Positions 1 to 58,700 of a stretch of 58,700 bases of DNA are shown here, piece after piece. The first letter of the stretch is position 1; each line of letters opens with the position of its first letter. Below the pieces are notes generated by a model. It searched no databases. It was not told the origin of the DNA and saw only the letters and a list, made by a program, of their open reading frames with translations. Source of the DNA: Deltaproteobacteria bacterium (GTDB lineage: Bacteria; Desulfobacterota; Syntrophia; Syntrophales; UBA2185); assembly GCA_026388545.1 (NCBI GenBank), contig JAPLJS010000058.1, positions 1 through 58,700 of the forward strand. The letters run 5' to 3'. Both the position numbers and the translations under genes were made by a program.

Positions 1-46
1 ATAACAAGGAACCGATGATCTTACATTATGTTTTTTACTTGCCGAG

Positions 47-125
47 TTACCCACAGCAAAGAGCCCGTACATGCCACGAGAATAAGAAAATCTATTGGCA
101 TGTACGCTCTCTTTGTTGTGGATAA
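47..125. repeat. Imperfect 30-bp inverted repeat with DnaA-box-like ends
   Basis: Arms lie at 47-76 and 96-125 around a 19-nt spacer and match at about 26 of 30 positions. The outer end of the right arm is a perfect TTATCCACA (minus strand, 117-125); the left arm has TTACCCACA. It could fold as a long hairpin in RNA or DNA. Its role is unknown; a lone DnaA-box pair does not make an origin. Nothing else is recognisable in 1-208. Confidence 0.6.
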
Positions 126-208
126 CTCTAACATACAAGGGTTGGGGTGAGGGTGATACTTGTTTAAATGAGCGCGATGTATATTTTCCCTTCCGTGTTA
201 CCTCTGCC

Positions 209-1033
209 TTACCCGATCGTTTTTATTATCTCTAACCCGAATTCTTTTTCTTTCTTCGTTGTTTGATATAACTTCAGAGGAACTTTTCTGCCTTTCGCCC
301 ATTCCCTGATCAATTGCCTGTCTTCATGCGGCATCCCGCAACCGAATAGTACACCTGTCAGCATTTCCGCCGGAAAGATGTGTTTCCCCGGCCCTTTGTC
401 AGGGTCCAGGATTCGCCACTCTTTCTCATACTTCCAAAAATCCGACTTGGTCCAAAGAACCGTTCGCGTCTGATCTTCACGATTTCTCACGATGTTTATC
501 TGTGGATATAATGATGGATACTCTACTTTAAACAGCAACTCTCCAAAAGGATAAAACGCTGGTTTAATGTGAAATTGGAGGCAAAAACCTCTGTGACCGT
601 CAGCATAATGAGACCACATGAGTATATTATCCCGAACTTCCGAAAGGCAAAATACCCCGATCTTATTGACTGCGTCCTGGACGTCATTTACTATTTTTTG
701 TTTTGTCCCGGGATCTTCCCGCCACCCGCCCCTGATTAGCTGACTGACAAAAGCTTGCCGCTCTTCATAATCCCATTCCGGATGTCTGTCTTTCAGCATG
801 CCGTTCAGGTAATCCTCCCAATCGTCATCAGTCGCATCGAAGGATGCCTGAACCCGGCAATCGAAAGGATCGTTGAATTGCCGTGGAGAAGAAAAGTACA
901 ATTCGTTGTGCGTAAATATTCGCTGAAGGTTCTTTTTATTTTTCGGATCGAGTTTACAATATTTATATAAGAATTCCGGTGTGATGCGTTCCTCAACCGT
1001 GAAAGAAATTTCCTGATCGCCTTTCACAGCCAT
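209..1033 (-). CDS. DUF2971 family protein
   Basis: This 274-residue protein matches my knowledge of the DUF2971 family: an N-terminal LYKY segment, then FSSPRQFNDPFDCR at about residues 48-61, then CLSEVRDNILMWSHYADGH and GFCLQF near the middle. These are the family hallmarks; biochemical function is unknown, although members often turn up in accessory and defence neighbourhoods. No signal peptide or membrane segment is visible, so it is probably cytosolic. The ATG at 1033 follows an AGGTGAGAG ribosome site at good spacing, and a consensus-like promoter lies about 65 bp upstream. It stands alone, divergent from the DUF2332 gene. Its upstream region carries a MITE inserted at the promoter -35 box, so expression may be altered. 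Confidence 0.85.
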   Translation of the reverse strand: MAVKGDQEISFTVEERITPEFLYKYCKLDPKNKKNLQRIFTHNELYFSSPRQFNDPFDCRVQASFDATDDDWEDYLNGMLKDRHPEWDYEERQAFVSQLIRGGWREDPGTKQKIVNDVQDAVNKIGVFCLSEVRDNILMWSHYADGHRGFCLQFHIKPAFYPFGELLFKVEYPSLYPQINIVRNREDQTRTVLWTKSDFWKYEKEWRILDPDKGPGKHIFPAEMLTGVLFGCGMPHEDRQLIREWAKGRKVPLKLYQTTKKEKEFGLEIIKTIG

Positions 1034-1094
1034 GTTCTCTCACCTAATATCTTCCTATGCTTTTATTTATGTTCATCCACCATTCCGGTTGACG

Positions 1095-1123
1095 TATATA
1101 CTGTATTTATCATATGTTATCAA
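1095..1123 (-). promoter_or_regulatory. Sigma-70-type promoter of the DUF2971 gene
   Basis: On the minus strand TTGATA (1123-1118), a 17-bp spacer and TATATA (1100-1095) form a good sigma-70 match upstream of the gene starting at 1033. The -35 box overlaps the first bases of the MITE target duplication at 1120-1128. Confidence 0.5.
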
Positions 1124-1284
1124 GCAATCAATGTCATTGACTTAAGCACTTTGGCCCCCCTCTTTTCTAAAGAGGGGTGGGGGGAGATTTTACGGAATGC
1201 AATTAAAATCCCCCTGAATCCCCCTTTACAAAGGGGGACTTGAAAGAGATAATATTCTTAAGTCAAAGACATTGATCAAGCAAT
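1120..1284. mobile_element. MITE-like palindromic element with 18-bp terminal inverted repeats and 9-bp target duplication
   Basis: The body (1129-1275, 147 bp) starts with CAATGTCATTGACTTAAG and ends with the reverse complement of CAATGTCTTTGACTTAAG, so 17 of 18 terminal bases match. It is flanked by identical 9-bp direct repeats TCAAGCAAT at 1120-1128 and 1276-1284. The interior is two C- or G-rich blocks that are roughly reverse complements of each other, so the whole element is one long imperfect palindrome. It has no coding capacity. A 9-bp duplication points to transposase-mediated insertion; the mobilising family is not identified. Related interior sequence occurs at 24034-24066 and 38858-38902, and a matching end at 24946-24957. 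Confidence 0.8.
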
Positions 1285-1309
1285 AGAACGGTTTACTGGA
1301 GACTGATGA

Positions 1310-2368
1310 ATGCCCATCGGGAAACCACAATTACAAGAGATTGCAACGAGCTTTGCCCACAGCGCTATCCACGAGTTTCGCGGAGCTTCACCGCTGTACG
1401 AGAAATTATCTATGGGCATCAGCACAGACCCGGAACTGCTTACGCTTGCATCAGGCGCCATTTCGAAACCCGTACCGATGATTTTTCTGGCGGCAGTTCA
1501 TTACCTGTTGCTCGATGGTGCAACCCACCCGCTTGCGGCATTGTATCCCGACATAAATCCTGAACCTTGTACCACCGAAACGGATATTTACCCTGTCTTC
1601 CGCGATTTTTGTTTTCAGCATCAGGATGAGATCGAGAATCTCATCACAACGCATCACGTACAGACCAATGAGGTCCGGCGGTGCGCATGTCTCCTGCCCG
1701 CGTTCGGCATTGTTGCCCGACAGGCAAAAGGGCTCCCGCTGGCTCTTGTGGAGATCGGAGCCAGCGCCGGGCTTAACCTTCTCTGGGATCACTACGGGTA
1801 TGATTACGGAAACGGGCTTTTCTATGGAAAAAGGGAATCGCTCCTCCAGTTAACCTGTACGTTGCGCGGAGACAATAGACCCCCATTTTCAAAAACATTT
1901 CCGCAGATAACCTCACGTATCGGCATTGACTTAAACCCCATCGATATACGGGACGAATCGGCAGTCAACTGGCTTAGGGCCTTCATCTGGCCTGAACATG
2001 CTGCCCGTTTTGAGCTTCTTCATCGCGCCATAGAGACAGCCTGGAATAGCCCCCCGGAGTTGTGTAAGGGTGACGCCCTCGAACTCTTGCCCGGTATCAT
2101 GGAGACCGTACCCCCGGAAGCGCTTCCTTGCCTGTTCCATACCTTTGTCAGTAATCAGATGTCACCGGAAGCACGCAATGGTATTGCGAACATCATAGCA
2201 GATTACGGATCACAACGTGATATCTGTTGCATTTCAATAGACTTGTCGGATAAATATAAGTATCCGCGGCTTGAACTACTGTCATATATCGATGGTGTGA
2301 AAGCTCACCGGCATCTTGCGAATTGCAGCGGCCACTCCCGCTGGCTGGAATGGCTTGAACCTGTCTAA
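1310..2368 (+). CDS. DUF2332 family protein
   Basis: This 352-residue protein resembles the DUF2332 family. The clearest segment is LVEIGASAGLNLLWDHYGY around residues 145-163, which looks like the glycine-rich nucleotide loop of a Rossmann methyltransferase, and many DUF2332 proteins share it. The C-terminal half includes CLFHTFVSNQMSPEAR. No enzymatic activity is established to my knowledge; a SAM-dependent methyltransferase fold is inference. No membrane segment is seen. The start at 1310 follows a weak CTGGAG site. The overlapping ATG at 1306 is in another frame and opens only a short frame. It lies 35 bp before the flavoredoxin gene on the same strand. Confidence 0.85.
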   Translation: MPIGKPQLQEIATSFAHSAIHEFRGASPLYEKLSMGISTDPELLTLASGAISKPVPMIFLAAVHYLLLDGATHPLAALYPDINPEPCTTETDIYPVFRDFCFQHQDEIENLITTHHVQTNEVRRCACLLPAFGIVARQAKGLPLALVEIGASAGLNLLWDHYGYDYGNGLFYGKRESLLQLTCTLRGDNRPPFSKTFPQITSRIGIDLNPIDIRDESAVNWLRAFIWPEHAARFELLHRAIETAWNSPPELCKGDALELLPGIMETVPPEALPCLFHTFVSNQMSPEARNGIANIIADYGSQRDICCISIDLSDKYKYPRLELLSYIDGVKAHRHLANCSGHSRWLEWLEPV

Positions 2369-2403
2369 CAAAAAAAACAATTAAATGAATAAGGAGGTAA
2401 GTC

Positions 2404-2976
2404 ATGAATAAGGTCAAAATCGGGAACAATCCTTTCGTGTATCCCATGCCCATGGTTCTGGTCGGCACGGTTATCGATGATCGGGCTAATTTCATGGCCG
2501 TAGGCTGGGTGTCGCGGGTAAACTTCAATCCTCCCATGATTGCCGTGGCACTGGGTAAATTTCATTATACGAATGCAGGTATCCATAAAAACAAAACCTT
2601 CAGTGTGAACATTCCGGGTATCGACCTTATAGAAAAAGTGGATTATTGCGGACTGGTTTCCGGAGAAAAAGTCGACAAATCGAAATTGTTTGATGTTTTT
2701 TACGGTAATCTACCCGCTGCCCCCATGATACGAGAATGTCCCCTCTGCATGGAGTGCAAACTATTTAATGCTGTAGATCTGCCTTCAAATACCCTGTTCA
2801 TCGGCGAAATCATCGAGACATATACCGAAGGGCGTTATCTGACCGACGGCAAACCTGACATCAAAAAAATGAATCCCTTTACTTTAACCATGCCTGACAA
2901 TAATTACTGGAGGGTCGGTGAAAATGCAGGTAAGGCCTGGAGTATAGGAAATAACTTCAGGAAACAGTCTGAATAG
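2404..2976 (+). CDS. Flavoredoxin-type flavin reductase (FMN-binding split barrel)
   Basis: This 190-residue protein has the flavin-reductase/flavoredoxin pattern: PMPMVLVGTVIDDRANFMAVGW at the N terminus, VNFNPPMIAVALGKFHYT around residue 40, and FSVNIPG near 65, typical of the FMN-binding split-barrel fold. Family members bind FMN and move electrons in anaerobes, for example in deltaproteobacterial sulfur metabolism; the partner here is unknown. Several cysteines (CGLV, CPLCMECK) cluster in the middle and could be redox-active or structural. An excellent AAGGAGGT site precedes the ATG at 2404. Soluble, no signal peptide. Confidence 0.9.
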   Translation: MNKVKIGNNPFVYPMPMVLVGTVIDDRANFMAVGWVSRVNFNPPMIAVALGKFHYTNAGIHKNKTFSVNIPGIDLIEKVDYCGLVSGEKVDKSKLFDVFYGNLPAAPMIRECPLCMECKLFNAVDLPSNTLFIGEIIETYTEGRYLTDGKPDIKKMNPFTLTMPDNNYWRVGENAGKAWSIGNNFRKQSE

Positions 2977-3035
2977 AAGCGTGGATGTATCGGACAAAAA
3001 ATCCTCAGTCAAAAGGCTGATCCCGGAGCTTTCGA

Positions 3036-3695
3036 ATGTCGCCTCATTGGAAAAAAGGAATAATTATCCTGGCCGTCGCTGTGGTCTTAATTTTGGTTAG
3101 GATATGGGGAATCGGTGAGAAACTCGGAGACATAAGGGATTGGATTGTCTCCCTTGGTTACTGGGGGCCCGTGGCTTTCATTACGCTTTACATAGTCGCT
3201 ACGGTCGCCGCTATTCCCGGTTCGGCCATTACCGTCGCTGCCGGCGCCCTTTTCGGGTCGGTTTTCGGTGTACTCTGGGTCAGTATTGCATCAACCATCG
3301 GGGCCACTCTGGCTTTCCTTATCGCCCGCTATCTGGCCAGGAATATCGTGACCGAGTGGCTCTCGAAAAATAAGAAGTTTCAAAAACTCGACCGTATGAC
3401 AGAGGAACACGGGGCAATCATTGTAGCCCTCACCCGTCTCGTTCCTCTTTTCCCCTTCAACCTCCTCAATTACGGGTTCGGGTTGACACGAGTCCGCCTC
3501 GGGACGTACATCTTCTGGTCATGGCTGTGCATGCTGCCGGGAACACTCCTGTATGTCGTCGGAACGGACGCAGTGATCAGCGGATTGCGTCAGGGAAGAG
3601 TCCCCTGGGCGCTTATCGGTGTCTTTGTTTCCGCGGTTGTCCTTGTGGGCGTCCTCGTCAGGATTGCCCGCAAAAAGCTTCAGGAAAAACAATAA
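3036..3695 (+). CDS. TVP38/TMEM64 (DedA-like, SNARE-associated) membrane protein
   Basis: This 219-residue integral membrane protein has an N-terminal membrane segment (residues about 7-25) and the VTT/DedA domain core: a PGSAITVAAGALFG re-entrant-loop motif near residue 62 and RLVPLFPFNLLNYGFGLT near 128-145, followed by further helices and a basic tail (RIARKKLQEKQ). Family members are inner-membrane proteins linked to lipid scrambling or undecaprenyl-phosphate and ion homeostasis; which applies here is unknown. A second, distantly related member is at 51585-52295. It follows the flavoredoxin gene by 59 bp with no obvious terminator, so co-transcription is possible. Confidence 0.85.
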   Translation: MSPHWKKGIIILAVAVVLILVRIWGIGEKLGDIRDWIVSLGYWGPVAFITLYIVATVAAIPGSAITVAAGALFGSVFGVLWVSIASTIGATLAFLIARYLARNIVTEWLSKNKKFQKLDRMTEEHGAIIVALTRLVPLFPFNLLNYGFGLTRVRLGTYIFWSWLCMLPGTLLYVVGTDAVISGLRQGRVPWALIGVFVSAVVLVGVLVRIARKKLQEKQ

Positions 3696-3698
3696 AAT

Positions 3699-3726
3699 AA
3701 GGTTCATCCGGTTCATGCGTACTTCT
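3699..3726. repeat. Dispersed 28-bp repeat, copy 1
   Basis: About 25 of 28 bases match 11733-11760; both share AAGGTTCATCCG, then ATGCGTA and TTCT. Each copy sits in the spacer beside a gene end. Origin unknown. A TTATCCACA DnaA-box match follows at 3728-3736. Confidence 0.4.
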
Positions 3727-3806
3727 GTTATCCACAATTCGGCAGAGTCATGAAAAGTTGCTGATTTCAGATGGCAAACAGTATCTGATGGTCAGCCAAT
3801 ATCTCA

Positions 3807-3835
3807 TTGACATAAAAGTCTGTTCTACTTATACT
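3807..3835 (+). promoter_or_regulatory. Sigma-70 promoter of the Yip1-like gene
   Basis: TTGACA (3807-3812), a 17-bp spacer and TATACT (3830-3835). This near-consensus promoter would start transcription near 3842, giving a leader of about 55 nt before the ATG at 3897. Confidence 0.7.
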
Positions 3836-3896
3836 GCCCCAAGCAAAGAGGAAGTTCTTCTTGGATTTTATTAACAAATACCTAGGAGGGGAAAAC

Positions 3897-4463
3897 ATGA
3901 ATATCACTGAACGTATCAAAGGAATTTTGCTTAGGCCACAAGAGGAATGGCAGACCATTGCGGGGGAAACGACACCTATTGCCGAGCTATATACAAACTA
4001 TATTATTTTATTGGCAGCCATCGGACCGGTTGCCGCTTTTATAGGTCTGTCTCTTGTGGGCGTGAGCTTGCCTGTTGGAGGAACCTACAGGGTACCGATA
4101 ACAACAGGTATTCTGCATGCGATCGTTCAGTACGGTCTCACCCTTGGTGGTGTATATGTCCTCGCCTTCATTATCGATGCCCTTGCCCCTACCTTTTCAG
4201 GGGAGAAAAATATCGACCAGGCCTTCAAGCTGGCCACGTATTCTTATACACCGGGTTGGTTGGTCGGTATTTTCGCGCTCATCCCTGTCTTTGGGATCCT
4301 CGGTATTTTGGGGTTATATGGTCTATATCTCCTTTATGTAGGGTTACCTGTTCTCATGAAATCTCCAAAAGAAAAATCCATAGGGTACACGGTTGCCGTA
4401 ATCATCGCAGCGATCATTATTTTTGTCGTGATAGGCGCCATCTCACGAGTCTTTATTTCCTGA
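3897..4463 (+). CDS. Yip1-domain membrane protein
   Basis: This 188-residue protein begins MNITERIKGILLRPQEEW, the amphipathic N terminus typical of bacterial Yip1-family (PF04893) proteins, followed by about five hydrophobic segments (roughly residues 30-52, 70-95, 115-135, 140-155, 165-186). Function of the bacterial family is unknown. I chose the ATG at 3897 because AGGAGG lies directly upstream (3884-3889); a longer TTG start at 3861 is possible but has no comparable ribosome site. It has its own promoter and stands alone, with IS91-type debris immediately downstream. Confidence 0.8.
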   Translation: MNITERIKGILLRPQEEWQTIAGETTPIAELYTNYIILLAAIGPVAAFIGLSLVGVSLPVGGTYRVPITTGILHAIVQYGLTLGGVYVLAFIIDALAPTFSGEKNIDQAFKLATYSYTPGWLVGIFALIPVFGILGILGLYGLYLLYVGLPVLMKSPKEKSIGYTVAVIIAAIIIFVVIGAISRVFIS

Positions 4464-4659
4464 CATACACCAAATATGACTATGCCTGTGATGAGATAAA
4501 ATTGCCGCATCTACAGCGTATTGACAAAAAGAGACTCTACGACGCACCCTTGCACATTGTGGGATACTCTTCGCAATGACCCCGACGATTCTTGACGGAT
4601 TTATATGGCCCGGGCTTTCAATAAACTGGCCGGACTGATGCAGAATCTTGGGCACCCTC

Positions 4660-5010
4660 GTATTAAGTACGGGGTATGCCCTGGAGTCGCTGGCCGCCAT
4701 GTGTTCTCACATACCGAACATGGATGAGCAGATGGTGTGGTGCTAAAGATTCTGTAACATTATCAGAGCCTACAGTGCTTCCTGAAATCCACAAACCGTC
4801 GACTTTGATGAATATGCAGGACTTCATTACGTAATCATTGATATTATTTTCTCAATGATTATGATATGAATGACCTGTTCTTTGGGGGCTGTGGGCCAAC
4901 CGATACATGGTTCAAATCGTGACGTACCTCCGAGAAACCAGGCGGCAATAGAGAAAACAAACCTTAACCCATTGTATCTGGAGAAACCGGTCTACTCGGC
5001 TCAAAAACAA
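4660..5010 (+). mobile_element. IS91-type transposase relic, copy 1
   Basis: In the frame through about 4680-4745 the DNA encodes LAAMCSHIPNMDEQMVWC and then a stop. This resembles the C-terminal end of IS91-family (Y2 tyrosine) transposases, where the consensus is EWLAxMxxHIPxxGEQMVRYYG. The following noncoding part, to about 5010, is alignable with 6598-6870: shared TACGTAATCATTGA, GAAAACAAACC and AAACCGGTCTACT blocks. The stretch 4464-4660 upstream shows no gene I recognise. Heavily decayed and not functional. Confidence 0.6.
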
Positions 5011-5031
5011 CAACAAGGGAAAAACCATTAA

Positions 5032-6585
5032 ATGGAACCATATATGGAACAGTCCTTTTCCCCTGATCAGAAAGACCTCTTTTGTACGGATCTTCCCACC
5101 AGGCCGCTGTCGGGAAATGTAAAAATTCTGGTAACCGGCGCCTCCGGATACATAGGGGGGAGGCTCATCCATGAACTGCGTGCACGGGGCTATCAGGTGC
5201 GGATGATGGTGCGAGATAATGCCGTTCAGTACCAAAACCTCTGGCCGGACGCCGAGGTGGTCATTGCCGATGCTCTTAAATATGAAACTCTGGGAACTGC
5301 ACTCAATGGCATACACACGGCCTTTTATCTGATACATTCTCTGCTCCTTGGACCGCAGGGTTTTCATGATGCTGACAACCATGCCGCACATAATTTCATG
5401 CGGGTTGCCGAGGAAAACAACGTACAACGAATCATCTATCTCGGAGGGCTGGGAGACATTACCACTAACCTGTCCGACCACCTGCACAGCAGGATCCAGG
5501 TGGCGGAAGAACTCAAAAAAGGGACTGTTCCTGTCACCGTCCTCAGGGCTGCAATCATCATTGGATCGGGAAGCGCCTCCTATGAAATTATCAAGCACAT
5601 CGTAAAAAAGATTCCCGTCATTAATGTGCCCAGGTGGACCAACACCCGGTGTCAGCCGATTGCCATCCGCGATGTTATAAAATACCTGGTAGGATGCCTG
5701 GAGACGCCGGCAACATCGGGTAAATCATTCGACATCGGGGGGAAAAATATCTTAACCTACCGGCAGATGCTGGAACTGTTTGCCATGGTTATGGGTAAAA
5801 AACGGACATTTGCCAGTCTCCCGTTTTCCAACCTGCGCTTCTACTCATATATTGCAAGCCTGATTACCCCTGTTCCTGCCCCGATCATCCATTCTCTCAT
5901 TGAAGGATTAAAAAATGAAGTAATCTGTCAAAATGATTCTATCAGGGAAATTATCCCCTTTGAAACCTTAACCTACAGGGAGGCGGTAGAGCGGGCGCTG
6001 CTGAGGGAAGAACAGGACAAAGTATACACAAGATGGTCCGATGCATATCCAAAGAACCACAGCCTTGCCCTGAAACTCCATGAACTGGGGAAACTTCCCT
6101 ATTACACTGCATCGTATTCGATCATCACAGAAAAAAGCGCATCAGCGCTGTTTGAATCTTTGTGCAGGGTTGGAGGTAAGGAAGGCTGGTTCCAAGGCAA
6201 CTGGATGTGGTGGCTCAGAGGGATGGTCGACAGGTTGCTCCTGGGAGTCGGTTCACAGCGGGGGCGACGCAGCGACGTAAATCTGAAAATAAATGATGTC
6301 ATAGATTTCTGGCGTGTTGAAGATATCAGGAAAAACCAGAGACTTTTGCTCCGGGCGGAAATGAAACTGCCTGGAAGGGGATGGCTTGAATTCATGATAA
6401 TGCCTCAGGATGACGGTAAAAACAAGCTGTCGATCACGGCATATTATGATACGGATACGTTAGCAGGAATGTCATACTGGTATATTTTCCTTCCGCTTCA
6501 TAATATAATTTTTAACGGCCTGATAAAGCAAATTGAAAAAAGAAGTCTATACAGCGACAGATCGGAAAGGCAAGAAGATCTTTGA
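5032..6585 (+). CDS. SDR-type NAD(P)-binding oxidoreductase with DUF2867 domain
   Basis: This 517-residue protein starts with about 24 residues of variable sequence, then KILVTGASGYIGGRLIHEL (about 24-42), the Rossmann glycine motif of extended/atypical SDR proteins. NAD-binding features continue to about residue 300. The C-terminal 180 residues, with WFQGNWMWWLRG near 390 and YWYIFLPLHNIIF near 490, match DUF2867, often fused to YbjT-like SDR proteins. Substrate is unknown; quinone, nucleotide-sugar or lipid roles are all conceivable. The gene is bracketed by two IS91-type relics. Its last 15 or so codons run into the second relic in a different frame, so the extreme C terminus is probably not native. 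A weak AGGGAAAAACC precedes the ATG. Confidence 0.85.
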   Translation: MEPYMEQSFSPDQKDLFCTDLPTRPLSGNVKILVTGASGYIGGRLIHELRARGYQVRMMVRDNAVQYQNLWPDAEVVIADALKYETLGTALNGIHTAFYLIHSLLLGPQGFHDADNHAAHNFMRVAEENNVQRIIYLGGLGDITTNLSDHLHSRIQVAEELKKGTVPVTVLRAAIIIGSGSASYEIIKHIVKKIPVINVPRWTNTRCQPIAIRDVIKYLVGCLETPATSGKSFDIGGKNILTYRQMLELFAMVMGKKRTFASLPFSNLRFYSYIASLITPVPAPIIHSLIEGLKNEVICQNDSIREIIPFETLTYREAVERALLREEQDKVYTRWSDAYPKNHSLALKLHELGKLPYYTASYSIITEKSASALFESLCRVGGKEGWFQGNWMWWLRGMVDRLLLGVGSQRGRRSDVNLKINDVIDFWRVEDIRKNQRLLLRAEMKLPGRGWLEFMIMPQDDGKNKLSITAYYDTDTLAGMSYWYIFLPLHNIIFNGLIKQIEKRSLYSDRSERQEDL

Positions 6586-6870
6586 TGCAATTGAATGGCT
6601 GGCCACCATGTGCTCGCACATACCGAACAGGGGAGAGCAGAAGGTGCGGTACTGCGGGGTCTGCAGCACTATCGAGGACTTCAGTCCTTCCTGTTATCCA
6701 CAAATCGTCAACCTCGACGAAGGCAAATGATTTCTATACGTAATCATTGAGTTATTTGTTCGATATTTATGATAGGAATGCGGAATATTCATCAGAAAAA
6801 GGAGATTAACACAGAAAACAAACCCCTACATCTAGTATCGGGGAAAACCGGTCTACTTGATTCAAACAAA
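6540..6870 (+). mobile_element. IS91-type transposase relic, copy 2
   Basis: Reading 6533-6680 gives YTATDRKGKK then FDAIEWLATMCSHIPNRGEQ and KVRYCG, a clear C-terminal fragment of an IS91-family transposase. The sequence beyond is homologous to copy 1 up to about 6870 (AAAACCGGTCTACTTGATTC). It overlaps the final codons of the SDR gene. It contains a TTATCCACA at 6694-6702. The remaining spacer to 6952 shows nothing I recognise. Confidence 0.65.
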
Positions 6871-6952
6871 CTATCTCAAGAATAAAATCCGTCCTTATTC
6901 ACCATTAGAAACTCGTCGCTCTGTCGCCCGTAAAATCTTCAGACGAAACCGG

Positions 6953-7285
6953 TTATTCAAAAAGATGATTGAAGAAGAATCCTACAATGATCAATCCCCC
7001 CAACACCGTTCCGGCAATGACCATGCCGGAGGTTTTGTCCGCATCGATCTTCTTGTCCAGGTCGGCTTTGGAAAAAATATATCCCAGAACGATAAACAGG
7101 ACGATGACAAAAATCCCGTGGGTCGTCCAGTGATGGCCGAAAAGGGATTTCATCCAGGCCTTCAAAGGGGCATAGGTTTCTTTGGCAACGATCAGCAGGG
7201 CGTTGAAAATGCTTGCGATCAGAAACGATACCCCAAACCCGACGGACAACTTGTCCCATGCTTGATTCTCAGATCGCTTTTCCAT
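6953..7285 (-). CDS. Small two-helix membrane protein, function unknown
   Basis: This 110-residue protein is not recognised. Residues about 16-33 (GVSFLIASIFNALLIVAK), 55-70 (GIFVIVLFIVLGYIF) and 87-105 (MVIAGTVLGGLIIVGFFF) are hydrophobic and likely membrane-spanning, separated by short charged loops. It follows the 159-residue membrane protein gene with a 1-nt gap; its GGAGGG ribosome site is inside the end of that gene, so the two are probably translated as a pair. The relationship suggests subunits of one membrane complex. No cofactor motif is evident, apart from paired histidines in GHHWTTHG. Confidence 0.75.
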   Translation of the reverse strand: MEKRSENQAWDKLSVGFGVSFLIASIFNALLIVAKETYAPLKAWMKSLFGHHWTTHGIFVIVLFIVLGYIFSKADLDKKIDADKTSGMVIAGTVLGGLIIVGFFFNHLFE

Positions 7286-7286
7286 G

Positions 7287-7766
7287 TTATTTCCCTCCCA
7301 TCAGGCTCATTTTGACCCCTTTGCTGATCATTGCACCGAAACCTTCCATTCCCAGTCCCAGAACAACGATCGTCAATGCGATCACGATGGTCAAATTCCT
7401 GATTTTCTTGTCTTTGAAAATCTGGTTGCGGAAAGTGACGATGGGAAGCAGGATGCTCAAAAGGATTATCATGAAGAAAATATGCTCCTTCGCCTCCATG
7501 AAAAACGAGTGAGACCATTTCCATGGACCGGCCAGGATGATCGATTTATCGCTGCTACTTTCGGCAGCTCCGTAATAGACGATATACCACCAGCCGCCCA
7601 TCAGATAGGCAAGCCACATGAATAGCGTTGTACCGATACTGGCCAGTTTCAATCTGTGCTGATTCGCCTCGCTACTGTTTGCCGCTTCCACGACAACCCA
7701 GATAGCAGCGAGAATCCCGAATACGCCGAGTACCACATGAGGCATTGTCATTAATTCCTTGAACAT
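7287..7766 (-). CDS. Membrane protein with conserved-looking histidines, function unknown
   Basis: This 159-residue protein has four hydrophobic segments (about 10-28, 44-68, 92-112, 121-142). Histidines at HVVLG (near residue 9), WSHSFF and KEHIFF sit at membrane edges and might bind heme or metal, which is inference. Start: ATG at 7764-7766 preceded by AAGGAGGTTTGATT; a TTG six bases upstream lies between that site and the ATG and is less likely. A near-consensus promoter is about 115 bp upstream. It is co-transcribed with the 110-residue membrane protein. Confidence 0.75.
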   Translation of the reverse strand: MFKELMTMPHVVLGVFGILAAIWVVVEAANSSEANQHRLKLASIGTTLFMWLAYLMGGWWYIVYYGAAESSSDKSIILAGPWKWSHSFFMEAKEHIFFMIILLSILLPIVTFRNQIFKDKKIRNLTIVIALTIVVLGLGMEGFGAMISKGVKMSLMGGK

Positions 7767-7879
7767 AATCAAACCTCCTTGTTCATTGCTGCATTAGAAT
7801 ATATCTTTTTGCCTCCAGACAACTCCGCTCACATCATAATCGAGAAAAAACAAGGGGAGCACATCGCGTGTTGGTATTT

Positions 7880-7908
7880 AGTATAATTATTCAATCAACA
7901 TATGTCAA
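7880..7908 (-). promoter_or_regulatory. Sigma-70 promoter of the two-gene membrane operon
   Basis: On the minus strand TTGACA (7908-7903), 17 bp, TATACT (7885-7880). It is the same box pair as the promoter at 3807-3835. The leader of about 110 nt before the ATG at 7766 has no recognised element. Confidence 0.65.
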
Positions 7909-7931
7909 CAACCAACGAGGGATATTGTCAA

Positions 7932-9323
7932 TAGTTGTGGATGAGATATTTTTCAACGTATCCTAACCCTTTTCAAATTCAAGCAGCCTGTTTCATTATT
8001 ACACCATCAACAAATCTGATTCCTTCAATGACCTTGCAGATAAGGTTCTGCCCCCTGATTCTCTGCCAAGTCTTTTCTGCTTCCATGGCCAATTTGAAAA
8101 CCATGGTAAGTGTTGCCAATCTTGAGCCACAACCTTTTGTCCGTTTTGTGCGAAGCCTCACAGTGGCAAAGGTTGATTCTATAGGATTTGTAGATCGGAT
8201 ATGACGCCAGTGCTCTGCCGGGAAATCATAAAAAGCAAAAAGGCTTTCTTTGTCTTTTCTTAAACACTCGCAGGCTTTTTCATATTTTGCCTGATATTGA
8301 GATAAGAAATAATCATAGGCTCTAAAGGCTTCATCCCTGGTCGGAGCCATATACATGTCGCAGATATGAACCTTGGCTCTCGGTTGAACGCTCTTTGGCA
8401 TTTTATCCAGGACATTGGCAGTCTTATGAACCCAGCAACGCTGCTCTATCGTTTCCGGAAAATCCTCCCGAAGGGCTGCCCAGAATCCCAAGCCGCCGTC
8501 ACCAACCGCCAACTTAGGACATTCTTTAAGCCCCCTTTGCTTGAGATCGCGCAGCATCTCCTGCCAAGCCTGTTTGCTCTCCCGGTATCCGTCAAGAATG
8601 GAAACAAGTTCTTTCTTCCCGTCTTCCAATGTCCCCATAATGACCAAGATGCATTGCCGCTTGTTCTCCACATCTCCCAAACGAACATTGAAATAAATGC
8701 CGTCTGCCCAGAAATAAACGTATCGCTTATGGGCAAGATCCCGCCCCGCCCAGTTTTCATAATCTTGTCCCCAGAGCTTCTTTAATCGAACAATATTTGT
8801 GGCAGAAAGCCCCGTTGCGTTCTTCCCTAATATGGATTCCAATGCCTCGCTGAAATCTCCAGTGGAGATCCCCTTAAGATAGAGTGCCGGTATTAAAGAG
8901 TCTATTGATGGAACTCTTCTCATATATCTCGGCAAAATAGTGCTGGTAAAAGCCTCGCCTTCTCTCTTGTCGTGAATGCGGGGCTGTTTCACTTCCAATA
9001 GCCCAATTCCAGTCACAATCTCTCTTCCCGGTAATGACCCGTTCCTTACAACCAAGCGCCGACCACGAATATCTTTTGCATCCTTGAAACGCTCAATGTA
9101 CTCACCTATCTCATTCTCTATGGCCGCCTGCAACATCCGACAGGCGCCTTCCCGAATAATCAATTCCAATGCGCTTTTTGATTCCTCTTTAACTTGCTTT
9201 TCCAGATAATCTCGTTCATTATCCTCCATGGGCGTATCCTTCTTTCTCCCCTCTTGCCAAGGGGGCTTTAAGTTAAACTACACTTATTAGGATACGCCTT
9301 CTTTTTATCCTGTTCACAACTTT
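7932..9323 (-). mobile_element. IS256-family insertion sequence
   Basis: The transposase gene 7979-9229 is framed by imperfect terminal inverted repeats: about 7932-7966 and the reverse complement of about 9287-9323. They share GTTGTG near the outer ends and CGTATCCTAA at the inner ends. The ends are diverged, and I could not identify an 8-9 bp target duplication with confidence, so the boundaries are approximate. Confidence 0.7.
7979..9229 (-). CDS. IS256-family (Mutator-like) DDE transposase
   Basis: This 416-residue protein has full family length. The DDE catalytic set is visible: D in YFWADGIYFNVR (about 175), D in LAVGDGGLGFW (about 245), and E in IRSTNPIESTFATVRLR (about 345). CWVHKTANVLDKMP is the C/H segment typical of the family. 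Start: the ATG at 9229 yields MEDNERDYLEKQ; no strong ribosome site precedes it, which is common for transposases. No internal stop or frameshift, so it may be active. It separates the membrane-protein pair from the arsenosugar-type operon. Confidence 0.92.
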   Translation of the reverse strand: MEDNERDYLEKQVKEESKSALELIIREGACRMLQAAIENEIGEYIERFKDAKDIRGRRLVVRNGSLPGREIVTGIGLLEVKQPRIHDKREGEAFTSTILPRYMRRVPSIDSLIPALYLKGISTGDFSEALESILGKNATGLSATNIVRLKKLWGQDYENWAGRDLAHKRYVYFWADGIYFNVRLGDVENKRQCILVIMGTLEDGKKELVSILDGYRESKQAWQEMLRDLKQRGLKECPKLAVGDGGLGFWAALREDFPETIEQRCWVHKTANVLDKMPKSVQPRAKVHICDMYMAPTRDEAFRAYDYFLSQYQAKYEKACECLRKDKESLFAFYDFPAEHWRHIRSTNPIESTFATVRLRTKRTKGCGSRLATLTMVFKLAMEAEKTWQRIRGQNLICKVIEGIRFVDGVIMKQAA

Positions 9324-9398
9324 GGGTTATATCTCGTTACGATTGACCCGGTGGTTCGGATGGTTACGATAGCCGGAATGAGCCAACCCGTTTCTCCC

Positions 9399-10085
9399 CT
9401 ATTGGTAAAATCGGACCAGTTTTTCCGGTTTAACCCCCGACAGGTATAATGTCAGCAGCAGCCAGTTCCGGAGGGTTGTGTAAATGATTCCCTCTCTTTC
9501 CCAGCGCCGTGAAGATGTGCGGACCGCTCTGTCGATGATACAAATTTTCCCTCCCCTTTTCTTGATTCTTTGCATGATTTCGACGTCTTCCATGATGGGG
9601 ATATTTTTATAACCGTCCAGATCCCTGAAGTCGGTTCTTCTCATGAAGATAGCCTGATCTCCGTAGGGGATGCGTGTTACACGGGAACGGAGAGAAGCGG
9701 CCCTCTCAATTAATCTAAATACAGGTTTTTCTGAATCGATAGCCAGATCAAAGGCGCCTGCCGTACATGATGTATCCCGCATTGTGGCTTCTATGAGTTC
9801 CAGGGCATCAGGGGGGAGAGTGGTGTCCACATGCAGGAAAATGAGGATTTCTCCGGCAGCGAGAGCTGCCCCCCGGTTCATCTGGTTTCCCCGCCCTTTC
9901 TCGGAGATGGCCACTTTGACACCCATATGACGGGCAACATCGATTGTTTTCCCCTCGGGGTCTCCATCAACGATAATTATCTCAGCGCCGCCGGATGCAT
10001 GCAAACACCAAATATGCTCAATCGTCCGGGTGATGATCGCTCCTTCGTTCAAGACAGGGATGATGAAAGAAAATTTTGGAATCAT
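9399..10085 (-). CDS. TIGR04283 family glycosyltransferase (arsenosugar-biosynthesis type)
   Basis: This 228-residue GT2-fold protein has FSIIPVLNEG at the N terminus, EIIIVDGDPEG near 35-45, KGRGNQMNRGA near 63-73 and a DTTLP metal-binding motif near residue 97. IPYGDQAIFMRR and EDVEIMQRIKKRG complete the TIGR04283 pattern. The family is annotated from gene clusters for arsenosugar biosynthesis; the real acceptor in this organism is unknown. It is last in a three-gene minus-strand operon, six bases after the TIGR04282 gene, and the pairing of these two families is itself characteristic. Confidence 0.88.
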   Translation of the reverse strand: MIPKFSFIIPVLNEGAIITRTIEHIWCLHASGGAEIIIVDGDPEGKTIDVARHMGVKVAISEKGRGNQMNRGAALAAGEILIFLHVDTTLPPDALELIEATMRDTSCTAGAFDLAIDSEKPVFRLIERAASLRSRVTRIPYGDQAIFMRRTDFRDLDGYKNIPIMEDVEIMQRIKKRGGKICIIDRAVRTSSRRWEREGIIYTTLRNWLLLTLYLSGVKPEKLVRFYQ

Positions 10086-10091
10086 GAGGTA

Positions 10092-10772
10092 TTATGCAAG
10101 CCCCCTGTCCCGCAGATATGCAATCGTTTTGGAGCCGGCGAATCCTGTTTTTTTGCTGTTTTTGATGAGAATCGTTATATCCTCGGGTCTGTCGACATCC
10201 TGCCATACCGGCAGTATATGTGCCAGGGCTCCGGCTTTATGTAAAATGTCCATAGTCTCTTGATAAATTGTCTCTGCACCCCACGCAAGACCGGTAAAAA
10301 CATCCGGATTGAATGCTTCCCTTGTGAATCCGATCAGGTAATAACCCCCATCAGCAGAAGGGCCGATTACGGCATCGTGATCTTCCAGGGCGAGAAAAGA
10401 CTTTTTGATAATCTGTGCCGGCAGATCGGGGCTGTCACTCCCGATGACAACAACGGAGCAAAACCCTTCTGAAAAGCATCGGATAAAGGCATGCTTCATC
10501 CTTTCACCCAGATCCTTTCCCTCCTGCGGCATATAGGAAAACCCGCCCCCGAACATTTCCCTGATCTCGTGTTCTTTCCCTTCGGGATGGAAGGCCATTC
10601 GGAACCGGTAGGCCCCTTGAGCAAGCTTCTCCAGTAAATCTTCTATGAAGCAGCGGTAAAGATCAGTCGCGATCTCTTCACCCAAACCTCGGCTGATTCT
10701 GGATTTAACCTCCCCGCGGTCCGGGAATTTAACAAACATAACGAGGCATCTGTCTTCTGTCATCGAAATCAT
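10092..10772 (-). CDS. TIGR04282 family glycosyltransferase (DUF2064, arsenosugar-biosynthesis type)
   Basis: This 226-residue protein has the N-terminal VMFVKFPDRGEVKSRISRGLG, resembling the KxPxPGxxKTRL nucleotide-binding loop of nucleotidyltransferase-like GT-A enzymes. VVVIGSDSPDLPAQII (about 113-128) and AVIGPSADGGYYLIGF (about 137-152) are the defining DUF2064/TIGR04282 motifs. It presumably works with the adjacent TIGR04283 protein on a shared sugar or lipid substrate. It sits 10 bp after the sterol-desaturase-like gene in the same operon. Confidence 0.88.
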   Translation of the reverse strand: MISMTEDRCLVMFVKFPDRGEVKSRISRGLGEEIATDLYRCFIEDLLEKLAQGAYRFRMAFHPEGKEHEIREMFGGGFSYMPQEGKDLGERMKHAFIRCFSEGFCSVVVIGSDSPDLPAQIIKKSFLALEDHDAVIGPSADGGYYLIGFTREAFNPDVFTGLAWGAETIYQETMDILHKAGALAHILPVWQDVDRPEDITILIKNSKKTGFAGSKTIAYLRDRGLA

Positions 10773-10782
10773 GTTCTTCCTC

Positions 10783-11667
10783 TTATAACTTTTTCTCCAC
10801 CTTTTCCGGATTGATGAGATTCCCGATCTTTTTTCTCGTAAGAGGCATGATCAGAAGCCACCACAGGGACAATCGTTTCACATCCCTGAAATAACCCAGA
10901 CCGATTGTCATTTTGTCATGCCCTTCCGATGGCTCTTCCTGATAGGTTCCAAGAAGACGGTCCCACCAGGGGAGGTTGAAGCCAAAATTGGTATTTGTTT
11001 CGCGTATGATGACGGAGTGATGGACGCGGTGCATATCGGGAGTCACGAGGAACAACCGGAGAACACGGTCAACACCCTCAGGGATATAAATATTGCTGTG
11101 ACTGAACAGGGAGGCGCCGTTCAGAACCACCTCGAAAATCAAAACAGCGAGAGGCGGGGCTCCTAAAATGGCAACGACCGCCAGCTTGATGATCATAGAA
11201 AGGATTATTTCCACAGGGTGGAAGCGTATCCCTGACGTCAGGTCGATATCCAGGTCGGTGTGGTGTACCATATGCAAACGCCAGAATAGGGGAACAGCGT
11301 GAAATACAACATGCTGGAGGTAAATAATGAAATCGAGGGCGATGACACTGATAATAATCGCCTGCCACTTAGGCAGAATGGAGTAGTTCAGCAGCCCCCA
11401 ACCGTTTTCAGCGGCGAGAACCGCCATAGATAAAGGGATTAAGGGAAAGATACCTCTGACCACAATGGAATTTAAAGCATGGATAGACAGGTTATTGAAC
11501 CACCGGAGTGACTTTGAACTCGTCAGAACACGGCGCGGCGAGAACAACTCAAAAATGGACATGCTGATGAAAATGGCAATGAAGCATCCGACCCGTAAGG
11601 GGACCTCATAAGCCATCGCGTCCTTCATTATATTTTCTGAAAAAAACAAGACCAATCTCCCCGGCAC
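10783..11667 (-). CDS. Sterol desaturase/fatty acid hydroxylase family membrane enzyme
   Basis: This protein of up to 294 residues carries the histidine clusters of the family: QHVVFHAVP and RLHMVHHTD (about 119-139), FHPVE, SHSNIY, and MHRVHHSVI (about 220-228), which bind a di-iron centre. Four or five hydrophobic segments anchor it in the membrane. Substrate is unknown; lipid hydroxylation or desaturation normally needs oxygen, which is notable for a presumed anaerobe. The start is uncertain: GTG at 11667 or ATG at 11628, neither with a good ribosome site. It is first of the operon with the two arsenosugar-type glycosyltransferases. Confidence 0.82.
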   Translation of the reverse strand: MPGRLVLFFSENIMKDAMAYEVPLRVGCFIAIFISMSIFELFSPRRVLTSSKSLRWFNNLSIHALNSIVVRGIFPLIPLSMAVLAAENGWGLLNYSILPKWQAIIISVIALDFIIYLQHVVFHAVPLFWRLHMVHHTDLDIDLTSGIRFHPVEIILSMIIKLAVVAILGAPPLAVLIFEVVLNGASLFSHSNIYIPEGVDRVLRLFLVTPDMHRVHHSVIIRETNTNFGFNLPWWDRLLGTYQEEPSEGHDKMTIGLGYFRDVKRLSLWWLLIMPLTRKKIGNLINPEKVEKKL

Positions 11668-11732
11668 GACACTAAAATTTCAAGATGCACGCAAATATCT
11701 TAATCGAAAGATACAAATTATAAAATAGAAAA

Positions 11733-11760
11733 AAGGTTCATCCGTTTAATGCGTATTTCT
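11733..11760. repeat. Dispersed 28-bp repeat, copy 2
   Basis: Matches 3699-3726 at about 25 of 28 positions. It lies just upstream of the HU promoter. Confidence 0.4.
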
Positions 11761-11780
11761 TCCTATTGAAGATTTTATTG

Positions 11781-11808
11781 TAGACACTGGGCTAATTTGC
11801 TGTATATA
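11781..11808 (+). promoter_or_regulatory. Probable promoter of the HU gene
   Basis: TAGACA (11781-11786), a 16-bp spacer and TATATA (11803-11808), placing a start near 11815 and a leader of about 20 nt. Confidence 0.45.
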
Positions 11809-11835
11809 TAGACAAATCAAATTTTAGGAGGAATT

Positions 11836-12159
11836 ATGACAAAAGCAGAACTCGTAGCGAAGATTGCAGAAGGAGCAGAACTGACAAAGGTTCAAGCTGA
11901 GAAGGCACTCAACAGCTTCATCGCTGCAACCACGGCTGCTCTCAAGGCTGGCGACAAGGTCACTCTGATCGGTTTTGGTACGTTCAGTGCGGTAACCCGT
12001 GCCGCCCGTATAGGCCGGAATCCTCAGACCGGCAAAGAACTTAAGATAGCTGCCAAGACCAACGGCAAATTCGCACCAGGGAAAGCGCTCAAGGATCTGA
12101 AAGCGAAGCCTGTCAAGGCTGCACCGAAAGCAAAGGCCCCAGCTAAAAAAAAGAAATAG
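11836..12159 (+). CDS. hup: HU-family histone-like DNA-binding protein with lysine/alanine-rich tail
   Basis: This 107-residue protein: residues 1-90 are a complete HU/IHF domain (MTKAELVAKIAEGAELTKVQ; GFGTFSAVTRAARIGRNPQT around 47-66 is the DNA-binding arm with the RxGRNPxTG motif). Residues about 91-107 form a KAAPKAKAPAKKKK tail, like the histone-H1-like extensions of some HU proteins, which increase DNA affinity. It bends and compacts the nucleoid. TAGGAGGAATT gives an excellent ribosome site; the gene is monocistronic, with a promoter upstream and a terminator downstream. Confidence 0.95.
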   Translation: MTKAELVAKIAEGAELTKVQAEKALNSFIAATTAALKAGDKVTLIGFGTFSAVTRAARIGRNPQTGKELKIAAKTNGKFAPGKALKDLKAKPVKAAPKAKAPAKKKK

Positions 12160-12190
12160 AACCGCAGAAACCTGTTAAAGCGAGTTTCTC

Positions 12191-12232
12191 AAAAAGACCC
12201 GTTTCCATGAATATTGGAACGGGTCTTTTTTC
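12191..12232 (+). terminator. Rho-independent terminator after HU
   Basis: A stem with arms around AAGACCCGTTTCCA and TGGAACGGGTCTT (one bulge), followed by TTTTT. Located 32 bp after the HU stop codon. The rest of 12233-12375 holds no gene I can see. Confidence 0.9.
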
Positions 12233-12375
12233 GTTGTGGTTTGCTGTCGTGTTAGAGATAATCAGTAATGTTGGGGGCTCCGTAGGGGTTCTAAGACCAA
12301 ACCCTCGAATTTTTGCGAGCGCTACATACGTATAGCTTCTGGAAAGAAAATATTTATCGGCAGAAGATTTTTAAA

Positions 12376-14013
12376 TCAGAGAGCAGCGACATGGCGGCCC
12401 TGGAAAAGCTCATCCCGTACCCGTGCAATCTCTTGATCTTCCAGGTATTCTTCAAATCCCATTATCCTGTCGATAATCCCGCCCGGCGTAATTTCCACGA
12501 TCCGATTTGCCACAGTGGAGACAAATTCACGGTCGTGGGAGCTGAAGAGCACCACCTCCGTGAAGGCGACGAGACCGTTGTTCAGGGCGGTAATCGATTC
12601 GAGGTCCAGATGATTGGTAGGTTCATCCATGATGAGGGCGTTGGCGCCGGTAAGCATCATTCTGGAGAGCATGCAGCGGACCCGCTCGCCCCCGGAAAGG
12701 ACACGCGTCTTTTTCAGCGCCTCTTCTCCGGAAAAAAGCATCCTGCCGAGAAATCCCCTGGCAAAGCTCTCTCCCTCGGCAGGGGGTGAATACTGGCAGA
12801 GCCACTCGACCAGATTCAAGTCATTGTCAAAGTAGGTATTGCTGTCCTTCGGAAAATAGGCGGGGGTTATCGTTACTCCCCATCGGAAGCTCCCGCTGTC
12901 CGGCATAAGCTCTCCGGCCAGGATCTGGAAAAGGGTCGTCTTGGCCTGGCTGTTGACACCGACAAAGGCGATATTATCACCCTTGCGGACGTTCAGATTG
13001 ATGTCAGTCAAGACGGGTAGCCCGTCGATAGACTTGGAAAGCCCCTTTATCTCCAGGATGATATCGCCACAGGGTCTTTCGGGCTTGAAGACGACATAAG
13101 GGTATTTCCTTGAAGATATGGGTATGTCTTCCAGGGTAAGCTTCTCCAGTAGCCTTTTCCGTGACGTGGCCTGCTTCGCCTTGGAGGCGTTGGAGCTGAA
13201 GCGCCGGATGAACTCTTTGAGCTCGTCGGCCTTGTCGGTTGCCTTCCGGTTCTCCTCCTGCTTCTGCCTCAGGTGGAGATGGCTGGCCTGATACCAGAAG
13301 TCGTAGTTTCCCACGTAGACCTTGATCTTGCCAAAGTCGATATCCGCAATATGTGTGCAAACCTGATTCAGAAAGTGTCGGTCATGAGAAACAACAATCA
13401 CCGTGTTCTGGAAGCGGCTCAGAAATTCTTCCAGCCAGGCGATAGACTTCAGGTCGAGATGGTTGGTGGGTTCATCGAGGAGCAGTACATCCGGATTACC
13501 GAAAAGCGCCTGGGCCAGAAGCACCCGTACCTTGTCACCACCCTCCAGTTCCTTCATCTTTCTGCTACGCAGCTCTTCCGGTATCCCGATGCCGTTTAAA
13601 AGCACTGCCGCCTCGGCTTCGGCTTCGTAGCCATTCATTTCGGCAAAATCAGACTCCAGCTCTGCGGAGCGAATGCCGTCTTCATCCGAAAAATCTGCCT
13701 TGGCGTAGATCGCCTCCCGTTCGGCCATCACTTTATAGAGCGTGGCGTGACCCATGATGACGGTGGTGAAAACCGTCTCCTCATCGAATGCGAACTGGTC
13801 CTGCCGTAATACCGCCAGCCTCTCTCTGCGGCCGATAGCGATTTCACCCTTGTCCGGCTCAACATCACCGGAGAGAATCTTGAGAAAGGTAGATTTCCCC
13901 GTGCCGTTGGCGCCGATGAGACCGTAGCAGTTTCCCGAAGTAAACTGGATGTTGACGTCTTTAAAGAGAATCCTCTTGCCGTAGGCGAGGGTTATGTTTG
14001 ATGCACTTATCAT
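12376..14013 (-). CDS. ABC-F family ATPase (YbiT/Uup-like translation factor)
   Basis: This 545-residue soluble protein has two ABC ATPase domains and no membrane part. Domain 1 has Walker A GLIGANGTGKST (about 30-41), signature LEGGDKVRV and Walker B VLLLDEPTNHLDL. The ABC-F linker with charged helices lies at about 240-310. Domain 2 has Walker A-like VGVNSQAKTT, in which the usual GxxGxGKT is degenerate, signature LSGGERVRC and LIMDEPTNHLDLES. Family members act on the ribosome E site. I start it at 14013 (MISASNITLAYG), downstream of AAGGAG; a longer frame would begin inside the leader T-run. The leader carries a terminator-like hairpin, implying attenuation control. Confidence 0.92.
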   Translation of the reverse strand: MISASNITLAYGKRILFKDVNIQFTSGNCYGLIGANGTGKSTFLKILSGDVEPDKGEIAIGRRERLAVLRQDQFAFDEETVFTTVIMGHATLYKVMAEREAIYAKADFSDEDGIRSAELESDFAEMNGYEAEAEAAVLLNGIGIPEELRSRKMKELEGGDKVRVLLAQALFGNPDVLLLDEPTNHLDLKSIAWLEEFLSRFQNTVIVVSHDRHFLNQVCTHIADIDFGKIKVYVGNYDFWYQASHLHLRQKQEENRKATDKADELKEFIRRFSSNASKAKQATSRKRLLEKLTLEDIPISSRKYPYVVFKPERPCGDIILEIKGLSKSIDGLPVLTDINLNVRKGDNIAFVGVNSQAKTTLFQILAGELMPDSGSFRWGVTITPAYFPKDSNTYFDNDLNLVEWLCQYSPPAEGESFARGFLGRMLFSGEEALKKTRVLSGGERVRCMLSRMMLTGANALIMDEPTNHLDLESITALNNGLVAFTEVVLFSSHDREFVSTVANRIVEITPGGIIDRIMGFEEYLEDQEIARVRDELFQGRHVAAL

Positions 14014-14033
14014 GCTTTGATCTGACTCCTTTT

Positions 14034-14073
14034 CAAAAAAAAATAAAACCACAAGGAGGGTCCCTGTGGTTTC
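14034..14073 (-). promoter_or_regulatory. Terminator-like attenuator in the ABC-F leader
   Basis: On the minus strand an AAACCACA/TGTGGTTT stem with a loop of about 11 nt (14045-14073) is followed by TTTTATTTTTTTTT (14034-14047 region), immediately before the AAGGAG ribosome site of the ABC-F gene. There is no minus-strand gene upstream that this could terminate, since the neighbour is divergent. I therefore read it as a transcription attenuator, as known for several ABC-F genes controlled by translation-inhibiting antibiotics. A clear leader peptide is not evident; a six-codon MPSFIV frame lies nearby. Confidence 0.6.
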
Positions 14074-14262
14074 AGGTGGCTGGTATCTATACTATAAAGC
14101 TTGGCATAGCAACCTTTTTCTTAACAGAAATACCGGACGCCTAATGGGGGGGCTAGAGCTGATGATTATAAAAGAGCTGTATCGGGGTGCCGAATTATTA
14201 CTCCGGCAATAAAATATATAAATAGCTGCAGGGTGAAACCAAAATAAATACAAGAAGACTTC

Positions 14263-14300
14263 CGGGGCGATATCTCCCCGCGGACGGGGTGTTTTACCCC
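14263..14300 (+). promoter_or_regulatory. Paired palindromic upstream activator sites of the formate dehydrogenase operon
   Basis: Site 1 is GGGGTGTTTTACCCC (14286-14300), extended to ACGGGGT/ACCCCGT arms. Site 2 is GGGGCGATATCTCCCC (14264-14279), centred about 21.5 bp upstream, two helical turns. A nearly identical palindrome (22340-22354) lies at the same distance from the second sigma-54 promoter. Likely enhancer for the NtrC-like activator at 20953-22296 (inference). Confidence 0.6.
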
Positions 14301-14364
14301 GTCACCATGGGTGATGCAATGCCTGCAAACTTAAATAGTATATAATATCAATTATTTATGATTT

Positions 14365-14380
14365 TGGTATTAAAATTGCG
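14365..14380 (+). promoter_or_regulatory. Sigma-54 promoter of the formate dehydrogenase operon
   Basis: TGGTATTAAAATTGCG has the invariant GG and GC dinucleotides at the correct 12-base separation. The predicted start is near 14391, leaving a leader of about 60 nt that contains a 7-bp stem (GGTCTTT/AAAGACC, 14403-14421) before GAGGAGGTAAGGCT. Confidence 0.6.
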
Positions 14381-14449
14381 ATACATTGCCTATCTGAGCG
14401 CCGGTCTTTAGAAAAAAGACCTAAACTTTCGGGACGAGGAGGTAAGGCT

Positions 14450-15292
14450 ATGGGTGGTAATACCGCTAACATATATGAACTTCGACCTGTGTCCATTGTG
14501 AGGACATTACCTCAAATAAATGATCACAGGTTATTCCAGTTGAAGCTTGAGGACGGAACAACATGGGAGAGTTTCGGCCATCGACCGGGACAGTTTATTG
14601 AAGTCTCTATCTTTGGAAAGGGAGAGGCTCCCATCAGTATATCATCGCCATCCACAAGGCTTGATACCCTGGAGATATGTGTTCGGCGCTCCGGAAAAGT
14701 GACCAATGCACTTTTCGAAATGGGAAAAGGGTCTACGTTCCACATTCGCGGCCCTTATGGCAGGGGCTTTCCCGTGGAGGAACTAAAGGGTCACAAGCTT
14801 CTGCTCATTGCAGGCGGTCTCGGACTTGCCCCTCTTCGCTCCCTTCTTCTCTATTCCCTTGATAAAAGGGATGATTTCGATGAAATCATCCTGATGTATG
14901 GAACGAACAACCCTGATAACGTTCTGTTCAAGTATGAACTGTTAAGCTTTTATGACAGGGATGACATTAAGTACCTCTATAGTGTGGACAAAGATGAAGA
15001 GGGAATCTGGAAGCAGTATGTGGGTGTTGTGACGGGACTGTTCGATAGGGCTGCCCTGTCTCCGAAAGACACGTATGCCGTTATGTGCGGTCCCCCGATC
15101 ATGTACCGTTTTGTTCTGCAAAAACTCTTAAGTCTGGGATTTTCTAAAGATCACATCCATATGTCTTTAGAAAGGATGATGAAATGCGGCGTCGGGAAAT
15201 GCGGCCACTGCGCCATCGGTGACAAATACTGCTGTATGGATGGTCCCGTCTTTCCCTATACCGAAATCGAAAGTATACAGGAGGCAATTTAA
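14450..15292 (+). CDS. FAD/NAD(P)-binding electron-transfer subunit (sulfhydrogenase gamma / AsrB type)
   Basis: This 280-residue ferredoxin-NADP reductase-like flavoprotein has the FAD domain with HRPGQFIEVSIFGKGEAPIS (about 44-63), an NAD(P) domain with LLLIAGGLGLAPLRSLL (about 121-137) and CGPPIMY, and a C-terminal cysteine set CGVGKCGHCAIGDKYCC (about 245-261) that binds a [2Fe-2S] cluster, as in HydG of archaeal sulfhydrogenases and AsrB. It would exchange electrons between NAD(P)H and the iron-sulfur subunit encoded two genes downstream. Strong GAGGAGGT site. It is first gene of the operon; its stop overlaps the formate dehydrogenase ATG (TAATG). Confidence 0.88.
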   Translation: MGGNTANIYELRPVSIVRTLPQINDHRLFQLKLEDGTTWESFGHRPGQFIEVSIFGKGEAPISISSPSTRLDTLEICVRRSGKVTNALFEMGKGSTFHIRGPYGRGFPVEELKGHKLLLIAGGLGLAPLRSLLLYSLDKRDDFDEIILMYGTNNPDNVLFKYELLSFYDRDDIKYLYSVDKDEEGIWKQYVGVVTGLFDRAALSPKDTYAVMCGPPIMYRFVLQKLLSLGFSKDHIHMSLERMMKCGVGKCGHCAIGDKYCCMDGPVFPYTEIESIQEAI

Positions 15293-17328
15293 TGACCAGA
15301 ACACCGACAGTATGTCCTTTCTGCGGGTGCGGATGCGGCTTCACTCTGGTATCAGAAAACGAAAGGGTGGTAGGTATAGAGCCAAGCCCCTCAAACCCGG
15401 TCAATAAGGGGATGCTCTGCGCGAAGGGCTGGAATGCTTATGAGTTCATCCACTCACCCGACAGGCTCACCGTGCCGCTGGTAAGGAAACAAGGAACTCT
15501 TGTTGAAAGCACATGGGACGAGGCATTGAGGATCGTCGCTGAGAGATTGACGGATATAAAGTTACGATATGGTCCCCGTGCTTTAGCCTTTCTCAGTTCC
15601 GCAAAAGTAACCAATGAAGAGAACTACCTTTTCATGAAGATGGCGCGGGCAGTATTCGGCACCAACAATGTAGACCACTGCGCCCGGCTCTGACACAGCG
15701 CAACGGTGGTCGGTCTGGCCGCTACATTTGGATCCGGGGCAATGACAAATTCCATCAATGAATTTGATGATGCCGATCTGTTCCTTGTTACAGGCTCAAA
15801 CACAACGGCGCAGCACCCGTTGATAGGATCACGCATAATCAATGCGAAAGAGAGGGGGGCAAAGCTTCTTCTCATTGATCCGAGGGAGATACAGCTTGCC
15901 CAGTTTGCCGATTTGCATCTGAGGCAAAATATCGGCACCGATGTGGCCGTATTAAACGGTATGATGAACATCATCATCGAAGAAGAACTTTACGATAAGG
16001 AGTTTGTCGAAACAAGAACAGAGGGTTTTGATCAACTGAAATCCGTGGTTAGCCGCTATACCCCACGGGTAGTGGAAAAGATATCCGGTGTTCCTGCCCA
16101 CGACCTGGAAACGGCGGCTCGAATATACGCTACAGCAGATAAGGCCATGATCGTGTATTGCATGGGCATAACCCAGCATACAACGGGTACCGATAATGTG
16201 AAAACCTGTGCAAATTTGGCCATGCTCACAGGACACATTGGAAGACCATCCACGGGAGTCAATCCGCTGAGGGGGCAGAACAATGTACAGGGCGCATGCG
16301 ATATGGGGGCGCTGCCCAACGTATACAGCGGCTATCAGCCGGTTACTGATCCCGCAATTAAGAAAAAGTTCGAGGATGCATGGGGTGTCCAGGGACTTGA
16401 TGACAAAGCCGGCCTGACCATCACAGACATGATAATAGCTGCGCGGACAGGAGACATCAAAGCCCTCTATATCATGGGAGAAAACCCCATGGTGAGTGAC
16501 CCCGACACTTCACACATTGAGCATGCCCTCTCCAATCTTGAATTTCTCGTGGTGCAGGATATCTTTCTCTCTGAAACCGCATCCAGGGCGGACGTGGTGC
16601 TTCCCGCCGCATCATTTGCCGAAAGGGAAGGGACCTACTCCAATACAGAGAGAAGGGTCCAGCTCTCGAAAAAAGCACTATCACCACCGGGGCTTGCCAG
16701 GCCCGACTGGGAGATCGTGTGCGAAGTAAGCAGGTTAGCAGGTTACGCCATGAATTACCGTTCGCCCGCCGATATCATGAAGGAAATCAATGCCCTGACT
16801 CCATCATATGCGGGCATTACCTACCAGAGGCTTGAAAAATGCCATGGTATTCAGTGGCCCTGCCCCAATGAAGAACATCCGGGCACACCGTATTTGCACA
16901 GGGATAGGTTCTCCAAGGGACTGGGAACGTTCCTGCCCTGTGATTTCAAACCCCTTGCTGAGGAGCCTGACGAGGAATACGACTTTGTGCTTACCACGGG
17001 ACGTATCGCCTACCACTTCCATACCGGCACCATGACCCGGCGCGTAAGCATACTGGAAAGGGAAGCTCCCGAACCGCTCATTGAGATCAATCCCGATGAT
17101 GCGAAAAGGCTCGGCATAAGGAGTAATGATATGGTGGAACTTACATCGCGACGGGGTTCGATAAAGGCCAAAGCAGAGGTTACCACGAGGGTGCCAAGAC
17201 GGGTTGTATTCTCCACATTCCACTTTTACGAAGCACCTGTAAACCTGCTCACGAACCCGGCACATGACCCTGTTGCGAAGATACCTGAATACAAGGGGTG
17301 TGCAGTCAAAGTCAGGAGATGCGTATGA
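15292..17328 (+). CDS. fdhA: Formate dehydrogenase catalytic subunit, selenocysteine-containing
   Basis: The frame continues through a TGA at 15691-15693 (codon 134) to a stop at 17328, giving 678 residues, close to the FdhF-type length. The N terminus has the [4Fe-4S] motif CPFCGCGCGF with a downstream LCAKGW. The TGA lies in CARL-U-HSATVVGLA, where formate dehydrogenases carry Sec or Cys as molybdenum or tungsten ligand. A matching SECIS hairpin follows. The molybdopterin domains continue through MGENPMVSDPDTSH and the C-terminal dinucleotide-binding domain (LTTGRIAYHFHTGTMTRR). It oxidises formate or reduces CO2 with the flanking electron-transfer subunits. No Tat signal, so it is cytoplasmic. 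Annotation pipelines may split it at the TGA into two frames. Confidence 0.95.
15691..15722 (+). promoter_or_regulatory. UGA-Sec codon and bacterial SECIS element of formate dehydrogenase
   Basis: UGA at 15691-15693, then 18 nt to the loop GGUCU (15712-15716), closed by GUGGUC (15706-15711) and GGCCGC (15717-15722). Loop sequence and distance closely match the E. coli fdhF SECIS, in which GGUCU contacts SelB. Confidence 0.85.
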
Positions 17329-18341
17329 AGACAATAGCGAAAGAAAACGTCAAGGATCTGCTCAGGTTGTGGACAAAACAATATCAGGTACTGGTCCCAA
17401 CGAGAACAACCCAGGGAGATTGTATATTCGATACCTTTCAGGAGGATTCATTTACCCTTGACTACAAGAAGCCGCCGCTCCCTCCGAAGTCGGTTTTCTT
17501 TCCCCATAACGAGGTGATCTTTCAAGTGGTAAATAATGAATTCCGTGAGATTGTATCGGCAAACAATACAATCCTGTTCGGGATACGGTCCTGCGACATG
17601 ATGGGGTTGCTTCAGTGTGTGAGCTTTATGACCCGTGATCGCAAGGATATCTACTACAGCGCGAAAAAAGATACGGCCATAACTGCTGTAATGGCATGTC
17701 CCGGGCCACAGAATGAGACCTGTTTCTGCACCACAACATTCAGCGGCCCGGTTGCAGAGAAAGGCTTTGATTTACTGTTCTACGACATGGATGATGTTTT
17801 CATGATAGAGGCAGGCAGTCAGCAAGGCAAAGATTTACTGTCATCAGGTCAGTTTATCGATGTGGATGATACCATCGCCAGGGAGAAAATAGAGGCTTTC
17901 AAGAAAAAAGCCGTCCAGAGCATACCGCTCGTCGATGAGGTCAACGAAGCCATGAACAGGCTCGAAGACGGCACAGCAGATGAGAAAGTCTGGGAGCGCT
18001 TCGGCCGGAAGTGTATAGTTTGTGGCGGCTGCGCTTTTGTTTGTCCTACATGCACGTGCTTTAATGTCTATGACCACGAGACAGCACCGGGCCGTGGTGT
18101 GAGAGCCAGAACGTGGGATGCATGCCTCTATGGCGGATTTACCCGCGAGGCTTCCGGCCACAACCCCAGATCTACCCAGGCATCAAGGCTGAAAAGACGG
18201 CATGAACACAAGCTCCTTTACTACAATAAGACCGATATCCAGGAGAGTCTGTGCGGTTGCGTGGGTTGTGGTCGTTGCTCCGACTATTGCCCTGTCCATA
18301 TCGGAACCCTTGAAGTCGTAAAAGAAATTGCTGCAAAATAA
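17325..18341 (+). CDS. 4Fe-4S dicluster subunit (sulfhydrogenase beta / AsrA type)
   Basis: This 338-residue protein: the N-terminal two thirds resemble HydB/AsrA proteins (FFPHNEVIFQ, FGIRSCDMMGL around 85-95). Two ferredoxin motifs follow, CIVCGGCAFVCP (about 229-240) and CGCVGCGRCSDYCP (about 312-325), each for one [4Fe-4S] cluster. It would relay electrons between the flavin subunit and the formate dehydrogenase. The ATG at 17325 overlaps the preceding stop (ATGA), with AGGAG at 17314-17318; this is preferred over the earlier GTG-type start. Third gene of the operon. Confidence 0.88.
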   Translation: MKTIAKENVKDLLRLWTKQYQVLVPTRTTQGDCIFDTFQEDSFTLDYKKPPLPPKSVFFPHNEVIFQVVNNEFREIVSANNTILFGIRSCDMMGLLQCVSFMTRDRKDIYYSAKKDTAITAVMACPGPQNETCFCTTTFSGPVAEKGFDLLFYDMDDVFMIEAGSQQGKDLLSSGQFIDVDDTIAREKIEAFKKKAVQSIPLVDEVNEAMNRLEDGTADEKVWERFGRKCIVCGGCAFVCPTCTCFNVYDHETAPGRGVRARTWDACLYGGFTREASGHNPRSTQASRLKRRHEHKLLYYNKTDIQESLCGCVGCGRCSDYCPVHIGTLEVVKEIAAK

Positions 18342-18357
18342 AATTTCGGAGGTCCCC

Positions 18358-18747
18358 ATGTCTGAGAAAAAAAAGATATTCATCATTGACGATGATAAAG
18401 ACTACGGCGAGGCGCTGAAGATCGTGCTGGAAAGTAACGGCTACGCGGTGGATCATTTACTCAACATCGATGACGGGCGTAAAGCTGTGGAAAAAAAGAG
18501 ACCGAACCTCATCATCTTAGATGTGATGATGGATAAACATACAGATGGGTTCGACTTCTGCTACAATCTGAAGCACGATGAAGAGTGCAAAAAGATCCCC
18601 ATAATGATGCTCACCGCAGTTACGGAAAAAACAGGATTCAAGTTTTCTCCGGAGACGGATGGAGAATATTTACAGGCCGATGATTACGTAGCAAAGCCAA
18701 TCCCTGTTGCGGAACTCCTCGCCAGGGTTAACAAACTCATCGGCTGA
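18358..18747 (+). CDS. Single-domain response regulator (receiver only), linked to formate dehydrogenase
   Basis: This 129-residue receiver domain has acidic pocket DDD at 11-13, phosphoacceptor D55 in LIILDVMMD, the switch T in MMLTAV, and K in VAKPIP. Between beta-4 and the K motif there is an unusually long insertion (TEKTGFKFSPETDGEYLQADD). It has no output domain. The start at 18358 follows CGGAGG; it is 16 bp after the iron-sulfur subunit gene, so it is likely co-transcribed with the formate dehydrogenase operon. A paralogue with a comparable insertion is at 22475-22867. Confidence 0.88.
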   Translation: MSEKKKIFIIDDDKDYGEALKIVLESNGYAVDHLLNIDDGRKAVEKKRPNLIILDVMMDKHTDGFDFCYNLKHDEECKKIPIMMLTAVTEKTGFKFSPETDGEYLQADDYVAKPIPVAELLARVNKLIG

Positions 18748-18763
18748 ACCCGACGGCCGGGAA

Positions 18764-18784
18764 ACCCCGCCCTATGGGCGGGGT
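18764..18784 (+). terminator. Perfect GC-rich hairpin after the formate dehydrogenase operon
   Basis: ACCCCGCCC-TAT-GGGCGGGGT is a perfect 9-bp stem with a 3-nt loop, 17 bp after the receiver stop codon. It lacks a U-run, so it may be a weak or factor-assisted terminator, an RNA-end stabiliser, or a protein-binding palindrome. Confidence 0.4.
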
Positions 18785-18904
18785 GCTCCAATAATATAGA
18801 GCTGTACCGCAGGCTTTATACCCTATCTTCAGTTTTACCAAAGACCGATTGATTAAAATATTCCCATCGTGATATAATCCAAGCAAATTTACTATTTTGC
18901 AGAC

Positions 18905-20923
18905 ATGAAATACACCATGAAAATTATCGACAGGTTCGTAGGTAAACTTTTTAAGCTGAATCTCCAAAGTCGCCTTGTCGTGGGGTTCTTGATAGCCACA
19001 TTTCTTACAGGATTCGTGGCAACCCTTATTAGTATATGGACGATCAATAAAAGTACCATAGACGAGGTGCAAAACAGAGTTCGGCAGGACATCAATACCG
19101 CAAAATTGATCTATAATCAGACCCTGGAGAAGATAGCTTCCCATATTCTCTTTACTGCAGAGAGATCGGATCTGCAGGTGATAATGGCCGGCCGCGACTA
19201 CTCCAAAATGGAAAATTTGCGGGGCTTAATCCGGCATGAACATAAAAGAGAGACACAGGATGATGATATATACCTTGATATGATCACGGTGGTGGATGCC
19301 CGCGGGAATGTCCTGTACAGGGCGGCGAACCCGGATATCAGGGGAGACAGTATGCTCTGGTCCCCGGTCATAAAAAACTGTCTTGAAAAAAAATCGCCGC
19401 AATTTTCTACCGAACTCATGTCCACAAAAAAAATTCTCAGGGAGAATCCGGGCATTGCCGAGCGGGTCACAATGGAAATCACAAAAATACCGCTCTCTTA
19501 TGAACCCGGGGAAAAACAACTTTCCGACGGTATGGTCATGATGGCGGCGTATCCCCTCTTTGATAATAAAAAGAATTTGCTGGGGGCTATCGTCGGAGGT
19601 GTTCTCCTGAATAAAGACTATACCATCGTGGACAAAGTAAAAGAAACCGTATACCAGGGGGAAAAGTACAAAGGCCGTGAAATGGGTGTGGCAACCATAT
19701 TTCAGGGTGGTGTAAGAATATCTACCAACGTCATGACAAAGGAAAACAAGAGGGCTATCGGCACTACATTGTCAAAGGAGGTTTATGACAGGGTCATAGT
19801 GGAAGGTAAAGACTGGGTTGGCAGGGCCTTTGTGGTGGATGACTGGTATATAACTACCTACACCCCGATCTACGATATGAATAAAAATCTCATAGGCATC
19901 CTCTATGTAGGGCTGCTGGAGGCAAAATACAGGGACATAAAATGGAATACTATCTGGATAAACCTGGGAATAACGTCTCTTGGCATGGCCATAGCCTTTG
20001 TCATTTCCTTTTACCTGGGCAATACCATCATAAAACGGATACGCATGCTGAAGGAAGCCGCGGAGTCTATCGCTGCCGGCAATTTAGACTACAAACTGTC
20101 CCCGGATAAAATCTCAGGATTTGACATGCTGGATGAAGCATTCAATTATATGTCCAAATCCCTGAAGGACCACGATGAAAAGTTACATAAGGCACACCAG
20201 CAACTGGCAAAGACAGAAAAATTGACCGCTCTCGGTGGAATGGCAGCGGGTGTGGCCCATGAGATAAACAACCCGTTGGGGGGGATACTTCTTTACAGCA
20301 ACCTTGTCCTCGAGGATATAGCTGAAGATTCTCCGGCACGGGAAAACATGGAGAAGATCATCTACCAGACGAACAGGTGCAAAGAAATTGTCCAAAACCT
20401 GCTTGACTTTGCCAGAACACCGACGGGCGAGATGCTCCCTCTCAATATAAACAATGTGATCAAGACATCCCTTAATCTGGTAAAGGACCAGTCCATGTTC
20501 CACGGCATAGAAATAGACACCCGGCTTGCAGAGAATCTCCCTGAAGTAATTGGCGACAAGTCAAGGCTGGAAGAAGTTTTTGTGAACCTGTTTGTCAATG
20601 CCGCCGATGCCATGAAGGGCAAAGGAAAGCTCACGATAACCACCATGCCGGGTACTAATAATTCTGTGAAGATTTTGGTATCAGATACAGGCACAGGGAT
20701 AGACGAGGAACACCTCCCTCATATATTCGAACCTTTCTTTACGACAAAAGAGCCCGGCCGGGGTACAGGTCTGGGACTTTCCATCGCTTACGGTATAATA
20801 AGAAAACACAATGGCGCCATCGATGCGGAAAGTGGGCCCGGGAAGGGAACAACGTTCATTATTTTCCTGCCTGTGTATATGGGTAAATACAGCGGTATGG
20901 ACGAGGATGTTTTTTATAGTTGA
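18905..20923 (+). CDS. Membrane sensor histidine kinase (Cache-HAMP-HisKA-HATPase)
   Basis: This 672-residue kinase has TM1 at about 25-47, then a large extracytoplasmic domain (about 48-350) with Cache-like features (VVDARGNVLYRAANPD, LLGAIVGGVLLNKDY, WYITTYTPIYD), TM2 at about 352-372, HAMP to about 425, a short coiled coil, the HisKA H-box GVAHEINNPLGG with phosphoacceptor His near 451, and the HATPase boxes (NLFVNAADAM, SDTGTGID, GTGLGLSIAYG). It senses a small extracellular ligand or redox product (inference) and most likely phosphorylates the sigma-54 activator encoded 29 bp downstream. Confidence 0.92.
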   Translation: MKYTMKIIDRFVGKLFKLNLQSRLVVGFLIATFLTGFVATLISIWTINKSTIDEVQNRVRQDINTAKLIYNQTLEKIASHILFTAERSDLQVIMAGRDYSKMENLRGLIRHEHKRETQDDDIYLDMITVVDARGNVLYRAANPDIRGDSMLWSPVIKNCLEKKSPQFSTELMSTKKILRENPGIAERVTMEITKIPLSYEPGEKQLSDGMVMMAAYPLFDNKKNLLGAIVGGVLLNKDYTIVDKVKETVYQGEKYKGREMGVATIFQGGVRISTNVMTKENKRAIGTTLSKEVYDRVIVEGKDWVGRAFVVDDWYITTYTPIYDMNKNLIGILYVGLLEAKYRDIKWNTIWINLGITSLGMAIAFVISFYLGNTIIKRIRMLKEAAESIAAGNLDYKLSPDKISGFDMLDEAFNYMSKSLKDHDEKLHKAHQQLAKTEKLTALGGMAAGVAHEINNPLGGILLYSNLVLEDIAEDSPARENMEKIIYQTNRCKEIVQNLLDFARTPTGEMLPLNINNVIKTSLNLVKDQSMFHGIEIDTRLAENLPEVIGDKSRLEEVFVNLFVNAADAMKGKGKLTITTMPGTNNSVKILVSDTGTGIDEEHLPHIFEPFFTTKEPGRGTGLGLSIAYGIIRKHNGAIDAESGPGKGTTFIIFLPVYMGKYSGMDEDVFYS

Positions 20924-20952
20924 TTTTTAATTGAAGAAGGGAATGAGAAGCA

Positions 20953-22296
20953 GTGACTACGAAAAATAAAAAAGTCCTCATTATCGATGATGAAGAATCC
21001 ATACGGGACGGATGCATGCAGGTCCTGTCGCGTAAAGGTTACCAGGTCGAAAGTACCGGAGATGCACTCCAGGGACTTGAGATGGCTCTCAGGAATATCT
21101 ATGACATCATTCTGTTAGATGTCCGGATGCCCAAAATGGATGGTTTGGAGATCCTTAAAAAGCTTAAAGTGGAGAAAAACATCTCCGCAAAAGTCATTAT
21201 TATCACCGGTTACGGCAGCATACCCCTGGCCGTCGAGGCCATGAGGCACGGCGCCTTTAATTTTCTCGCGAAGCCCTACTCAGCACCTGATCTCAGAGAA
21301 GCGGTTGAGAAAGCCCTTAAGCAGGATGATACGCATAATGCAGAAAAGGATCTTTCTGTACTGATCGGAACCAGCGACTACATGAAAGAACTTAAGGATT
21401 CCATTAACCGGATAGCACAGACAGACAGCACAGTCCTCATTACAGGAGAGAGCGGCACAGGGAAGGAACTCGTAGCGCGCACGGTCCACAACCTCAGTAA
21501 AAGGGATGATCAAGCTTTTATTCCCGTTGACTGTTCCTCACTGGTAGAAACCCTGATGGAAAGCGAACTGTTCGGACATGTCAAAGGGGCATTCAGCGGG
21601 GCTACCGAATCACGCGAGGGTCGTTTCCAGATGGCCGATAAGGGATCATTGTTTCTTGACGAGATTTCCAACATCAACCTCAACATTCAGGCTAAGTTAT
21701 TGCGGGTAATCCAGGAACAGGAGGTGCCCAAGGTTGGAAGATCATCACCTGAGAAGATCGATGTCAGGCTCATCACAGCGACGAATAAAGATATCCGATT
21801 AGAAATTGAAGCGGGGAGGTTCAGGGAGGATTTGTTCTACAGGATTTCAGTCATACCCCTTAATATAAAACCGTTGAGAGAACATAAATCCGACATTCTG
21901 GCTATTGCCCAGCATTACCTGGATATGTTCACAACAAAATACGAAAGCAAGGTACGGCGCTTCTCGGAAGAGGCAAAGAAATCTCTCATATCTTACAAAT
22001 GGCCTGGTAATGTCAGGGAACTGAAGAATACCATAGAGCGTCTCTGTGTATTGTGCGACCACGAGGTCGTCGACCTATCCGATATATTTTACTATGGGCA
22101 AAACGATAATACAAAGACCCCTGTCGTTGATTCTTCTACAGGCAGGATGACCCTGATTGATGTGGAAAAAGAACATATCTTAAAAGCCCTGGATCACTTT
22201 CACTTCCAGATCAACAAGACGGCAAAATTCCTTGGTATCGACAGAAAGACCCTGCGGATAAAGATGCGTAATTACGGTATAAAAATAGAGCATTAG
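20953..22296 (+). CDS. Sigma-54-dependent NtrC-family response regulator
   Basis: This 447-residue protein has a receiver domain (1-120; D56 in [13 protein letters not shown]), an AAA+ domain with Walker [10 protein letters not shown] (about 165-173), the sigma-54 contact loop GAFSGA near 211-216 (Ser replaces the usual Thr), Walker B GSLFLDEI, and a C-terminal Fis-type helix-turn-helix (about 410-447, [18 protein letters not shown]). GTG start at 20953, preceded by GAAGAAGG. It lies directly after its likely kinase. It is the obvious candidate to bind the GGGG(T/A)GTTTTACCCC palindromes upstream of 14450 and 22475. Confidence 0.93.
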
Positions 22297-22317
22297 TAAA
22301 AAACATCGGCGCCCTCA

Positions 22318-22354
22318 GGGGGTTATCTGCCTCATGGAAGGGGAGTTTTACCCC
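22318..22354 (+). promoter_or_regulatory. Palindromic upstream activator site of the second receiver/kinase operon
   Basis: GGGGAGTTTTACCCC (22340-22354) is the near-twin of 14286-14300. A weaker GGGGGTTATCTGCC lies about 22 bp upstream (22318-22331), matching the paired layout of the first operon. The palindrome ends 63 bp before the sigma-54 promoter, compared with 64 bp in the first operon. Confidence 0.6.
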
Positions 22355-22417
22355 TCAAAATCCTTTTTCCCCTTCGACCATCTATATTTTCCTTAAATAA
22401 ATCAACAGATTACAACT

Positions 22418-22433
22418 TGGCATCATCCTTGCT
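22418..22433 (+). promoter_or_regulatory. Sigma-54 promoter of the second receiver/kinase operon
   Basis: TGGCATCATCCTTGCT is close to the TGGCAC-N5-TTGCA consensus with correct GG-GC spacing. Predicted start near 22444, 30 nt before the gene. Confidence 0.75.
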
Positions 22434-22474
22434 CATACAATTATACAAAGACTAAAAAATGGAGGTGAAAGGCC

Positions 22475-22867
22475 ATGACAGCAAAGAAAAAAATTCTCTT
22501 AATCGACGATGACAAAGATTTCCTGTTTGCGACTAAACTGATCTTGGAGAAGGGCGGGTACGAGGTATTTCTCGCTGAAGATGGGAAGAGCGGTGTGGAG
22601 ATGTGGAAGTCGGTAGCTCCTGACCTTGCCATTATCGATATGATGATGGAAACGTGGGGTGAAGGATTCGAAGTATTGAAAAAGATCCGGGCCACGGATA
22701 CGGGTAAGGATACGCCGCTTTTTATGTTGAGCGCGGTTGACCTGCAGGGTCCATACCAATCATTTGAACCGCCTCCGGAGTTTCCGAAGGTAAACATGGT
22801 TTTGCAAAAACCGGTGAAGGCTGATGATCTTCTCGGATATATCGCCCGGGAACTAGGTAACAAATAG
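22475..22867 (+). CDS. Single-domain response regulator (receiver only), paralogue
   Basis: This 130-residue receiver has DDD at 11-13, phosphoacceptor D55 in LAIIDMMME, S in FMLSAV and K in LQKPVK. As in the protein at 18358-18747, an expanded loop (DLQGPYQSFEPPPEFPKVN) precedes the lysine strand. AATGGAGGTGAAAGGCC provides a strong ribosome site. It is first gene behind a sigma-54 promoter and only 2 bp from the next gene. Confidence 0.88.
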   Translation: MTAKKKILLIDDDKDFLFATKLILEKGGYEVFLAEDGKSGVEMWKSVAPDLAIIDMMMETWGEGFEVLKKIRATDTGKDTPLFMLSAVDLQGPYQSFEPPPEFPKVNMVLQKPVKADDLLGYIARELGNK

Positions 22868-22869
22868 AG

Positions 22870-24000
22870 ATGAAGGCTCAAAAACCGCTTATTTTAATAA
22901 TCGATGATGAGGAATCCTTACGGGACGGGTGCAGGCAGACGCTGGAGAAATCCGGGTACACCGTTTTAACTGCAGGGGAGGGAGTCGAAGGCATCAAGAT
23001 CGCGCGGGAGAATAAACCGGAAATAGCTTTTATTGATCTTAAAATGCCGGGTATGTCGGGTATGGAAATCATTGAGATCCTTTCCAGGGAAATACCCGAC
23101 GTTGTCCTGATAATGATCACCGGCTATGCAACAATTGTCTCCGCAGTTGAAGCCATACAGAAAGGAGCCTACGATTACCTTCCCAAGCCCTTCAGCCCTG
23201 ACCAGTTGAGGGCTGAAGCCAGACGGGGTCTCGATCATCGTAACCTCAAAATTGAAACAAGAAGATTGAGGGAAGAAAAGGAGCGGATGGAGAAGAGTTT
23301 CATCACCTTCGTCAGCCACGAAATGCGGTCCCCACTCGTTGTCATTCGGCAATACATTGAATCTCTTAAAGCAATCGCAGGTGATCGCTTTGATAAAGAT
23401 GTTACGGACATTATCGAAAGGTGCAGGATACGCATTCAAGGCCTTGAGGAAATGATTGAACACTGGCTGGATTTAAGTCGAATAGAAGACGGAACTTTCG
23501 CACAAAAGAAAGATATTTTGAGTCTATCCCGCATTATTGCACGAAGCGCGGAAGATATGGCTCCTGTTTGCCAGGGGAAAGAAATTTTACTGGAAACACA
23601 TGTCCCCGATAACTTACCAAATATAATCGGAGATGAGGAAGGCTTGTTACGGGTATTTACCAATATCATCGGCAATGCGACAAAATACACTCCGGAGGGC
23701 GGGAAAATAACAATATCGGCCCAGAGCGAAGAGTACTACATCACTGTCAGTATATCGGACACAGGGAGCGGCATTCCCCACGACAAAATTCCCTTTATTT
23801 TCGAGCCGTTTTTCAGAGTAAAGGGAAAGGATGAACGTCATAGAGGCTCCGGACTCGGTCTTACCTTCTGTAAGAAAATCATGGAATCTCATGGAGGGGA
23901 GATCTGGGCCACTTCAAAAGAAGGAGAAGGCACAACCTTTGTGCTAAAATTCCCCATACAGTTGTCCACACCACAAACGGCTTCTCAGACTCCTTCTTAA
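22870..24000 (+). CDS. Receiver-histidine kinase hybrid (REC-HisKA-HATPase), soluble
   Basis: This 376-residue protein has an N-terminal receiver (D56 in IAFIDLKMPG), a short coiled coil, HisKA with FVSHEMRSPLVVIRQYIESL (His near 149), and HATPase boxes (NIIGNATKYTP, SDTGSGIP, GSGLGLTFCKKI). No membrane segment. The layout suggests a relay kinase whose activity is set by phosphorylation of its receiver. Co-transcribed with the preceding receiver; the immediate ribosome site is weak, so translation may be coupled. Confidence 0.9.
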   Translation: MKAQKPLILIIDDEESLRDGCRQTLEKSGYTVLTAGEGVEGIKIARENKPEIAFIDLKMPGMSGMEIIEILSREIPDVVLIMITGYATIVSAVEAIQKGAYDYLPKPFSPDQLRAEARRGLDHRNLKIETRRLREEKERMEKSFITFVSHEMRSPLVVIRQYIESLKAIAGDRFDKDVTDIIERCRIRIQGLEEMIEHWLDLSRIEDGTFAQKKDILSLSRIIARSAEDMAPVCQGKEILLETHVPDNLPNIIGDEEGLLRVFTNIIGNATKYTPEGGKITISAQSEEYYITVSISDTGSGIPHDKIPFIFEPFFRVKGKDERHRGSGLGLTFCKKIMESHGGEIWATSKEGEGTTFVLKFPIQLSTPQTASQTPS

Positions 24001-24033
24001 GTTAAGAGATGTGCAAAGCGCAAACACACAACT

Positions 24034-24066
24034 CTTTCTTTTGTAAAAGGGGTTAGGGGATTTTTT
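24034..24066. repeat. Fragment related to the MITE interior
   Basis: Read on the minus strand this gives AATCCCCTAACCCCTTTTAC, resembling the interior of the element at 1129-1275 (AATCCCCCTGAATCCCCCTT). No terminal repeats remain here. Confidence 0.35.
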
Positions 24067-24125
24067 AAAGGGAATCAGCAGGAAATAAAATCTATTTTAG
24101 CTACAAAAGTTACAAGAGACGATAC

Positions 24126-24341
24126 ATGAAGTACGATGACGATAAATTTTACGAATTTCAAGAGAAAGACGCCCCTGACAAGTGTTTCATTTGCAGCAAA
24201 GACACAGCGGAACTGCTGATCTTTCGACAAATCGAGAGCATGTTGCTTGTTCACCTGTGCCGGGACTGTGTATATGAAAATATCGCGGACTATCTTTTGG
24301 ACAACACGAGGCCCTGGCTCAGCGAAAAGGACAAAATCTAA
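24126..24341 (+). CDS. Zinc-ribbon miniprotein, tandem copy 1
   Basis: This 71-residue protein of unknown family has paired CxxC motifs, CFIC (C20, C23) and CRDC (C45, C48), suggesting a four-cysteine zinc ribbon. The C terminus ENIADYLLDNTRPWLSEK is nearly identical in the neighbour at 24503-24724. About 65 percent of positions appear identical between the two. The start is preceded by AAGAGACGATAC; the neighbour has the similar AAGAGACGACCT, so the upstream region was duplicated too. It follows the kinase operon and may belong to it. Confidence 0.75.
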   Translation: MKYDDDKFYEFQEKDAPDKCFICSKDTAELLIFRQIESMLLVHLCRDCVYENIADYLLDNTRPWLSEKDKI

Positions 24342-24502
24342 TTTTTTTGTAGTAAAAACCCCTTAAAAAGGGACCATGAAAATTTCCCGTATAACTTCCT
24401 TCAGTGCGAAAAGTTTCTCAGGCGTTTCGATAAATCTACTTGATAAGCTCTCTCATTTTGGATAGGCTTGATCCTGCTAAATTATTACCGAAGAGACGAC
24501 CT

Positions 24503-24724
24503 ATGCCCATAATATACGATGACGCAAGAAGTTACCAGTTTCACGAGAAAGACGCCCCTGACAGGTGTTTCACGTGTAGTAACAACACAGAGACTCTGCT
24601 GGTCTTGCGGCACATCGCAAGCATGAAGCTCGTTCATCTGTGCCGGGACTGCATTTGTGAAAATATGGCAGACTATCTTCTGGATAACACAAGGCCCTGG
24701 CTCGGCGAGAAAGGCAAATTTTAA
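24503..24724 (+). CDS. Zinc-ribbon miniprotein, tandem copy 2
   Basis: This 73-residue paralogue of the preceding protein has C22/C25 (CFTC) and C47/C50 (CRDC), with KDAPDRCF and DNTRPWLGEKGKF conserved. I prefer ATG at 24503; an upstream in-frame start at 24440 would add residues with no counterpart in copy 1. Function is unknown; the size, charge and zinc ribbon would fit a regulator or adaptor of the adjacent signalling proteins, which is inference. Confidence 0.7.
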   Translation: MPIIYDDARSYQFHEKDAPDRCFTCSNNTETLLVLRHIASMKLVHLCRDCICENMADYLLDNTRPWLGEKGKF

Positions 24725-24931
24725 TCATTCCTTATAACCCCGATTCACTGAAATTCCCGCCTTCTTTTCGTATTCCATTATTTTCTTCCATAAACGTAAT
24801 TCTATGGATTCTTTTGTCCCTATTTTTGCGAAGATTCCTCGAATGGCGTTTGCGGTTAAGAAAAGAGACGATCTTGACAATTCAGAGACAATGCGGTTAA
24901 ATGCTTTAAATATGAAGATATTGTTAGGATA
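24725..24931 (-). pseudogene. Start-less coding-like remnant
   Basis: The minus-strand frame from 24931 to a stop at 24725 gives about 68 residues of protein-like sequence (FKAFNRIVSELSRSSLFL then TANAIRGIFAKIGTKESIEL and KKIMEYEKKAGISVNRGYKE), but no start codon with a ribosome site. Its 5-prime end stops a few bases from the MITE footprint at 24937-24966, as if the gene had been truncated there. Not identified. The rest of 24967-25057 shows nothing notable. Confidence 0.35.
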
Positions 24932-24936
24932 TCATT

Positions 24937-24966
24937 ATTGAATAGTCAATGACATTGATTGAATAG
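24937..24966. repeat. Probable MITE excision/deletion footprint
   Basis: Two identical 9-bp direct repeats ATTGAATAG (24937-24945 and 24958-24966) enclose TCAATGACATTG, which is exactly the terminal 12 bases of the MITE inverted repeat described at 1120-1284. This is what remains if an element with 9-bp target duplication lost all but one end. Confidence 0.65.
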
Positions 24967-25057
24967 TATCATAAATAAAACAGTTGGAGATATTTTATGA
25001 CTGTGAAACCTACAGAGGGGCCTTTGAACAAAATGTCAAGATACAGGAGCAGGGGAT

Positions 25058-27136
25058 ATGACGGATCAAGAACGCGCTGAAGAGGCCTTGCAGGAGATTG
25101 AAGAGCGGAAGAAGACGGAAGAGGCGCTCCGCGCGTCCGAAGAAAGGTATAGAAGTGTCGTGGATCATATCGGCATCGGCATATCCCTGATCAGTCCGGA
25201 CATGGAAATAATTACCCTTAACGACCAGATGAAGAAATGGTTTCCCGATATCGATGTTTCAAAAAAACCCCTCTGCTATGAAGCTTTCAATAACCCGCCA
25301 AGAGAAACGATATGTTCCTATTGTCCAACAGTAAAGACATTGCAGGATGGTCAGGTACACGAATCTATCACAGAAACACCGGCAGGCAACGAAATAAGAC
25401 ATTACAGGATTATTGCGTCTCCTATAAAAGACAGAAATGGCAACGTCCTGTCTGCCATCGAGATGGTGGACGATTTTACCGAAATATTGAAGGTTCAGGA
25501 AAGATTACAGGAATCAGAAGCCAAATACCGCAATTTGATAGAGAACATCAACGATGTCATCTTTTCCGTGGATACCCGGAGATGTATCACCTACATCAGC
25601 CCCGCCGTAGAGCGGTTTCTCCAATACACGGTGAACGAAATCATCGGAGTTCCTTTCACCCGATTTGTGCATCCCGATGATCTGCCCGCGTTGCTGTCCA
25701 GGTTCGAGAAAACCCTGGACGGAAATTTACAGCCGTATGAATTCCGGGTGTTTGCAAAAGACGGAGCGATATTTCATGTACGCACGTCCAGCCGCCCGCT
25801 CTGGGACGATGGCCGCCTGGTCGGTCTTACCGGCGTTATGACCGATATCAGTGAATTCAAGCGGGCTGAGGAGGCACTGCGGGAGTCGGAACGGCGATTA
25901 TCCGATATTATTGATTTTTTACCCGATGCAACATTTGCTATCGATCTTAATGGTAAGGTTATCGCATGGAACCGTGCCATTGAAGAGATGACCGGCGTCA
26001 AGGCTCCCGACATGCTGGGAAAAGGGAATTATGAATATGCCCTGCCGTTTTACGGGAAACGGAGGCAGATATTGATTGATCTGGTATTCAGTTCCGATGA
26101 AGAGATCGAAAAAAAATATTCTTTTATCAAAAAAGAAAAAGACATCATTTTAGCCGAGACCGATGTGATCATGAACGGGGAAAATCGAGTCCTCTGGGGG
26201 AAAGCCAGATGTTTATATGACAGTAAGGGGAATATCGTAGGGGCCATTCAGTCTATACGGGATATCACCGACCGCAAGCAGGCGGAGGAGGCGCTGCGAT
26301 TCAGCAACCTTATCCTTTCGACTCAACAGGAAACGACGCATGATGGAATACTCGTAGTAGATCCGGAAGGCAAGATGATCTCATGGAATCAACGCTTTAT
26401 TGATATGTGGGACATTCCCTCACATGTCTTGGAAGCACAATCTGACGAACTCGCCATAGAATCTGTGTTGGGCAAACTGGTTAACCCGAAGCAATTCCTG
26501 GCCGGAGTGCGGCGCCTTTACGACGATATCAACGCGACATCTGATGATGAACTGGCGCTCGCCGATGGCAGGCTATTCGATCGCCACTCAGCCCCAATGA
26601 TCGGAGGGGATGGCAGACACTATGGTCGAGTCTGGTATTTCCGTGATATCACCGACCGCAAGCGGGCAGAAGAAATATTGAAAAAAAGAGAAAGGGAATT
26701 GGAAATCAAGTCCCGTAACCTTGAGGAACTCAATGCTGCCCTGAAAGTCCTGTTGAGGCAGAGGGAAAAAGACAAGGACGAAATTGAAGAGCAGGTACTG
26801 GCTAACGTCAAGCAACTCGCTATGCCCTATATTGAACGATTGAAAAAGAGCCGCTTAAAGGACAAAGAAGCAGACTATGTAAACATCCTCGAATCAAATC
26901 TGATAAACATTATTTCTCCATTTTCAAACAAACTGTCCTCGAAATACCTAAAACTCACTCCCAAAGAAATTCAAATAGCTAATCTTATTAAAGAAGGTAA
27001 GACGAGTAAGGACACTGCCGAATTATTGAATATATCGCCAGGGACAGTTGAATTTCACAGGGAAAATATCAGAAGAAAACTTAATCTTAAAAATAAAAAA
27101 GACAACCTTCGATCCTATCTTTTGACATTGTCATAA
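25058..27136 (+). CDS. Multi-PAS regulator with LuxR-type DNA-binding domain
   Basis: This 692-residue soluble protein has four PAS/PAC modules (about 25-145, 150-275, 280-405, 415-545), each ending in a typical PAC DIS/DIT segment such as FRDITDRKRAEE. A coiled coil follows (about 545-600), then an unassigned helical segment, and a LuxR-type helix-turn-helix at about 630-692 (LTPKEIQIANLIKEGKTSKD; TVEFHRENIRRKL). There is no kinase or receiver domain, so sensing and DNA binding occur in one protein. The first PAS domain holds a CSYCP motif that could bind a cofactor. AGGAGCAGGGGAT is the ribosome site. Confidence 0.88.
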   Translation: MTDQERAEEALQEIEERKKTEEALRASEERYRSVVDHIGIGISLISPDMEIITLNDQMKKWFPDIDVSKKPLCYEAFNNPPRETICSYCPTVKTLQDGQVHESITETPAGNEIRHYRIIASPIKDRNGNVLSAIEMVDDFTEILKVQERLQESEAKYRNLIENINDVIFSVDTRRCITYISPAVERFLQYTVNEIIGVPFTRFVHPDDLPALLSRFEKTLDGNLQPYEFRVFAKDGAIFHVRTSSRPLWDDGRLVGLTGVMTDISEFKRAEEALRESERRLSDIIDFLPDATFAIDLNGKVIAWNRAIEEMTGVKAPDMLGKGNYEYALPFYGKRRQILIDLVFSSDEEIEKKYSFIKKEKDIILAETDVIMNGENRVLWGKARCLYDSKGNIVGAIQSIRDITDRKQAEEALRFSNLILSTQQETTHDGILVVDPEGKMISWNQRFIDMWDIPSHVLEAQSDELAIESVLGKLVNPKQFLAGVRRLYDDINATSDDELALADGRLFDRHSAPMIGGDGRHYGRVWYFRDITDRKRAEEILKKRERELEIKSRNLEELNAALKVLLRQREKDKDEIEEQVLANVKQLAMPYIERLKKSRLKDKEADYVNILESNLINIISPFSNKLSSKYLKLTPKEIQIANLIKEGKTSKDTAELLNISPGTVEFHRENIRRKLNLKNKKDNLRSYLLTLS

Positions 27137-27319
27137 TGCAGGGTATTCCCCTTGATTATCCATGCAATATATCCCCATTGCATATCCCATCAAGATTTTC
27201 TATTAGTTAAGCAGCAGTATACACTCTGACCTGACATCAAACAAAACTGTAAGAATTTCCACCATCAGATGAAGGGTGATGAAACACTCTAAGAAGAAAC
27301 TATCGCAGTGGGGAATAAC

Positions 27320-27493
27320 ATGGAGAAAACAGAACTTAAAAAAAAGATGGAGACATTGGGAGTTTTAGAGACAGCGATTCTTTCTGCCCATATGAAATTT
27401 TTCAAGGGAAGCCCAGAGGCTCATTGTCACCTTGAGGGTGAAGAGTCTGTTCTTTACGATACCGTCATCAGGTATCTTACAGGCAACTCTTGA
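27320..27493 (+). CDS. Hypothetical small protein
   Basis: A 57-residue frame, MEKTELKKKMETLGVLETAI onward, acidic and apparently helical, with an H-x-H-like AHCHLEGEES. Not recognised. A GGGGAAT stretch precedes the ATG; an alternative GTG lies at 27308. Reality of the gene is uncertain. Confidence 0.4.
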   Translation: MEKTELKKKMETLGVLETAILSAHMKFFKGSPEAHCHLEGEESVLYDTVIRYLTGNS

Positions 27494-27577
27494 AAGTCAC
27501 TACAATTGTGGAATCCACCAATTATGGAAATGGCTTACACGGCGATCTATTTTAGAAGGTTTTGAAGGTTTACGGGA

Positions 27578-27847
27578 ATGGCAGATAAGGTGTTTACAAA
27601 ACATAAAAATGTAAGAGAACTCGCTGAGTTGCGATGGCAAATTAACAAACTGGAAGAGATGAAAAAAGGTAGAGGCTGGAAGGAGCAAGTGCCTGGAATG
27701 GAAGAGGAATTACCTAATCAGAGTCAAAGTACTCAATTCTTTCTCGGGTTGGGATTATCTCAGGTGGTCAAAACCGAAGATGAGTCCGCCATTGAAAAAA
27801 ATATCTATAGAGGATGGGGCTATAAGCAAATTAAGGGAGGATTATGA
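27578..27847 (+). CDS. Hypothetical protein
   Basis: This 89-residue protein has a charged helical start (VRELAELRWQINKLEEMKKG) and a less ordered second half. Not recognised. A GAAGGT sequence precedes the start. It ends one base before the next small gene, whose GGGAGG ribosome site is inside this frame, which supports translation through this region. Confidence 0.45.
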   Translation: MADKVFTKHKNVRELAELRWQINKLEEMKKGRGWKEQVPGMEEELPNQSQSTQFFLGLGLSQVVKTEDESAIEKNIYRGWGYKQIKGGL

Positions 27848-27848
27848 A

Positions 27849-28031
27849 ATGACAATTCAGGAGATACGTGAGATCGCAAAGTCATGGGGTGTTGATACAA
27901 AGGTCGGCCGCTCCAAGCAGGATATCATTCGTGATATTCAGATGAGTGAGGGGAATTCACCATGTTTTCGTACAATAGAAACATGCGAGAGTGATTGTCT
28001 TTGGAAGAAGGACTGTACAAACAGCAAATGA
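27849..28031 (+). CDS. SAP/Rho-N-like miniprotein with C-terminal cysteines
   Basis: This 60-residue protein: residues 1-35 (IQEIREIAKSWGVDT followed by GRSKQDIIRDIQ) look like a SAP or Rho N-terminal helix-extended-helix nucleic-acid-binding motif. The tail has C-x5-C-x3-CLWKKDC, four cysteines that may bind zinc. A clear paralogue is at 53510-53719 (minus). GGGAGG ribosome site. Its stop overlaps the ATG of the glycogen synthase gene (ATGA), so the two are translationally coupled. Confidence 0.7.
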   Translation: MTIQEIREIAKSWGVDTKVGRSKQDIIRDIQMSEGNSPCFRTIETCESDCLWKKDCTNSK

Positions 28032-29668
28032 ATTTACGCGTAAATTACAAAATTGATAAATTGCCGGGAATTTATATAAAAGACCGGAGCAGTCGACGGC
28101 GTATAATCGATCCGCTGAAAGGGATGAGGACCGTAAAGCGGTTTGAAATCCTGAAGAAGGCGGAAAAGACGGCCGTGCTGCTCGTGTCACCGGAGACCGG
28201 CAGGCTGCCGGACGGTATGGGGAGTCTTGCCCGATACATTTCCGGCAAGGCAGGCGGCCTCGGGGAAGTTGTTTCCACATTATGCGAAGGCCTCCGGGAA
28301 AGGGGGATTGATTGCCACCTGGCAACGCTGAATCTCAAGAAGCGTTTTCAGCGAGAGAGCAACATGGATGAACATGATTGGCGGGAAATCAGATATAAGG
28401 TCGATCCCGACAAGGTCCACTTAGTAAGTTCATCCATTTTTGCAAACCTCTCCTGCGCCTATTCGGGGAACCCGATACTCAATGCTGCCGAGTTTCAAAA
28501 AGAAGTGGTCAACAACATCATCAAGACTGTCCGGGCCAAAAATGGAGGAAGGCTGATTCTGCATACCCATGACTGGATGGCGGGCGGTGCGGTTACGGCA
28601 TATGCGAAATCGAGGGGGTGTCCGGTATTGCATACCGTTCACAATGTTCATACGGGCCATATTCCTGTAGATATGCTTTTTGGCATTGATGTTGACAGCC
28701 TCACGTGGAATATCTACTTCTCGGACGAACAGGGAAGAAGATGCATAGATAGTCAGGCAACAGCGATTAAGAGCGCCACTCTGGTCAACTTTGTCGGGGA
28801 AAAGTTTTTAAAAGAGATCATTGAGGATTATTTTATGGACAGATCGTTCATTCCAGCGAGTGTGCGGCAGGAAGTCAAGGCGAAGTATTATAGCGGTTCG
28901 GCGTTCTCCATCATGAATGCGCCATCCCCTGGTATTTATCCTGAGCACTGTGAACACCTTGCAAGAATGTACGGTCCTGATGATGACGTCATCACTGCAA
29001 AGAGAGAAAACCTCGTGGAATTTCAAAAGAGGACAGGGCTCATCGTCAATCCCGATGCGATTCTTCTCTACTGGCCGTCGAGATTAGACCCATCGCAAAA
29101 AGGTATTGAACTTATCGAAGAGATCGCCCTTAAATTTGTCATTGAACACGGCGATGTACAGATTGCTGTCGTGGGAAACGGTGTCGGGCGAGATCAGACC
29201 CATGAGGAAATTATGGGGAGGATCGCATATGCATCAGGCGGTAAGATAACGTACCAGCGCTTCAGTGAAGCGCTTTCCATGCTCGGTTACGCTGCTGCCG
29301 GTGATGTCTTTGGAGCTTCACTGTATGAGCCATGCGGCCAGATAGATCAGATCGGGAATCTTTTCGGAGCTACAGCAACGAATCGAGATACCGGAGGATA
29401 TCATGACAAAATAGAAGAATTGAGATTGAAGATTGATGGCGCTTCGAGGGATGAGGGAAACGGATTTCTCTTCAACAATTATGATCCCGGCGGCCTGTGG
29501 CACGGGCTGGCTAAAAGCGTCAATTTTCACCGGAAACCTATGGAGATAAGAGAGCACCAGATCAAAAGAATCATGAGGGAATCACGGAAGAAATATGATT
29601 TAGACATTATGGTTGATGAATATATACGATTGTACGAAAGGCTTAACAGTGGGAATCCCCTTGTTTAA
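28028..29668 (+). CDS. glgA: Glycogen/starch synthase (GT5-type glycosyltransferase)
   Basis: This 546-residue protein: after an unusual N-terminal extension of about 50 residues the GT5 core begins (VLLVSPETGRLPDGMGSL; YISGKAGGLGEVV near 74, equivalent to the KxGGL ADP-glucose-binding loop). HTHDWMAGG and HTVHNVHTGH follow. In the C-terminal GT-B half, LYWPSRLDPSQKGIELI and YEPCGQIDQIGNLFG (near 432) carry the K and E of the retaining catalytic site. It likely adds glucose from a nucleotide sugar to an alpha-glucan. Start at 28028, overlapping the upstream stop. No other glg genes are visible nearby. Confidence 0.85.
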   Translation: MNLRVNYKIDKLPGIYIKDRSSRRRIIDPLKGMRTVKRFEILKKAEKTAVLLVSPETGRLPDGMGSLARYISGKAGGLGEVVSTLCEGLRERGIDCHLATLNLKKRFQRESNMDEHDWREIRYKVDPDKVHLVSSSIFANLSCAYSGNPILNAAEFQKEVVNNIIKTVRAKNGGRLILHTHDWMAGGAVTAYAKSRGCPVLHTVHNVHTGHIPVDMLFGIDVDSLTWNIYFSDEQGRRCIDSQATAIKSATLVNFVGEKFLKEIIEDYFMDRSFIPASVRQEVKAKYYSGSAFSIMNAPSPGIYPEHCEHLARMYGPDDDVITAKRENLVEFQKRTGLIVNPDAILLYWPSRLDPSQKGIELIEEIALKFVIEHGDVQIAVVGNGVGRDQTHEEIMGRIAYASGGKITYQRFSEALSMLGYAAAGDVFGASLYEPCGQIDQIGNLFGATATNRDTGGYHDKIEELRLKIDGASRDEGNGFLFNNYDPGGLWHGLAKSVNFHRKPMEIREHQIKRIMRESRKKYDLDIMVDEYIRLYERLNSGNPLV

Positions 29669-29807
29669 AAAGCATGATTTGATAAAAACTCGCTATCTGC
29701 TTCAGCTCTAACTGACTTATACTCTTTGCCTGATACGCCAAGGCGAGAAATCCCTCACCACACCCATCATGATTGAATAACCTGATTTCTTCTGACGTGG
29801 TTTTCAT
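29643..29807 (-). CDS. Possible 54-residue protein overlapping the glgA tail
   Basis: The minus-strand frame MKTTSEEIRLFNHDGCGEGF continues to KQGDSHC and is preceded by CAGGAGGTGCTTT, a near-perfect ribosome site at ideal spacing. It converges on and overlaps the last 26 bp of the glycogen synthase gene. Not recognised. The ribosome site is the main support. Upstream 29808-30076 shows no other gene. Confidence 0.45.
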   Translation of the reverse strand: MKTTSEEIRLFNHDGCGEGFLALAYQAKSISQLELKQIASFYQIMLFKQGDSHC

Positions 29808-30076
29808 AAAGCACCTCCTGCTTTTTGAGTTTCAGGTAAGCGCTCACTATTCCCCTTGACGGCCTGAGACTTAAGCCCGCGCTATACTGAGAAGAGATAT
29901 AGAAATGACTTCCTAATGTCCACATCGGCTTATATTGCTTAAATATTTGTACTTTCAATTAGTAATGCTTATCTTGAGGCTTAAAAAACCTTGACCAAAA
30001 AGACCGCTTTCCTCTATAGTCCTCTCACACTTTAGGGATTTCTTATCAGACAACAAGTTCTAACAAAGGATGATCC

Positions 30077-32432
30077 ATGTCTCTATCGGAAGCCGACACC
30101 TGCAGGAAATTCGTCATTCCAAAACTGCAGGCTGCGGGCTGGGACGACGACCCGCACTCCATAGCGGAGTAGCGCTCCATAACAGATGGGCGCATCATCC
30201 CGGCCGGTAAAGGATTTGTCCGCAAGCCGCCACTACGCGTCGATTATCTCCTTCGGTACGAGCGCAATTTTCCCCTCGCCGTCGTTGAGGCCAAGGCCGC
30301 CTGGAAAACGGTCGGCGAAGGATTGCAGCAGGCAAAGGAATACGCCGAGATGCTGGGTCTGAAGTTCGCCTTCGCAACCAACGGTAGAGATATTATCGAG
30401 TTCGATTACTTCACGGGAAAAGAATTGCTCGTCAATACTTACCCGACACCCGCCAAATTATGGACGCGTTATCGGGCCGGAAAGGGGATAGCCGACGATA
30501 CCCTCGCAACACGCCTGCTGACCCCGATGAATCACATCGTTGCCAAGGGCGAGCGATATTATCAGGAGATCGCCGTCAACCGGGCTGTTGAAGGCATCCT
30601 CACCAGTCATCGCCGCCAGTTGCTCACCATGGCCACCGGTACCGGCAAGACCGCCGTGGCCTTTTAGATCTGCTGGAAGCTGTGGACCGCCCGCTGGAAT
30701 CGTGCAGGTGAGTACCGGCGGCCTAAAATCCTCTACCTGGCTGATCGGAACATCCTCATCGATCAACCCAAAGACGGTATGTTTGCCACCTTCGGTGACG
30801 CCCGCTGGAAAATCGAGGGAGGCGTCGTAAACCTGGGCCGGGAGATGTATTTCGCCATTTACCAGGCTATTGCCCGCGATGAACGCCGACCGGGTCTCTA
30901 TAGAGAGTTCCCGCAGGACTTTTTCGATCTCATTATCGTGGACGAATGCCACCGGGGCAGCGCACGCGACGATTCCAACTGGCGGGAGATCCTCACCTGG
31001 TTCGACCCCGCCTATCAGCTCGGCATGACCGCCACGCCCCTGCGCGAAGACAATCGGGACACGTATCTTTATTTCGGCAATCCGATCTACGAATATAGCC
31101 TCCGGCAGGGCATTGAAGACGGCTTCCTTGCGCCCTATCGCGTCCACCGCGTTATCACGGAATGGGACGCCGCCGGATGGCGACCCTCGAAAAACGACCT
31201 GGACCGTTACGGACGTATTATTCCCGATGGAGAATATCAAACCCAGGATTTCGAAAGGATCGTCGCCCTCCTGGCCCGCACAGAAGCCATCGCCCGACAC
31301 CTTACGGATTTTCTCAAGAAAACCGACCGATTCGCCAAGACCATCGTCTTTTGTGTGGATCAGGAGCATGCTGACGAGATGCGCCGTGCCCTGAGCAACC
31401 TCAACGTTGATATTGTAAAGGAATACCCGGACTATGTCTGCCGTGTCACCTCCGACGAAAAGGAGATCGGACGCGGTCATCTGGGCCGTTTTCAAGACGT
31501 CGAATCGCGTACCCCCGTCATCCTGACCACCTCCCAACTGCTCACGACCGGGTGTGGATGTGCCGACCTGTAAAAACATCGTCCTGGCCCGCGTCGTCGG
31601 ATCGATGTGTGACTTCAAACAGATCATCGGGCGCGGCACCCGGGTGCGCGACGATTACGGAAAGCTTTGGTTCAGCATCGTGGATTACACCGGCGCCGCC
31701 ACGCGGATGTTTGCCGACCCGGACTTTGACGGCGATCCGGTCAGGCTAACCGAGGAAGAGTTGAGAGAAAACGGTATCATCCAGGAAATAAAGGAAAGTG
31801 AACCGCCGGAAGTGGCGGTGGATCATGGTCCTGAAATCATCGATCCGCCCTCCGAAGAAAGGCGCAAATTCTACTTCGACGGCAGCTATGTCGATATCGC
31901 GACACACCTTGTTTACGAACTCGACCCGGATGGAAAACAACTGCGTGTCGTGCGCTACACCGATTACGCAGCGGAAAAAGTACGCACACTCTGTCCCTCA
32001 GCACCGGAACTGCGCGCCAAATGGGCCGACCCCGTCCAGAGAGCCGAGATCATCGAGCGATTAGCCGAGCGCGGCGTAAATTTTGAAGAACTGGCCGACG
32101 CCGCCCGGCAGCCGGAGGCGGATCCTTTCGATCTACTCTGTCACTTCGCCTTCAACGCCCCTCTTCGCACCCGGCGCGAACGTGCCCAGCGGCTGAAGAG
32201 CGAGAGAAAAGACTTCTTCGACCGATTTAGCCCCGAAGCCTGCGCGATTCTGAAAGAACTGCTGGAAAAATACGCGGAACACGGTGACGCGCAGTTCATC
32301 CTGCCGGACGTCCTCAAGGTTCCTCCGATTTCCGATCACGGACAACCTTCTGAAATAATCACCCTATTCGGCGGTCCTGATCAGCTCCGCAACGCCGTGG
32401 CAGAGTTGCAAAATCTACTGTATGCAGCATAG
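30077..32432 (+). pseudogene. hsdR: Type I restriction enzyme R subunit, disrupted
   Basis: Three breaks interrupt an otherwise clean HsdR of about 785 codons: TAG at 30170-30172 (codon 32), TAG at 30665-30667 (codon 197), and a +1 frameshift in a GGG run at 31550-31552. Domains remain readable: an N-terminal nuclease region (LAVVEAKAAWKTVGEGLQQA), Walker A LTMATGTGKTAVAF, DEAD-like IIVDECHRG, MTATPLR and QIIGRGTRVRDD. Both ambers replace positions where I recall the family having glutamine (AEQR, AFQI), consistent with CAG to TAG. TAG ends several intact genes here, so decoding as sense is unlikely. Ribosome site AAAGGATG; the downstream hsdM is intact. Confidence 0.88.
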
Positions 32433-32449
32433 AGAGGATGAGGATGTAA

Positions 32450-34585
32450 ATGATACGAACCAGAAAAACCACCGACCAGCCTCAGACCACCGCCCAGTCC
32501 CTCGGCAGCCTTCTCAAGACCGCCCGCGACATCATGCGCAAGGACAAAGGACTGAACGGCGATCTCGACCGCCTGCCGATGCTTACCTGGATCATGTTTC
32601 TCAAGTTCCTCGATGATCTGGAGATTCAGCGCGAGGAAGAAGCGGCCCTTGCCAGGAAGAAATTCCGCCCGGCCATCGAACCGCCTTACCGCTGGCGCGA
32701 CTGGGCAGCCAGGCCCCAGGGCGTCACCGGCGATGAACTATTAGCCTTTATCAATCAGGAGGAATGCACCCGCCCCGACGGCAGCAAAGGCCCTGGCCTC
32801 TTTGCGTATCTCCGTAAACTCACCAGCGCCACCGGCGACGACCGCCGCGATGTGATCGCCACCGTCTTTTCCGGTGTCCAGAACCGCATGGTCAGCGGCT
32901 ATCTCCTGCGTGATGTCATCAACAAGGTTGCCGGCATCCATTTCACCGCCACGAGCGAGCTGCACACCCTGGGCGCCCTCTACGAAACGATGCTCCGCGA
33001 GATGCGCGACGCTGCCGGCGACTCCGGCGAGTTCTACACACCCCGCGCTGTCGTACGTTTCATGGTGGCCGTCACGGACCCGCAACTCGCTGAAACGGTT
33101 CTCGATCCCGCATCCGGCACCGGCGGTTTTCTTGTCGAAGCGCTCAGCCATCTTTCCAGACAGGTCAAGACCGTCGCCGATCATCGGACCTTGCAGGAAC
33201 GAACGCTTTTGGGCTGCGAACCCAAGCCCCTGCCGTATCTCCTGTGCCAGATGGACCTGCTGCTGCACGGCCTCGACGCCCCACGAATCGACCCTGGCAA
33301 CGCCCTGCGCTTCAAGCTCACAGAAATTGGCGAGAAGGACCGGGTGGACGTGATCGTAACCAATCCACCCTTCGGCGGTGAGGAGGAAAAAGGCATTCAG
33401 GGGAACTTTCCCGACGACAAGCAAACCGCAGAAACGGCGCTCCTTTTCCTGCAACTCATCATGCGGAAACTGCGGCGCCGACCCACATCGGCAGATCGAT
33501 CCGCCAGGGCCGCCGTGGTCGTCCCGGAAAGTGTGATGAGTGACAAAGGAGTGGCTGCGAGGATCAGGGAAGAGCTGATTTGCGATTTCAATCTTCACAC
33601 GGTCGTGAGACTGCCTAAAGGTGTATTCGAACCTTACTCCGATATCCAAACTAATCTGCTGTTCTTCGATCGTTCTGGAACAAATGAGGGTGTTTGGTTT
33701 TTTGAACACGAAGTTCCTATTGAACGGCGCAATATGCAAAATCCTTGTTACACCCAGAGCATTCCCCTTCGTTTTGAAGAATTACAGCCTATCCTTGACT
33801 GGTGGCAAAGGCGCGAAAGCAGCGCTGCCAGTTGGTATGTGGAGAAAAAGAAGGTTGTTGAAGCCGGATATACCTTTGATTTCCGAAACCCTAGAAAACA
33901 AGCGGGGCAGTCAACCACTGTGCAGCAAATTATTTCCAATCTCGAAGGCCCGCTGGGGCGAGCGGTCGATCTGCTTGGCAATGTGGAGAAGAATGTCAAT
34001 AGTGAGCAACCAATCATTTCAAGTAATTCGGAAAAGAAACCCTTGAGTTTATTTTTAGTACGAACACGCGAGGAAGCGAAACTGGAGGACTCGGTGGTTT
34101 ACAAGCAGATCACAGTCAGGCTTTACGGTAAAGGAGCAGTACTCCGTAAGACTCTTCTTGGCGTTGAAATAAAAACCCGGCCACAGTTTGTCGCGCGGGC
34201 TGGACAGCTCATTATGAGCAGGATAGATGCACGAAACGGAGCATTTGCCATCGTTCCAATTGAACTTGACGGTGCTGTGGTCACACAAGATTTTCCTCTT
34301 TTTAACGTGAACCGTGATGTTGTCTATCCTGAGTTCCTTGCATTTTTACTGCGCTCAAATACATTTCTTGAGGCATGTAAACGCGCAAGCAGGGGCACTA
34401 CAAACCGTAAGCGTTTGAAGGAGGAGTTTTTCTTGGAGGAGGTTGTTCCGCTTCCTGGAAAAACTTTACAGACTTCTATTATAAAGCTCGTATCCCTTTT
34501 GGAATTGGTTCAACGAGAGATTGCTTCTGCAGGAATCGTGTTAGAAAAAGCGATTCCTGGCCTCGCGAACTTCATGTTTAGATGA
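32450..34585 (+). CDS. hsdM: Type I DNA methyltransferase: HsdM fused to a half HsdS
   Basis: This 711-residue protein: residues 1-490 are HsdM, with an N-terminal helical domain (LDRLPMLTWIMFLKFLDDLE), SAM motif DPASGTGGF (near 219) and catalytic NPPFGG (near 305), an N6-adenine methyltransferase signature. Residues about 500-711 look like a single target-recognition domain plus helix of HsdS (RPQFVARAGQLIMSRIDARN, a downstream VVPLPG segment, and a C-terminal LLELVQREIASAG helix). With only one half-S per polypeptide, dimerisation would give a palindrome-like bipartite site. Since hsdR is broken, this may act as a solitary methylase. Confidence 0.85.
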   Translation: MIRTRKTTDQPQTTAQSLGSLLKTARDIMRKDKGLNGDLDRLPMLTWIMFLKFLDDLEIQREEEAALARKKFRPAIEPPYRWRDWAARPQGVTGDELLAFINQEECTRPDGSKGPGLFAYLRKLTSATGDDRRDVIATVFSGVQNRMVSGYLLRDVINKVAGIHFTATSELHTLGALYETMLREMRDAAGDSGEFYTPRAVVRFMVAVTDPQLAETVLDPASGTGGFLVEALSHLSRQVKTVADHRTLQERTLLGCEPKPLPYLLCQMDLLLHGLDAPRIDPGNALRFKLTEIGEKDRVDVIVTNPPFGGEEEKGIQGNFPDDKQTAETALLFLQLIMRKLRRRPTSADRSARAAVVVPESVMSDKGVAARIREELICDFNLHTVVRLPKGVFEPYSDIQTNLLFFDRSGTNEGVWFFEHEVPIERRNMQNPCYTQSIPLRFEELQPILDWWQRRESSAASWYVEKKKVVEAGYTFDFRNPRKQAGQSTTVQQIISNLEGPLGRAVDLLGNVEKNVNSEQPIISSNSEKKPLSLFLVRTREEAKLEDSVVYKQITVRLYGKGAVLRKTLLGVEIKTRPQFVARAGQLIMSRIDARNGAFAIVPIELDGAVVTQDFPLFNVNRDVVYPEFLAFLLRSNTFLEACKRASRGTTNRKRLKEEFFLEEVVPLPGKTLQTSIIKLVSLLELVQREIASAGIVLEKAIPGLANFMFR

Positions 34586-35243
34586 GATATCCCAGTGAGT
34601 TGCTACCACCCATAACGATAGGTATTGCATCATCTAAAGGCCACTGATGGAACTTATTGCCAGCATCCTCGACAAGAGTACCGCATCGCCGAGATTGTCG
34701 GGAGGATCAAGGCACTTCTGGTGAAAAGGCCGTGAAAGAATTTCGTCATGTAATATTTTGTATCAGACACCGGAAGTCACCGTAAAGCTGACGAAATCAG
34801 TTTGTGCAAATTTTGCATAAACTGCCTGTTGGATAACAGAGAAACAAATGAACGAGTTTTCGTTGCGGAGCGTAATGTGATTTCCAAAAATTTAAGAAAC
34901 ATCTTCGCCTCCAGCTATTTGGACGAAGATAGTAAAGTGCAAAAAATGCACATTCCCAGATTCGGACTACCCAACTGCCGAGGAGTCCTCGGTAGCGCAA
35001 CAAGGAATCCTGACCAGATGAGAACATTTTGCCGGGTATTGCGAATTCCGCAAACACTGTCTGCGGAATTCGTGCCGAGATATATGCTATGAGAGCGGAG
35101 AAGGGGAGAATCAAGCACTTGTAAGCCAAGACCGCCGCCGTTACTCGACGCCCTCCTGCCTGCCCTCCTCGATAGAGCTTTCAAAGGGGAACTATGACAA
35201 TTACAACCAAAGGAACCATTCCCATCACTTTTTTCTGTTTGTC
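34586..35243. other. Non-coding spacer with a perfect hairpin
   Basis: No gene is supported in this stretch. A frame near 34650-34733 reads EYRIAEIVGRIKALLVKRP and stops, possibly debris of the restriction locus. A perfect 11-bp stem CGAATTCCGCA/TGCGGAATTCG lies at 35042-35072 with a 9-nt loop. ATTTCGTCA and TGACGAAAT (about 34740-34797) form a second, weaker inverted repeat. Confidence 0.4.
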
Positions 35244-35244
35244 T

Positions 35245-35287
35245 TATAATGCACAAAATATAGTTGACAATAGTTGACACATGTGTC
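35245..35287 (+). promoter_or_regulatory. Promoter and operator region of the XRE-ImmA gene
   Basis: TATAAT at 35245-35250 (weak -35). Just downstream are two perfect tandem copies of ATAGTTGACA (35260-35279) and a perfect palindrome GACACATGTGTC (35276-35287), ending 6 bp before the first ATG. A classic position for autorepression by the encoded helix-turn-helix protein. Confidence 0.55.
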
Positions 35288-35293
35288 TATGGT

Positions 35294-36433
35294 ATGATTA
35301 TGAAAACTCGTAAACTTAACATAGTGAAAGTTGTAGAATGCGCCGAACGAAAGGGATTGAGTCAGTCCAAGCTGGCAGATAACCTTGACGTTTCGAGAGA
35401 AACCGTGTCGCAATGGTTCAAGGGTGAAAAATTCCCGCGCCCGGACAAGCTATTGAAGCTGTCCATGGCGCTGGGGATGAGTTATAACGAGATTGTCTCA
35501 ACCTCTCCCTCTGCAAATGAACCAATTGTGGCATTCAGAAAAAAGGGCAGTCACAAGATCACGGATCAATATCTTGAGGAAGCCCGCGACACAGGGCGGA
35601 CCCTATCGGATATTGTACCGTATCTTCCATTTGATAACCTTTCCCAGCCTAAAACATTGATCCGCCCCCGGCAGGATTATTCTTATATGCAGCAGGTAAC
35701 AACAAAAATAAGAAAGCAGATCGGAAAAGCTCCAAAAGAATCAATCGAGTTTGAAGAACTTATAAATATTTTCAATGACCTAAACGCTGTCATTATTCCC
35801 GTACTGTGGGGAAGTAAAGACAGGCATGAAAACGCGCTCCATATCTATTTGCCGGAGTCAATGACGACGTGGATATATCTGAATCTGGACTGTAAATTAC
35901 ATGATTTCAAATTCTGGATGGCGCATGAACTGGGGCACGTCCTTGCGCCTCAGTTGCGCGAAGATGAGGGAGAAGATTTTGCCGATGCGTTTGCGGGAGC
36001 GCTGCTCGTTCCCGAGGAAATTGCTTCAAGCGAATACCCATACCTGAGAAGGACAGATCAAATTCCTCTTCAACTAAATCATATAAAATCAGTGGCCGAA
36101 AAATTGCGCGTTTCCCCGCTAACGGTTTATTTGGAAATCAATAAATATGCCGCACAGAGTAAACTTCCGATTATTGATTTGGAAAAGAATCGGGAAATAT
36201 ACAAGGCAAACACCAACTTCAATAAGACATTCAAAACCACAAGTGAATTTCTTTTTGATGATGAGGTTCCCGATTCAGATCAATATATCCTATCCGCCAC
36301 GGAGCATTTCGGTAGTCCTTTTTTTAGTTCCCTCAAAGCATATGTGAAGGAAAACAGGAAACCGGCGAGCTTTGTCCAGAGCGTCCTTAGAATGTCCTTG
36401 CTTGATGCCAGGAATATTTATGAGGCGCTCTAA
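35294..36433 (+). CDS. XRE-family regulator with ImmA/IrrE metallopeptidase domain
   Basis: Protein of about 379 residues. An N-terminal helix-turn-helix (about 10-65; LSQSKLADNLDVSRETVSQW) joins an ImmA/IrrE-type zinc peptidase domain with the HExxH motif MAHELGHVLAP (about 215) and a downstream E/D-rich EDEGEDFADAFAGALLVP. Such proteins (COG2856) act as antitoxins or as regulators cleaved or activated by stress, as with IrrE and phage ImmA. The start is ATG at 35294 or 35300, no strong ribosome site. Its stop is 2 bp before the PIN-like gene, giving a two-gene toxin-antitoxin-like cassette. Confidence 0.85.
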   Translation: MIMKTRKLNIVKVVECAERKGLSQSKLADNLDVSRETVSQWFKGEKFPRPDKLLKLSMALGMSYNEIVSTSPSANEPIVAFRKKGSHKITDQYLEEARDTGRTLSDIVPYLPFDNLSQPKTLIRPRQDYSYMQQVTTKIRKQIGKAPKESIEFEELINIFNDLNAVIIPVLWGSKDRHENALHIYLPESMTTWIYLNLDCKLHDFKFWMAHELGHVLAPQLREDEGEDFADAFAGALLVPEEIASSEYPYLRRTDQIPLQLNHIKSVAEKLRVSPLTVYLEINKYAAQSKLPIIDLEKNREIYKANTNFNKTFKTTSEFLFDDEVPDSDQYILSATEHFGSPFFSSLKAYVKENRKPASFVQSVLRMSLLDARNIYEAL

Positions 36434-36435
36434 GC

Positions 36436-36999
36436 ATGCCTCAGTCAAAGATTCTGATAGACTCCAATGCTTATTTTCGTCTGGCCCAAAGCATTCGTCC
36501 CCTTCTTCAGGTTGAATTTGGAAAAGAGAAATATTGCCTTTATGTGATCAAGGGGCTTCAGGAAGAATACGAGAAGAATCCAAGACTCAAGAATACTTTC
36601 TATTGGGTGAATGAGCCTGAATACAAGAAGAATCGGGACTGTAGGCTGAACATTCCGAGAAAGAGCCAACAGCAGATAACACGAGTCCATGATTTCATTA
36701 AGAACCATGCCAAATATTCATATCCGGGACTTTCAAAGGTGGATATCACAGCCTTAGCTCATGCCTATGTGCTGGATATACCAATCGTTACGGACGACTC
36801 CGACATGCTGGATTTGGCCGTAGAGTTCAACATCAAGACATTGAAGACGCTGGAACTGCTGAAACTGATGCTGGATTGCCGTCGGATAGATATCACCATT
36901 GTGAGACAAATTGCATCATATTGGATTTATGATGACGATAAACCCAAATCATTTGCAACGGATTATAAAAAACTGTTTAAAGAACCACCGCCAAGATAA
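36436..36999 (+). CDS. PIN-like domain protein (probable toxin, DUF4411-like)
   Basis: This 187-residue protein: ILIDSNAYFRLAQ near the N terminus supplies the first PIN-like aspartate; KVDITALAHAYVLDIPIVTDDSDMLDLA (about 102-128) carries further acidic residues (D104, D120, D121) typical of a PIN nuclease core. It is likely an endoribonuclease toxin partner of the XRE-ImmA protein, because the genes are separated by only 2 bp and this gene order recurs in genomes as I recall it. The exact family assignment is tentative. Confidence 0.7.
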   Translation: MPQSKILIDSNAYFRLAQSIRPLLQVEFGKEKYCLYVIKGLQEEYEKNPRLKNTFYWVNEPEYKKNRDCRLNIPRKSQQQITRVHDFIKNHAKYSYPGLSKVDITALAHAYVLDIPIVTDDSDMLDLAVEFNIKTLKTLELLKLMLDCRRIDITIVRQIASYWIYDDDKPKSFATDYKKLFKEPPPR

Positions 37000-37018
37000 A
37001 CTGAAACAATTGAAAACG

Positions 37019-37063
37019 ATGAAGATTCTCCACACATCCGACTACCACCTTGCTGAGGTGTAA
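37019..37063 (+). pseudogene. Fragment duplicating the 5-prime end of sbcD
   Basis: ATG at 37019 encodes MKILHTSDYHLAEV and then TAA. The first 8 codons are the same protein sequence as intact SbcD (37619), and the DNA is nearly identical over about 28 bp. It is a broken duplicate 600 bp upstream of the real gene, with the orphan antitoxin lying between the two. Confidence 0.7.
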
Positions 37064-37130
37064 GAATTTCCTGTCAAGAAAAAGCTGGTATGGTGACTCC
37101 AAATTCTAAAATTCTCCACTAAATAAATAT

Positions 37131-37164
37131 TTGCATATTTTATATATTGTACGTTATAATGTAC
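37131..37164 (+). promoter_or_regulatory. Promoter/operator of the Phd-like antitoxin gene
   Basis: TTGCAT (37131-37136), 18-bp spacer, TATAAT (37155-37160). The -10 box is embedded in the palindrome GTACGTTATAATGTAC (37149-37164), the usual arrangement for antitoxin autorepression. Confidence 0.6.
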
Positions 37165-37188
37165 GAAATAGTTTATACGAGGTGCCAT

Positions 37189-37470
37189 ATGCAAAGAATA
37201 AAAATTGATCAAGATATCAGACCAATGTCGGAGGTCAGAACGGGGATCGCCTCCTTTCTCAAACAAGTACGTGATACCAAAAGACCTCTCATCATTACAC
37301 AACATGGTAAAAGCGTAGCCGTCTTAGTTGACGTAGGCGAATACGAAGCCATGCAAGAAAAAGTAGAACTCCTCCAGGATATTCAAACATCAATTAGTCA
37401 GTTAGAAAGCGGCGCTGGAATCGAAAATAATGATGCAAAAGCAGTTTTGCTGAAACTGATTTCGAAATGA
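37189..37470 (+). CDS. Phd/YefM-family antitoxin (orphan)
   Basis: This 93-residue protein: DIRPMSEVRTGIASFLKQVR followed by KRPLIITQHGKSVAVLVDVGEYE is the Phd/YefM N-terminal DNA-binding fold; the C-terminal 35 residues would be the toxin-binding tail. The start at 37189 is preceded by CGAGGTG. No complete toxin follows: a 16-codon frame overlaps the stop by ATGA and ends at once. It may act alone or inhibit a toxin encoded elsewhere. Confidence 0.82.
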   Translation: MQRIKIDQDIRPMSEVRTGIASFLKQVRDTKRPLIITQHGKSVAVLVDVGEYEAMQEKVELLQDIQTSISQLESGAGIENNDAKAVLLKLISK

Positions 37471-37517
37471 GAGTAATTGGGAAGCAGATTTTACCGGTAG
37501 ACGACATTTCGACATAA
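37467..37517 (+). pseudogene. Truncated reading frame at the toxin position
   Basis: ATG at 37467 overlaps the antitoxin stop and encodes MRVIGKQILPVDDIST before TAA. The MRVI start and ATGA overlap are what one expects for a RelE/ParE-type toxin, but nothing after it matches such a toxin. The remaining spacer to 37618 is featureless. Confidence 0.3.
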
Positions 37518-37618
37518 CCACTTGTGCGGACGTCTGATAGTCGCCGCACAGTTCATCTATTACTCTCTTTCGATTCGTAAGTGCGCCACGAGGCTACACA
37601 AGAGATGAAAGGAAATAC

Positions 37619-38848
37619 ATGAAGATTCTGCACACATCCGACTGGCACATTGGCCGCGCGCTTTATGGCCGCAAGCGATACGAGGAGTTCGAAGCTTTCC
37701 TGAACTGGCTGGCTGGGCTTATTGAGGACGAAAACATCGATGTACTGCTTGTGGCGGGGGACGTGTTCGACAACAGCACGCCAAGCAACTATGTACAGAC
37801 GTTGTATTACCGTTTCTTGAACCGTGTGGCGGCCGCTTCACACCGTCATATGGTTGTCACGGCAGGAAATCATGATTCGCCGTCTTTTTTAAATGCCCCC
37901 AGGGAACTCCTGAAATTTTTGAACATCCATGTTGTTGGCTGCGCATCCGATTCTCCTGAAGATGAACTGATTGTGCTATCCGGGCCGGATCATGAGCCAC
38001 GGCTTATTGTCTGCGCCATCCCCTATCTCAGAGACCGCGATATCCGCACCGCCGAGGCAGGTGAAAGCCTTGAGGACAAGGAGAGGAAAATCATTGAAGG
38101 TATCAGGGATCATTACCGGATGGTGTATGAAGTGGCCGAACGGAAACGCGCCATGTTGAAAAAGTCTGTTCCGATTGTCGCTATGGGGCATCTTTTCACC
38201 GCAGGCGGCCAAACCGTTGACGGCGATGGGGTGCGTGAACTGTATATCGGCTCCCTTTTACAGGTCAGAACAGATGTGTTTCCCGAACATATCGACTACC
38301 TTGCATTGGGGCATCTTCATATCCCTCAAACGGTGGGCGGTTCAGATTTCATACGCTATGCGGGCTCGCCTCTGCCCATTGGCTTCGGAGAAGCAAGACA
38401 GGAAAAGAGCGTCGTTCTTGTTGAATTTTCGGGTAATGCACCTACTGTAACAATTGTGCCGGTACCCAGGTTCCAGGAACTGAAAACCCTGCAAGGGGAT
38501 TGGCCAACCATCGCTCGCAATATCGAAGAACTGAAGTCCGGAGAGAGCAATGCCTGGCTGGAAATAGTATATGAAGGAGATGAGATAGCCGGCGATTTGC
38601 GAGAGCGATTGGATGAGGCAATCGCAGGTACCGGCATAGAGATCCTCCGTGTTAAGAATAACCGGGTGCTGGAACGCGCTATGAGCGGGATGGATGCTAA
38701 AGAAACGCTCGATGATCTGGACACGACGGACGTATTCAAACGCTGCCTTGAATCGCATGAAGTCCCGGAGGATCAGCGTCCGGAGCTTTTGAGCGCATAT
38801 CAGGAAATCATCGTTTCAATGAATGAAGCGGACCAGATGGCGGAATAG
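37619..38848 (+). CDS. sbcD: Exonuclease subunit SbcD
   Basis: This 409-residue calcineurin-like phosphoesterase of the Mre11/SbcD family: MKILHTSDWHIGRAL (D8, H10), VAGDVFDNSTPSN (D at about 49), TAGNHDSP (about 81-88), MGHLF and LGHLHIPQ metal-binding histidines. Manganese-dependent nuclease that, with SbcC, opens hairpins and processes double-strand ends. GAAAGGAAATAC precedes the ATG. Forms an operon with sbcC, 77 bp away, with a MITE-like hairpin in between. Confidence 0.95.
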   Translation: MKILHTSDWHIGRALYGRKRYEEFEAFLNWLAGLIEDENIDVLLVAGDVFDNSTPSNYVQTLYYRFLNRVAAASHRHMVVTAGNHDSPSFLNAPRELLKFLNIHVVGCASDSPEDELIVLSGPDHEPRLIVCAIPYLRDRDIRTAEAGESLEDKERKIIEGIRDHYRMVYEVAERKRAMLKKSVPIVAMGHLFTAGGQTVDGDGVRELYIGSLLQVRTDVFPEHIDYLALGHLHIPQTVGGSDFIRYAGSPLPIGFGEARQEKSVVLVEFSGNAPTVTIVPVPRFQELKTLQGDWPTIARNIEELKSGESNAWLEIVYEGDEIAGDLRERLDEAIAGTGIEILRVKNNRVLERAMSGMDAKETLDDLDTTDVFKRCLESHEVPEDQRPELLSAYQEIIVSMNEADQMAE

Positions 38849-38857
38849 TATATCGTT

Positions 38858-38902
38858 AACCCCCTCCCCTCAATCCCCTCCCACCCAGGGAGGGGAAGTT
38901 TC
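38858..38902. repeat. C-rich hairpin repeat between sbcD and sbcC
   Basis: AACCCCCTCCCCTCAATCCC followed by CCTCCCACCCAGGGAGGGG resembles the interior of the MITE at 1129-1275. It folds as a strong hairpin in the sbcDC transcript. Terminal repeats are absent. Confidence 0.5.
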
Positions 38903-38925
38903 TTAGGAGCATTGGAGAACATGGC

Positions 38926-41900
38926 ATGAGAATACTTGGTGTTCGGTTCAAGAACCTGAATTCACTCACGGGCGAATGGCATGTTGATTTCACCCACCCG
39001 GACTATTCATCTAATGGCATATTCGCAATCACAGGCCCTACGGGCTCAGGAAAGACGACCATCATGGACGCTATCTGTCTTGGGCTTTACGGCAGGACGC
39101 CCCGCCTGGATAAGGTTACGAAAAGCAGCAATGAGATCATGTCGCGTCAGACAGGTGAATGTTTTGCCGAGGTTACATTTGAGACGCAGAAGGGCCGTTA
39201 CCGTTGCCACTGGAGCCAGTATCGCGCCCGGAAAAGATCCGATGGAGCATTACAACAGGCAAAGCATGAAATAGCCGATGCAGATTCCGGGGCAGTTCTG
39301 GAATCAAAAATAAACCAGGTGGGTGAATTCATCGAGAAGGCCACGGGTATGGATTTTGAGCGCTTCACCCGTTCGATGCTTCTTGCTCAGGGGGGATTCG
39401 CGGTATTTCTGCAAGCCCCGCCGAATGACCGGGCTCCTATCCTTGAACAGATTACCGGCACCGAGATCTACAGCCGGATATCTGTGAAGGTTCACGAGCG
39501 GCGTACAGAAGAACGGGATAAACTTGAAATATTGCAGGCCGAGCTGAAAGGAATCCAGGTTTTAAACGAAGATGAAGAAAGGGAGCTGCAATCCGGCCTG
39601 AAAGAAAAGCAAGGCCGGGAGAAGGAACTTGCCGGAAAAATGAACGACATACGCAAGTCCATAGCCTGGCTCGATGGGATGGTTGCCCTTGAGAAAGATC
39701 TGGGTGAACTGGATAAGAAGCAGCAGGATTTCGAGAAGCGCCGGCAGGAGTTTGATCCGGAATCAAAAAAGCTGGAAAAATCCCGCAAGGCCCTCAGTCT
39801 TGAAGGAGATTACAGAGGTATCGTTGCCGTGCGTGTCCAACAGGAAGCTGAGACAAAGGAACTTGACGGCGCAATCGCAGTGTTTCCCGAAAAAGATAAA
39901 TCCCGTGCGGATGCGGTTGCCATAAAACAGAGCGCAGAGACCCTGCTTGCCGAGGCACGAACCAGGCAGACGTCTGAAGCGGCTGTCATCAAAAAGGTAC
40001 GCGACTTTGATGCCAGGCTGAGTGAGCAGAAAAGGCAGGTTGAGGAGAAGGATAAGGCGATAGGGGAGATCAAGAAGCAGGGGAACGCCTATAAAAGCCA
40101 AATCGAAAATGGTGAACAGGAACTGAAGAAGACCCAGACTGCCCTGGAAGCCGTCCATAATTACCAGGCAAAACACGCTGCCGATGCAGCGCTGCTTACC
40201 AACCTTGCCGCAATCGACAGGGGATATGCTTTGCTTCGCGATAATGAAGCAAAGCATACCAAGGCATGCAAAGAGCTTTTCACGGCAACTGGGGAAAAAG
40301 AGTTTGCCCTGGCCTCACGCACCAAGATAGAGGCCGATCATGAAAAATCGCTCCAGGAATATGAGAAAGGACAAAGCGAACTTAAGCGCCTGACTGATGA
40401 AATCACGGCCATTCTCAAGAGACGTGAAATCAGCCAGTGGCGTCATGATACAGATGCCCTTAAAGGCCGCGAGCGTCTTTTGATTCAGACAGGCGAAACC
40501 ATTGCCCGGATTGATAAGACACACACTGCACTGGAGGGCCTGAAATCGAGTATTGAAACATTAAAAACCGGCAATGTGAAACTTTTAGATGAGATAAAAT
40601 CCTGCGCCGATAAAAAAGCGCTTCTGGAAAAAGATATTACAACCCTTGAAACACAGGTGTCACTCCTCAACCGTATCCGTAACCTTGAGGAAGAAAGGAA
40701 ACGGCTTGAAGACGGCAAGCCATGCCCGCTGTGCGGCGCTCCCGATCATCCCTATGCACAGGGGAATGTCCCTGAGTTGAACGAGGCTGAGGCTGGGCTG
40801 AAAAAAACGAAGAGCGAATTCAAAAAAGTGTCTGAGAAACTGGAAAAGATGAAAGCCGACCAGGCCAAGACGGAAGCGGAAATTCAGCATGCGGAAAAAG
40901 GGATGGTAGAGAAAAAGGCAGCCATGGCTACAGACGAAAAGCAATGCTCAGAAGCTATGTTGATGCTGAATATCAAGGAAGCCCTGTACGAGCGATCCGT
41001 GAAAGTGCGTGAAGATATGGTGAACACTCAGGCGAAAATTGCCGAAACATCCGGTATTATCGCCATTGCCGAAGAGAATAGCAAAAAGGAGAAGTCGGCG
41101 CAAACTTCCCTGGAAAAAATAAGGGAGAAGTTTGACAACTCAGGCAAGGCTTTACAGGACGCCAGACACAAACTGGAGACGGCCGGCCATACGCATGAGC
41201 GGCTGATCAAAGATTGCGCCGCCCTGGCGGCAGATACTCAAAATGCCCGTACTGCTGCCCTTAAGGATGTTGAACCCTTCGGAGTCAGCCAGATTCCATT
41301 AGACAGTCTCGACGCCATACTGAAAGACCTCACCGCGCGGAAGGATACATGGCAGACAAAGAGTAATGAAAAAACCGCCCAGGAGAAAAAGATCGATGAA
41401 CTGAAAGCCGATATCGGGAAATACAATGCCTTGTTGGGTAACCTCAAAGAAGATCTGGCGACAAGACGCAAAGATCATGACGATCTGAAGATGGCGTATG
41501 AAGCCCTGAGCGCTTCACGACGGGAACTCTTCGGAGAGAAAAACGCTGATCAGGAGGAAAAACATCTGGTGGACGCCGTGGATAAGGCGGGTAAAGCTTT
41601 TGAAAAAGCGCGCGAAGAATATGGACAAATTGAAAAAGAGATCAGCGCTCTGAAAGAGAAAATAGATTTATTGAAAATAAAAACAGGAAATCGGGTAAAG
41701 GAACTGGTGCAGGCCGAACAGAAACTGACGGAGCGGATCAAAGGGGCAGGATTCGAAGATGAGGCTGATTACCTGTCATCACGCCTGAGTGAAGAAGAGC
41801 GGGAACTCCTTGCTGACAAAGAGAAATCCCTGATCAAGGAAAAAACAGAACTTGACGCCCGCCGGAAGGACAGGTCGGAGGCGCTTGCATCTGAGAGAGA

Positions 41901-42597
41901 GAAGAATCTGTCGGATCAATCCAGTGAAACGCTTAAAGAAAACCTAAGCGCCTGTGAATCAGACCTTAAAAAGATAAGCCTTGATATTGGCGGAATCATA
42001 AGGATCTTGAGTGAAAACAAAAAACTAAGGGAAAAGCAGCAGGAACGCATAAAGAACATTGAAGCCCGGAAAAAGGAATGCGCACGCTGGGATGACCTGC
42101 ATGACCTCATTGGCTCAGCCGACGGAAAGAAATTCCGGAATTTTGCACAGGGTCTGACGTTCGAAATGATGACGGCGCATGCCAACCGCCAGCTCAGGAA
42201 GATGTCGGATCGTTATCTGCTCATACGCGACTCATCTCAACCACTGGAATTGAATGTCATCGACAATTACCAGGCAGGTGAGATCCGTTCGACGAAAAAT
42301 CTTTCCGGCGGCGAAAGCTTTATTGTGAGCCTTGCCCTGGCGCTCGGCCTTTCTCATATGGCAAGCCGGAATGTGCGGGTTGACTCGCTCTTTCTTGATG
42401 AAGGATTCGGTACCCTCGACGAAGATGCACTTGAAACAGCCATAGAGACTCTTGCGGGACTACAGCAGGACGGCAAGCTGATCGGTGTCATATCACATGT
42501 CACGGCGCTCAAGGAGCGCATCAGTACACAGATACAGGTAACTCCTGAGACAGGAGGCCGCAGCAGCTTGAGCGGTCCCGGATGCCGGAGGATTTGA
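38926..42597 (+). CDS. sbcC: Exonuclease subunit SbcC (Rad50-like SMC ATPase)
   Basis: This 1223-residue protein has Walker A GPTGSGKTTIMDAI (about 37-50), a Q-loop region LAQGGFAVFLQA, two very long coiled coils (about 180-590 and 620-1070), a zinc-hook CPLC near residue 600, ABC signature LSGGESFIVSLALALG (about 1126-1141), and Walker B SLFLDEGFGTLDEDAL (about 1155). It works with SbcD as an ATP-dependent DNA end-processing nuclease. Slightly longer than E. coli SbcC, otherwise typical and intact. Ribosome site is weak (TTGGAGAAC). Confidence 0.95.
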   Translation: MRILGVRFKNLNSLTGEWHVDFTHPDYSSNGIFAITGPTGSGKTTIMDAICLGLYGRTPRLDKVTKSSNEIMSRQTGECFAEVTFETQKGRYRCHWSQYRARKRSDGALQQAKHEIADADSGAVLESKINQVGEFIEKATGMDFERFTRSMLLAQGGFAVFLQAPPNDRAPILEQITGTEIYSRISVKVHERRTEERDKLEILQAELKGIQVLNEDEERELQSGLKEKQGREKELAGKMNDIRKSIAWLDGMVALEKDLGELDKKQQDFEKRRQEFDPESKKLEKSRKALSLEGDYRGIVAVRVQQEAETKELDGAIAVFPEKDKSRADAVAIKQSAETLLAEARTRQTSEAAVIKKVRDFDARLSEQKRQVEEKDKAIGEIKKQGNAYKSQIENGEQELKKTQTALEAVHNYQAKHAADAALLTNLAAIDRGYALLRDNEAKHTKACKELFTATGEKEFALASRTKIEADHEKSLQEYEKGQSELKRLTDEITAILKRREISQWRHDTDALKGRERLLIQTGETIARIDKTHTALEGLKSSIETLKTGNVKLLDEIKSCADKKALLEKDITTLETQVSLLNRIRNLEEERKRLEDGKPCPLCGAPDHPYAQGNVPELNEAEAGLKKTKSEFKKVSEKLEKMKADQAKTEAEIQHAEKGMVEKKAAMATDEKQCSEAMLMLNIKEALYERSVKVREDMVNTQAKIAETSGIIAIAEENSKKEKSAQTSLEKIREKFDNSGKALQDARHKLETAGHTHERLIKDCAALAADTQNARTAALKDVEPFGVSQIPLDSLDAILKDLTARKDTWQTKSNEKTAQEKKIDELKADIGKYNALLGNLKEDLATRRKDHDDLKMAYEALSASRRELFGEKNADQEEKHLVDAVDKAGKAFEKAREEYGQIEKEISALKEKIDLLKIKTGNRVKELVQAEQKLTERIKGAGFEDEADYLSSRLSEEERELLADKEKSLIKEKTELDARRKDRSEALASEREKNLSDQSSETLKENLSACESDLKKISLDIGGIIRILSENKKLREKQQERIKNIEARKKECARWDDLHDLIGSADGKKFRNFAQGLTFEMMTAHANRQLRKMSDRYLLIRDSSQPLELNVIDNYQAGEIRSTKNLSGGESFIVSLALALGLSHMASRNVRVDSLFLDEGFGTLDEDALETAIETLAGLQQDGKLIGVISHVTALKERISTQIQVTPETGGRSSLSGPGCRRI

Positions 42598-42653
42598 GAC
42601 TTTCTACCAGCAATCCTTGAATTTATTACGTCTTCAAAAAGGCACAAACCGGA

Positions 42654-42682
42654 TTGACTTCACTTTCATTTATACGTATAAA
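42654..42682 (+). promoter_or_regulatory. Promoter of the MarC-family gene
   Basis: TTGACT (42654-42659), 17 bp, TATAAA (42677-42682). Leader of about 125 nt to the ATG at 42813. Confidence 0.55.
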
Positions 42683-42812
42683 ATGATTGTCGCATTCAAG
42701 AGTAGACGTTAATGCGAAAAAACTCACCATTATTCGTGATGGGGGAATCTATGAGGGGATTTTCTTATTGAACGCCTTTAGTGGTGGATAATACGAGAAT
42801 TCAAATATCACT

Positions 42813-43403
42813 ATGACGTTATTTTCGGCTGCAGTTCTGTTGTTTCTGGTTATCGATCCCTTTGGGAATATACCGCTGTTTTTATCCGTCCTGAAAAATG
42901 TTGATGACCGGAAACAAAGAAAAATAATTGTGCGGGAGATGTTGATCGCGCTCCTTATTCTTGTTCTGTTCTTATTCACCGGTCAATATATCCTCGGATT
43001 TCTGGGCATTTCTGAGCCGTCTCTGAGCATAGCCGGAGGAATAATCCTTTTCATGATTGCCTTAAAAATGATCTTTCTTGGCTCGGAGAAACTATTCGGA
43101 GATACTCCTGAAGGAGAACCCCTGATCGTTCCTCTCGCAATTCCTTTCATCGCAGGTCCGTCCGCAATAGCAACGGTTTTGCTCCTCATGGCAAGAGAGC
43201 CATCGCGTTGGCTTGAATGGTTCACAGCCCTTCTGTGCGCATGGTTCCTTTCAGCCATTATTCTCCTGTTTTCCAATCATATCAGTAATATAGTCGGGAA
43301 TAGAGTATTGACGGCAATTGAACGTTTAATGGGCATGCTGTTAACGACAGTTGCCGTGGAGATGTTCATAAAAGGGGCGAGGCAATTGCTTTTTTTACAC
43401 TAA
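42813..43403 (+). CDS. MarC family (UPF0056) membrane protein
   Basis: This 196-residue protein with six predicted membrane helices contains family-typical [13 protein letters not shown] (about 11-23), [14 protein letters not shown] (about 73-86) and [19 protein letters not shown] (about 109-127). The MarC name comes from linkage to multiple antibiotic resistance, but function is unknown. Its end overlaps the stop of the converging gene by 4 bp. Confidence 0.9.
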
Positions 43404-45517
43404 GGCTTCCGAAGATTTAACAGCCTGAGCATCTCGTCACTATCCGTTGTCGGACTGTGGCAGGTGAAATTGGTACACACGTATGCTGTTGCCGTGTCGT
43501 CAATGGGTTTAAGGTCTTTTGTGAATGGTGCAATGCTGATAATATCGGAGGATAATTCCTCCGGCGGGCGAAGGAGGACAACGGTGTTAGGCAGATATTG
43601 TCGCCCGATCTCGCGTAACATTTCTTCCGTGTCTTCCGCACCGGGCCTGCCGGCAATCACGATTTCATAAGCGGGATGTGTCAAAAAACCCATGGCAATC
43701 ATGAATTGCGCATGACCAGCGGGTGAACGCCGGATAGACCCGGCAAAGACACGGCTGATGGCTGCCGCCTGTGCTTCCAGCTCATGATTCCCGGTTAGCC
43801 GGGAAAGGCGGATCAGATTCAACATGGCCACGGAGTTTCCCGAGGGAACGGCGCCGTCATAGATCTCTTTCTGGCGGAGGATGAGGTTTTCACCATCATC
43901 CGGCGTGAAATAGTAACCGCCGTTATCCTTATCCCAGAAGTGTCTCGTCAGATCTTCCTGAAGTCTCAGGGCTGTCTTAAGAAAGGTAACATCATAAGAC
44001 GCCTCATAACACTCCAGCAATCCCCAGATTAAAAAAGCGTAGTCATCGATGCTGGCCGTGATGGCAGCCTCTCCATCCCTGTGACGATGAAACAGCCTTC
44101 CATCCACCTCGCGCATATTCTTCACGATAAAATTGACGGCCTTTTGGGCCGCTTTCAGATATACCTGATCTGCAAAGGCCTGCGCACCCTTCGCAAGGGC
44201 AGCGATCATGAGGCCGTTCCAGTCAGTCAGGATTTTATCGTCTTTATGGGGGCGAGTTCGCCTCTCACGGGCAGAAAAGAGTTGCATCCGTACCGCCGCC
44301 ATCCGTTGGCGGAGCGACTCCTCAGAAATTCCCAACACTGAGGCAAGTTCGGCTGTCGGCTTTTCCAGATGCAGAATATTATGACCTGTTTTTCCTCCTG
44401 CTAATGGATCGACAAAGTTTCCCGCCTTTTTCACCTGGAAGACCCTGAGCACCAGTTCCGCTTCAGACGGCTCCAGTATCCGCTCGATTTCATCATGCCT
44501 CCAGAGGTAATATTTCCCTTCCTCTCCCTCGCTGTCCGCGTCCTCTGCCGAATAGAACCCCCCTGTCAGCGACTTCATGTCGCGCATGATGTAATTAAAT
44601 ATTTCACAGGCCGTTCTCTTGAAAGTCTCATGTCCCGTAGCCTGGTACGCCTCCGTATATGCCATGGCCAGCATGGCCTGATCGTAGAGCATCTTTTCAA
44701 AATGGGGCACCAGCCACTTCTCATCGGTGCTGTATCGATGGAAACCGTATCCGATGTGGTCATAAATGCCGCCGCAACGCATGGCCCGCAATGTTTTTAC
44801 GACTATCTCCAAAGCCTTTTTTTCGCCGCTCCATTTCCAATACCGGAGAAGAAAAAGGAGCTGATGGGGCATGGGAAATTTGGGTGCGGAGCCGAATCCT
44901 CCATTTTTTTCATCATAGAGTCCCTTCAACTCTTTATATGCCTCATCGAGAATGTCTTTCGACAGCGCCTCGCCTGTTACTTCCGATACCTTCTGTTGCA
45001 TTGAAGCAACGATCTGACCGGCCGATATCACAATATCATCACGCCGTTCCTTCCATGCCTCCTGAATTTTGGGGATCAAATCCAGCATCCCCACTCTACC
45101 GAAGCGGCTCTCCCGGGGAATATACGTCGCTGCAAAGAAAGGTTGCCTATCAGGGGTCATAACAATGGTCAGCGGCCATCCCCCGGACCCCGTCATCATC
45201 TGGCAGGCGTCCATGTAAACTTTGTCAATATCCGGCCGTTCCTCACGATCAACCTTTATGCAGACGAAGACTTCATTGAGAAGGCCGGCAACATCGGCAT
45301 TTTCAAAGGACTCATGGGCCATGACATGGCACCAGTGGCAGGTTGAATATCCTACGGACAGAAATATCGGCTTGCTCTCAGTACGCGCCTTCTCAAAAGC
45401 CTCTTCACACCACGGGTACCAGTCCACGGGGTTATGGGCGTGCTGGAGCAGATACGGGCTTTTCTCATTAATCAGGCGATTCGGAATATTTCCGGCTGTA
45501 TTTTGATTTTCATTCAT
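43400..45517 (-). CDS. Thioredoxin-domain protein of the YyaL/SPATA20 (DUF255) family
   Basis: This 705-residue protein: an N-terminal thioredoxin fold ([36 protein letters not shown] with CxxC at about 58-61; DREERPDID) is joined to an (alpha/alpha)6-barrel glycosidase-like domain (about 200-620; [19 protein letters not shown]). The family is widespread but poorly characterised; redox and sugar-related roles are both suggested. Start at 45517 by AGAGGGATTGCAT; a 15-residue longer start would run into the previous gene. It is 13 bp after the metallophosphoesterase gene. Confidence 0.9.
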
Positions 45518-45530
45518 ATGCAATCCCTCT

Positions 45531-46415
45531 TTATCGTATCGGCAGGGCGGCTTTCTTTCCATCGGAGTGAATGCGAATGACTTCGGTTGAGACTTTGCCG
45601 TTTTTCACCCTGACAACAATGAAATGATAAACAGCCTCGCCGAAAGCCATTTTTGTATAGAGTGGGGCAGCAGCACCCCCGGTGATGATATATTTCACAC
45701 CCTTGATTTCATCCTGAGCGAAGAGGTGCAGGTGGCTGAAAAAAGCTACCGTTACTTTTTTTTCCGCCATGATCTGCATGAGCCTGTCCGCGCCTTTTGA
45801 AAAACAATGACTGTGTTTCCATTTCTGCGTTTCCGGCGGTGCGTGCATAATGACAAATTTATATTTTCTCGCCGAAGTCAGCTGCTCCTCAAGGTATTTC
45901 AACTGGGTCGGCGTCAATTCATACAGGGAGTTGTCAAGCCCTACAACCTTCATGCCCAGTTTTTTCATGTCGAGAGCATAGTTCAGGGGGCCTATCTTTT
46001 CCTGAAATAATTTCTTCCCCTTATCGCTTTTCATAGTATGCGTGAGTTCATGATTTCCCATGACAACAAATATCGGTGTATCAGGGATAGTGCTTTCCAC
46101 GATATCGAGAAAGTGGTTGAACTTTTTTTCTATGCCTGTGGTGACAGTATCACCGCCGTGTAAAATGAAAAGAGGCCTTAATTTAGCTGCCTCGACAAGG
46201 ATTTTTTGAAAAACCTCATCATTGTCCCTGCTATCGCCTAATACGACGAATATGAAATCATCGGGAGAGGCAGTTTGAAGATTCTTTTCAAGCTTTTGAA
46301 GCGACCGTTCATGGAGGGTCGAAGAATGACTTGTCAACGGACAGGCAAGGCTGAAAAGGATCACCGGCAGGACTAACAGGGCGACGAAACGGTAACGGTT
46401 AAATATTCTCATCAT
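45531..46415 (-). CDS. Exported calcineurin-like metallophosphoesterase
   Basis: This 294-residue protein: an N-terminal signal or membrane segment ([18 protein letters not shown]) with a cysteine at residue 25 that is not in a canonical lipobox. Phosphoesterase motifs: [10 protein letters not shown] (about 57-66), [18 protein letters not shown] (about 118), IMHAPPE and FFSHLHLF. It likely acts in the periplasm on a phosphoester not identifiable from sequence. GAGAGGTG ribosome site, 9 bp after pgi, so it belongs to the tkt-pgi transcription unit. Confidence 0.85.
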
Positions 46416-46424
46416 TCACACCTC

Positions 46425-48125
46425 TCAGAGTGCTTCCGTTAAAATTTTCATACCTCCGGCGACGTCCGTGCCAAGATGGAACCGAACCACCGGCCGGCCT
46501 GCATTGATAAGCGCCTGTCTGTCCCCGGCGGCCTGGGCGTTTTTCAGGACACCGAAGGTTATGGATGAATCGGAGAGTCCAAGTTCGTCAGGGATTGGAG
46601 TATCCCAGGGATCGTCGGCGGTGAACTGAATAAAAACTCCCTTTCCCCCATCGCCTTTATGGAGCTGGCCTGTGGAGTGAAGGAAACGGGGGCCGTAACC
46701 CACTGATGTAGCCACATGGTATCGATCCCGCAATTTTGTACGGAGTGTTAACAGCGCCGCATCCGTTTCGGCCGTTGGCTGAATGTAGGCCTGGAGCGCT
46801 ACATATGCACCCCGTTTTGCCGCTCCTAAAAATGCTGTCAGGGCTTCCGCAGGATTTCGGGCCTGAATATCGCCATAGACGGCAATACCGTTACCTGAGA
46901 GAACAGGTTCTTCTGTGGGCAGCTCTCCCTTTTCTCCATACAGGGATAACATTTTCCGGGCCAGCACCTTGGCCGCCTCCACATCGGGCTGGTCAAAGGG
47001 ATTGATACCCAGCCGCTGACAGGCAACCACCGTGGCCATCTCCCAGAGAAAGCACTGCCCTCCCATGTCATAGGGATCACGGAGCTTTACACACAAAACG
47101 GGATGGTCTGCCCTTTCGAGTGTCAGGAGTTTTCCGCTTTCTGTATCATCACCTTCAAGGTACAGGCATATAAAGACCCGGTCATCACCGTAAACATCGT
47201 TGATTCCTGCAGATTCACCGACGATGGGTACGATTCCTTTGCCTTCTTTGCCTGTACTTTCCGCTATGAGCTGTTCCAGCCAGTCGCCAAAACTTTCGAT
47301 TTGCGGCGAGAAGATAAAAGTAACCTTATCTCTCCCGGCCTTTGCCAGTTCTCCTAACATCGCTCCCAGGAAAGCCCCATTTATTTCATCAGTATCGGGT
47401 ATATTGTATAAAGATTCCTTATCGGCAACCATTATAGCCCGTTCAATGAATGTCTTTACGTCCATCCCGATCAGCGCTGCCGGAAAGAGACCAAAATATG
47501 AAAGTACCGAGTACCGCCCACCGATGTCGGGATCATTGAGGAATGTAGTGCGGAAGTGGTACATCTCCGCGATATCCGCCAGTTTGCTTCCCGGGTCGGT
47601 GATGGCGATAAAATGCCTGCCCGCCTGGTCGGGGCCCAGGGCTTCCGCCACGATGTTGTAAAAGTATTTCATAAAGGAAAAGGTTTCTACGGTCCCCCCC
47701 GATTTGGTAGAAACGATGAAGATCGTCTTATGGACATCGAACCGTTCGGCATAGGCGAGCACTGCACCGGGATTGGTGCTGTCGAGAATTTCCAGTTCCA
47801 GAAATCCTTTTTTTACACCGAAGGTCTTGCGAAAGACCTCAGGGGCCAGACTTGACCCTCCCATACCAAGGAGCAGGGCATGCGTGTAACCGTCCGCACG
47901 AACCGCATCCACGACGGCGTTTATTTCATCGACCTTCTCCAGCATGTACTTTGGGCTGTACAGCCATCCCAGGCGGTTGGTGATTTCCGCAGGATCAGGT
48001 TTCCAGACGGTGTGGTCTTTTTTCCATATGCGCTCCATGATCCGGTTTTTCTTTATTTCATCTAACGCAATATCAACTGAAGCCTCGTATGAACCCAGGC
48101 TGATCGATCCCGTTACTGTTGACAT
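46425..48125 (-). CDS. pgi: Glucose-6-phosphate isomerase
   Basis: This 566-residue protein interconverts glucose 6-phosphate and fructose 6-phosphate. The SIS sugar-isomerase domains are clear: LLGMGGSSLAPEVF (about 86-99), IVSTKSGGTVETFS (about 139-152), GRYSVLSYFGLFPAALIG. It is of the type often fused to transaldolase in other bacteria but here free-standing. GGAGGAGAT ribosome site. It lies 99 bp after transketolase, supporting a sugar-phosphate operon. Confidence 0.93.
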   Translation of the reverse strand: MSTVTGSISLGSYEASVDIALDEIKKNRIMERIWKKDHTVWKPDPAEITNRLGWLYSPKYMLEKVDEINAVVDAVRADGYTHALLLGMGGSSLAPEVFRKTFGVKKGFLELEILDSTNPGAVLAYAERFDVHKTIFIVSTKSGGTVETFSFMKYFYNIVAEALGPDQAGRHFIAITDPGSKLADIAEMYHFRTTFLNDPDIGGRYSVLSYFGLFPAALIGMDVKTFIERAIMVADKESLYNIPDTDEINGAFLGAMLGELAKAGRDKVTFIFSPQIESFGDWLEQLIAESTGKEGKGIVPIVGESAGINDVYGDDRVFICLYLEGDDTESGKLLTLERADHPVLCVKLRDPYDMGGQCFLWEMATVVACQRLGINPFDQPDVEAAKVLARKMLSLYGEKGELPTEEPVLSGNGIAVYGDIQARNPAEALTAFLGAAKRGAYVALQAYIQPTAETDAALLTLRTKLRDRYHVATSVGYGPRFLHSTGQLHKGDGGKGVFIQFTADDPWDTPIPDELGLSDSSITFGVLKNAQAAGDRQALINAGRPVVRFHLGTDVAGGMKILTEAL

Positions 48126-48224
48126 ATCCTGATCTCCTCCTTTACTGTTCTCAACAGAACAATTAACATAATAGAGCTATTGTGAATATGCGGGATTCAC
48201 GGATAAATGATCGTGTCGAAGGTT

Positions 48225-50279
48225 TCATTTCATCAATGCTTTTACTACCTTCATCAAATGTTCAGCAGTGATACCGAACTTCTCATACAGCACCTTGGAA
48301 GGGGCGCTGGCGCCGAAACTGTCCATCCCAACAACCGCTCCATCCAGCCCCACATAATGTTCCCAGCCCAGCTTAATACCCGCTTCTACGGCAATCCTGA
48401 CCCTGACATCGGGAGGGAGCACATAATTACGGTATTCTGCCGGTTGACGGTCAAACAGTTCCCAACTCGGAAGGGAAACAACCCTTACCCGTAAGCCCTC
48501 AGAAGAAAGCCTTTTGCCTGCTTCCAGGGTGATCGGCACTTCCGATCCGGTACCGATCAATAGTATATCGGGCTTACCGGGGGTGGAATCCCGGAGTATG
48601 TAACCCCCCCTCTGGAGGCCGCTTGCCGGTGAGAGTTCTGCCCGGCTCAGGACGGGGAGGTTCTGACGGGTAAAGATAAGCGCGGTAGGGCCTTTCTGAT
48701 TGAGAAGTGCGTTCTTCCATGCCTCTACTGTTTCATTGGCGTCAGCGGGACGGATAACGGTCATGTTGGGTACGGCGCGCAGATTCATGATCTGCTCGAC
48801 AGGCTGATGTGTCGGGCCGTCTTCTCCGAGACCGATGCTGTCATGCGTGAAGACAAAGATCACGCGGAGCCCCATAAGGGCGGCCAGGCGGATAGGCGGC
48901 CGCATGTAGTCGGAGAATGTTAAAAACGTAGCCGTATAGGGAATGCACCCTCCGTGGAGGGCCATACCGACGGCAATGGCGCCCATGGCGTGTTCACGCA
49001 CACCGAAATGGATATTACGGCCGCCGTAGCCCCATTCACCGCCGACAGCACCCTGCATATCCCCATCCGGCGTACCGGGACGCTGGAAATCGCCAAACCC
49101 CTTGAGCCAGGTAAAGGTAGACGGGTTGAGATCTGCCGAGCCTCCCATAAGCTCCGGCATGAGGGGAGCAAGTGCCTGCATTACGGTTTCTGATGCCTTG
49201 CGGGTCGCTATGTCCTTGGATCCGTCCGGATAGAGAGGAAGCTGCGATTCCCACCCGTCGGGAAGCCGTCCTTCCATGACGCGCATAAATTCGGCGGCCG
49301 GATCGGGAAAGTCATCGCGATACCGGCTGAAATCCTTCGCCCAGCGCCCTTCCCATTCCCGGCCGTGTTCAAGTGAATTCCGGAAAAAGGCAAGTGCATC
49401 AGTGGGAATGAAAAAAGCGGGTTCGACAGGCCAGCCAAGGAATTTCTTTGCCGCCAGCAACTCCTCCGTACCAAGTGGTGAGCCATGGGCTTCAAACGTG
49501 CCTTCTTTATGCGGCGCCCCGCAACCGATGGTGGTACGAACAAAAATAATTGAAGGACGGGTCGTTTCCGCCTTCGCATCTTGTAAGGCGCAATCAATCC
49601 ACGTGGCGTCATTTCCGTCTTCAACGCAGGTTATGTGCCACCCGTACGCCTCGAATCTTTTTCCTGCGTCTTCGGTAAAAGTAAGCGCCGTTGACCCGGC
49701 AAGCGAAATGCAGTTGTCGTCATATAGGACGATCAGTTTGCCAAGGCCGAGGTGCCCGGCCAGTGAACACGCCTCGGATGTAACACCTTCCATCAGGTCT
49801 CCGTCACCGGCAAATACGTACGTGAAGTGGTCGACGATCCTGTGACCGGGACGATTATATCGTGCCGCAAGGTGAGCCTCTGCGATAGCCATGCCCACCG
49901 CATTGCTGAGACCCTGGCCGAGGGGTCCTGTAGTTACCTCAACGCCTGTCCGGTTGTCACGTTCCGGGTGGCCGGGGGTCTTGCTGTCCCACTGGCGAAA
50001 TGACTCCAAATCTGAGAGAGACAGATTGTACCCGGTGAGATGAAGCATCGCATAAAGGAGCATCGAGGCGTGCCCTGCCGAAAGAACGAAGCGATCCCGA
50101 TCTGCCCATAGGGGATTTGCAGGATTATGTTTCAGGTGTTTTGTCCAGAGACTATAGGCCATTGCCGCCGCGCCCATGGGCATACCGGGATGTCCCGATT
50201 TAGCCTTCTCTACGGCATCAGCGGCGAGAAAGCGTATGGTATTAATGCATTGTTCTTCTAATATCTTCTGGTCAGGCAT
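48225..50279 (-). CDS. tkt: Transketolase
   Basis: This 684-residue ThDP enzyme: [20 protein letters not shown] at the N terminus, [15 protein letters not shown] (about 116-130), the ThDP/metal motif GDGDLMEG (about 155-162), pyrimidine-domain [16 protein letters not shown], and [20 protein letters not shown]. It transfers two-carbon ketol units in the non-oxidative pentose phosphate pathway. GGAGATATAAA is the ribosome site. Its leader carries a perfect 16-bp palindrome. First gene of the minus-strand carbohydrate cluster. Confidence 0.96.
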
Positions 50280-50306
50280 TTTATATCTCCATTGATAATC
50301 ACAATT

Positions 50307-50322
50307 TTCTTCCCGGGAAGAA
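50307..50322. promoter_or_regulatory. Perfect 16-bp palindrome in the transketolase leader
   Basis: TTCTTCCCGGGAAGAA lies between the predicted promoter and the tkt ATG, a plausible repressor operator. Confidence 0.45.
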
Positions 50323-50347
50323 GGCAGTCCCTTTTCCTGTTTCGAAG

Positions 50348-50376
50348 TGTATATAACAACGCAAACAGTAAGACAA
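50348..50376 (-). promoter_or_regulatory. Probable transketolase promoter
   Basis: On the minus strand TTGTCT (50376-50371), 17 bp, TATACA (50353-50348). Transcription would begin near 50341, so the palindrome at 50307-50322 lies about 20-35 nt into the leader. Confidence 0.45.
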
Positions 50377-50416
50377 GAAGATTAGAATTACAAAACTTGA
50401 CAAGATCAGTTATTTT

Positions 50417-50865
50417 ACTCAACTTTCGCACACCCTTGAGTGTGTCCACATTATTGATAATTAACAAGAAACAGTCTGTATATGCCCTGGAAGAAGCAAC
50501 CGGGCTTTATAAATCGGCTGCAATTCTTCCAGGCAGCAGGTTCCATCGGAAGATTCCATCGTGCGAAAAAGGTTCTTTCCGGTAAAGACCGTGGTGAACA
50601 GCGTACAGAACACGACAACGGGAGCAATCCCCTTCTCCTTGTTGATGTTGCTTCGCTTCAACAGACTGCCGATTTTTTGATTGAGAAAGAACTGATGAAT
50701 CTGGTTTTCACAGGAAACAATCTCTGTTACAATGCGGCTCATAGCGTCACCTTTGCGGTTAATGGATTTTATTGGCGAATAAAACCCTTCATGCCACACT
50801 TTGTGACGCTATACTATTAATAAATACAACATATTACAAACTTTTTGCACCTGCGAAAGTTGAGT
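50417..50865 (-). mobile_element. Internally deleted IS4-type element
   Basis: Perfect 14-bp terminal inverted repeats ACTCAACTTTCGCA (50417-50430) and its complement (50852-50865) enclose only 449 bp. Inside is the 5-prime part of a transposase gene (minus strand, 50461-50742). No target duplication was recognised. It lies between tkt and a truncated gene. Confidence 0.7.
50461..50742 (-). pseudogene. Truncated IS4-family transposase
   Basis: The 93-residue frame begins MSRIVTEIVSCENQIHQFFL and includes KIGSLLKRSNINKEKGIAPV and FTGKNLFRTME, the N-terminal region typical of IS4-family transposases. After about residue 65 the similarity ends and the catalytic DDE domain is missing. AAAGGTGACGCT precedes the ATG. 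Confidence 0.65.
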
Positions 50866-51207
50866 TACAGAACCGATTCTGATGGACGCTTGATTTTCAG
50901 TTATTTGGATGAGTCGCGGGAAAAATTTCCTGAGGATTGGAAACTGCCCTGGCAGGCCTCTTACATAGCGAAAATCAAATTCAAGGACAACGATCTCGCG
51001 TATCACTATGCCCTCAAGGCGGCAAACGCACCCTATGCGCCTCCCATTGTTCGCATACTTCCCGCGGTTTTAGTACGGAACCTCGGAGATATCGAATCCG
51101 CGTATGCATATTTGACCACTTTGCGAGATCATACAACGGATCCCAAAGAGATCGAGGCAATAGACGAAGAGCTGGAGAAGTTAAATAAGAGAATCTCTCC
51201 GCGATAA
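50845..51207 (+). pseudogene. 5-prime-truncated gene downstream of the IS4-type relic
   Basis: An open frame of about 120 codons whose first codons are the terminal repeat of the IS4-type element (50852-50865). The remainder (DNDLAYHYALKAANAPYAPP; LGDIESAYAYLTTLRDH; EIEAIDEELEKLNK) looks like the C-terminal repeats of a helical, TPR-like protein. There is no ribosome site, so I read it as the tail of a gene cut by the insertion. Confidence 0.55.
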
Positions 51208-51258
51208 ATTGATTAACATCGCAAAATATTGTCGTTTATTTAAGCCTGCGAAAAATTC

Positions 51259-51288
51259 TGGACATCCGATACGATGTATGAGTATAAA
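51259..51288 (+). promoter_or_regulatory. Possible promoter of tatA
   Basis: TGGACA (51259-51264), 18 bp, TATAAA (51283-51288), about 70 nt before the tatA ATG. Confidence 0.4.
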
Positions 51289-51360
51289 ACGCGATATGTA
51301 AGAATTCTTGCCCGTACTATATTGCAAGGGTTATTTAATCTCCGATAGGAGGCAATGACC

Positions 51361-51561
51361 ATGTTTGAAGGTCTTTTTCAGCCAATGCATCTTCTGGTGA
51401 TATTGGTGATCGTTCTGATTATCTTCGGGCCGGGCAAACTTCCTGAACTGGGAAACTCCCTCGGCAAAGCCATAAAGGGCTTCAAGAAGGCTATGGCCGA
51501 GCCGGAAGAGAAATCAGGAAATATCTCAGAAGCTAAGAAGATCGAAGAAAAGAAAGAATAA
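51361..51561 (+). CDS. tatA: Twin-arginine translocase subunit TatA/TatE
   Basis: This 66-residue protein: a hydrophobic helix LLVILVIVLIIFGPGKLPEL with the conserved FGPGKLPELG hinge, an amphipathic helix (GNSLGKAIKGFKKAMAE) and a charged tail. TatA oligomers form the pore for folded, cofactor-loaded exported proteins. AGGAGG at 51347-51352 fits the ATG at 51361 better than the one at 51355. No tatB or tatC gene is nearby. Confidence 0.93.
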   Translation: MFEGLFQPMHLLVILVIVLIIFGPGKLPELGNSLGKAIKGFKKAMAEPEEKSGNISEAKKIEEKKE

Positions 51562-51584
51562 AAAGGAACACCGGAATCCTCTTG

Positions 51585-52295
51585 ATGAATGGACGTCTCG
51601 CCTTTAAAATTATATTTTTCTTCCTATCCATTATTCTGACAACCTATCTTTTTATTCACTATGACCTTTATCTCTTCTTTGTAGATAAGCAAAAAGTTAT
51701 AACATTTATCCGCTCTTATCCCTATGACGAACTTATCTTCATTTCCCTTCAGATACTGCAGGTAGTAGCTGCCCCAATACCCGGAGAAGTAACCGGCCTT
51801 ATTGGCGGGTACCTTTATGGTCCCGTCCCGGGTATGATTTACTCTACTATCGGTCTCACAATCGGCTCCTGGATGGCCTTTGTGCTTGCCCGATTTTTTG
51901 GTCTGCCCCTTGTCGAGAAGGCTGTAAAGCCTGCGATCATTCAGAAATACGACCACTTCCTGGAACACCGGGGATTATTTGTCTCCTTTCTCCTCTTTCT
52001 TATCCCTGGTTTTCCCAAAGATTACCTCTGCTACATCATGGGCTTAAGCCATATGAAGACATGGCATTTTTTAGGCATTTCGACGGTCGGGCGTTTGCTC
52101 GGGACTATCTTACTGTCTGTAAGCGGCAGTTGTGCCCGCAACAATCAATATACAGGACTTGTAATCATTGCCGTCATTAGCTGTATTTTTGTCATAGTTG
52201 CCTATTTCTACCAGGACAAATGGTTGGAAGCGTTGAAAAAGAGACATATTCTTTCAAAAAATCCTCAGAAACCTCACGATGATCAGGATCAATAA
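51585..52295 (+). CDS. TVP38/TMEM64 (DedA-like) membrane protein
   Basis: This 236-residue membrane protein: N-terminal helix FKIIFFFLSIILTTYLFIHY, then the VTT core with APIPGEVTGLIGGYLYGPV (about 61-79) and LFLIPGFPKDYLCYIMGLS (about 135-153), further helices and a basic tail. Distant homologue of the protein at 3036-3695. It follows tatA by 23 bp and could be co-transcribed. The start at 51585 is chosen over the TTG one codon upstream. Confidence 0.85.
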   Translation: MNGRLAFKIIFFFLSIILTTYLFIHYDLYLFFVDKQKVITFIRSYPYDELIFISLQILQVVAAPIPGEVTGLIGGYLYGPVPGMIYSTIGLTIGSWMAFVLARFFGLPLVEKAVKPAIIQKYDHFLEHRGLFVSFLLFLIPGFPKDYLCYIMGLSHMKTWHFLGISTVGRLLGTILLSVSGSCARNNQYTGLVIIAVISCIFVIVAYFYQDKWLEALKKRHILSKNPQKPHDDQDQ

Positions 52296-52350
52296 GAAGA
52301 TCGGATACAACCTTATAACGAACGCCACTTTCAACAGTTATCCTTAGTAC

Positions 52351-52379
52351 TTGACACAGAAGCACTCTTCCTCTATCCT
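52351..52379 (+). promoter_or_regulatory. Promoter ahead of the basic miniprotein and patatin genes
   Basis: TTGACA (52351-52356), 17 bp, TATCCT (52374-52379); predicted start near 52386, about 38 nt before the ATG at 52424. Confidence 0.55.
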
Positions 52380-52423
52380 TACCACCGTCTCACAGGCGTC
52401 AAATAAACACTGAAGGAGCGAGC

Positions 52424-52552
52424 ATGGGAGGACACAAGAAAAGCGCACGGAGAAAAGAACTTGACCGCAAACGGAGCAGACGGAAAAAAAGTCTGAAACT
52501 GAGAGCGAAACAGCGCTTGCAGCAGTCCAAATCCGTACCGAAAACAAAATAA
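52424..52552 (+). CDS. 42-residue highly basic protein
   Basis: Starts MGGHKKSARRKELDRKRSRR and ends KSVPKTK; about 20 of 42 residues are lysine or arginine, with no acidic cluster apart from one E and one D. GAAGGAGCGAGC gives a strong ribosome site and a near-consensus promoter lies upstream. It probably binds nucleic acid, perhaps the ribosome; not recognised. The patatin gene starts 12 bp later, so the two are likely one transcription unit. Confidence 0.65.
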   Translation: MGGHKKSARRKELDRKRSRRKKSLKLRAKQRLQQSKSVPKTK

Positions 52553-52564
52553 ACAAATCAGAGA

Positions 52565-53503
52565 ATGAAGCTGTTGAGAAAACGCATTGGTCTTGCACTT
52601 GGGGGTGGAGGAGCACGGGGGCTCAGCCATATCGGTGTGTTAAAAGTGTTTGAACAGGAAGGTATCCCTATCGATGTTATTGCGGGGACCAGTGTTGGCG
52701 CTATGGTGGGAGGGGCTTATGCCGGCGGCGTTGCGTCTGAAGAGCTGGAGCGAAAAGTACACGAGTATGTTAACGGCGCCGAATTTCAAGCTTCAACTAT
52801 TAAAGCCATGGCAGATATATATGGCAGGGAGCAGGAGAGTCTGACACAGAAGATTCAAAGTTTTTTGAAGAATCAGTTTTATATCGTTCAGATGTTGTTC
52901 AAACCCGGGATCCTTTCAACCGACGATTTCCGGTTCATGATTAATTATTTCATTCCTGACATACAAATAGAGGACACCCGTATCCCGTTTCGTGCCGTGG
53001 CGACGGATCTGATAACCGGCGAACAGATAGTTTTTTCTAAGGGGTCTCTCAGGCAGGCGGTTATGGCAAGCTGCGCTGTTCCCGGGGCTATAGAACCTAT
53101 CAGGGAGGGGAAAAGACTTCTTTCCGACGGTGGTATCGTCAGCCTGGTTCCCGTTAATGTCGCAAGGAAAGAAGGGGCCGACATTGTAATTGCCGTAGCC
53201 GTAGATCGTGACATCCGCACTGATGAAGAATTAAAAACAGTAAAAGACATCTACTCCAGGGCCTGTGAAATAACATCCGGCAAACTGGAAAAGTATGAGT
53301 TGATGGATGCCGACATTATTATTCGGCCCGATGTAAAGAATCTACATTGGGCTGGTTTTTCTCAGGCTATCGACCTTGTAAAGGAAGGCGAAAAGGCAGC
53401 AAGGGAAATGCTTTCCAGTATCCAAAATAAACGGTCCTTTTTTAAATCATGGATCAACTCCATTAAGGATATGGTAACCCCCATAGGAATCATTAAAAAG
53501 TAA
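52565..53503 (+). CDS. Patatin-like phospholipase (RssA-type)
   Basis: This 312-residue protein: GLALGGGGARGLSHIGVLKV (oxyanion loop, about 8-27), catalytic serine in VIAGTSVGAMVGG (about 41), and the Asp of the dyad in LLSDGGIVSLVPV (about 192). These define bacterial patatins of the RssA/NTE type, which hydrolyse lipid acyl chains. No signal peptide, so it acts in the cytoplasm or at the inner membrane face. It ends 6 bp before the converging miniprotein gene. Confidence 0.9.
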   Translation: MKLLRKRIGLALGGGGARGLSHIGVLKVFEQEGIPIDVIAGTSVGAMVGGAYAGGVASEELERKVHEYVNGAEFQASTIKAMADIYGREQESLTQKIQSFLKNQFYIVQMLFKPGILSTDDFRFMINYFIPDIQIEDTRIPFRAVATDLITGEQIVFSKGSLRQAVMASCAVPGAIEPIREGKRLLSDGGIVSLVPVNVARKEGADIVIAVAVDRDIRTDEELKTVKDIYSRACEITSGKLEKYELMDADIIIRPDVKNLHWAGFSQAIDLVKEGEKAAREMLSSIQNKRSFFKSWINSIKDMVTPIGIIKK

Positions 53504-53509
53504 TGATGA

Positions 53510-53719
53510 CTAAGCAGTCTTGTTGCTTTCGTTCAGAGGTACACAATCATCCCTCCACAGGCATGTTAGTTCCTGACAGTGTTCCACTCTGGAGGATCCA
53601 AAGCATTCAATATTATTTTCTGACCTCTGAATTGCCAGGATCATATCCCTTTTTTTCATCTGAAAAGTATTGACGCCCATTTTTTTGGCCATCTTTTGAA
53701 TTTCGTTGTACTTCATCAT
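53510..53719 (-). CDS. SAP/Rho-N-like miniprotein with C-terminal cysteines, paralogue
   Basis: This 69-residue protein: MMKYNEIQKMAKKMGVNTF with a following KKRDMILAIQRSE is a SAP/Rho-N-like motif, and the tail C-x8-C-x4-CLWRDDC carries four cysteines. It matches the architecture of the protein at 27849-28031. AGGAGGAAATT precedes two adjacent ATGs. It is monocistronic here, not coupled to another gene. Confidence 0.72.
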   Translation of the reverse strand: MMKYNEIQKMAKKMGVNTFQMKKRDMILAIQRSENNIECFGSSRVEHCQELTCLWRDDCVPLNESNKTA

Positions 53720-53801
53720 AATTTCCTCCTGATATCGTTAATCAGTATTGTTCGAAAATTCCCTAAACAGGCGTATAGTATGTTAACGTATAACCGTGAA
53801 G

Positions 53802-54494
53802 CTATGGCACCGCCACAACAATGATATGATAAACTGAAGTCCACGTTAAAGGTCTGGAGACCGTATCTCCTCCTAGCCGGGCCTCCAGTTGCTCCGCCTC
53901 TTTCTGATAATCCGAAGCATAATAAATTGTATTTTCTCTAAAATCTGTGCGAGCAGCTATACCTATGTCTTCAATCTTGTAACCCATTCCGATAAGTTTC
54001 TTTGACATGTCTCGTGCAGGAACCAATTTGCCATTTCCACTCAAGACTTTTATTTTAAAAGTCTTGAGATCGATCAGTTTCCTTTGAAGAGCGGGTTTTT
54101 TATCGGGTATTTTCGTTGCTTCATCTTTTTTTGAAATATCTGCCTCTCGGATCTGCTTCTTTTTTTTCAGTTCAGGAACAGAAACCTCCTCAGACTTTTC
54201 TTTGACGGCAACTTGCTTTTCTTTAACAGGCGCTTCCTGGTCGGTCAGGGACTCCTCTTCCGTTATCGCTTTTGCCTCTTCTTTTTGTTTTACCTCTTTT
54301 ATCTGTTGCAATTCCTTCTTTAACGCTTCCAGTTCCTTATTTAATGCTGACATCTGCTCATTGATCTGATCGATTGACGCCTTGGACTTTCGCAATTCTT
54401 CTCGTGCGCTCCTGTCGGAATATCTCGGCGAAATGCAGCCCGAAGTTGTTAAACAAAATACCAGAGCAAAAATACATAATATTCTCATATACAT
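53802..54494 (-). CDS. Lipoprotein with coiled coil and LytR_C domain
   Basis: This 230-residue protein: signal peptide with lipobox LTTSGC (Cys at about 20), a long charged coiled coil (about 35-70, SIDQINEQMSALNKELEALK), a K/E-rich spacer, and a C-terminal LytR_C-like domain (about 145-228; FKIKVLSGNGKLVPARDMSK, IYYASDYQKEAEQLEARLGG). Likely anchored to a membrane, with the C-terminal domain engaging the cell wall. GGAGGTGAACA ribosome site. Confidence 0.82.
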   Translation of the reverse strand: MYMRILCIFALVFCLTTSGCISPRYSDRSAREELRKSKASIDQINEQMSALNKELEALKKELQQIKEVKQKEEAKAITEEESLTDQEAPVKEKQVAVKEKSEEVSVPELKKKKQIREADISKKDEATKIPDKKPALQRKLIDLKTFKIKVLSGNGKLVPARDMSKKLIGMGYKIEDIGIAARTDFRENTIYYASDYQKEAEQLEARLGGDTVSRPLTWTSVYHIIVVAVP

Positions 54495-54529
54495 TGTTCA
54501 CCTCCAGTATGTGCTATGATATGAAAGGT

Positions 54530-55534
54530 TTAACAGTATTCAAAACCATAACATGCTGCACCGAAAAGAGCAACTTTTGGATTAAGAATAACGAAAACCG
54601 GCATTTGTGAAACCAGGTCAGACAGGCGCCCTTTATGCCTGAATGATTTCATAAACAGTCCCTTTTCCAGAAGCGGCAATATGCGGCGGGGAATGCCCCC
54701 CCCTATATAAACCCCGTTTGTGGCAAGTACTTTGAGGGCGATATTTCCTGCTTCTGCTCCTAAAATAGAAATAAAGAGGTTGAGAGTCATTACGCAGAGA
54801 TCGCACCGGTTCTCATGATCTAAAGCGTTATTTGTAATAACTGGTACAGGGTCCTTTTCGCGGGCCAGCGTTTCGGACAGCCAGGATGGTTCTTCGGCAT
54901 AGCGCCTCTCACGGAGAAAGCAATAAATATTAAATATTCCCAATCCGGAACAAACACTTTCATAACTGACGTGGCCGAGTTTCTCTCGAAGGTAACTCAG
55001 CAATTCAGTCTCAAGAACGTCGTTTGGTGCAAAATCCGCATGACCACCCTCTGAGGGATGTCCTCTGTATCGTTTTCCGTCCCAGGTCAGAAATGCCTCG
55101 CCAAGACCGGTGCCCGGGGCAATAACAGCCAAATTTCCCCGGGAAACCGGCCTGCCTTCGTTTAAGGTAGAGAGGTCCGATGACTCAAGCAATGGCACTG
55201 CACAGGCAATCGCTTCCAGATCATTCAACAGTCTTACAGACGACAGCTTCAGATCTTGGATAAGTTGCTTCTCATCGATGATCCACGGCAGATTGGTAAC
55301 TCTGGAGCGACCTCCTACAACCGGCCCTGCTACACCGAAGCAGGCGGCATCTGCCGGGAGATTCACTCTATCGACAAATTCTCTGACGATGGTTGTGAGG
55401 TCTGGAAATTGTGCACTGGAATAGTCTGCCTCTGCCAGAGGTAAACGTAAACCCCTTTCACGGGAAAAAATACCCAGGCGAGTCTTTGTTCCACCAATGT
55501 CACCGGCAAGGAGTAAGGTCATTTTTCGCATCAC
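54530..55534 (-). CDS. glk: Glucokinase (Glk family)
   Basis: This 334-residue ATP-dependent sugar kinase: LLAGDIGGTKTRLGIF (phosphate loop), CFGVAGPVVGGRSRVTNLPW, a LLNDLEAIACAVP catalytic loop with the aspartate base, APGTGLGEAFL and SEGGHADFAP sugar-binding motifs, and YIGGGIPRRILPLL. It supplies glucose 6-phosphate, which fits the pgi/tkt cluster nearby. Start is ATG 55534 or 55522 (MTLLLAGD); neither has a convincing ribosome site. Confidence 0.92.
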   Translation of the reverse strand: MMRKMTLLLAGDIGGTKTRLGIFSRERGLRLPLAEADYSSAQFPDLTTIVREFVDRVNLPADAACFGVAGPVVGGRSRVTNLPWIIDEKQLIQDLKLSSVRLLNDLEAIACAVPLLESSDLSTLNEGRPVSRGNLAVIAPGTGLGEAFLTWDGKRYRGHPSEGGHADFAPNDVLETELLSYLREKLGHVSYESVCSGLGIFNIYCFLRERRYAEEPSWLSETLAREKDPVPVITNNALDHENRCDLCVMTLNLFISILGAEAGNIALKVLATNGVYIGGGIPRRILPLLEKGLFMKSFRHKGRLSDLVSQMPVFVILNPKVALFGAACYGFEYC

Positions 55535-55552
55535 ATAATTACGGTGAAAGCA

Positions 55553-55876
55553 TTATTTTTCGATGAGTTCACCCTGTAACCATTCCAGATAATCTCCGCT
55601 GCCTGCGACAATGGGTACCGCTATGATTTCCGGTACCTCATAAGGGTGAACCGATTTAATGACCCTTTCAATTTCTTCATACAGGTCACCCCTGCTTTTT
55701 ATCACGCACTGCCACTCCTCGGCCGTTTCTATGTTTCCTTTCCAGCGATAGTTGCTGGTAATGGGTCCCGCAATCTGTACACAGGCAGCGAGCTTTTTCT
55801 CAACCAGGGTCATGGCTATTTTTTCGGCATCTTCCTTCTTTTCCGTCGTTGTAATGACCTGAATATACGACCCCAT
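55553..55876 (-). CDS. cutA: Divalent-cation tolerance protein CutA
   Basis: This 107-residue ferredoxin-like trimeric protein: VITTTEKKEDAEKIAMTLVE, LAACVQIAGPITSNYRWKG and VHPYEVPEIIAVPI are the CutA1 hallmarks. Role in metal tolerance is traditional; signalling roles are also proposed. Start at 55876 after GGGGTGAGAAAA; the longer frame reaches into the upstream gene. It lies 18 bp upstream of glk on the same strand. Confidence 0.93.
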   Translation of the reverse strand: MGSYIQVITTTEKKEDAEKIAMTLVEKKLAACVQIAGPITSNYRWKGNIETAEEWQCVIKSRGDLYEEIERVIKSVHPYEVPEIIAVPIVAGSGDYLEWLQGELIEK

Positions 55877-55901
55877 TTTTCTCACCCCTGTCCCCTGACC
55901 C

Positions 55902-56672
55902 CTATTTTGTGCATTCATACATCATAATTGCCGCCGCCTGAGGCAGACTGAGGGAATCCGCCTTTCCTGCACCGGCGATGTACCATTGTTCGTCAGTCAA
56001 ACGGATCAGTGATTCCGGCAGGCCGTGACTTTCACTGCCCAGCAAAAGGGCTGTTTTTTGAGTACACGCATGTGGCATTATCCCTTTCCGTATGTGACTG
56101 CCGATAAGAAAATAACGTTTTTTGATTACCGGCAGGGTTTCAGCAAAATTGACGTCCGGCATCACGGTCAGATGGAAAAGACTTCCCATGGCGGACCGTA
56201 CAACTTTGGGATTTGTAAAATCTGCCGAACCGGTACTGAGTATGATTGTTCTGAAGCCAAACCAGTGGGCTGTGCGTACCACGGCGCCCAGATTGTTGGG
56301 ATTGCTGATCTGATGCAGCAGCAAAATATGACCGGTATTATGCTCCAGCAATTCGACAACATCGGTGCGTGGAGGCATGGCAACGACAGCCATGATTCCC
56401 TCCGGCGCTTTATCCTGACTTAGTGTATCCCACCCCCTTTCTGATAAACCGTAAACGTCGATTCCTTCCGGAACGGTGGATAAGAGAGTATCCCACTGTG
56501 GCCTTTTTTTCTCGATCACCAGAATTGCGCTGGTTTGCCATTTACTGTTGAGTAACTCCTGGACTACCTTGTAGCCTTCCGCCAGAAAGAGACCTTCCTG
56601 ATGGCGGTACTTGACCTGACTTAACTTTTCCCACAATTTCAATTGTGATCTCAGTGGTCTCAGCAGCTTCAC
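55902..56672 (-). CDS. TrmH/SpoU-family RNA methyltransferase
   Basis: This 256-residue protein: N-terminal substrate-binding domain (YRHQEGLFLAEGYKVVQELL), then the SPOUT fold with motif 1 HQISNPNNLGAVVRTAHWFG (about 120-139), motif 2 LLLGSESHGLP (about 210-220) and motif 3 LSLPQAAAIMMYE (about 241-253), forming the knotted SAM site. It 2-prime-O-methylates rRNA or tRNA; the target is unknown. 25 bp upstream of the cutA start, likely the first gene of a trmH-cutA-glk unit. Confidence 0.9.
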   Translation of the reverse strand: MKLLRPLRSQLKLWEKLSQVKYRHQEGLFLAEGYKVVQELLNSKWQTSAILVIEKKRPQWDTLLSTVPEGIDVYGLSERGWDTLSQDKAPEGIMAVVAMPPRTDVVELLEHNTGHILLLHQISNPNNLGAVVRTAHWFGFRTIILSTGSADFTNPKVVRSAMGSLFHLTVMPDVNFAETLPVIKKRYFLIGSHIRKGIMPHACTQKTALLLGSESHGLPESLIRLTDEQWYIAGAGKADSLSLPQAAAIMMYECTK

Positions 56673-56698
56673 ATCAAGTACATATCCCGTTTATATTA

Positions 56699-56833
56699 GG
56701 TTCTTTTCCCATTTCATTGCAAAGAGGATTCGAGGATTCAAGGGGTTTTTTTAAGCATTTCACTTGAATCCTCGACCCCTGGACTCCTTGAATCCTGAAG
56801 ATGCCATCAACTTTTTTGGCAATGAACTTTATA
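56699..56833. repeat. Dispersed repeat, copy A (3-prime of the selenoprotein gene)
   Basis: Begins GGTTCTTTTCCCATTTCATT and includes GGATTCGAGGATTCAAGG and TGAATCCTCG, so it is internally palindromic. It is homologous to 58216-58399. Both copies end at the stop codon of a minus-strand gene, so both would be transcribed as 3-prime untranslated sequence. Confidence 0.6.
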
Positions 56834-58168
56834 TTATAACTTTCGCATTAACTCCTGCGCCGCAATGTGGATGGGATCCCACGCCGGACCGACGGGAGGT
56901 GAATAGGCGAGGTCGAGGTACGCGATTTCATCAAGACCCATACCCGTCCAAAGGGCACAGGAGAGGGTATTGATCCTGCTGACCGCACCTATCGTGCCGA
57001 CTGCCTGGGCGCCCAGGAGTTTTCCCGTCGCTCTGTCAGCCACCAGTTTTATTCCCAGTCTCTTTTCTCCCGGCATAGATCGGGCGATGGCATTTCCCCA
57101 GATAATGGTGCTGACAGGATGATATCCTGAGCTTATCGCTTCCGACTCATCGAGTCCGGTTGCAGCAGCCTCAAGAGAAAATATCTTGAAAGACTGTGCA
57201 CCGACTACACCCGGAAAGATCATGGAACCTCCCCCGATATTGCGACCGGCCACACGCCCTTGTTTGTTCGCCACATCACCGAGGGGGATATGGACCCAGC
57301 GATGGCTCACACGGTGATACACCTCGCAGCAGTCGCCCACTGCGTATATTCCTTCTTTTGACGTGCCTTGGGAGAAATCAACCTGTATGGCTCCCGTTTT
57401 CCCGATTTGCAGGCCAAAATCGCTTGCCAGTTTCACGTTCGGTCTGATCCCGATGGCTATCAGGATCATATCTGCTTCCCTTTCACCCTTACTTGTGCTC
57501 AGTCGGAGCCCGTAATCCTTTCCCTGTTCTATTGCTACCATTCCGGTATCCCCGGAAAAGGTTACATCATGGCGGTTCAGTTCCTCCATGACCATGTTTG
57601 AAAATTCAGGATCCCACCTGGCAGCCGGACGGGGTACCAGGTCAATAACCTGTGTCTCAATGCCGCTGGTTCTTAGTGCCTCACTCATCTCCATCCCGAT
57701 AAAACCGGCGCCCACGATAATGGCCTTGCGGCACTGTTTATCTCTGATAAAGGCCTTCATCCGAATTGCATCATTGAGTTTCTTCAGGGTAAAGACCCCT
57801 TCGAGTTCAACACCCGGGATTTTGGGAACAAATGCGGATGATCCTGTTCCCAGTACCAGGATATCGTAAGGAACAGAGGTTCCGTCTGATAAGCGAACCG
57901 CTCTCTTATCGGTATCAGCTCCTTCCGCAAGGGTGTTTAATCTTACTTCAATTCCTGTTTCTCTGAACTTTTCCGGTGTTCTTGCAATGAGACGTTTTTC
58001 ATCCTTGATTACATCACCGATGTAATAGGGCATCGGTCAAGCGGCGACCGAAGTATACGGGCCGCCTTCGACAAGAGTAACAGACAGGGATGGATCAATC
58101 CGTTTTGCTTCCGCGGCGACTGAAGCGCCGCCTGCGCCACCGCCAATAATTACCACATTTTTACTCAT
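56834..58168 (-). CDS. CoA-disulfide reductase-like flavoprotein, predicted selenoprotein (Sec44)
   Basis: One frame of 444 residues interrupted only by TGA at 58037-58039 (codon 44). Before it: VVIIGGGAGGASVAAEAKRI (FAD motif). After it: PMPYYIGDVIKDEKRLIA and TPEKFRETGIEVRL, the pattern of CoA-disulfide reductases, whose catalytic Cys43 occupies the TGA position (I recall SFANCALPYVIGEV in S. aureus). The second dinucleotide fold (IVGAGFIGMEMSEAL), the FAD motif YAVGDCCE and C-terminal AYSPPVGPAWDP are intact. No other stop or frameshift interrupts it. Start at 58168 after AAAGGAGAAATAATACC. A SECIS-like hairpin follows the TGA. It likely reduces a low-molecular-weight disulfide, persulfide or sulfur substrate with NAD(P)H; no rhodanese domain. 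Confidence 0.82.
58008..58039 (-). promoter_or_regulatory. Predicted UGA-Sec codon and SECIS hairpin of the CoADR-like gene
   Basis: On the minus strand UGA (58039-58037), 18 nt, then loop GGU (58018-58016) closed by a perfect 8-bp stem AUUACAUC/GAUGUAAU (58026-58019 and 58015-58008). Loop base content and the 18-nt distance equal those of the formate dehydrogenase SECIS at 15691-15722. An alternative 6-bp CCGAUG/CAUCGG stem would compete. Confidence 0.65.
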
Positions 58169-58215
58169 GGTATTATTTCTCCTTTCGCATTGCGTGTGCT
58201 TAGATATTTTTTTCG

Positions 58216-58399
58216 GTTCTTCTCCCATTAAGTTGCAAAAAGGATTCGAGGATTCAAGGATTCAAGGGTTTGTTTTCCAATGATTTTATAAGTGCCTTTA
58301 ATTCTTTGTAGTTTCTATGCATATCACTCGAATCCCCGAATCCTTGACCCCTTGAATCCTTTAAAATGCCGGCAACTTTTTCGGAGATGATCCTTATTT
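58216..58399. repeat. Dispersed repeat, copy B (3-prime of lgt)
   Basis: Begins GGTTCTTCTCCCATTAAGTT, with GGATTCGAGGATTCAAGG and CCCTTGAATCC, and is about 50 bp longer than copy A through a central insertion. The two copies lie on either side of the selenoprotein gene. Confidence 0.6.
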
Positions 58400-58700
58400 T
58401 TACGTCGTCTTTTTCTTTTGCTTCCAGTTAAACAGATAAACACCTGCGCCTGCGAGCATCATCAGCATACAGAGCATCTGACCCATACTGAATATTCCCC
58501 ATATCAGGCCCAGTTGTGTATCCGGCTCCCGGTAAAACTCGATGATGAAGCGAACGAGGCCATAACCGATGAGATACAGGGCAAAGAGAAACCCGTCAAA
58601 AGGACTTTTTTTCCTGATGCTCCAGAGGATAATGAAAAGGACGATTCCCTCAAAAAAGGCCTCGTAAAGCTGAGAAGGATGGCGGAGCTGATGGCTGAAG
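58400..58700 (-). CDS. lgt: Prolipoprotein diacylglyceryl transferase, C-terminal part (runs off the window)
   Basis: Only the last 99 residues are inside the window. HQLRHPSQLYEAFFEGIVLF, then YGLVRFIIEFYREPD and SMGQMLC, are the conserved C-terminal Lgt motifs with membrane helices between them, ending in KQKKKTT. Lgt attaches diacylglyceryl to the lipobox cysteine of prolipoproteins at the inner membrane. The 5-prime end lies beyond 58700. Confidence 0.88.
   Translation of the reverse strand, partial: FSHQLRHPSQLYEAFFEGIVLFIILWSIRKKSPFDGFLFALYLIGYGLVRFIIEFYREPDTQLGLIWGIFSMGQMLCMLMMLAGAGVYLFNWKQKKKTT

Follow-up and report, generated by a model that had tools for sequence, protein, structure and literature searches.

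What left the short arrangement on this Syntrophales contig in which a direct repeat encloses the very end of a mobile element, and does it record an insertion that was later lost? The window, meaning the whole stretch of 58,700 nucleotides that was analysed, comes from a source genome of 3.28 Mb in 128 contigs, and positions 24937-24967 within it read ATTGAATAGTCAATGACATTGATTGAATAGT. A repeat finder and a direct reading of the bases both place the 10-bp sequence ATTGAATAGT at 24937-24946 and again at 24958-24967, 21 bases apart on the forward strand. Between these two copies of a target duplication, 24947-24957 (forward strand) carries CAATGACATTG, the terminal 11 bp of a family's terminal inverted repeat, in this case its right end. 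The scar therefore has a register of 10 + 11 + 10, with a 10-bp direct repeat enclosing 11 bp, in which the duplication abuts the tip without gap or overlap and both target copies are kept around a short piece of element end. The first-pass annotation had given these bases as they stand in the window and had divided them into a 9-bp duplication around 12 trapped bases; the duplication is in fact 10 bp long and the trapped segment 11, since the cut after nine bases had moved the final T of the left copy into the element. The 10 + 11 register fits the family better than 9 + 12 because family copies have 10-bp target duplications. We regard the arrangement as very probably the scar of a near-precise deletion of an IS4-type MITE or of its parent insertion sequence, a genuine and ordinary event.

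The family to which the tip belongs is represented in the same window by an intact MITE of 146 bp at 1129-1274 (forward strand), recognised by its paired ends and repeats, and it folds as a hairpin. Its 18-bp terminal inverted repeats, CAATGTCATTGACTTAAG and CTTAAGTCAAAGACATTG, are flanked by the target duplication ATCAAGCAAT at 1119-1128 and 1275-1284 (forward strand), and the proposal that the scar is a footprint of this terminal-repeat family, set within a target duplication of its own, is supported. Across the whole genome, each strand carries TCAATGACATTG 15 times, with no occurrence of its reversed form, and CAATGTCATTGACTTAAG with up to 3 mismatches yields 60 matches versus 1 for its reversed control. 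Pairing of ends gives 23 two-ended copies, mostly of 146-147 bp, one of which pairs ends belonging to neighbouring copies. The target duplication is 10 bp long: 19 of the 23 match at 8-10 of 10 positions. Among the 19 filtered copies, identity reaches 92% at a duplication length of 10 versus 23-37% at other lengths, a figure favoured by a filter that itself works in the 10-bp register, which makes the unselected 19/23 the fairer measure. Many copies sharing terminal inverted repeats, together with a target duplication of fixed length, are what is looked for in an IS4-family MITE, and both are found here. A literature search for this MITE family found no description of it.

Much shorter two-ended derivatives also occur, one of 84 bp on contig C65 of the source genome (6669-6752) and one of 68 bp at locus L081 (880-947), the latter with its 10-bp target duplication perfectly kept. 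In a separate observation, the right flank of the scar at 24958-24980 (ATTGAATAGTATCA) resembles that of the copy on contig C3 (L001 from 1648; ACATTTGAATAGTATCA). Such A/T-rich flanks, also seen at other copies, suggest a target preference.

Copies with the same ends are found far beyond the source genome. Among 120 fetched stretches with family ends, assigned to phyla by their record titles, most come from Bacteroidota, Thermodesulfobacteriota, Myxococcota, and Bacillota, and many of these copies, in other phyla, again show 10-bp duplications. One of them, L176 from Salinicoccus sp. YB14-2, is a 1768-bp element at 5723-7490 with both ends, a duplication matching at 9/10 positions, and a transposase that scores 133 bits against NCBIfam NF033592 (transpos_IS4_1, IS4 family; cut-off 115) and that looks interrupted. 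A second, from a Thiotrichaceae bin (L199), places a single family end next to an NF033592 transposase of 151 bits. L176 thus combines these ends with an IS4-family transposase, and elements with this terminal repeat in other genomes encode transposases of the IS4 family. The family resembles MITEs mobilised by IS4 transposases (NF033592) in being short and noncoding, in sharing its ends with transposase-bearing elements, and in making 10-bp target duplications; it differs from them in the 11-bp near-palindromic tip of its terminal repeat and in having its matching transposase only in other genomes (Salinicoccus L176 and Thiotrichaceae L199). An autonomous partner with matching ends was sought in the source genome and none was found: two NF033592 loci score above the cut-off, with no related terminal repeat near either, an absence that is uncertain in an assembly of 128 contigs. 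The matching transposase source may have been lost, have diverged, or lie unassembled.

Two of the other genomes deserve mention in their own right. The Desulfobacteraceae genome S08.Bin136 (G041) has a very high family load, the 11-bp tip occurring 223 times in its 6.9 Mb versus 2 in the control. In a Syntrophaceae genome (L125, 3639-5379), two family copies of ~163 bp each flank a gene at 4000-5169 that, from its sequence, we take to be phosphofructokinase-like; the outer flanks of the pair both read ATATACTAGT, and the inner flanks ATATACTAGT and GTATAGTAGT. The pair could have moved the host gene as a composite, or the two copies could have a target preference in common.

Could the 31 bp at 24937-24967 have arisen with no element at all, by coincidence or as a 21-bp partial tandem duplication in which ATTGAATAGTCAATGACATTG is followed by ATTGAATAGT? 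Any footprint of this kind is formally a 1.5-copy tandem repeat, and a few more perfect 10-bp repeats lie close together in the window; yet the spacer coincides exactly with the tip of this family, the repeat has exactly the length of the family's duplications, and the numbers leave such an origin with almost no credibility. Within the window, 10.8 million comparisons give 20 perfect 10-mers at a fixed spacing, or 1.8e-6 per position, so that ~8e-5 perfect footprints are expected by chance among the 41 CAATGNCATTG sites of the genome, where 1 is seen. The footprint is secure against chance. The first-pass annotation had proposed a genome scan for tips flanked by 9-bp repeats; the only perfect footprint found among the genomic sites is the one at 24937-24967 itself, and its repeats are of 10 bp. 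None of 12 other solo sites fetched from the source genome has matching flanks. Over 326 distinct CAATGNCATTG sites in the source and other genomes, the flanks agree at 10/10 positions once and at 8/10 twice, with ~0.5 expected by chance at 8/10 or better. The two 8/10 cases, L346 and L382, are close to that rate and we do not accept them as scars; L382 also lies within low-complexity CGCAAC repeats. The survey gives no sign that such scars are common: they are rare, with one perfect case in 326 sites.

The sequence of the ends accounts for how the element could have been removed. The terminal repeat opens with an 11-bp near-palindrome, CAATG-T-CATTG, and the tip left in the scar reads CAATG-A-CATTG, with a central A. 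Because the tip is near-palindromic, any consensus-ended copy has CAATG as a direct repeat, once at its outer left tip and once in the inner part of its right end. Here the last three target bases are AGT, and with a consensus right end of AAGTCAATG they extend the direct repeat to the 8-bp AGTCAATG. We place this putative junction microhomology at 24944-24951 (forward strand), with AGT supplied by the target duplication and CAATG by the tip. When an ancestor idealised from consensus ends (target plus terminal repeat, joined to terminal repeat plus target) is collapsed at AGTCAATG, the product is the observed 31 bp exactly; in that ancestor only the target duplication is a longer direct repeat than AGTCAATG. 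Excision at the alternative repeat CATTGA can be set aside, as it would leave CAATGTCATTG, with a central T where the site has A. The earlier suggestion of element loss by deletion is consistent with this specific 8-bp microhomology.

We infer that a full element once stood at the site and was lost along the following route. An element with CAATGTCATTGACTTAAG ends would have inserted and duplicated ATTGAATAGT; it was most likely a 146-bp MITE, and possibly an IS4-family insertion sequence with the same ends. A deletion would then have joined the AGTCAATG formed by the left target end and the outer left tip to the AGTCAATG within the right terminal repeat, removing the intervening DNA, with only the final 11 bp of the right end remaining between the two target copies. 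The MITE forms a strong hairpin in which the ends pair (z of -7.3 and -8.4, the former for the intact copy at 1129-1274), and the likely route is polymerase slippage at the base of a terminal-repeat hairpin that would place the two short repeats side by side.

One alternative keeps the footprint and alters solely the route of the deletion. Under it, a cut-and-paste IS4-type excision would have broken the donor site, and the break would have been rejoined at one end by microhomology, leaving the same 11 bp. The junction would look identical, and elements with this terminal repeat do carry IS4-family transposases (L176 and L199); against this, the fragmented source assembly of 128 contigs yielded no transposase with matching ends, and the 8-bp junction repeat suffices without one. 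We consider transposase-linked loss unlikely. The identity of the lost element raises a related matter, since the scar cannot separate a lost MITE from a lost autonomous insertion sequence because the 11-bp tip is common to both, as the 1768-bp element of L176 illustrates. The scar mechanism would be unchanged if a full-length insertion sequence had been lost, a reading that we hold to be rather improbable, as the source genome shows about two dozen MITEs and no such insertion sequence, and as hairpin-assisted deletion would be likelier for a 146-bp element. Of the original attribution to "the same MITE", then, the family stands, and the MITE identity does not follow, as the loss of an insertion sequence with identical ends would produce this scar too.

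Loss by slippage at a MITE would make the scar a further instance of an already known kind of event. A review (PMC12524634), with reference to d'Alencon et al., describes how Tn10-type transposons undergo nearly precise excision between short direct repeats, with an inverted-repeat hairpin, and attributes this to slippage between those repeats. The likeness lies in a short-direct-repeat deletion near the ends of a hairpin element that leaves both target copies and a short end piece. The present case differs in that the remnant is only 11 bp, in that the direct repeat consists of a palindromic tip plus three target bases, and in that it is known from sequence alone. For comparison, the Tn10 excision remnant is ~50 bp.

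The genomic surroundings of the scar were also considered. On its left are two small genes that are paralogous to each other (24126-24341 and 24440-24724), and on its right is a PAS/LuxR-type regulator gene (25058-27136). The two small genes are adjacent, share 78% DNA identity, and encode proteins of 71 and 94 residues with paired CxxC motifs, for which we found no Pfam or NCBIfam match. A coding-like remnant had been said to adjoin the site, and the family and relative searches lend no support to the neighbouring short open reading frames: that at 24804-24941 (forward strand), which ends near the scar, has no Pfam match, and that at 24725-24880 (reverse strand) matches no NCBIfam family and is without a relative in 59 other genomes.

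This setting invites the reading that the near-palindrome CAATG-A-CATTG, ~100 bp upstream of a sensor-regulator gene, is with its flanking repeats an operator kept by selection upstream of 25058-27136. Promoter-like matches around the site are at the level of shuffled sequence (2 vs 1.5), and in relatives it is the coding part, not the scar stretch, that finds DNA matches; we judge an operator highly improbable and retain the deletion scar. Neither a filled nor an empty ortholog turned up among 40 relatives and the whole order, the substantial matches lying in the downstream PAS regulator gene, and the intergenic stretch returned only 24-31-base fragments, none aligning across the site, from 154 other genomes of the order. 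The relatives compared include no other species of the same genus. As the intergenic DNA is not conserved and no genome of the order aligns across the site, the insertion is not polarisable by an ortholog. The outcome that the first-pass annotation named as its refutation, a conserved arrangement in distant relatives devoid of the family, did not appear; with nothing to align, this does not count as a check survived.

The palindromic tip supplies a built-in direct repeat in every intact copy, and family members across many phyla might on that account be prone to losses that leave an 11-bp scar, a generalisation that we offer as doubtful. If it were true, the 11-bp scar would be a recognisable signature of past insertions. 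The scar is otherwise a routine genome fossil, and it indicates that a widespread MITE family loses copies as well as gaining them. The mark left behind, a 10-bp repeat around an 11-bp palindrome, is specific and lends itself to counting in other genomes.
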